Made by a program: the position numbers and the translations under genes. Positions 1 through 64,000 of a stretch of 64,000 bases of DNA are shown here, piece after piece. Numbering within the stretch: the first letter of the stretch is position 1; each line of letters starts with the position of its first letter. The stretch is from contig NC_073307.1 of the NCBI RefSeq assembly GCF_027595985.1, forward strand, positions 47,532,509 through 47,596,508. The letters are read 5' to 3'. Source of the DNA: Sorex araneus (taxonomy: Eukaryota > Chordata > Mammalia > Eulipotyphla > Soricidae). The notes below the pieces were generated by a model. It did not search any database. It had not been told where the DNA came from and saw only the letters and a program-made list of their open reading frames with translations.

Positions 1-118
1 TGCGGGTGCAATACTCTCGGTAGCTTGCCGGGCTCTCCGAGAGGGGCGGACGAATCAAACCTGGGTCGGCCACGTGCAAGGCAAAACGCCCTACACGCTG
101 TGCTGTCGCTCCAGTCAG
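1..118 (-). mobile_element. SOR-2 SINE, cut by the window edge
   Basis: The tRNA-like head lies at the right end in reverse orientation (A-box and B-box regions readable on the - strand). It is followed by the SOR-2 body motif that reads GGCAAGCTACC on the - strand. The body runs off the left edge of the window. Confidence 0.8.
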
Positions 119-1029
119 GTGATAAACAACACATGGTTATTGCTTATATGCACGTGGACTGGTTTGAGGAACCGGGAAGCAAGTATTCTATGTTGTAAAA
201 TTACAGTGACTAACTGAAGCAACCGGAGTAGCAGTGGTGGAAGGGGTGATAGCTGGGCTCGGGGATGGCCCTCCTGCCCCCGTGCCATTTGGGAGGAAAG
301 CTGAAGGCCACGTGACTCAGGGGGGGCAGTGTTCAGGCAAAGAGGCGTGTGAGCAGCCGGGGTGGGCTTGTCGGGCCTGGCGGGGAGCAGCGTGGAAGCC
401 CGTGTAGCGGTGTGTGCGCTCAGGGAGAGGAGTGGGTGGGAGGGTCCCCAGCACCACGCCAGGCTCTCTGCAGCCACGGGCGGCCTCCCTGCACACGAGC
501 CAAGTGCAGGGACAGAAGTGCTAAAGAAAGTGGTGACCTGCTCCAACTTACATTCATAACCCTCAGTGTTCACACAGATCATAAATGCTGTGGATCTCTG
601 TGGTAATTCGCACCAATGGTCAACAAGTTGTGATTGCAGGCTTAGGAGATGATGAGCCAAAAATGGGTGTGTTTCTCCACTCATTGTTTGAGATGATAGG
701 ACCTCGAAGCAGGCCGGTGCCCGGGGATTCTGGTGGCCTTGCTCTGCTCTGTTTTGTATTTTAAAGTGTTAGTACTTAGGTCTTTGGTTTTTCCTTATCT
801 TTTTCCCCCCCTTTCCCTTTGGTTTTTGATTCGTACCTGGAGGTGTCAGGGCTCACGCATGCACTCTCTTTGGGAGGGAGGGAGGAAAATGCAGGTGTCA
901 CTGGCTGCTGGCCACTCCTCTCCCGCCTGGCTGGTGACAGTGGCCCCGGTGGTTGGTGCACAGCACGTACCCACCTGTCTTCACCACACTCCACACATGG
1001 GCAGTGCCCGACGTCCAACTCATGGTTCC
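119..1029. other. HMGXB3 intron, mostly unassigned
   Basis: No exon with valid splice sites was found here. A stretch near 578-750 is open on both strands and weakly protein-like, but it lacks a usable acceptor and donor. The remainder is GC-rich unique sequence. Confidence 0.5.
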
Positions 1030-1150
1030 TGCCTGCAGGGCAGCTGCGATGCTCAGGGGTTACTCCTGGCGGGGCTCGGGACCATATGGGATGCTGGGGA
1101 TCAAACCTCAAGTCATCCACATGTCAGGCAAATGCCCTACTTGCTCCAGC
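1030..1150 (-). mobile_element. old SOR-1 SINE fragment
   Basis: Read on +, it shows the reversed SINE core: 'ttactcctggc', then 'ggaccatatgggatgctgggg', then a degraded B-box complement. The poly-T end is lost. Confidence 0.65.
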
Positions 1151-1159
1151 CTCTACTTT

Positions 1160-1295
1160 TTAGTTTGGGGACCATACCTGGCTCTGCTCAGAGCTTACTC
1201 CTGGCAGTTTTCAGGGGACTATATGATTCAACCTGGCTTGGCCGCAAACAAGACAAGTGTCCCACCCCCTGTACCATCTCTCTGGCCCCACTCGG
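1160..1295 (-). mobile_element. second old SOR-1 SINE fragment
   Basis: A divergent copy directly beside the previous one. It keeps 'gcttactcctggca' and 'caggggactatatg', with a degraded tRNA head ending near 'ctctggccc'. Confidence 0.55.
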
Positions 1296-1927
1296 AATGT
1301 TTTTAATATGATGCCATGTAAGATGCCTGGCATCGTGAAAACAGACGTGCCTGCTTGGGTGTTCTGCCGACTGAGTGGTAGCCCTCAGCACTAGGTGACC
1401 CGTAGCTCTGAGGAGACCATGAGATGGGTGCAGGGTAAGGGCTCCATAGAGGGTCTGCAGGGAGGAACACCAAATCATAAAGTGCTAGAGGCTTACACCA
1501 GATGTGTAAACGTCACATGAGGGAGAGTTGCTGTGGGGGGTGGGGGTGGAGAGGACTTGGAATCTGGATACAATGTCACTGAGTTTCATGCTATTGTTTC
1601 CTGTCAGTCTGTTGTCACGGATAAGGACTTGGTCTTTGGGACGCAAGCCTTGCCCGCACTCAGGCTCTGTCCCTGCTCCAGTGGTATCACAGTCTTGGGA
1701 GGAGGAGTGGGAGCCCCCGACCCAGCAGCGAGCAGGGGGCTACCACGCGGAGGCTCCCTTCCCTGCCCAGGCAGAGGAGTGAGCAAGTACAGGGGCAGTG
1801 TGGCCTGGAGCAGGGGAGCTACGGAAGATGCCCGTCCGGGTTCTGGGTGCCGGGCAGGCCCCCTTTCTGCTGTTGCTCTTCTGTGGGTTCTGCAGCTTGA
1901 CCCTTTCCGTCCTGACCCTTGACTTAG

Positions 1928-2147
1928 TTCACCTGGCCTGAATTCCTGAGCTCCAGTGAGGTCAATGTGGAGGACTTCTGGGCCACGATGGAGACGGAGG
2001 CGATTGAGCAGGTGGCCTTCCCCACCAGCATCCCCATCACCAAGTTTGATGCGTCTGTCATCGCCCCCTTCTTCCCACCACTCATGCGAGGGGCCGTGGT
2101 CGTCAACACGGAGAGAGACAAGGACCCGGATGTGCAGCCAGCACCAG
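1928..2147 (+). CDS. HMGXB3: HMGXB3 exon (first in window)
   Basis: Acceptor cttag at 1923-1927 after a pyrimidine-rich run; donor gtaaga at 2148. It encodes 73 codons plus one base. The in-frame TAG at 1925-1927, within the acceptor, fixes the left limit of this frame. Confidence 0.9.
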
Positions 2148-5100
2148 GTAAGACTCTCCCTCCCCGTGCCGGCCGGGCTCGGGATGGCCTGTCCAGAGTC
2201 CGGGGTGCCATCCAGGGGAAGGCTGCACAGCAGGGGAGGGCTCTCCTGGGAGTGGAGCAGCAGCCTGTGCCCAGAGCCTGAGGCACAGGAGTCTGGAGTA
2301 TGAAGAGCTGCTTGCCGGATTGCCAGGGTGGAGCCACAAGTCCCCATCAGCTCCCGGGCAGCACAGCACTGACCCCCGGACGCCCGCCCAGGGAGACTGC
2401 TGCTCAGGCCTCCGGCCCAGAGACTCATGGATGCGCGCAGGGGAGCGCCAGGTCCCACGTTCCGGCCAGCTGTGCTGGTGCTCTGACGACGGCTGACAGC
2501 TTGAGGTGGAATCCCAGCTGTTGACCCTGGTGTCCCTTTTATTACTGGGGCTGCTGCTGTCCCCAGGACATCAGGAGTGACTGATCCCCTTTTGCTTTTT
2601 TTTTATTATTATTGCAATCTGCAGTAAGAGATAGGTTTTGATCTTGATGCCCTGTATTAATCTGCATTTGTATGTGTATCTGGAACGGAAAACTTCCAGA
2701 GGATGGCACTTTTTCTTAGCAAGTGCAGACTGTTTTTTTAAAAACTTAACATGGTTCGAGGCCAGAGAGATAGTACAGTGGGTAGGCGCTGTCCTTGCAC
2801 GCCACCAACACGGGTTTGATCTCTGACATCCCATGTGGTCCCCCGAGCACAGCCAGAGGTAGTCTAAAAATAAAAACGAACTTAACAAGGGGCCAGAGAG
2901 AGAGTACAGGGGTTAAGGCCAGGCCTTGTGTTTGGCCGGCCTGGCTCAGTTCCTGGTACCACAGATGGTCCCTTTTAAGCACAGAGCCAGGAGTCAGCCC
3001 CGAGCACCTTAGTGTGGCCCACTCTCTCCTCCCCCAGAGGACCTCGTGTCGTGGCTCATGCTTGGCAAACAAGCCTCCTCACCAGTGCCCACTGACCGCT
3101 TCGCTGCCTCGGGGCCCAGGAATTGCTCTGTAGGCCCCTTAGATGGTGTTGAGCACTTAGCACAGAGCATCTCCTTCGCCAGAGAGTGGTAGCTCCTCTG
3201 CCACACCCTAGTGAGCAGCCGAGCCCCGGCTGCTGACACCCGCACCAGGCCGGAAGCTCTTCATTCTGGACTCCCTTGGGTGGCTTCCTGCTGCTCACCC
3301 AGGAGTGTTCTGGGACAGGGCCTCGGGCTGTGTCCACACCCGCTGGGCAGGGGGGAGCCGGGGCTGGCCACAGCACCTGAGTCCAGTGCCGGGCCGTTCG
3401 CAGGAGACGGCGGCGCCCTGGTGCGGCTGCTGCAGGAGGGCGGCTGCCGGCTGGAGGAGCTCGGCTCCTACGACGAGGAGCGCCTGCGGGGGCTGCTGCG
3501 CCGCTGTGCCATTCCCTTCACGGCCCAGGACTCCAAGGTGGGCTGGCAGTGCTGCGTCCCGGGGGTGGGCGTGGGCCCTGCGCTCGGGGGTCCTGGCTTT
3601 CCCCTTGGCACCGTGGCGCTTGCCCGCCACCCGCTCCTGCCGTGGTGTCCGGGAGGGGGGCAGTGCCCACACTTGAGCCTGTGCCGGGGTCACCCTCCCC
3701 CCTGTCGGAGTCCTCTGCTGCCGTCTTGGAGGGGGGAGCTCGGGCCTCCGGGTGTGACGGCTGGAGCTTGGCATGTCCCCGAGCCCGGGGCTGGCTGTGA
3801 CTGTGATCCTTTGCTGGCCGGCTGCTCTCGGCCGGCCCCACCCGGTGACCTCCTCCTCCTGCCCCAGGACCAGCTCTGCTTCTCTCTGCTGGCCCTCTAC
3901 AAGTCTGTCCAGAACGGAGCCAGAGCCACGCAGCCCCCACCCCACCTCACCGGGGGTAAGATCTACAAGGTGTGCCCCCACCAGGTAAGAGGAAGGCCGG
4001 GTTGGGTCCCTGGGGCTGGTGGGGGTCAGTGCCACCCCCGATCTCAGCGGGGGTATGCGGTGTCACTGCTCCTCGTGAGCGCTCTGAGGAAGCTGGTGGC
4101 AGGGGCAGCTATGCCCCTGTGCCAGCCCCCAGGAGGAGCCGGGGAAGGAACATCCCCACGGTAGCAGGAGACCAGAGGGGCGTCTGGCTTTCCTGAGGTT
4201 GGGTGGTGGAAGCCTTGGGCACCGTGGATAGCTGTGGTCTGTTCCGGGCTCTGGGACGGCCATGAGCCATGTGAGGTGGGACGGGGCCGAACAGGGGCTA
4301 AGAGTGGGGGTTTGCGTGGGCAGAGAAGGTCAGCCAGACCTCGCTCCCTCGAACAGGAGCGGCAGCCGAGGAAGCCCCGTGTTCAGAGGGTCCTGCCCCG
4401 GGGGTGAGAGACGACAGCTCTGAGCCGGGAGCCTGAGCGCCATGCAGGGAGGGGGGCAGTGCCAGGGAGAAGGCTCCGGGCCCAGGCTGCTCCAGCTGAG
4501 GTCTGGGTGCGTGAGGAGGGTGCCGGGAGGCCTGGGTGGGGACCAAGTCTGCTTCTGCTTTTCTCTTGGGGCAGGGGTGCGCGGGTGCCCCGGCTTAGTC
4601 AGAAGCAGGAGGGAAGTGGGCTGTCGCTCCAGCTGCGGGAGGAGCCCCGCAGAGCTCCCCTCACCCTGGCGTCCTCGTGTCCCCAGGTGGTGTGCGGCTC
4701 CAAGTACCTCGTTCGGGGCGAGAGCGCCCTGGACCACGTGGACCTGCTCGCCTCCTCGCGCCACTGGCCGCCTGTCTACGTGGTGGACATGGCCGCCCCC
4801 GTGGCCCTGTGTGCTGAGCTCTGCTACCCGGAGCTGACGAGCCAGATGTGGGGGAGGAACCAGGGCTGCTTCTCCAGCCCCACGGAGCCGCCCGTGGTGA
4901 GTCCCTGTCCGAGACTGCGGAACGGCACTGCGGAACGGCAGGCCGCGGCCCACACCCCACCACACGCCCTGCTGCCTCGGAGCCTCCATCCCTTTTCTCC
5001 ACTTCTCTTTTGCCTCCGTGGCCTGGAACCAGCATCTCCCTACTGACCAGTGGCCCTGGGATCATGGCGTGTCACAGCTGTGTGCCTGGGGGGCCGCGGG

Positions 5101-5979
5101 ACTCCTGCCAGCTGGGCCTAGGACTCTGCCAGCGCTGTAGTCTCTGGACACACTGCCACGCCCATGCCCTGCACCGGCCCTGGCCGAGCTTTGACCAGGA
5201 CTGCCGTGTGACTGTCCGCCCGCAGGCACAGGGCTGAAAGGGACCAGAGCGACCTGCTCCTTTCCCCAGAAGGGGCATTGCCCGTGCAGCTGGAGGGCAG
5301 CGGCGTGGTCAGCAGCTCCTGCAGGGCACTGCCCTCTGAGCCCTTACACTGGGCCCCGGGGCTCCAGGACCATATGCCGGGCTGGGACGCAGGGGAGGTG
5401 CTCCTGGTGCTCCCTGGTCCCTGACACCCAAAACTTGGTGCCCAGTGACCTTAGGGTTTAAGCCAGGCTGCCCCAGCCTCCCTTCATAGCTGCTTCTCCG
5501 CTTCTCTCTCCTAGAACGTGTCCTGCCCGGAGCTCTTGGACCAGCACTATGCTGTGGACATGACGGACACAGAGCACTCTGTCCAGCACCCGGTCACCAA
5601 GACCACTGCCCGGCGCATAGTCCACGCGGGCACGCCGCCCGGTCCTGCTGACCCCAGTGCCGGACACCACTCCTTGACCCTGTGCCCCGAGCTGGCTCCC
5701 TACGCGGCCATCCTGGCCTCCATTGCGGACAGCAAGCCCAGCAGCGTCCGCCAGCGGCCCATCGCCTTCGACAACGCCACCCACTATTACCTCTACAACC
5801 GCCTCCTGGACTTCCTCACCAGCCGAGAGATCGTCAACCGGCAGATCCACGACATCGTGCAGAGCTGCCAGCCGGGCGAGGTGGTCATCAGGGACACCCT
5901 GTACCGCCTCGGGGTGGCTCAGATCAAGACAGAGGCTGAGGAGGAGGAGGGGGAGGAGGCGGCAGCAGCGGCCGAGTAG
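1928..5979 (+). CDS. HMGXB3: HMGXB3, C-terminal part (last five coding exons)
   Basis: HMG-box containing protein 3, a nuclear protein of poorly known function; its HMG box lies upstream, outside the window. Exons: 1928-2147, 3404-3537, 3868-3984, 4687-4896 and 5515-5979. All introns are GT-AG and the phases join (1, 0, 0, 0) into 381 codons and a TAG stop. The product starts FTWPEFLSSSEVNVEDFW, passes through VVCGSKYLVRGES and NATHYYLYNRLLDFL, and ends in an acidic EEEEGEEAAAAAE tail. I recognise it as the conserved C-terminal domain of mammalian HMGXB3. Identity also rests on its place tail to tail with CSF1R. The preceding exon was not found in the window. Confidence 0.93.
2758..2881 (+). 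mobile_element. old SOR-1 SINE
   Basis: Reads 'ggccagagagatagtacagtgggtagg', then a degraded B box 'gggtttgatctc', then 'catcccatgtggtccccc'. The A-rich tail is short. Confidence 0.75.
2886..3012 (+). mobile_element. old SOR-1 SINE
   Basis: Follows the previous copy directly: 'ggggccagagagagagtacagg', then 'cagatggtccctttt', then 'agagccaggagtcagcccc'. More diverged in the head. Confidence 0.65.
3404..3537 (+). CDS. HMGXB3: HMGXB3 exon
   Basis: Acceptor ttcgcag, donor gtgggc. With the carried base it gives 45 codons beginning GDGGALVRLLQEGGCRLEEL and ending FTAQDSK. Confidence 0.9.
3868..3984 (+). CDS. HMGXB3: HMGXB3 exon
   Basis: Acceptor tgccccag, donor gtaaga; 39 codons from DQLCFSLLALYKSVQNGA to KIYKVCPHQ. 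Confidence 0.92.
4687..4896 (+). CDS. HMGXB3: HMGXB3 exon
   Basis: Acceptor gtccccag, donor gtgagt; 70 codons from VVCGSKYLVRGES to SSPTEPPV. Rich in Cys and aromatic residues. Confidence 0.93.
5515..5979 (+). CDS. HMGXB3: HMGXB3 last coding exon
   Basis: Acceptor ctctcctag; 154 codons from NVSCPELLDQHYAVDM to the acidic/alanine tail, TAG stop at 5977-5979. The GAG-rich and GCA/GCG-rich end is length-variable by nature. Confidence 0.95.
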   Translation, partial: NVSCPELLDQHYAVDMTDTEHSVQHPVTKTTARRIVHAGTPPGPADPSAGHHSLTLCPELAPYAAILASIADSKPSSVRQRPIAFDNATHYYLYNRLLDFLTSREIVNRQIHDIVQSCQPGEVVIRDTLYRLGVAQIKTEAEEEEGEEAAAAAE

Positions 5980-6466
5980 CCTCGCGCTGCGGGACCGCAC
6001 ATCTCTGAAGCCATAGCGAGGCCCGGCGGGGTGGCCGGCACGGGCCCTCAGATGCCGGACTGACCAAAGAGCTTCCATCCCCGGGCCCACAGCCTTGCTG
6101 CCACCCCCCCAGGGTCGGGGGAGGCGCCGGGAGCCTGCGGGGGCCCTGCAGAGGGCGGGAGGCTGGGGCCCGGGCCGACTGCGGGGCAGGTGGGAGAGGG
6201 GTGCTGGGGACTCCCGGGAGCAGTCCCTCGGGCCCGGGGCTGGGGGGTGCTATGGGCCCGGCTTCTCCCAGAGGAGGGTGTGATTCTCTCCCGCTGCTCC
6301 GGACTGCCCTCCGCCCTGCCCCTGCCCTCCCTCGGGCCCACGCCGCGCACCCGGTGGCTGGAGGAAACGTTCCCTTCCGTGAAGGGGAAGCAGACGGGGC
6401 GGGAAGGGAACTCGGGCTGCTCAGTGCCTGCGGTTTGCCGGGGCGCAGGAAGTGGCTGTGACTTAA

Positions 6467-6472
6467 TTTATT
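6467..6472 (-). terminator. CSF1R: possible distal CSF1R poly(A) signal
   Basis: A second AATAAA on the - strand, about 60 bp further on. If used, the CSF1R transcript would overlap the HMGXB3 3' UTR by more than 60 nt. Confidence 0.45.
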
Positions 6473-6520
6473 GAGAGGAGCCGAGTCCGTGGCTTTTCCC
6501 CTCCCTCTTCCCCCGACGAG

Positions 6521-6526
6521 AATAAA
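6521..6526 (+). terminator. HMGXB3: HMGXB3 poly(A) signal AATAAA
   Basis: Canonical hexamer about 540 nt after the stop. It overlaps by near-palindromy with the opposite-strand CSF1R signal. Confidence 0.85.
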
Positions 6527-6527
6527 G

Positions 6528-6533
6528 TTTATT
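6528..6533 (-). terminator. CSF1R: CSF1R poly(A) signal AATAAA (proximal)
   Basis: TTTATT on + is AATAAA on -, about 640 nt after the CSF1R stop, which suits the CSF1R 3' UTR length known in mammals. One base separates it from the HMGXB3 signal. Confidence 0.75.
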
Positions 6534-7173
6534 AACTGCACTGTGGATCCCCGCGGCCTGCGGGGCAGTGTGGGTGTGTGGTGGGCGGAGGTGGTGCCGG
6601 CCCCCCGCAAAGAACCCGAGTCCGGCTGTGTTAATTCTGTTAGTTTAATAGCCGAGAGGCGCCTGCAGCGGGACTGTGAGTCAACGTGAGTCAGCAGGGG
6701 GTGTGCGCTGTGGCCAGCCACGTGGGTCCCCGGCCTTCCAGCTCAGCATGGTGGGGGCACTGGGCAGCCCCCCCAGCTCTGGGCTGCCCTCTGGCTCACT
6801 ACAGCAGTGGGGGGTCCGTGGGGCAGACCAGGAGGAACTCCGTCTCCAGTGGAGGCAGCTCTGGGGTTCACGGTGCGTTCCAGCCCCTGTTCGTGGGAAA
6901 GGGGGTGGGGGGCACGAGGCTGAGCAGGGGCTTGTCCAGTTGACACGGCAGTGAGGACCCTGGGGTGGGGTGGGGGTGGGGGGCTCATCCCCGGCCCCTG
7001 ACTGGCAGTGATGGCCCAGGCTCCGGGGCTCTGCTCTGGCCGCCTGCGGGTCCCATCTTCCTGAGTTGGGAGCTGGGCCGGGCCGCTGATGACCGGGGTG
7101 AAGTCTCTTCTCCCCACAGCACCTGTCCCTGGAGGAGGGGAGCTCGGAGGGGTGAGGGGTGCCGGGGGGCCCC

Positions 7174-34308
<27,135 letters not shown>

Positions 34309-34445
34309 GGCTCCGAGGGGCTGCGCTGCGGCCGGGCTGGGGTTCCCGATGGCCAGCACGGCTGGACAGGCGCCCGCACACTGGGGCAGGAACTTGTTTT
34401 CCTCCTCCTAGTTAGCGTCTTCCCCTTTTATCAGTGCGCGGCGAC
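34309..34445 (-). promoter_or_regulatory. CSF1R: CSF1R macrophage-type proximal promoter
   Basis: Upstream of the ATG on the - strand: 'aaaaggggaaga' (PU.1 type, 34418-34429) and 'ggaggaaaac' with a further ETS core 'ttcctg' (34388-34406). No clear TATA box. The layout fits the known PU.1-driven, TATA-less CSF1R promoter. Confidence 0.7.
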
Positions 34446-34904
34446 CGCAGGGTTTGGAAATCTTGGGTCTGTAGAAGAAAACAAAGCCGAGGCTCTCGGG
34501 CGGGGGAGGGGCTGGCTTTGGGGAGGGCCCGTCTGACCAGGAGTGGGGAGAGGGCCCCTCTAAGTGAGAGCCCTGGCAGGAGACATGTCCAGGGCCAGGG
34601 CAACACCATCAATGGGGTCTCTCAGGTGTTCCGGTGGCCCTGGGCAAGGGGACCTTGGCTGGTCTGGGCAGCCGGGGAGCCCGGCTACTTCTCCTTACAG
34701 GGCACTCAGCCCCGGCTCTCCATGGGCCCTCTGACTTGGGTGGCCACTTACTCCCCACAACACACGGGGAGGCGGAGGCCCAGACAGCAAATCCCCCAGC
34801 CATGGTGCCTGTCACAAATGGGACATGTGGGGTCCACAGCCAAGCAGCTGGTTGGAGATGGTTTCTTCAGTGGATTATTTTTGCAAACATGCTAATTATT
34901 ATTT

Positions 34905-35080
34905 TTTTGTTTTTGTTTTTGGGTCACACCCGGCAATGCACAGGGGTCACTCCTGGCTCATGCACTCAGGAATTACTCCTGGTGGTGCTCAGGGGGACCA
35001 CATGGGATGCTGGGATTCGAACCCGGGTCGGCCGCGTGCAAGACAAACGCCCTACCTGCTGTGCTATCGCTCCAGCCCAA
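34905..35080 (-). mobile_element. young SOR-1 SINE
   Basis: Target-site duplication 'catgctaatt' on both sides. The A-tail complement is (TTTTTG)n. Confidence 0.92.
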
Positions 35081-35203
35081 GCATGCTAATTTTTAGGGAA
35101 TCTATTAGACTTATTCAGGAAGTTAGCATTCCTCTACACCCTTTTTCCTAGACTTTCTCTTAACTCTTTCTTCAGGCTTTCAGCAGTTCCCATGATGTTT
35201 TTG

Positions 35204-35341
35204 TGTTTGGGCCACACCCGACTCAGGGCTTACTCCTAGCTCAGCACTCAGTGTTCAGTCCCGGCAGGGCTCGGGGGACCCTGTGGGATGCTGGGAGTTG
35301 AACCCAGATTGGCCCTACCTGCAATACTATCACTCCGGCCT
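35204..35341 (-). mobile_element. old SOR-1 SINE
   Basis: 'gggccacacccgactcagggcttactcc', 'gggagttgaacccagattggcc', 'tactatcactccggcc'. Confidence 0.78.
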
Positions 35342-35867
35342 CTAGTAGCTTTCCCTTGTATTTCCAGATATCATGGTATACAGTCACTGCTAGAAATGGA
35401 AAAGTCGCATTTCGCGTTGATCCAGGAAAAGGCTCATTATTCCATGCACTCAGGCATGTGAGATGCATTTCACTCCTCTTTAATTTTTATTGGGGATTTG
35501 TTGCCTTACAAGATGCAAATGTTTCTAAGGCCTGGGGACTCGCTGCTCCCACACCGCAGGTCTCACCACAGTGCCCACATCCCCCCACACACGTTCGACC
35601 CTCTGTCCCTCTCCCTGCCGTACCCCCTCCCCTCAGCTCTGTGGTCAGCGCCCAGGACTTGCTTGCAGTGGCCGTGGTCTCTTCCCTTTCTTTGTTTCCG
35701 TATATAAGGCACATGAGTGACATCATCCAGTATTTGTCTCTCTCCTTCTGATTTATTTCTCTTCGTCGGCTCCCTCTCCAGCCAGAGTAGCAGAAGGCCT
35801 GGCTTCATCTTTCCAAAGACTGAGTGGTGTTATCTGGTACACATATATCAAATCCCTCTCGCTTGGA
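35342..35867. other. unique sequence
   Basis: No repeat or gene is recognised with confidence. Parts resemble old L1 3' sequence in reverse ('ccagagtagcagaaggcctggcttc', 'tgagtggtgttatctgg'). Confidence 0.4.
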
Positions 35868-36030
35868 GGCTGGAGAGATAGTACATCGGGCTGGATGCTG
35901 CTTGCTTTGCCCACGGCCGGCCCTGGTTCAACCCCCAGATCCCACAGGGTCCCCTAAACACCACCAGGAGTAATTCCTGAATGCAGAGCCAGGAGGAACC
36001 CCTGAGCCTCACCGGGCGTGGCCTCAAAGC
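35868..36030 (+). mobile_element. old SOR-1 SINE
   Basis: 'ggaggctggagagatagtacatcggg', 'ctggttcaacccccag', 'aattcctgaatgcagagccagg'. Confidence 0.75.
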
Positions 36031-36109
36031 AAACCAGATTTCTTTGTTTTGGGAAGGGGTTCACCAGGTGAGACTTAAAAGCAAGCTCCCAGAAGCGCAT
36101 GGCCACTTT

Positions 36110-36425
36110 GCGGCCACGTGATATCTTGTAGCCTATGTCTCCCTCTGGGAGAAACTGGCAAGCTCCTGAGAGTTTCCTGCCCACATGGGACAGCCTTGCA
36201 AGCTTCCCATGATGTATTCATATGCTAAATCCAGTAACAAGCTGGATCCCATTCCCCTGACCCTGAAAGAGCCCCCAGTGTGACATCATTGGGAGGGCCG
36301 AGCTGAGAGAGACTTCTAAGATCCTAGGGAAAGGACGAATGGAGAGGTTACTGAGCCTGTTCGAAAAATCGACGATTAACGGGGATTTCGTCATCGTGAT
36401 CGTGGGAAGGATTCTCCTAAGCCAT
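36110..36425 (+). mobile_element. SOR-2 SINE, long variant, + orientation
   Basis: 'actggcaagctcctgagag', 'gcaagcttccc', 'ccagtaacaag', the extra segment 'cattcccctgaccctgaaagagcc', 'gacgaatggagaggttact' and 'aaatcgacgattaacggg'. Old and diverged; no intact tRNA head. Confidence 0.72.
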
Positions 36426-36462
36426 GCTCAGCTGGCTATCTAGACAGCTTAAGGCCCAGCCC

Positions 36463-36592
36463 AGTGATTCTGAGGGGGTGCAGAGCTATTCCCTACAGCG
36501 CTGGGGTGTGGGGCATTCAGTGCCAGGGTTTGAGTTCGGGTCTCTATACACGCAAGGCATGGGACCCTGACCCCAGACCTCTTCCTGGCCCC
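36463..36592 (-). mobile_element. old SINE
   Basis: 'tgccagggtttgagttcggg', 'acgcaaggcatgggaccc', 'ctcttcctggcccc'. Confidence 0.6.
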
Positions 36593-36639
36593 CTGTCACA
36601 TTTTCATTGCCCAGTTTTCTGTTGTGCATGCAGATTGAC

Positions 36640-37930
36640 TTCAGATCTTGGCTGTGATGAGCATTAGGTGTGTATGTGTCCTTTCCTACTAATGCCTGTG
36701 TGTTCTGGGGATCAATAGCTATCAGCGGAACGGTTAGATCGAACGGTAGCTCTGGCATTTTAAATTTTTAGAGAGCTGCATGCCATGGGGCCTATGGACG
36801 TTCCTACCAACGCTGAATGAGGGTTTCTGTTTTGCACATCTCCCAGCACTGGTTACTGCTGGCCTTTTTGGCAAAGGTCATTCCAGAGGTGTGAAGTGAT
36901 GCTTCATAGTCATTTTGATTTTCATTTCCCTGATATTAAGTGAAAATGAGCTTTTTTTTTCCATATTTCTCTTGGTCATCACATGTCTTCCCTGGATAAA
37001 TGTCTCTTTAGATTTCTACCCATTTATTTGAAGGAGTTGATTGTGTTTTTGTTGGTTTTGAGTTCTGTGAGATCTTCATATATCTTTAAGTTTTAACCCT
37101 TTGTCAGATGTGATATGCAGATATCTCCTCCAGTTCAGTAGTATGTTGGATTTTTTTTAGTTGTTCTTTTAATGATAGTTTTTTTTTCACTGTGCGGAAG
37201 TTTTTTTCAAATGTAATACCAAATATTTATTTTAGAGTTTTTTTTTTTCCTTGCTGATGGAGTAGAACCCTGGAAGGCACCACTGAAACCATCATTATGG
37301 AGTGCTTTGCTGGTGTTTTCTTCAATTGTTTGAAACCTCTCCTGGTTTCAGATCTAATATTTATGTCTTTAATCCATTATGAGTTGACATTTGTACAATC
37401 TCATTTGGGATGAGATTGTGGACCCATGTCATTTTGCACGTGACTAACCAGATTTCTCAATACCACTGTGTTGAAGAGATTTCTTTATTTTATGCTCTTA
37501 GCTCCTTTGTCATAAATTAGCTGCGATGTTTGTAAGGATTTATTTCTGAGCTCTCAGTTCTCTTTCATTGGTCTGTTGGTTTGCTTGGATTTCAATACTA
37601 AGCTGTTTTGATGACTGTAGCTATGTATTATGTATAAAGTTAGGGAATGTGATGTCTTCCATCCTTTTCTCAGAATTTCTTTGATTATTTGAGATCTTTT
37701 CTGGTTCCATAAAAGTTTTAGTAATGTTGCTCTATGCCCTTGAATAACACCACTAGAATTTTGATAGAGATTCATGAATTTGCATAATGCTTTCAAAAGG
37801 ATCATTTTAACAATGTTAATTCTCCTAATTAAAGCACATGGAATATTTTCCCATTTCCTTGAATCTCCTTCTCCTTCTTTCTCTATCCTCTTTTCTTCTC
37901 CTCCTCCTCTCCTTGTATATAATAATAAGT
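36640..37930 (-). mobile_element. L1 LINE, 3' half, reverse orientation
   Basis: Recognisable L1 landmarks on +: 'gtcattttgattttcatttccctgat', 'tgttggttttgagttctgtgag', 'aaccctttgtcagatgtgat', 'ccaccactgtgttgaagaga' type text, 'gatgactgtagctatgtatta' and 'gatgtcttccatc'. No open frame survives. Confidence 0.85.
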
Positions 37931-37942
37931 AAAAATTTAAAA

Positions 37943-38116
37943 GGGGCTGGAGTAATAGTACAACACGTAGAGCATTTGCCTTGCACCTAGCCGACCGGGG
38001 TTCAATCCCCAGCATCCCATATGGTCCCCCAAGCATGGCCAGGAGTAATTCCTGAGCAAAGAGATAGGAGTAATCCCTAAGTATTGCTGAATGTGACCCA
38101 AAAAGCAAAAAAAAGA
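37943..38116 (+). mobile_element. SOR-1 SINE
   Basis: 'ggggctggagtaatagtacaacacg', B box 'ggttcaatccc', 'catcccatatggtccccc'. Confidence 0.9.
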
Positions 38117-38121
38117 AAGGA

Positions 38122-38300
38122 GGGGCGGCTGGAGCAATAGCACAGCGGTAGGGCGTTTGCCTTGCATTCGGTCAACCCGTTTTCAATTCCCAGCATCCCA
38201 TATGGTCCCCTGAGCACTGCCAGGAGTAATTCCTGAGTGCATGAGCCAGGAGTAACCCCTGTGTATCACCGGGTGTGACTCAATAAAGCGAAAGAAAAAA
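38122..38300 (+). mobile_element. SOR-1 SINE
   Basis: Sits behind the tail of the previous SINE; B box 'tttcaattccc', tail 'aaagcgaaagaaaaaaaag'. Confidence 0.9.
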
Positions 38301-38396
38301 AAGAGATTACTAACATGTTGTTAAAGGTTGAGGCTTGTGTGGCGTTAAAATATATATACTATGGTATTTATACCATGATATATACTTTTTAATTTG

Positions 38397-38481
38397 TCCT
38401 TCCTTCCTTCCTCTTCCTTCCTTCCTTCCTTCCTTCCTTCCTTCCTTCCTTCCTTCCTTCCTTCCTTCCTTTCCTTCTTCT

Positions 38482-38556
<75 letters not shown>

Positions 38557-38693
38557 CTTTCTTTCTCTCTCTCTTTCTTTCTTTCTCTCTCTCTTTCTTT
38601 CTTTCTCTCTCTCTCTCTTTCTTTCTTTCTTTCCTTCTTTCTTTCATTCTCTTCCTCCTTCCTTTTTTTCTTTCCTTCCTTCTTTTTTTTTTC
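38397..38693 (+). repeat. (TTCC)n and (TTTC)n microsatellite
   Basis: About 300 bp of polypyrimidine: TTCC units, then TTTC, then TTTC/TC mixtures, abutting the next reversed SINE. Confidence 0.97.
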
Positions 38694-38871
38694 TGTTTTG
38701 TTTTTGGGCCATACGTAGCAATGCTCAGGATTTATTTCTAGCTCTGCACTTAGGACTACTGACATCACTCTTGGCAGTGCTCAGGGTACCATATGGAATG
38801 TCAGAGATTGAACTCAGGTCAACCACATGCTAGGCAAATGCATTACCCGCTCTATTATCACTCTGGCCCCT
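38694..38871 (-). mobile_element. old SOR-1 SINE
   Basis: 'tttgggccatacgtagcaatgctcagg', 'ggtaccatatggaatg', 'ttgaactcaggtcaacc', 'ctattatcactctggcccc'. Confidence 0.8.
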
Positions 38872-38879
38872 TTATTGGC

Positions 38880-39360
38880 TTTTTAATTTTAAAAATTATT
38901 TCCTTCCTTCTACTGACTTTGGGTTTCCCTTGTTCTTCTTTTTACTACTTCCCTAAGATGTGAGGTTAGATTGTTTGAAATTTTTTTCATTTTCTGATTG
39001 GAGGTTTTTCCATTCAACACGTTGGCTGTGTCATACCATTTCCTTCTTACTTGTAGAATAATTTTACAGAAGTTCCTTTTTATGTGAGTCTTCGTTTTTT
39101 TCTTGCTGCTTTTACGATTCTTTCATGTTGAATTTTTGCCATTTTAATGATATTTATCTTGGCGTCTATTTGGGTTAATTTTGTTTCAACCTCTGAGCTT
39201 CCTGGATCTAGCTTTCTGGTTCCTTCCTCAGTCTGGTGAAGTTCTAGCCTATTATTTCTTCAAATAAGAAATCTGCCCCTTTCTCTACTTCTCCTCCTGT
39301 AGAGTTCCTTAGACATAAATTTGGTTTCTTTTTATGTTGTTCCAGAAATCTCTTTACATC
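38880..39360 (-). mobile_element. probable L1 5'-side fragment, reverse orientation
   Basis: The - strand text 'gaacttcaccagactgagg' and 'agctagatccaggaagctcag' resembles the L1 ORF1-proximal region. Related sequence resumes at about 40376-40499 and 40633-40790 after insertions. Assignment is tentative. Confidence 0.45.
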
Positions 39361-39364
39361 ATCT

Positions 39365-40030
39365 TCGGTAAAAAATGTTTTTCTGGGAATCTTGGGCCAG
39401 GGCCGGAGCCGGCTCGAGCTCCACGAGATTCGACCCGGGTGGCCATGCCTTTGCACAGCCGCTTGGCTGCTGAACAAGCAGGATCCAGAGCCAGCTATAT
39501 GACTTGGGGTTCCAGCGAGTGCTTGCAACCATGTATCCAGACTGTGAACTAAGCTTTTGCTCCATGCTGCTCCAGGAAGGGAAGTGATTCAATTTCCAAC
39601 TTAAATCTCCCTGGACTTAGCTATAAAATACAGAAATTGTAACCGCGTGACTTTTTTATCTCTTCATTCTCATCAGTGGAAAACTAATTATCAAATATTT
39701 CCCTGTCAATAAGGCTGTATTCTTGGGGGATAAATTCCAACAAGAATAGTGAGTTCTGTGTTGAAACTCCAACAACAATAGTGAGTTTTGTGTTGAAATA
39801 TGGAATGTAATCAAGGTAAAGAGAAAAGGAAGTGGAATTTATCAGTTATACAGGGGGGGTGTTTGGGAGGTGGGGGTGGGATGTATACTGGGTTTTTTTT
39901 TCGGTGGTGGAATATGGGCACTGGTGAAAGGACGGGTGTTTGAGCATCGTATAACTGAGACATAAGCCTGAGAACTTTGTAACTTTGCACATGGTGATTC
40001 AATAAAATAAATAAATAATTTTTTAAAATG
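39365..40030 (+). mobile_element. L1-ended retroposon, long copy
   Basis: GC-rich 5' part ('ccggagccggctcgagctcc', 'gattcgacccgggtggcc'), then the family's 3' half: 'gttgaaatatggaatgtaatc', 'atatgggcactggtgaa', 'cacatggtgattcaataaaa' and A/T-rich tail. Within it a 30-bp block (caacaa..gttgaaa) is repeated. Confidence 0.85.
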
Positions 40031-40034
40031 TCTT

Positions 40035-40190
40035 CTGGGGCTGGAACAATAGTACAGCATTTACTCTGCAGAAGGCCAACCTGGGTTTGATCCTGGCACC
40101 CCATAGGGTTCCCTGAGCCCTGCCAGGAGTGATCCCTGAGTGCAGAGCCATAACTAATCATGAGCACCAGTGGGTGTGGCCCAAAAAACA
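40035..40190 (+). mobile_element. old SOR-1 SINE
   Basis: Placed in the tail of the preceding retroposon; 'ggggctggaacaatagtacagc', 'gggtttgatcctggc'. Confidence 0.8.
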
Positions 40191-40202
40191 AAGAAGTTGT
40201 TC

Positions 40203-40372
40203 TATGGGGCTGAAAAGATAGTACAATAAATAGGATGCTTGCCTTGTGAATGAGCAACCTGGGTTTAATCCTGGCATCCAACATGGTCCCTCAAGCCCAC
40301 CCGAAGTCACTCCCAAGCACAGTACCAAGAGAGACCCCTGAACACAGCCTAGTATGGCCAATATCCAAAACC
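40203..40372 (+). mobile_element. old SOR-1 SINE
   Basis: 'ggggctgaaaagatagtacaataaa', 'gggtttaatcctggcatcc', 'gtatggccaatatcc' end. Confidence 0.72.
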
Positions 40373-40499
40373 CAATGTTTCCCCTTTTCTGGTAATTTTT
40401 CCATGGTTTCTACTTTATCCTCACTCACGGATTTTATTTTCAGTTTCCATCATTCTGCTAATAAGCTCCTACATCTATTATAATTTTTAATTCAACTAT

Positions 40500-40632
40500 A
40501 GAGCCCGGCAAGCTACCTGTGGCATATTTGGTGTGCCATAAACAATAACAACAAGTCTCACAATGGAGACATTACTGGTGCCCGCTTGAGCAAATCGATG
40601 AGCAACAGGATGACAGTGATACAGTGACACTG
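40500..40632 (+). mobile_element. SOR-2 SINE, 3' part, + orientation
   Basis: 'ggcaagctacctgtggc', 'caatggagacattactggtgcccgc', 'gatgagcaacaggatgacagtgatacagtgac': this copy shows the ACAGTGAT tail on the + strand. Confidence 0.88.
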
Positions 40633-40799
40633 TGTCCTCCAGTCACTGACTTCTGCTTGAATTTTCCGCATATTATCTCTTCTATTATTGCAGTTCTCTT
40701 CAGTTGACTTCCTTATTTCTGCATGCATCGTTAGGATTATTGCTTCAAGTCTTCATCAGGGAGGTTCCATAGCTCTGAAGTACTTGGGTTTCTTTCTAG

Positions 40800-41600
40800 A
40801 CTTTTCCTCACCATCCACTAGTGAGAGTGAGTCCCTCTGTTTCCTTATTATATCTGGTGCTCTGTGAGGTCCTGATGCCAGGACTCATATTTGTGTGGGT
40901 CTGAGCAGTGACTGGGGAAGTCATGAAGGCAAGGACCAGGGCTGGCTGTGACTCTGAGCTCATGTGGGCCTGGGAGACCATTGGGAGTTCGCACTCACCA
41001 GCATCCAGTAGCAGCAAATGAGACCTAGCAGTCCTGGACAGCTCCCGGGTTCACAGGTGCGAGTATTTGGCCACAGCTGTGGTCCGTCACAGGCTTGTCA
41101 GCATGTGTGCGCCATGGTAGCTGGAGCGCCGTATCTGCTTCTGTGGTGACTGGCAGATTCGTGGAGGCAAATACCTGGAGTGACAGTAGTGATGAGGGCA
41201 AGCAAACCTGAGCACTGGTCGGCTGCATGAGTATCTGGGCGGGTCTTGGCAGCGACCAAAGTTTCAAGCCTTGACTTCCTGGTGGTCAGGGTGCAGGGGC
41301 GCATCTGTTTGTGAAATCTGACCAGACTTGGGTGGTAGCTAGAAATCTGAGCTTGCAAGATCCCGGGAGTGCCTGTGGGCCAGGTGTGAAGAGGGCGGGG
41401 AGGGTTCAAGATGGCAAGTTGGAACAGGTCCAGATGGCAATCAAGGGTGTTTCTCTCCTACGTGGCTGCCGGGGACTATGCACCAAGCTTGAACAGAACA
41501 AGGGTTCGGTCACCTTTGCCCAGTCACAGTCACGGGTAGGACTAACTGTGCTACCTGCCGGGGGGCGTTTAAAAGGAGTCCAGGGCTTCAGTCGAAGAAG
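40800..41600. other. unassigned GC-moderate block
   Basis: About 0.8 kb with no SINE. It contains 'caagatggca' (41408-41417), a YY1-like site, and several direct short motifs. It could be an old L1 5' UTR or an LTR; I cannot decide. Confidence 0.35.
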
Positions 41601-41607
41601 GGGTCGT

Positions 41608-41768
41608 CAGGCTGGCATGATAGAGCAGAACATTTGCCTTGTAAGCGGCTGACCCGGGTTTGATCCCCATATGGTCCCCTGAGCCCACCAGAAGTGATTC
41701 CTGAGTACAGAGCCAGGAGTAACTCCTGAGCACTGCTAGGCGTGGCCTCTACCCTGCCGGAAATAAAA
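41608..41768 (+). mobile_element. old SOR-1 SINE
   Basis: 'ggctggcatgatagagcagaac', 'cccgggtttgatcccc', 'atatggtcccctgagcccacc'. Confidence 0.8.
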
Positions 41769-42059
41769 GAGGGTGTTCTCCAGGCTTGGCTGGGACAGAA
41801 GAAGGCAGTGAGGACTCCTTGCTGACCTGTTCTACATTAGGAGGCCCCCAGTATTGGGGTTCAAATATCTGAGCTGAGAGTAATGGGTTGTTCAAACAGA
41901 GAAAGTTTTATTCAGACAAATGCACTGAATAAAATGTCAGTAGAGATGTCCCAAGATAGGTTTGGGGAAACCAGCAGGTTTATATGCTTTTGTCACAAGC
42001 TAAGCAAGTAGTGACACTCATCAAAAATAACTGTGGGCAGTAAATACTGTGTTATCTCA
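41769..42059. other. unique sequence
   Basis: About 0.3 kb; nothing is recognised. Confidence 0.4.
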
Positions 42060-42212
42060 GTTGATTTTGTTTTGGTCAAGGCTTACACCCAGCTCAGTGC
42101 TCAGGTGTCATTCCTAGAGGTGCTTGGGAGACCATATGTAGTGCCAGGGATCAGACTGGGATTGACTGAGTGTAAAACAGCTATCTTAACCCCTATGCTA
42201 TCTGACCAGTTG
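42060..42212 (-). mobile_element. old SOR-1 SINE
   Basis: 'ggcttacacccagctcagtgctcagg', 'ggagaccatatgtagtgcc', 'cctatgctatctgacca'. Confidence 0.72.
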
Positions 42213-42811
42213 GTTTTTATTTTATTGCATAAAGCGGGATGCCTTAGGCTGCTGATGTTCATGGTCAGCAGACCTACTGTGTAAAACAGAGTGCCCATAA
42301 GCAGATGGAAAACTGAAATCCTGATCGACTAAGCTCTCCTCGGACTTCTGGACTCAGGATGCTTTCGGCTGGTTGGTCGGTTTGCTTGCTAGGACTCAGA
42401 TGCGGACCGAGAGGGATGGGTCTGCGTGTCGTCTAGGTCATAAACAAGCATGACACCTAGTCCTCAGCTAGCATAGCTATGTGTCAGGAAGGGAGTTATC
42501 AGGAAATTCCTCAAGAATGTGCCCTCGGGGTCTGTTGTTATGGAAACAATTCCATGTGGCTTCCACCAGCAAGGTAACCGAAGGTGATCAAGATGGCCTC
42601 GGTTGACCTCTGTCTAAGCCTGAGTTTCTGTCCTTGACTTCCTGTTTCGTAAGTAAAGCAGGGTTGGGATGCTGGGTATTCAGCGTAACTCCACTAGCAC
42701 CCTCTCTCTCTCACCCCAGCCTCTCTCACTGCACTCCACCACACTCCCTCTCCCCAGGACAAAGATCTATCCTGAGCACAGTTTCTTGCTCTGCAGTGGT
42801 TTTTCTATTTT
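42213..42811. other. unassigned stretch, possibly old LTR
   Basis: About 0.6 kb, including 'tggttggtcggtttgcttgc', CpG-containing text, and a C/T-rich run before the next SINE. No open frame or recognised repeat. Confidence 0.35.
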
Positions 42812-42989
42812 TTTCTTCTTTTTTTTTTCTTTTTAGGTTACACCCGGCGATGCACAGGGGTCACTCCTGGCTCTGCACTCAGGAATCACCCCTGGCGGTG
42901 CTCAGGGGACCATATGGGATGCTGGGAATCAAATCCAGGTTAGCCGCGTGCAAGCAAACGCCCTATCTGCTGTGCTATCACTCCAGCCC
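42812..42989 (-). mobile_element. young SOR-1 SINE
   Basis: 'tttttaggttacacccggcgatgcacagg', 'ggaccatatgggatgctggg', 'gtgctatcactccagcccc'. Confidence 0.92.
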
Positions 42990-43259
42990 CTGCAGTGAGG
43001 TTTCTTAATTGGTGAGGGTTTCTCAGCCTCCAATCCTTCTGAGGGATCTCCTGATTCTCACTGTGAAACTGTTTAGTTTCAGGTTGGTTTCTGTGTAGAT
43101 CAATCCACGTTTTAGGGTTGATTTTTGCCATGAATGCAGGAAGATGCAAACATGAGTTCTCTGAATCCATTTCATACATATTATACTTTATAAGTTTCTT
43201 CCTATGGAAGCATTTCTGAATCTTTAGTATGAATGAATAACAGCCAGAATGGACTCAGG

Positions 43260-43350
43260 AAGAAATAGATGACTGAGGATGTAATTCAGCAGTAGATCCT
43301 TGCATGGATGCAGCCCTGGATTTTATCCCCAGCATCACACACACAAAGAA
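43260..43350 (+). mobile_element. different tRNA-type SINE
   Basis: 'tgactgaggatgtaattcagcagtag', 'gatgcagccctggattttatccccagc', then ACAC. The head differs from SOR-1; similar text recurs at 47.37 and 53.2 kb. Confidence 0.6.
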
Positions 43351-43892
43351 TAAATACAAAATTTAAATGGACCTATAACTAACAAAGAGATTGAAGCTAT
43401 AATCAAAATCTCCTCTGAAAGGAAAAACCAAGACAAAATGTTTTCTCTGGCAAATTCTACTAGAATTTATTCATTATTTAAGAATTTAAATTTTATTTAA
43501 ATAATTGACCCCAAAGCCTTCTAAAACTCATCTTAAAAATAAAAATCAGGGAGTATTTGTCAACTTACTCTATGAGGTAAAAAATACTTCGGTACCACAG
43601 CCAGACAGCAGCATGCAGACAAAAAAAAAAAAACCTACCAATGAATATACATGGAAGCATAGCAAAATACCAGCAAACCAAATTTAATGGCATAGGAAAT
43701 AATTTTGTACCATGGCCAAGTGAGATGATTTAAGCTGAAAAAATCAATCTAATATATCACATCAATGGAAAGGGAAGAAAATCCCACATATTCGTATTAA
43801 GTGATGCAGAAAAAGTGGTTGAAGAAAAATTTAATACACTTTTATGAGACACCTCTTATCAAACTAAGAATGAAAAGCGACATCCTTGGAGT

Positions 43893-44022
43893 TGAAGGAA
43901 TAGCACAGGAGGGGTGAAGGTGCTTGCTTTGCACAAACCTGATCTCAGTTTGATTCCCAGACCCCTGAGTGCAGAACCAGGAGGAGCCCCTGAACATTGC
44001 AGAGTGTGGTCCAAAAAGAAAT
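43893..44022 (+). mobile_element. old SOR-1 SINE
   Basis: 'ggagttgaaggaatagcacagg', 'cagtttgattcccag', 'gagcccctgaacattgc'. Confidence 0.75.
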
Positions 44023-44221
44023 AAAAAGCAGCTATCCTTAATGTGAGAAGAGACAGATAGGAAACAACTCAGAGTTAAATCAACAGTAAAATACTGGGTA
44101 CTCTCCTCTTATATCAGGAACAATATTAGGGTTTCCAGTCTGGGCTCACTCTCACCTCTTCTATTCAGCATTGTACTGGAAGATCTAATCAGACTTATGC
44201 AAAGAAAAAGAACCAAAAGAC

Positions 44222-44871
44222 GGGGGGGGGGGTGGCACTGGAGTGGGGCAACACCAGCCCAGCCTCCAGGTGGTCCCGGCTGCTGGAAATCATGCCCTTG
44301 ACCCACCCTCAGCGCCATCTTGCCACATTCAACAGAGAAGAAGCCGGGCGTTCTGGTGAGCAATGCGGCCGGAGAATGCTCTGGACCTGAGACCGGGCCA
44401 GCAACACCGGGGATCCAGACGGAGGAGGTACAGCCAGCACACCTTCTCCAGATGGAGCCCTGGCGACACTGAGCAGCAACTAACACGGCTCCGGGATGCG
44501 GGACTGGGACAGCTCCGAACCGCGCCTGAGCGACCTTTTCTAAAAACTGAAAACATACAATCTTTTAATGGAAAACTAATTATCAAATGCTTCCTTGGTA
44601 GTAGGGCTGTCTTTCTTGGGGAGAAACTCCAACAACAATAGTGAATTTTGTGTTGAAATATGGAACGTAATCAAGGTAAAGAGAAAATGAAGTGAAATTC
44701 ATCAGTTATACAGTTGGGGGTGGGGGGCGGGGGCGGGGGGTATACTGGGGGTTTGGGTGGTGGAATATGGGCACTGGTGAATGGATGGGTGTTTGAATAT
44801 TGTATAGCTGAGACATAAACCTGAGAACTTTGTAACTTTCCACATGGTGATTCAATAAAAATTAAAAAAAA
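44222..44871 (+). mobile_element. L1-ended retroposon with intact 5' end
   Basis: About 650 bp, flanked by a 14-bp target-site duplication (44208-44221 and 44872-44885; one mismatch, 'caaaagac' core). 5' part: C/G-rich, YY1-type gccatcttg (44314-44322). 3' part: 'gttgaaatatggaacgtaatc', 'cacatggtgattcaataaaa' and poly(A). A close sister copy is at 49826-50418. Confidence 0.92.
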
Positions 44872-44968
44872 AAGAAACAAAAGACAGCCCACTTGAAAAG
44901 AAAGAAGTAAAGCTATCTCTATTCACAGCTGACATTACCCTATACACGGAAATGACCTAAAGAAAATT

Positions 44969-45074
<106 letters not shown>

Positions 45075-45206
45075 ATTAAAGCTAAGAAATGAATCCTGCC
45101 AAGTTTTAGTATACAGTCAACACACAAGAACCAAACATTTATCTACAGTTAGTGTACGCAAGCAATGAACTACCCAAAAAGGATATTTAAAGACTTTGTT
45201 TGGGGG

Positions 45207-45385
45207 GCTGGAGCAATAGCATAGCCAGTAGGGTGTTTGCCTTGCACATGGCCGACCCGGGTTCAGTTCCCAGCATCCTATATGGTCCCCTGAGCACCAC
45301 CAGGAGTAATTCCTGAGTACAGAGCCAGGAGTAACCCCTGTGCATCACTGGGTGTGATCCAAAAAGCAAAAAACAAAAACAAAAA
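45207..45385 (+). mobile_element. young SOR-1 SINE
   Basis: 'ggggctggagcaatagcatagcc', 'cccgggttcagttccc', tail 'caaaaaacaaaaacaaaaaac'. Confidence 0.92.
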
Positions 45386-45393
45386 ACTTTATT

Positions 45394-45478
45394 TGGGGCT
45401 GGAGAGATAGTAAGCCCTTGCACGTGGCTAATCTGTGTTCAAGCACCACTGGGTGTGACTCCAAGACAAAACAAAAAC
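45394..45478 (+). mobile_element. SOR-1 SINE with large deletion
   Basis: Head 'ggggctggagagatagtaag', then directly 'aagcaccactgggtgtgactcc'; the middle is missing. Confidence 0.7.
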
Positions 45479-45487
45479 TTAAAAAAT

Positions 45488-45660
45488 TGGGACTGGAGTG
45501 AATACAGCGGGGAAGGTGCTTGCCTTACATGCATCCAACCTGAATTCAATTCCTGGGACCTCATATGGTCTCTCAAGCCCTCCAGGAGTAATCCTTGAGA
45601 ACAGAGTCAGGAGTAAGCCTTGAGCACTGCCAATGTTGTTCCTCCAAAAAGAAAATAAAG
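45488..45660 (+). mobile_element. old SOR-1 SINE
   Basis: 'gggactggagtgaatacagcggg', 'ctgaattcaattcctggg', 'catatggtctctcaagccc'. Confidence 0.78.
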
Positions 45661-45667
45661 ACCTTTC

Positions 45668-45875
45668 TTTTCTTTCTTTCTTTTTTCTTTTTGGGTCACA
45701 CCCAGCAATGCACAGGGGTAACTCCTGGCTCTACACTCAGGAATGAGCCCTGGCAGTGCTCAGGGGACCATATGGGATGCTGGGAATCGAACATATGGGA
45801 TGCTGGGAATCGAATCCAGGTCGGCTGCATGCAAGGCAAACACCCTACCCGCTGTGTTATCGCTCCAGCCCCAAA
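45668..45875 (-). mobile_element. SOR-1 SINE with duplicated B box (second copy)
   Basis: The 23-bp unit spanning 'catatggg' to 'aatcgaa' is present twice (45769-45791 and 45792-45814), matching the copy at 30.9 kb. Confidence 0.93.
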
Positions 45876-46029
45876 GACCTTTATTTTCAATTGTATCAAA
45901 ATGAATAAAGTACTTGGGAATATATTTAACCAAGGAATGTAAGTAGTAAACACTGAGGTCCACAAAACACTATTGAAAGAAATGAAACAACTAAATAAAT
46001 GGAATATTATCTCAATATTATGGACTAAG

Positions 46030-46185
46030 AGATTTATTCTCCCCCCCTTTTTTACTGAATCAATGAGATGCACAGTTGTACACAGTTATACACAGTTACA
46101 AAGCTGGTTTCAGTCATAGAATGTTCCAACACCCATCCCTTCATCAGTGTACGTTTCCCACCACCAATACTTCCTAAAATGACAT
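46030..46185 (-). mobile_element. L1-ended retroposon, 3' end only
   Basis: On +: 'actgaatcaatgagatgcacag', 'gttacaaagctggtttcag', 'gaatgttccaacacccatccc', 'ttcatcagtg', 'tttcccaccaccaa'. Confidence 0.7.
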
Positions 46186-46412
46186 ACACATTCAATGTAG
46201 TCCAAGACAAAATCCAGATGGCTCTTTTTTTGAGAAATGGAAAAGCTGATTCTTCAGTTCATATGTCAAGAGACCTCAAATAGTCAAAACAATCTTCAAA
46301 AAGAACAAAGTTGGAGGAGTCACACTTCCCAATTTTAAAACTTACTTCAAAGATAAAGAAATAAAAATTGTATGGTGTTAGCAGAAGGAAAGACTGACAA
46401 GAATCAGAGTGG

Positions 46413-46590
46413 CCAGAATAATAGTACAGCACATAGGGCATTTGCCTGGCATTCAGCAGGTCAGGTTCAATCCCTGGCACCCCAGATGGTCCCCCAAACA
46501 TCACCAGGAGTGATCCCTGAGCACAGAGATAGGAGTAAACCCTGAGCACCACCAGGTGTGATCCCAGACCCACACCCCCAAAAAAGACAG
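46413..46590 (+). mobile_element. old SOR-1 SINE
   Basis: 'gtggccagaataatagtacagc', 'aggttcaatccctggc', 'gtgtgatcccagacc'. Confidence 0.78.
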
Positions 46591-46725
46591 GGGTCAAAAT
46601 AGTGTACTGTTCATCCCTGGACCTGCTGGGGTCCTACCCTGCTTGCCCCACCCTGTGGTAGAGACCCCTCCAAAAGATAAATCAATAAAAAATTAAAAAT
46701 TTAAAAAAATGTTCCCAATCAATAG

Positions 46726-46730
<5 letters not shown>

Positions 46731-46778
<48 letters not shown>
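46731..46778 (+). repeat. (GA)n microsatellite
   Basis: About 46 bp of GA inside L1 sequence. Confidence 0.95.
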
Positions 46779-46782
<4 letters not shown>

Positions 46783-46861
46783 CTTAAGAATGAATGTTCA
46801 CATCAGTGGTCAACTGAATTTGAACGAGAATGTCAAGACCATAAGCTGTGGAAAAGATAGT

Positions 46862-47042
46862 CTTTTTTTTTTTTTTTTGCTTTTTGGGTCACACCTGGCT
46901 ATGGACAGGGGTTACTCCTGGCTCTGCACTCAGGAATTACTCCTGGTGGTGCTCAGGGGACCATATGGGATGCTGGGATTTGAACCCGGGTCGGCCGCGT
47001 GCAAGGCAAACGCCCTACCCGCTGTGCTATCGCTCCAGCCCC
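46862..47042 (-). mobile_element. young SOR-1 SINE
   Basis: T16 start, all boxes present. Flanked by 'gatagtctttt' on both sides (about 46856 and 47049), a target-site duplication. Confidence 0.94.
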
Positions 47043-47367
47043 GGGAAGGATAGTCTTTTTAACAAATGTAAATAAATGGAATTTCTAAGCTGAACCTTTG
47101 AAACAACATGTGAAAATTAACAAAAGATGAATGAAAAATAAAAATAAAGCTTTTAGATGAAAGCGTAGGGATATTTCCGGCTAACTCTTTGAAATGGTTT
47201 CTTAGGTGTCACCAAAAGCAGAAGCAGCTAAAGAAAAATCAGATAAACTGAACTTGATCAATCGAAAACATTTTTTTCTCAATATCATTAATGAAAATCA
47301 AAACCACAACAAAATACTGGCTCACACCAAGGAGTTTGGCGGGTGCTAGGAGGGGGTGTGCAGAGTC

Positions 47368-47452
47368 AGAGAGCCTGACGTAGCTCAGCTGTGGAGCATT
47401 TGCCTGTGTGCACACCCTGAGTTTGATCCCCAGCACTGCCAGAAAAAACATA
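47368..47452 (+). mobile_element. other tRNA-type SINE
   Basis: 'cctgacgtagctcagctgtggagc', 'tgagtttgatccccagcac': same non-SOR head type as at 43.26 kb. Confidence 0.6.
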
Positions 47453-47463
47453 ACAAAACAAAA

Positions 47464-47650
47464 GGTTGGGACTGGAAAGATAACACAGCGGATAGGGTGT
47501 TTGCCTTGCACACATCCACCCGGGGTTCTATCCTGGCTCCACCCAGCATCCCATATGTTCCCCCAGGCACCACCCAGAGTCATTCCTGAATGTGGAGCCA
47601 GAAGGAGCACCTAAGCATTGCCAGGTGTGGCTCAAAAAGAAAGAAAACAA
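47464..47650 (+). mobile_element. SOR-1 SINE
   Basis: 'gttgggactggaaagataacacagcgg', 'catcccatatgttccccc'; tail becomes (AAC)n at 47648-47665. Confidence 0.85.
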
Positions 47651-47975
47651 CAACAACAACAACAAAAGCAACCCCAAAGGGTCAGAAAAATCACAAAAGT
47701 GTGGAGAACGTGGAAAAGCAGGAACCTTGTGTAAGGATGGTCAGACTGTAAAGCGATATGTCTGTTGCGGTCGTCAGTTTGATGGTTCCCCACACAGTTA
47801 AATATAGAATATGAACCAGCAATTCCATTCCTAGGTAAACCCAGAAGAAATGAAAACAGGAACTCTCACACATAAATGTTCAGTGTTGCCTATTCACAAT
47901 AGCCGAATATTGGAACCAGCAGTTGGATAGATGAAACAAAGGATATTCATACAATAGAATAAAGAAATGCCAGAA

Positions 47976-48160
47976 TGGGGTGAGAATGATTGTACAGCAG
48001 GGAGGGAACTTGCCTTGCATGTGGCTGACCCAATTTCAATCCCTGGCACCTCATATGGTTCCCTAAGCCTATAGGAGTGGCCCCAAAATCTCTCTCTTAA
48101 GCACAGAGCCAAGAGTAAGCCCTGAGCACTATCAGGTGTGACCCAAAATCAAAGGAAAAA
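47976..48160 (+). mobile_element. SOR-1 SINE inside L1
   Basis: Flanked by 'aaagaaatgc' (about 47962 and 48165); body 'caatttcaatccctggc'. Confidence 0.82.
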
Positions 48161-48239
48161 AAAAAAGAAATGCTGTGATGATACATATCACAACATGGAT
48201 GAACCTTCAAGACATGATGTTAAAAGAAGGGACCTCTAG

Positions 48240-48450
48240 GACAATGACAGTTGGAAATGATCACTCTAGACAAGAACTGTGTGCTGACATATATAATAAC
48301 CTTCTTGCACCTGTACTGCAAAGCATAATACCAAAAGGAGAGAGAGAATGAGAGAGAGAGAGAGAGGAGAGAAGAGGGAGAGAGACTGAAACCCAATCAT
48401 GAACAACTTTGTAATTGTGTATCTCACAATGATACAATGTCAAGTGAAAA
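48240..48450 (+). mobile_element. 3' UTR of the decayed L1
   Basis: 'gttggaaatgatcactctagac', 'gtactgcaaagcataatacc', GA run, 'actgaaacccaatcatgaac', 'cacaatgatacaatg'. Follows L1 ORF2-side sequence directly and resembles the 3' half of the retroposon family. Confidence 0.75.
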
Positions 48451-48645
48451 AAGTCCAATCAAAGGATCTCCAAATCACATTATGTATTCATTTGAAGCAC
48501 CCAGAATAGATGAAGTCTCAGATCCAGAAAGTGGATGCTGAGGAATGGGGAAGTATGCAATTTCCTTTGGGATTGAAGAAATGTCTTGGCAGCAGATGCA
48601 GGTGATGACGGTGCAACATTTCGGGGTACAAAATGCCACTGAGGG

Positions 48646-48812
48646 GCTGGAGGGATAGCACAGCGGAGAGGGCATTTGCCTTGCATGCGGCCGACCGGGG
48701 TTCGATTCCCAGCATCCCATATGGTCCCCTGAGCACCGCTAAGAGTAATTCCTGAGTGCAAAGCCAGGAGTAACCCCTGTGCTTTTTGGGTGTGACCCAA
48801 AAAGAAAAAAAA
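48646..48812 (+). mobile_element. young SOR-1 SINE
   Basis: Target-site duplication 'aaatgccactga' on both sides. The 3' segment 'gtgctttttgggtgtgacc' is altered compared with other copies. Confidence 0.93.
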
Positions 48813-48841
48813 ATGCCACTGAAATGTTCTTAAAGACAGTT

Positions 48842-48925
48842 AATGTTGGAACTGGTGCACATGCCTGGCATGAGTGAGGCCCTGAGTTCAATCCCCAGTA
48901 CCACAGGCACCACTGGGCCCTAACA
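48842..48925 (+). mobile_element. decayed tRNA-type SINE
   Basis: 'gcacatgcctggcatgag', 'gagttcaatccccagtaccac'. Confidence 0.5.
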
Positions 48926-49025
48926 TTGAGTTAGGCCCTAACAGAGCTGGGTTTCCCTGCGAGTGAGACCAGAGTACTTTCAAAGGACTGGGGAGGAGCC
49001 TAAAAATAAATAAAATAATAAAACA

Positions 49026-49146
49026 GGGCAGGAGAGGTAGTACAGTAGGTAAGGTCCATCCTTCACAGAGTCAGTTCTGAGGACAACCAGGAGTGATCCC
49101 CTAGCATGGAGCCGTGAGTAAGCACAGCCAGCAGTGTAGCCCCAAA
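49026..49146 (+). mobile_element. old SOR-1 SINE, shortened
   Basis: 'gggcaggagaggtagtacagtaggtaagg', 'aaccaggagtgatccc', 'gtgtagccccaaa'. Confidence 0.65.
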
Positions 49147-49379
49147 TGGAAAGTTGATCTTTAATTTTCTGTTAAGTGAATTTTTCCTTAACTGGAAAAA
49201 GAAGAGAACTAGATTTTCTTAGAAAAAAACAAACCCAGGTAATTCATTGCCCACAGACAGCATTACAAAAGAAAAAAAAGTTAAAAGAAGTACTTCAGGC
49301 AAAAATATGACACAGACAGAACCTATGTACACCCATCTAGAGTTCTGGAAACATACTTTCTCTTTTAAGAAACAGGGCA

Positions 49380-49512
49380 CGCAATCAACCTGGGTTTGAT
49401 CCCCAGCATCCCAAATAGTGCCCAGAGCACTGCCAGGAGTACTTCCTGAGAGCAGAGCCAGAAGTAAACACTGAGCATTGCCAGAAGTGGGACAAAAACA
49501 AAAACAATACAA
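49380..49512 (+). mobile_element. SOR-1 SINE lacking its head
   Basis: Starts at 'gcaatcaacctgggtttgatccccagc' and ends 'gggacaaaaacaaaaac'. Confidence 0.75.
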
Positions 49513-49523
49513 AAGAAATAGAG

Positions 49524-49650
49524 GCTAGGGTGCTGAAGAGAAAGTACACGGGCTAAGGTGCTCGTCTTGCATGCTGTGGACCCCAGTTTTATCCCTAGCA
49601 CCACATTGTCTCCCAGCATCACCAGTGGTTCCAGCACTGCCGAGGTGGTC
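49524..49650 (+). mobile_element. old SOR-1 SINE
   Basis: 'gagaaagtacacgggctaagg', 'ccagttttatccctagcacc'. Confidence 0.55.
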
Positions 49651-49825
49651 CAGGTAATCCCCAGTTCCACAGGGCGGGAACACTGCCACATCATCAGTCC
49701 TTGAATGGAGCTGCTAGCCTGGCTGGCTGAGGTCATCAGGAGAACGACCCCCAGGACAGGAGACCACTTGAGCACCAGGACACTTGAGCACCACTTGAAC
49801 CCTCCCCCACAAAAGAGGTAAATGT

Positions 49826-50418
49826 CTGGCCGCCGGAAGTCACGCCCTCGACCCACCCTCGGCGCCATCTTGCCACATTCAACAGAGAAGAAGCCGGGCG
49901 TTCTGGTGTGCAAAGCGGCCGGAGAATGCTCTGGACCCGAGACCGAGCCAACAACACCGGGGATCCAGACGGAGGAGGTACAGCCAGCACACCTTCTCCA
50001 GATGGAGCCCCGGCAACACTGAGCAGCAACTAACACGGCTCCGGGATGCGGGACTGGGACAGCTCCGAACCGTGCCCACGCGACCTTTTCTAAAAACTGA
50101 AAACATACAATCTTTTAATGGAAAACTAATTATCAAATTCTTCCTTGGTAGTAGGGCTGTCTTTCTTGGGGAGAAACTCCAACAACAATAGTGAGTTTTG
50201 TGTTGAAATATGGAACGTAATCAAGGTAAAGAGAAAATGAAGTGAAATTCATCAGTTATACAGTTGGGGATGGGGGGGGCGGGGGTGGGGGGTATACTGG
50301 GGTTTTTGGTGGTGGAATATGGGCACTGGTGAATGGATGGGTGTTTGAATATTGTATAAATGAGACATAAATCTGAGAACTTTGTAACTTTCCACATGGT
50401 GATTCAATAAAAATTAAA
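49826..50418 (+). mobile_element. L1-ended retroposon with promoter-like 5' end
   Basis: 593 bp between a perfect 15-bp target-site duplication aaaagaggtaaatgt (49811-49825 and 50419-50433). 5' end: ETS site ccggaagt (49833-49840) then YY1-type gccatcttg (49864-49872). 3' end: 'cacatggtgattcaataaaa' and poly(A). Little diverged from the copy at 44.2 kb. Confidence 0.94.
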
Positions 50419-50516
50419 AAAAGAGGTAAATGTTAAAAGTACTTTAGCTTATTTTTAATTTTTATCTAATTTTGCTTTTAACTCCTCAGAAAGATAAAAG
50501 ATCAAAGACTGTCTAA

Positions 50517-50640
50517 ACCAGAGATTCCCAAACTTATTTGGCCTGTTTATCCACTTTCAAAAATAAAATCACTCAACAACCCCCCACACTCTCACCCCCA
50601 AGCAAAAAATTCACCTTCTATGAGCTCTGAACAAACAATC
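50517..50640. mobile_element. ancient DNA-transposon fossil (hAT type)
   Basis: 'ccagagattcccaaacttatttggcc', 'cactttcaaaaataaaatcactcaacaac': pattern of old mammalian hAT-Charlie MITEs. The family name is not certain. Confidence 0.5.
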
Positions 50641-50714
50641 AGAAAGCACCCTCAGTTACATCCAAGGCTACAACCATCCCCTGAGTCACTCTTGGGTACC
50701 AGGCTTTGGCAACA

Positions 50715-50945
50715 CAGGTCTAAAGCAAACATTGGCAAAATTTCTTTCTGAAGAGCAATAGGCAACTATTTTAGGTTTTGTGGACCATAAAGTCTGTTTG
50801 GTCAGTACTTACCCTGTAACTGTAGCACAATAGAAGCCATAAATTATTGGCTGCAGTTGTAATCCTTCTGATAAGCCTCATTTAGAAAACCAAGTAGCAG
50901 CCCAGATTTGGCCAGCTGCTAGGTAGTTTGCCAAGTACTGATTTG
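50715..50945. mobile_element. ancient DNA-transposon fossil (hAT type)
   Basis: 'caactattttaggttttgtggaccataaagtc', 'gtaactgtagcac', 'gatttggcc', 'agtttgccaagtactgattt'. Widely shared among placental mammals. Confidence 0.55.
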
Positions 50946-51033
50946 GAAGCTGATTTGCCAAAACTTATGATATATGTTTATAGCTTATAAAAAAAAAGTA
51001 AATGTATGGCAAGATTACAAAAAATGTGGGACA

Positions 51034-51215
51034 GGGACAGAGAGATAGGACAGCTGGCAGACTGTTTTGCCTTACATGAGACCAACCGGGTTTGGTTCCT
51101 GGCACCCCATATGTTTTCCTAAACCCTGCCAACGAGTGATCCCTGGGCACAGAACCAGGAGTAAGCGCTCAGGACTGCCAGGTGTGGCCCTAAAACAAAA
51201 AAATAATAATAATAA
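51034..51215 (+). mobile_element. SOR-1 SINE, old
   Basis: 'gggacagagagataggacagctgg', 'gggtttggttcctggc', tail (AAT)n. Confidence 0.75.
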
Positions 51216-51535
51216 TAAAGGGGATAATCTACAGAATATTGGTATTAGATGTTTATATTTAAGTGAGTTAGATGTTTATATTGTTTCAAGATACCCTGAT
51301 TGCTTAAAGATAGTTATTGCAAAATCTAGGATAGACACTGAAAAAAATTTAGAGATATAAGTTAAAAGCCAGTAGCAAAAATAAAAGAGTTATACAATGT
51401 ATTCAATTTGATCCAAGGGAAGTCAGAGATGGAGCTAGAGAGACAGATGAGCAAACAGAAGACAAGACATTATTTTCTTAATGTAAAGAGTCTAAATATA
51501 CCAACTAAAGCCACAAACTGAAGTTTAGGAGAAAG
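51216..51535. other. AT-rich unassigned stretch
   Basis: 0.3 kb with no SINE. Contains the near-duplicate 'ttagatgtttatat' twice (51246, 51270). Possibly L1-derived. Confidence 0.4.
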
Positions 51536-51690
51536 GGGCCAGAGTAATAGCACAGGGGGCAGAGCACCTGCCTTGAATACAGTCAACCCCCGGTTCAATC
51601 ATTTGAACCCAAATGGTCCCCCAAGCCCTACCAGGAGTGACCCCTGAATGCAGAGCCAGAAGTAAGCCATAAACCAAAACAAAACAAAGG
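51536..51690 (+). mobile_element. old SOR-1 SINE
   Basis: 'ggggccagagtaatagcacagggggc', 'cccggttcaatcat', 'aatggtcccccaagccc'. Confidence 0.78.
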
Positions 51691-51757
51691 GGAAAAAGGA
51701 AAAACCCACTTTGTGCTTTGAATGAGCAACTCACAGTAAAGATAGAACCAGTGATAA

Positions 51758-51935
51758 GGGGCCAGAGTGATAGTACAGTGGGTAGGGCATTTGCCTTGCA
51801 TGTGGCCGACCTGGGTTTGATCTCCAGCATCCCATAGGGTCCCCCAACCGTCAGGAGTAATCCCTGAGTGCAGAGCCAGGAGTAACCCCTGAGAATCACT
51901 GGGTGTGATCCAAAAAAGCAAAAAAACAAAAACAA
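51758..51935 (+). mobile_element. SOR-1 SINE
   Basis: 'ggggccagagtgatagtacagtggg', 'ctgggtttgatctccagc'; tail (CAAAAA)n. Flanked by 'ccagtgataa' and 'tcagtgataag'. Confidence 0.88.
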
Positions 51936-52482
51936 AAAATCAGTGATAAGATAAAAATAAAGGAAGAGGAAAAGTGTATATCTTTAAAAAACTGAATTTC
52001 TACATTAATAGCAGGCAAAGTAAATTTCAAAACGAGGAATATTTTTAGGGATGACAAAAAGCATTTCACAATCATGACAAAGGTATAAATTATCCCAAAG
52101 GATAACAATTCTAAATGTATGGGTGCCTAAGAAAAGAGCTTAATGTAACACAAAACAAAACAAATAGAACTGAAAGAAGATATAGCTCTCTCAGTAGCAA
52201 CTAGTGGCAGTAGAGTTAGAAAGTCACCATGGACACAGGATCCTGAAACAAATGCAGAGACAAACTTGGTCTATCAACAGAATACACATTCATCTCAAGA
52301 AAACTTGGAATATTCACCAAGATACACTATATTCTGGGCCATTAAAAGGAACACATTCTTTTTGAAACACGTTAAATCATTTATTGTACCATCATAGAAT
52401 AAAACTCAAATTAGAAATCTCAAATATTTGGAAAATGAGCAACATAGTTAAATACAATCCTTGAGTTAAAAATATTTTAATT

Positions 52483-52670
52483 GAGGGGCTGGAGCGATAG
52501 CACAGCGGGTAGGGCGTTTGCCTTGCACGCGACCAACCCGGGTTCGATTCCCAGCATCCCATATGGTCCCCTGAGCACCGCCAGGAGTAGTTCCTGAGTG
52601 CAGAGCCAGGAGTGACCCCTGTGCATCGCCAGGTGTGACCCAAAAAGCAAAAAATAATAATAATAATTGA
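52483..52670 (+). mobile_element. young SOR-1 SINE
   Basis: Near-consensus: 'ggggctggagcgatagcacagcggg', B box 'ggttcgattcc'; tail 'gcaaaaaataataataat'. Confidence 0.96.
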
Positions 52671-52699
52671 ATAAAAAATAAATAAAAATTTGATTGAAA

Positions 52700-52876
52700 C
52701 TTTTTTTTTTTTGCTTTTTGGGTCATACCCGGCGATGCACAGGGGTTACTCCTGGCTGTGTATTCAGGAATTACTCCTGGCGGTGCTCAGGGGACCATAT
52801 GGGATGTTGGGAATTGAACCCGGGTCGGCGGCGTGCAAGGCAAAAGCCCTACCCGCTGTGCTACTGTTCCAGCCCC
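52700..52876 (-). mobile_element. young SOR-1 SINE
   Basis: T11 then 'gctttttgggtcatacccggcgatg'. Flanked by 'gaaac' type repeats. Inverted relative to its neighbour 30 bp away, so the pair could fold. Confidence 0.94.
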
Positions 52877-53007
52877 TGAAACCATTTTTAAAAATAGAAA
52901 AAAAGAGCAAATTAGTACACACAAGGAATCTATAAGAAAGAAAATAAAGTGAGGAGCAGAAATCAATGAGACCAAAACAGAGAAGTTAGGATGAAAATTA
53001 GGATGAC

Positions 53008-53172
53008 GGGGGCTGGAGAGAATCAGAGGTTAAGGCACTTACCTTGCACGAGGTTGATCTGATCCCCGACACTACAGACGGTCCCCTGAGCACCAACAGG
53101 AATGATTCCTGAGCACAGAGCCAGGAGTAAGCCCTGAACACAGCAGGGTGTGGCAAAAAAAAAGAAAAGAAA
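53008..53172 (+). mobile_element. old SOR-1 SINE
   Basis: 'gggggctggagagaatcagagg', 'gttgatctgatccccgacac', tail (AAAG)n. Confidence 0.78.
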
Positions 53173-53191
53173 GAAAGAAAAAGAAAAACAA

Positions 53192-53275
53192 CATGAGAGC
53201 TGGGAACATGACTCAGTGGTAAAAGCACATGCCTTGCATGCATGAGACCTAGGTTCAATTTCCGGCATCAGTCAT
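53192..53275 (+). mobile_element. other tRNA-type SINE
   Basis: 'gagctgggaacatgactcagtgg', 'gacctaggttcaatttccggc'. Confidence 0.6.
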
Positions 53276-53507
53276 ACACAGTCTATGCTTGCAAACAAAG
53301 AAAGCAATAAATTACCATTATAAGAAATAGATGATACAAAGAAATGGAAATATAACACTTGTTCATGGATTGAAAGAATTAGCATCATTAAAATAAGCAC
53401 CCTATCCAAAGCACTATACAGATTCAATTCAGTCCCCACAGAAATTCCCACAGTATTCCTTTGGAACATAGAAAAAGACTGTTAAAATTTACATGGAGTA
53501 ATTAAAC

Positions 53508-53660
53508 TCTCCCGTATGAGAGCAAGCAACCAACCCGGGTCCCATCCCCGGCATTTCATATGGTCCTCTGAGCACCTCCAAGAGTGATTCCTGAGCGCAG
53601 AGTAGCCAGAGAGCCAGGAGTAGCCCCTGAGCATCGCTGAGTGGACCCAAAAAGCACACA
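53508..53660 (+). mobile_element. SOR-1 SINE, head truncated
   Basis: 'caaccaacccgggtcccatccccggc', 'atatggtcctctgagcacc'. Internal repeat 'gcagagtagccagagagccagg'. Confidence 0.75.
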
Positions 53661-53795
53661 CAAACACACACAAAAAAAAAAGAAAAGAAAAGAAAAGAAA
53701 AGAAAAGAAAAGAAAAGAAAAGAAAAGAAAAGAAAAGAAAAGAAAAGAAAAGAAAAGAAAAGAAAAGAAAAGAAAAGAAAAGAAAAGAAAGAAAG
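53661..53795 (+). repeat. (AAAAG)n microsatellite
   Basis: About 24 AAAAG units grown from the tail of the preceding SINE. Confidence 0.97.
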
Positions 53796-54049
53796 AAGAT
53801 AGTGGGGATGCTGTGGGAGGGGTTCGGGGGCAGGGGGGGTAGGGGTGTTATTTCTTTCCCTGACTTGAAACTATGCCCTAAAGCTGGCCTGCCTTCCAGC
53901 CCGGTTCTCCCTGGAGTACAGATCTCACCTGCCTTTTTCAGTATCTCTTTGCTTTCGTGTTCGCCTCTCAAGCCCGTGTTTTCTCCTGAACACATACTCC
54001 TTTTCTTCTCCTCCCAAAAACCAGCAACTTTCAACTTTCTAATTCAAGA
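53796..54049. other. unique block
   Basis: About 0.25 kb, T/C-rich; unlike the surrounding L1. Nothing is recognised. Confidence 0.4.
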
Positions 54050-54458
54050 AAAATGATATTGCATCACTAATGAATAAATAAACAAATAAATAAATAAAAT
54101 TAGTAAACTCTACTATAAAGTCACAGAAATCAATACTGTGGTGCTGGAATTACCACAGACTTCCAGATCAATAAAACAGAATTGAGATCCCAGAGCTCAG
54201 CCCTCAGACAGACAGACAGACAGACAGATAAAGGAGCTGGGTGAAATGAAGCACAGCAGGGAAAACCTCTTCAACATACTGTGTTTGAAGAACTGCTTAG
54301 CCTTGTGAAAAAAAATTTTTTTAAAAAATCTGTATCCCTATCTCACACCATATACAAATGTTAATTCAAAATGGGTTAAAACCTTGGTATTAGTTTGACC
54401 CAAATCCATGAACTTCAAGAAAAACAGGCCAAACTCCCCATGACATTGACTTTAGAGG

Positions 54459-54705
54459 TAGCACTGTAGCACTATTGTCCCGTTGCTCATCAAATTACTC
54501 GAGCGGGCACCAGTAACGTCTCCATTGTGAGACTTGTTACTGTTTTTGGCATATCAAATACACCACGGGTAGCTTGCCAGGCTCTGCCATGAGGGTGGGA
54601 TACTCTCGGTAGCTTGTCGGGCTCTCCAAGAGGGGTGGAGGAATCAAACCTGGGTCGGCTGCATGCAAGGCAAACACCCTACCGCTGTGCTATCACTCCA
54701 GTCCT
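54459..54705 (-). mobile_element. SOR-2 SINE, complete short variant
   Basis: The 10-bp 'tgactttaga' flanks it (about 54448 and 54704), a target-site duplication within L1. Body and reversed tRNA head are both present. Confidence 0.92.
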
Positions 54706-54777
54706 GACTTTAGAGGTATCTTCAATAATGCTATACTACTGGTGAGGAAAGCAGAAACAAAAATAACTATTGGTAGG

Positions 54778-54905
54778 CCAGTGAGATAGTACAGAAGTTC
54801 TAGCCCAAATACTGTATATGATTCCCCATGCACCACCAGGAGTGATCTCTGAGCACAGAGTGAGGAGTAAGCCCTGAGTACTGTTGGGTGTGCCCACCCC
54901 GCAAA
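54778..54905 (+). mobile_element. old SOR-1 SINE
   Basis: 'ggccagtgagatagtacagaag', 'tatatgattccccatgcacc', 'tgggtgtgcccaccccgc'. Confidence 0.7.
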
Positions 54906-54956
54906 TAATTAGATAAACTTATTATTTAATGGGACCACATTAAAAAGTTCCTGCAC

Positions 54957-55130
54957 TGGGGCTGGAGAAATAGCACAGCGGGTAGGGCATTTGCCTTGCA
55001 TGCGGCTGACCCGGGTTCGATTCCCAGCATCCCATATGGTCCCCTGAGTACTGCCAGGTGGTAATTCCTGAGTGCAGAGCCAGGGAGTAATCCCTGTGCA
55101 TCGCCAGGTGTGACCCAAAAAAGAAAAAAA
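54957..55130 (+). mobile_element. young SOR-1 SINE
   Basis: Target-site duplication 'gttcctgcactg' before and after. B box intact. Confidence 0.95.
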
Positions 55131-55257
55131 AAGGTTCCTGCACTGAAAAAAAATTATGATAAACAGACACCCTGCTGAATAGGAGGAGCTATTTGCTCAC
55201 CATGACATTAATGTCATATTAACTAATATCCATTAATGTCTAATGCTAATTAATTTA

Positions 55258-55431
55258 TTTTTTTTTTGGTTTTTGGGTCACACCCGGTGATGCACAGGGG
55301 TTACTCCTGGCTCTTCACTCAGGAATTACCCCTGGCGGTGCTCAGGGGACCATATGGGATGCTGGGATTAGAACCCGGGTTGGCCGCGTGCAAGGCAAAC
55401 GCCCTACCCACTGTGCTATTGCTCCAGCCCC
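55258..55431 (-). mobile_element. young SOR-1 SINE
   Basis: Target-site duplication 'tctaatgctaattaattt' around it (55229.. and 55433..), 18 bp. Confidence 0.95.
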
Positions 55432-55682
55432 ATCTAATGCTAATTAATTTAATACTAATATCCATTAATATTACTACATAATAATATGCTTAATATTTAT
55501 TAAATTCCCACAAGCCTTAACAAAAGACAAAACAATTCTGTCAAAAATGGGCACAGGAGCTGAACAGACACATCCTCACAGAAGACATACAGAAGGCCAA
55601 TAGGTGAAAAGTGTTCTTCACTTATTAATAAGGAAATGCAAATCAAAACAATGAGATCAAATGCAAATCAAAACAATTTCAG

Positions 55683-55850
55683 CAGCCAGAGTGGTAGTGC
55701 AGTGGGTGGGGTGCTCACCTTGCAGGTGTCTGACCCAGATTCAATCCCCAGTGTCCCCGACACAACCAGGAGTGGTTCCTGAGTGCAGAGCTAGGAGTTT
55801 GCCCTGAGCATTGCCAATGTGGCCCAAAACAACAACAAAACAAACAAACA
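55683..55850 (+). mobile_element. old SOR-1 SINE
   Basis: 'gcagccagagtggtagtgcagtggg', 'cagattcaatccccag', tail (CAAA)n. Confidence 0.78.
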
Positions 55851-56639
55851 AAAACAACCAACCAATCTCACTCTAGTAGACTGGCCTACACAAAAGGTCC
55901 AGAAACAAACATTGTTGATGATGATGTGGCATGAAAGGAATCTTCGTCGACTGTTGGAGGGACTGTCATCTGGTCAGCCTGTATGGAAAGAGTATAGAGA
56001 CTCCTTCAAAAACTAAAACCAAAAATTCTATCTGACCCATTGTTTCTGCTTCTTGGCATCTACTGAAAAAAATTCAAAAACATTAGAAACTATTTGTATT
56101 CCTTATGCTTATTGCTGTTCATAATAGCCAAGACCTAGAACAACCCAAGTGCCAACCACAGATGAGTGGATAAAGAAACGATGGTCTGTACACACAATGG
56201 CACACTATCCAGCTATAGGAGCAGATGAAATCCTATTGTTTGCTATGTGCATGGAACGGGAGGGTATCAAGTGAGTCAAAGGGAGAAGACAAACACCAAA
56301 TGATCTCTTTTATATGTGGAGTATAAAGCAACATAGCAAGGGAACACACAATGGCCAATGAAAATACACCTTGACGGTCTGCCTAGAGAATCAAGTTTGC
56401 TAAGGGGTTGGGGGACCAGAAAGAGTCTCATCTTTCTGTGTAGGGGAAGTAGACACTGTGGTGGAGGGACACTGATACTCCCTGTTGTAGCATAGATATA
56501 GATAATACAGGTTGTAGGTATAGAATTCCTAAAACATTATTAGCATGATTGTCAATCACCATGCCAACATTTTAAAAACAGTGATTTGACAAATGTTGTT
56601 TTGATAAAAATAGAACAGCCAAGAGAAAGAAAAAAGCAT

Positions 56640-57405
56640 CTTAACACATCAACAGTCCTGGTCCAGAGACACAGCATGGAGTCCCAGAAGACACCACAGC
56701 GCTGAGATCTCTCTGGGTCCCATACCAAGCCAATTTCGCCAGGGCACCCCAGATGGAGCAGGTGCAGTCTCCCCGCCTATTCCAGATGGAATCCTGGTGA
56801 CCAAGAGCTCCCACAAGCAAGGCCCAGGTATGTGGGTTCCAGGACTAAATCTCCAGGTCACATGGTGGCAGAGGAGCACGACTGTCCCTCCCTGACTCCT
56901 CGCCCTCACAGCAGCCTGGCTGTCATGCCCACAATGTGCCTCTGGGCACCATCTTAGCGCACCAAAGCCCTGCTCCAGATTCCCATCTGAATCCCAAAAT
57001 GGATTAGTGTCCTACAGAGATGTCTATGGAACCCAACCATTTTACAATCTAGAATTCCAGAAGCGTGCATCCATTTTTGCAGCTCTCATGATATTCAAAA
57101 ATGAGCAATGGAAAACAAATTATCTAGTGTCTTCCCCTGGCAGGTAGGCTTGAATGGTGGTGGGAAAATTTGAGCAAACCATAATGCTCAAAAGTAGAGA
57201 GAGAGAGTATTGGGGAAATTGTCTGCCATCGAGGCAGGGTGAGGATGGGATGTGGGGGGTGGCGGGGGTGGATACTGGGGACATTGGGGGTGGAAAATGT
57301 GCACTGGTGGAGTGATGGGTGTTCAATCATTATATGGCTGAATCTCAAACATGAAAGCTTTGTAACTCCATCTCACGGTGATTTAATAAGACAAAATTTT
57401 TAAAA
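56640..57405 (+). mobile_element. L1-ended retroposon, older long copy
   Basis: 5' part includes 'gccagggcaccccagatggagc' and 'gggcaccatcttagcgc' (YY1-like). 3' part: 'tggtgggaaaatttgagcaaacc', 'gtctgccatcgaggcaggg', 'tgtgcactggtggag', 'ctcacggtgatttaataag'. Confidence 0.82.
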
Positions 57406-57569
57406 GAAGAAAAAGAAAAAAGACATAAATGACAAATATCAAGAATGAAAGATTCTGGTTAAGTATGTCACATCAGGAAGATCTTCAACTCTCAGGGACA
57501 TGCAGAGTTTCTTGTTACTTAAGAAATAGTTTTCTCTTTAAAACAAAAAATGGGTTGGTTGGTTGGTTG

Positions 57570-58045
57570 CCGCCCATGAACGACTCCTCCGGCTCCTGAA
57601 CAGCCATGATCCCAGAGGCACACAAACCAATCTCGGAACCCAGCGGCTTTTGGCAGAAATCCCTCCAGACTTAATTACTAAAATATCAGAAACCCCAAAT
57701 CATGCAGCCACGAAATCGGCCGCATGACGTCATATGCTTTTCACAATCAGCAATAGAAAACAAATTATCTAATATGCCTTTTCAGCAGGTCTGATTGTTG
57801 GGAGAAAATTCCAAATAATAATGGTGTGTCTTTTGTCGAAGTGTTGAATTAATCAAAGCAGAGAGAGAGTAAAGTAGAAATCATTTGCCATACAGGCAGG
57901 GGGAGGGGTGGGATGGGGGTTCTTGGGGGTGGAAAATGTGCACTGGTGAAGGGATGGGTGTTTGATCATCGTATAACTGAGGCTTAAACTTGAAAGCTTT
58001 GTAACTGTTCTCATAGTGATTCAATAAATTAAAATAAAAAAAGAG
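57570..58045 (+). mobile_element. L1-ended retroposon
   Basis: 5' part 'gccgcccatgaacgactcctcc' to 'gccgcatgacgtcat' (CRE-like TGACGTCA at about 57725). 3' part 'cagggggaggggtgg', 'tgtgcactggtgaaggg', 'catagtgattcaataaa'. Outer repeat 'aatgggttggtt' at 57549-57560 and 58223-58234 encloses this element plus the next SINE. Confidence 0.88.
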
Positions 58046-58222
58046 GGGCTGGAGTATTAGCACAGCAGGTAGGGCATTTGCCTTGCATGCGGCTGACCCG
58101 GGTTCGATCTCCCGCATCCCATATGGTCCCCTGAGCACCGGTAGGAGTAATTCTTAAGTGCAAAGCCAGGAGTAATCCCTGTGCATCACCGGGTGTGACC
58201 CAAAAAGAAAAAAAAAGAAAAT
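58046..58222 (+). mobile_element. young SOR-1 SINE in a retroposon tail
   Basis: 'ggggctggagtattagcacagcagg', 'ccgggttcgatctcccgc', tail 'caaaaagaaaaaaaaag'. Confidence 0.94.
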
Positions 58223-58319
58223 AATGGGTTGGTTAATGACTACATGGAAGAATTATAAGATGGAAAAAGTATATCTGAGTGAACGAGAGAGGTTGGACAC
58301 TATCTACAAACACCCACCC

Positions 58320-58490
58320 CCAGGGTCAGAGCAATAGCAGGGTGCTCACCTTACACATGGCTGACCTGAGCCTGACCCCCAGAACTCCACATGGTCCCCA
58401 AGCACACCAGGAGTGATCCCTGAGCACAGAGGCAGGAGTAATCCCTAAACACAGCTGGGTGTTGCTCAACACCCCCTGCCCAAATTAAAT
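58320..58490 (+). mobile_element. old SOR-1 SINE
   Basis: 'cagggtcagagcaatagcagg', 'cctgagcctgacccccag', 'gaggcaggagtaatccc'. Confidence 0.75.
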
Positions 58491-58514
58491 AAAATTGAAT
58501 TTAAAAAAATTAAA

Positions 58515-59890
58515 TACCCACCCTCCATGAAACTCACAGCGAGAGCTCCAAACCCAGAGCATCTTCCCAAAGAATGACAGGTTTGAACTCCGCATGTATA
58601 CCTCAACTTATACTTGAGAAATGAGCCCCCCGACATCTAACTTGGGAAACCAACTGGGCTCATGGTCTGAAGCTCATGGCCCCAGGGCCCAGTCCTGCCC
58701 AGTAGGGTAGCTTCAACAGTGACAAGCCTACATCAAAATGTTGGTCTGAGGCCAACCTGCCAGAGTGTCCTCCAGGCTGGAGACTGGGGCTTCCATCTTT
58801 GTCCTGCCTTTGGCTGGCCCCTATGCTCTTGGAACACCAATATCTTCTGGAGGGGAGCTTTTTATCTGCATCTGGTGTCCTAGTTTTTTGGCTGTCCCAA
58901 GGGACGCCTTTTCACTCCCTGTCTCTGGAGACCAAGCGTTCATCAATATCTCAAGAAAGGAACTACTATCCCCCTCTTGGCATCCTAAGAAAAACCAATA
59001 GTTCTACTTAAACCTCAGCATCTTCTGGTTCTCGTGGCCTGTGGGACTTACATGCTCTGAGTCCCATAATCAATGGGGGAAGTTCCCACCATCCGACACC
59101 CCAGGGTCCTGCCTTTCTGTGAAGGAGCCTTATTAATCATTGATCCTCAAGCTGGAGCTAAGAGACGGCTGCTAAGCCAGCACATTGCAGGGCTGACTGA
59201 ATCCTCCCAGAGACCCCCGTCTTGGGCACCATCTCCAGGCTCTGCCTCTGCTGCAGGCCAGGGCACTGCGACTGGGGAGGAACTTTACATGTGGCAGGCA
59301 GGGGCTGCTGATTGCTTCTTTGTTTTGCTGCTGCCCGAGAGACAGACACTCCCTGAGTGTATGGCTCTGGAGGCTGGGGGCGGGGCGGGGCTGTCAGAGA
59401 AGCAGGGGTGGGGTGGGGGTGCCTCTCCCGCCAAGCAACAACTCCTTTCTGGGATGCAGGCATCTGAGGCCCATCAACCTGAAGGACAGACTCTGGGTTT
59501 GAAACACATCTAGTGGATATTATTTAGAATTCTCAGAGAGAGGCCACAGAGGTCATCTGAACTCAAAGCGGATTCAATTTGAATGCAAAACCTGAATCCG
59601 AAACAATTTCTAAAGGAAAACATAGGCAGCAATTTCCCGGACAAGAGCTCTTGGCAATCCTTTTTTGAACCTTACTTTAAAGTGACAGCAGCAGAAGTGG
59701 AAAATAAGCAAGTCGTTACACATCAAACTAAAAAGCTTCTGGACCGCAAATGATGCCATCAACAAAATAAAAGGAAAAAGGACTGCTTGGGGAGAATCTT
59801 TGTAAACCTTTTACAAGACTGATAATCAAGATCTGCAAAGAATTCAAACAACTCAAAAGCAAAGAGAACCAGTTCAATTAAAACACATGC
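58515..59890. other. 1.4-kb repeat-poor block
   Basis: The longest stretch without a SINE in the upstream region. It carries a GC-rich part at 59200-59470 with a GGGGCGGGGCGGGG Sp1-type run (about 59378-59391) and 'cgactggggaggaac'. It lies about 25 kb upstream of the CSF1R ATG. It might be a regulatory block, the alternative first-exon region, or an old LTR; no exon can be defined. Confidence 0.4.
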
Positions 59891-59895
59891 AGATT

Positions 59896-59988
59896 GGGGC
59901 TGGAGCAATAGCACAGTGGGTAGGACGTTTGCCTTGCACGTGGCCGACCCGGGTTTGATTCCCAGCACCCCAAAAATAAAAAAAAAAG
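59896..59988 (+). mobile_element. SOR-1 SINE, 3' truncated
   Basis: 'ggggctggagcaatagcacagtggg', 'cgggtttgattcccagcacccc', then directly an A-tail. Confidence 0.88.
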
Positions 59989-60298
59989 GCAGATGGCTTG
60001 AATAGACACTTCGCCCAAGAGGTCCCACAAAAGCCAGCAAGGGCTGGGATGGGACTCAAGCAGGACACACGTGCTTGTCCTGTGCTCAGCCCTAGACACC
60101 ACCCCTCAGTCCCCAGAGTCCAGCCAGGAGTCGCTCTCACACATTCAAATTGTTTCCAAGTATTTGAAAAGTAAGTGGTAAAGTACGAAAACATAAAACA
60201 GTATGAAGTTTCCTTACAAAATTATAAATATCATGTAACACAGTAATTCCACTCTGGGTATTTATCCAAAGAAGATGAACACACTAAAAAAGTCCTAT

Positions 60299-61583
60299 AA
60301 AAAAGTCTTTCTTTTTTTTTTTTTTTTTTTTTAAATTTTATTGAATCACCATGTGGAGGGTTACATAGTTCTCAGGATTATGTCGGTTATACAGTTCTCA
60401 AACACCCTTCACTTCACCAGTGCCCATCTTCCATCACCAACCCCCCCAGTATACCTGCCACCCCCTCCCACCTCCCCAGTCCCAACCCTTGCACATATGT
60501 TTCACTTCGTTTACGCCTTATTTCGATTACATTCCATGTTTCAACACACAACTCACTACCGTTGTTGGGGTTTCCCCCAAAAAAGAAAAGCAGTCCTATT
60601 GCCAAGGAGGCATTTGATAGTTCTCCATTGCTAAGAATATAGAGATATTAAGTCCCGCTGTTTGTTACATAGTTTTTCTTTTTCCCCCTTGCCCCGCGCC
60701 ACCGAGTTCACGCCTGTTTTAGTAATCTCCACGCTGCCTGACAAGGGAAAAAAAAACCGAAAAGGATGGTTATTTCCCGTCATCAGCAGGCGTGGGGCTC
60801 TGGCTTAGTTGATAGACTTGTAGAGTATCTGCAAGCAGTCTCTGGAACCGAAGGTCTTGCGCTGGTATCGGCTCCGGCTCGAGATTCCACCAGCGTCCCG
60901 CTGTTCCTTGTACATAATTTTTCCCCTTATATCCCATTCCCACGCCACCAGGTCTGTTTGCTTAATGGACATCACACTGTAGTTGATGACACACCGCGTT
61001 TCTTCCCGAGAAAGAAGAAAATTTCCTCTCGGCCGGCGTGGGGATATAGCTTAGTTCAGTCTAGTGAGATGGCTACCACTTTGATTGCCTTCAATATTTC
61101 AGCAACAGACTTACTATTAGGATCTCCCACAAAAGTCCGCCCCATTAGAAAGGAACCATTACATAATGCTCATACTAAGATAACATTAAGTCGCGCGGCC
61201 GCAGCAGCGGCCGCGCGGTTTTGGGTTTCTGTATAAAGTCCAGGGAAAGTACAACCAGAAATAACATCACTACAAACTTTTACCCTTTTATGGTGCTCAT
61301 AAGATGGAGAAACCTAGAGAGAGGCTCGGCGTCTCCGTTTTGCGCTCAGGAAAACCGCGGCCCCTGCGCTGTGCTCAGGAGGGAGGAGTTGAGAGAGAGA
61401 CAGGTTAAAAGAATTGGGGGATGCCCGGGTCCCACAGCTTCAGCACGCCGTGGGGTCTCTGGTCCCATGCCGGAATTAGTTCAGTGGGCTGCTTGGGGTC
61501 CGAGGGCGCTCCCTCGGGCCCCTCCATCATGCTCCTTCCACAGCCGGGTCCAAAAGGCTAAAAAAAAAAAAAGTCTTTCTTTT
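60299..61583 (-). mobile_element. L1-ended retroposon, 1.25-kb copy with target-site duplication
   Basis: Target-site duplication aaaaaagtctttctttt (60299-60315 and 61567-61583). On - it starts GC-rich near 61566 and ends 'cacatggtgattcaataaaa' plus A-run near 60316. It holds two similar cassettes, each with 'aacagcggga(c)' and 'gggaaaaa' text, so it looks internally duplicated. A CpG-rich inverted repeat lies at 61192-61217. Confidence 0.9.
61192..61217. repeat. CpG-rich perfect inverted repeat
   Basis: 11-nt arms CGCGCGGCCGC / GCGGCCGCGCG around AGCA; contains two GCGGCCGC octamers. Confidence 0.95.
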
Positions 61584-61859
61584 AAAAAAGGAACTGCTTT
61601 TTTCTTTTCAGCTGTATCATTCCATCAAAATTTTAGAATTCCTGGAGTGCACTGCCGCATTTGCTGCTGCACCACATCCCCCACTCTGCGTCACATACAC
61701 CAGGACTGGCACCCACATTGGATGGGATGTAACGTAGAAGGCAACCAATCTCGATTAAGAAAATATTAACACACAGGCTTAACCTGTAACAACATGTTAG
61801 TAATCTCTTATACAAGAGCTTAATTGCTCCAGGGTGAGATACAACAATATTCACACTCT

Positions 61860-62032
61860 TTTTTTTTTTCTTTTTTGGGTCACACCTGGTGATGCCCAGG
61901 GCTTACTTTTGGCTTTTCACTCAGGAATTACTCCTGGCAGTGCTCGGGGGACCATATAGGATGCTGGGAATGAACCCGGGTCGACCGCATGCAAGGCAAA
62001 CGCCCTACCTGCTGTTCTATCGCTCCAGCCCA
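61860..62032 (-). mobile_element. SOR-1 SINE
   Basis: 'tttttgggtcacacctggtgatgcccagg', 'ggaccatataggatgctggg', 'gttctatcgctccagccc'. Flanked by 'cacactctttt' and 'acacactttctttt'. Confidence 0.9.
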
Positions 62033-62257
62033 TGACACACTTTCTTTTAAGGAAATCTTTTTTGATTATTTTTAGTAAAATAACCATAACAAGCAATAAA
62101 TCATTTAGGGCCTGCTATTGGGTTAGGTTTGGGTGGAGGTTGGGAAAATAGGAAACAGTGGTGTTGAGAAGGTGTAATGGTGGTTGGTGTTGGATTGGTA
62201 TTGGAATATTGAATGTAATAAATCACTGTGAACAATTTTATAAAAATAAAATTTACT
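62033..62257. other. unassigned AT-rich stretch
   Basis: Contains TGG/TTG-rich text at 62110-62210 and 'gaataaatcactgtgaacaat'. Perhaps a diverged retroposon end. Confidence 0.35.
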
Positions 62258-63210
62258 GTATCACTGTATCACTGTCATCCGTTGAGCAGGCACCAGTAAC
62301 GTCTCTATTTGTCCCAGCCCTGAGATTTTTTTTAAGTTATTTATTTTATTGAATCACCATGTGGAAAGTTACAAAGTTCTCAGGCTTATGTCTCAGTTAT
62401 ACAATGCTCAAACACCTGTCCCTTCACCAGTGCCCATATTCCACCACCAAAAACCCCAGTATACCTCCCACCCCTCGCCCCCCCCCACCCCCGCCTGCAT
62501 AACTGATAAATTTCACTTCATTTTCTCTTTACCTTGATTACATTCCATATTTCAACACAAAACTCACTATTATTGTTGGAGTTTCTCCCCAAAAAAGACA
62601 GCCCTACTGCCAAGGAAGCATTTGATAATTAGTTTTCCATTGCTGAGAATGAAGAGATATGAAGTCCCGCTGTTCCGAGTACATAACTCTTTTTTTTCTC
62701 CTTCCCGCACCACCAAGTTCGTACCTGCTTAATAGTTCTCATAATATGGCAGACACTACGCCGCTTCTCCCCAAAAAGGGAAAAAAAAAAAACGAGAAAG
62801 AAGGATCTTTCCCTTCCTCGGCCTGCGTGGGGCTATGGCTTACTTCACAGTCTAGAGACATGGCTGCAAGCAGTTTCTGGGACCAGAAGTAGTCTAGCTG
62901 GCCTCCGGATCCTGGTCAATCAGCAGCAAAGCGGCCGCACAAAAGTGTGGCCACCCAGGTCGAATCTCGGCAGAGCGTGCGCCGGTATTGGCCCCGGCCC
63001 GAGACTACCCAAGCGTCCCCCAGCCCTGAGATTTTAGCAGCCTCTGCTTACTCATCTTTCCCAATGGTAGGAGGCTCTTTCAGAGTCAGGGGAATAAGAC
63101 CTATTATTGTTACTGTATTTGGCATAAGGAATATGCCACGGAGAGCTTGTCAGGCTCTTCTGTTTGGGGGGAATACTCTGGATAGCTTGCCAGTCTCTCT
63201 GAGAGGGACG
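62258..63210 (-). mobile_element. SOR-2 SINE (long variant) split by a retroposon
   Basis: Halves at 62258-62329 and 63019-63210 join across the 17-bp duplication cccagccctgagatttt. Tail (ACAGTGAT)n at the left; the tRNA head is missing at the right. Confidence 0.88.
62330..63018 (-). mobile_element. L1-ended retroposon nested in SOR-2
   Basis: 689 bp between the two copies of the target-site duplication (62313-62329 and 63019-63035). The 5' end on - is 'gggacgcttgggtagtctcgg'; the 3' end is 'cacatggtgattcaataaaa' and A-run. Contains GCGGCCGC at about 62931. Confidence 0.93.
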
Positions 63211-63480
63211 GAGAATGTATATCAGAGAATACAAGCAAGTATGTTAAAACCAAACACATGTGTGCTGCTTTAGGCACATCAGTGGGCTAGACCATAAGAG
63301 GTCATGCAGTCACTTTGTACCCTGACAGAGACAAAGCGCGAACAACAGAACTCTCATCTATTGCTGGGGGCAATCGGTTTGGCAGACCCTTATAATATTC
63401 AAAAGAAAATCCAGTAACCCAAGTGAAATGGAAATGTCTGTTCATACAGAATCCTCTATGCAAACGTTGACAGTGGCTTT
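63211..63480. other. unassigned, possibly L1
   Basis: 'cactttgtaccctgacagag', 'ggcagacccttataatattc': resembles L1 3' sequence but too short to assign. Confidence 0.35.
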
Positions 63481-63482
63481 GT

Positions 63483-63605
63483 GGGGCGGGGAGGTGGCTC
63501 AAAGGACTGGAGTATGTGCTCTGCATGCAGAATCCCTGGGGTCAATTGCCAGCATTGCATGGTCTCTAGAGCACTTCCAGGAGAGAGCCCCCAAATCAAC
63601 AATAA
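63483..63605 (+). mobile_element. decayed tRNA-type SINE
   Basis: 'gggcggggaggtggctcaaagg', 'gctctgcatgcagaatccctgggg', 'gtctctagagcacttccagg'. Confidence 0.6.
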
Positions 63606-63619
63606 AATGAATATGCGAA

Positions 63620-64000
63620 AATTGTATTTTTAATTTTTTTTTTATTTTTTAAATGTAGGAGTATTGCTATAAAATAAAATAATAACTTATATGACAAAGG
63701 CCTTCTCTCCAGGAGCCCAGGGGAATTGTGCAATAGCTCTGAGCTCCTGCTTTGTAAGCAGAAGGCCATGTGTTCAGATCTCTGTTGTCATCACGTTTGC
63801 AGAATGTGAACCTTTCAGTTTCTCCTCTTTGAGCTTGGCAGCTGTGATGTCTGTGATCTCTGGTACCGCAAGTCATTTCTCTCACATCGTGGCCAGTTAC
63901 ATGCACAAGCACCACCCCCGGGATGCAGCCCCCAGGACGTGTAGAAGTGAAAAGTATGTGAGCGCGACAGGGCCAGCATCTGTGTGAGCCACACAGTTAC
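63620..64000. other. right edge, unassigned
   Basis: A/T-rich, then about 0.3 kb of mixed sequence. An open + frame of 98 codons (63691-63987) shows no known domain. A SINE-like 'gcaatagctctgagctcctgc' starts it. No PDGFRB exon is seen. Confidence 0.4.

Follow-up and report, generated by a model that had tools for sequence, protein, structure and literature searches.

What kind of element is the 593-bp sequence at positions 49826-50418 of the window, i.e. of the whole 64,000-nucleotide stretch of the Sorex araneus genome that was analysed? The earlier note had described it as an L1 reduced to its 5' UTR plus 3' UTR, moved in trans and transcribed from its own pol II promoter. The analysis reported here leads to a different description: we consider it probable that this sequence (copy A) belongs to a non-autonomous, ORF-less lineage of composite retroposons, mobilized by L1, which carries tandem monomers that are probably pol II promoters and which has undergone head exchange.

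The limits of copy A are well defined. The exact 15-mer AAAAGAGGTAAATGT occurs twice in the whole window, at 49811-49825 (5' target-site duplication, + strand) and at 50419-50433 (3' duplication, +), so that the element does lie between perfect duplications, as first proposed. It is also non-coding, as had been stated: neither of its two open frames gave a Pfam match at E<=0.01, no ORF1 domain was found, and protein coding was therefore ruled out. A comparison of 49826-50418 with Rfam gave no match at E<=0.5 within the element, nor any Alu-like part; nothing in copy A thus points to a pol III gene, and a pol III SINE with a tRNA, 7SL or 5S head was rejected as an identification. The AATAAA signal is present at 50406-50411 (+), while the poly(A) said to follow it is weak, consisting of three A before the duplication, or seven if the leading As of the duplication itself are included. 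The ratio of observed to expected CpG is 0.85 in the head of copy A, compared with 0.23 for its 3' half and 0.40 for the window as a whole. The surroundings of copy A include a CSF1R-like receptor gene (11909-12412, - strand), residues 61-106 of which match CSF1R structures (E=3.6e-25), and many copies of a SINE densely scattered over the window.

A search of the genome assembly (2.406 Gb, 65 contigs) with copy A as the query gave 7304 first-look candidates, and all of the 40 places that were scored, copies A and B (see below) among them, match it at 90-100%. Copy A is therefore a member of a family, many copies of which have the 5' sequence in common, as the original reading had supposed. Thirty copies were fetched, A and B included, and in every one of them the head joins the core and tail directly or within 4 bp. 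The mean pairwise difference among these copies is 4.4% in the 3' module, with transitions about as frequent as transversions, and 9.6% in the head, where transitions prevail; as the fetched copies are those most like the query, the average divergence of the family is probably higher. Fragments of reverse transcriptase genes were observed near two family copies, at L021 (about 3279, - strand) and L031 (- strand); we take them to be RTE/BovB-like, in which case the genome would seem to hold an RTE-type family besides L1. No shrew element of this kind was found in titles and abstracts of the open-licence literature, among the matches listed, although this does not prove that none has been described.

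The head of copy A (49826-50073, +) is one unit of a tandem repeat of about 296 bp. One or two further head pieces, in the same orientation, are present upstream in 19 of the 30 fetched copies, with a linker of about 48-60 bp between tandem units. When mapped on the 296-bp unit, which was taken from locus L027, the head of copy A begins at unit position 295 and represents the last and only monomer of this copy. Upstream units resemble the head only up to about position 245 (the match ends at approximately 243-248, where the linker begins), and the roughly 43 bp preceding the core are exclusive to the last unit. This tether-like segment, joining the last monomer to the core, occupies 50074-50116 (+) in copy A. 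The first unit of the tandem arrays is truncated at its 5' end, and these 19 copies therefore display the layout of a monomer-type promoter.

These observations bear directly on the promoter-like start ascribed to copy A. Both motifs are located where they had been placed: CCGGAAGT, which contains a CpG and is exact in 16 of the 30 copies, at 49833-49840 (+), and the YY1-like GCCATCTTG, exact in the last monomer of 25/30 copies, at 49864-49872 (+). The former we call ETS-like, following the earlier note. However, since the head is a tandem unit, CCGGAAGT lies at the 5' end of copy A and not at the start of the family, and a fixed 5' start at this motif was rejected because the 5' ends of the copies are scattered over the unit. 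To map these ends, 26 of the 30 copies were used in which a duplication of at least 8 bp was found near the first head piece, and five of them were dropped because of more than 8 unmatched bases; the 21 remaining starts are at unit positions 3, 19, 30, 38, 60, 141, 142, 161, 161, 162, 163, 163, 169, 178, 189, 190, 247, 269, 289, 293 and 295. They are scattered but clustered: the densest 30-bp window contains nine of the 21 starts (p=0.006 in a uniform simulation) and the densest 5-bp window five (161-163; p=0.004), with the qualifications that starts within the last unit are under-sampled, the query spanning the whole last unit and copies having been chosen by likeness to it, that L028 is ambiguous, that 8-bp matches were counted without a chance control, and that A-tracts can blur the edges of duplications.

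In copy A, the stretch equivalent to the cluster at 161-163, where five of the 21 mapped copies have their 5' ends, is at 49988-50005 (+) and leads from unit position 161 into CCAGATGG, which lies at +11 to +18 counted from the 161 start. Human L1 has a YY1 site at nt 9-20 (PMC11602158), and CCAGATGG may be a candidate YY1-like site near a clustered start. The motif CCATCTT was present in 5/9 heads against an expectation of 0.30, and none of 2000 shuffles reached five, although it was picked after seeing the sequences, is missing from the other four heads, and the heads are partly related and thus not all independent. CCATCTT or its complement was also found in 8 of 30 L1 upstream stretches of about 1 kb. 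As judged from sequence, the head monomers are probably pol II promoters.

Evidence for L1-type retroposition, as proposed in the original reading, came from several features of the family. A duplication of at least 8 bp is present at the edge of the head in 21/30 copies, and in 19 of them it reaches 10 bp or more; it should be noted that a previous count of 27/30 (duplications of at least 7 bp) was dropped, as it included far-off matches (L021, L022). Thirteen of the 20 listed duplications begin with AA, a count that A-tails can blur. In addition, the 5' end of L010 contains head sequence in inverted orientation, and 5' inversion arises in L1 twin priming. The family thus shows target-site duplications that vary in length, insertion at A-rich sites, an A-rich 3' end and a 5' inversion, and the duplications, the AA starts and the inversion in L010 support insertion of the L1 type.

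The 3' module of copy A consists of a core that is shared with the other copies (50117-50215, +; it begins with AATGGAAAAC) and of a tail (50216-50413, +) that resembles the L1 3' UTR. The earlier note had compared the 3' half with an L1 3' UTR at 48.24 kb, and this likeness holds for the region of the tail. The profile of the 3' module matched L1 3' ends with E=1.1e-24 in L031 and with E=3.5e-25 to 2.2e-18 in the four L1 loci L062-L065 (L045, L036, L048 and L033, re-fetched at about 9 kb; the 3' end of L065 was set by position, since its ORF2 is broken). The alignments begin at about position 98-109 of the profile, and the distal 195 bp or so of the module resembles the genome's own L1 3' UTR in all five L1 3' ends examined (L031, L062-L065); pieces of the tail aligned by blastn to L1 3' ends are 78-81% identical over 77-92 bp. 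In contrast, the core, i.e. approximately the first 99 bp of the module, remained unmatched at E<=1e-3 in L062-L065, the four L1 loci fetched at full length; a weak match spanning the core (E=0.002) was obtained on the opposite strand of the sequence flanking L064. The general view is that mammalian L1 requires little beyond poly(A), and the presence of an L1-related tail is notable for this reason. As for the sequence at 48.24 kb itself, the element to which it belongs (48204-48459, limits set by eye) is truncated, has a tail of the L1 type and, as judged by eye, seems to be nested in the 3' end of what is probably an older L1. The anatomy of the lineage is therefore as follows: a GC- and CpG-rich unit of about 296 bp (5'-truncated, and in many copies tandemly repeated), a joining segment of about 43 bp, a core of about 99 bp, an L1-3'UTR-related tail of about 195 bp, AATAAA and an A-rich tract.

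A deletion derivative, in which the 5' UTR and 3' UTR of a single L1 subfamily were joined by loss of both ORFs and the product was amplified in trans, is the explanation closest to the original reading. The L1-like tail agrees with it, and so does the layout of a monomer array followed by a joining segment, which is that of the mouse L1 5' UTR (PMC9022269). To look for the head in L1, 13300 candidates were obtained with the PF02994 (L1 ORF1) profile, 150 were scored and 30 loci were fetched; these are high-scoring and mostly young L1s, older ones being hardly represented. In none of the 30 loci did a search of both strands reveal any head type upstream of ORF1. At least 17 of these loci keep the young L1 leader, a lower bound because the frame picked was on the wrong strand in L041, L055, L058, L059 and L061, so that the effective test of the 5' UTR comprises some 17 young loci. 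One of the loci, L062, has L1 ORF1, endonuclease and RT domains, and in another, L049, the open frame is of 699 aa, about twice the usual 351 aa.

The 5' UTR of the young L1s is a different GC-rich sequence, which is tandem in two of the eight examined (L047 and L060, with units 142-143 bp apart). These tandem units lend some plausibility to an L1 origin of the head, but they do not match it. The only strong head match among the L1 loci is in L038, where A-type head units are found at 3019-3288, about 1.2 kb downstream of the L1 ORF1 domain; these units probably belong to a composite that was inserted there. Weak matches of the other heads obtained by blastn were discarded as short, of low complexity or outside the L1; they comprise 23 bp of the C head in each of L060, L033 and L065, and matches of the G and F heads in L064, which lie beyond its L1 3' end. 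An origin of the head from the 5' UTR of the sampled L1s was thus rejected. With respect to L1, copy A has 3' UTR homology (5/5 3' ends), no 5' UTR homology (30 loci, at least 17 with leader) and no coding homology (no Pfam match in its two frames). Of the description as an L1 reduced to both its UTRs, the L1-like 3' end stands, and the identification of the 5' half as an L1 5' UTR is not supported (0/30 loci upstream of ORF1). Considering also that the core is unmatched at E<=1e-3 in L062-L065 and that the tail tree described below sets the L1 3' ends (100%) apart from the tails of A, C and E (98%), the deletion derivative appears unlikely.

The core profile gave nine matches in the window, at seven copies, of which E has two and D an extra internal fragment. 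Copy B (44222-44877, +) has the A-type head, begins near the unit linker and is 95.3% identical to A over 591 bp (44278-44866); an 8-bp duplication, CAAAAGAC, at 44214 and 44878 is modest evidence of its limits. Copy C (62330-63018, -), delimited by exact 17-bp duplications (62313-62329 and 63019-63035), has a different head on the common core and tail. Copy D (60316-61566, -), likewise between exact 17-bp duplications (60299-60315 and 61567-61583), proved, by comparison with itself and with C, to contain partly repeated C-related units and, 5'-most, a further head segment, with a partial core (61167-61078, -) between this segment and the C-type units; because of this internal partial core, it appears that composites can stack. 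Copy E (39390-40015, +; 5' limit approximate) has a C-related head, core and tail, and its two overlapping core-profile matches (39676-39805) suggest that a short stretch has been duplicated internally. Copy F (56598-57425, +; approximate limits) looks old and has core, tail and a head that is distantly related to that of A (56637-56837; head profile E=3e-14); the 8-bp sequence TGACAAAT at 56587 and 57430 is a weak indication of a duplication. Finally, copy G (57560-58040, +; 5' limit approximate) has yet another head on the common core and tail. No duplication was found around copies E and G. In summary, the heads of C, D and E are mutually related and that of G is different. Sequence flanking L004 was found by chance to contain three further copies of the core, and L028 an incomplete one.

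The sequence that immediately precedes the core also varies. It is CTTCATTCTCAGC in C and in the three L004 copies (in one of them with an additional A), similar in D, E and G, and different in F and in A, the family of which has ACAATCTTTT. This is relevant to the possibility that a spliced L1 RNA was copied back and then amplified, in the manner of a SpIRE. Four of nine heads (C and the three near L004) end in CTTCATTCTCAGC, or in the same sequence plus one A, which resembles a splice acceptor, and E nearly does so. However, the different sequence before the core in the A family does not fit such an origin, and neither does the failure to find the head before ORF1 in the sampled L1s, as a SpIRE would contain a splice junction between the L1 5' UTR and downstream L1 sequence. 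In addition, SpIREs are described as typically dead on arrival (PMC13174262), whereas the A family has been amplified. It is therefore very improbable that the composites arose in this way.

The history of the 3' module was examined with a tree of the tails, built from 24 hand-chosen rows of about 200 bp. Five L1 3' ends and one other L1-like tail group together (100%), apart from the tails of A, C and E (98%), and the whole tree takes the shape of a ladder from L1 to F/H, G, the L004 copies, D, and lastly C/E and A, with supports of 51-98%; some nodes are weak, and the very long branch of one badly extracted row (x_L019) distorts the midpoint rooting. The tail of A groups with those of C and E (98%), while its head resembles that of F. 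This mismatch between head and tail in copy A suggests an exchange of heads between sublineages.

One 3' module combined with several 5' modules, followed by a polyadenylation signal, could also be expected if the copies had been retrocopied from a host gene for a non-coding RNA that has alternative first exons but a single last exon. We give this explanation little credence, since tandem truncated monomers and clustered starts inside the monomer fit a self-propagating internal promoter better, and the tail is L1-like.

How, then, does a composite retroposon lineage of this kind compare with known systems? HAL1 (half-L1) elements are partial L1s that share with it an L1 3' end, but they keep ORF1, and the shrew element has no ORF1 domain. 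SpIREs are similar in being L1-related, internally deleted and inserted by L1, but they originate when L1 RNA is spliced internally, and as a rule they are dead on arrival (PMC13174262 and PMC5860796), unlike the amplified shrew family; neither 'shrew' nor 'Sorex' occurs in the main text of PMC13174262. The 5' UTR of mouse L1 (Tf/A/Gf) likewise has tandem promoter units in variable number, a 5'-truncated first unit and a joining tether, and in the Tf unit a putative YY1 motif, GCCATCTT, is at nts 80-87 and starts are clustered at 70-110 (PMC9022269). However, the mouse units drive ORF1/ORF2, whereas the shrew unit of about 296 bp precedes no ORF, and none of the sampled L1s showed it upstream of ORF1. 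SVA and LAVA are non-autonomous composites mobilized by L1 (PMC7353768); like the shrew element, they have a tandem-repeat domain and form families that share modules, and LAVA ends in an L1ME fragment (PMC4432496). The same paper describes them as hominoid-specific, with a CT-repeat/Alu-like 5' end, repeats of 30-50 bp and variant 3' ends. In the shrew element, in contrast, it is the 5' head that varies, the unit measures about 296 bp and Rfam revealed no Alu-like part; the combination of 5' CT repeat, Alu-like region and GC-rich central VNTR with 30-50 bp units is absent. Because defining features of each are lacking, the element was assigned neither to the SVA/LAVA type nor to the mouse L1 type; in its construction it resembles a cross of SVA/LAVA with the 5' UTR of mouse L1, and it looks like a separate lineage that parallels both SVA/LAVA and the promoters of mouse L1.

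The copies themselves display tandem units, 5' ends that cluster, target-site duplications and a tail like that of L1, and a mode of propagation can be proposed that would account for them. Pol II would start inside a unit, guided by the YY1- and ETS-like sites, and as a result each new copy would lose part of its first unit and keep the promoters downstream. The polyadenylated RNA would then be copied in trans by the L1 ORF2p. Over time, the lineage would have exchanged its heads while retaining core and tail.

A broader hypothesis, which we advance tentatively and hold to be somewhat short of an even chance, is that all these copies represent a single ORF-less lineage, a long-lived parasite of L1 in shrews, the tail of which has drifted from that of the host L1 while the tandem promoter head was repeatedly replaced. 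If this is true, the promoter turnover known inside mouse L1 takes place in an element without genes. Composites with a tandem-repeat domain have been described as hominoid-specific (PMC4432496), and the shrew case would be a separate one. Combining several types of head with a single core and tail, the shrew composites would provide an independent system for the study of what makes an RNA a good trans substrate for L1, and they would also address the question of why promoter monomers repeat and turn over.
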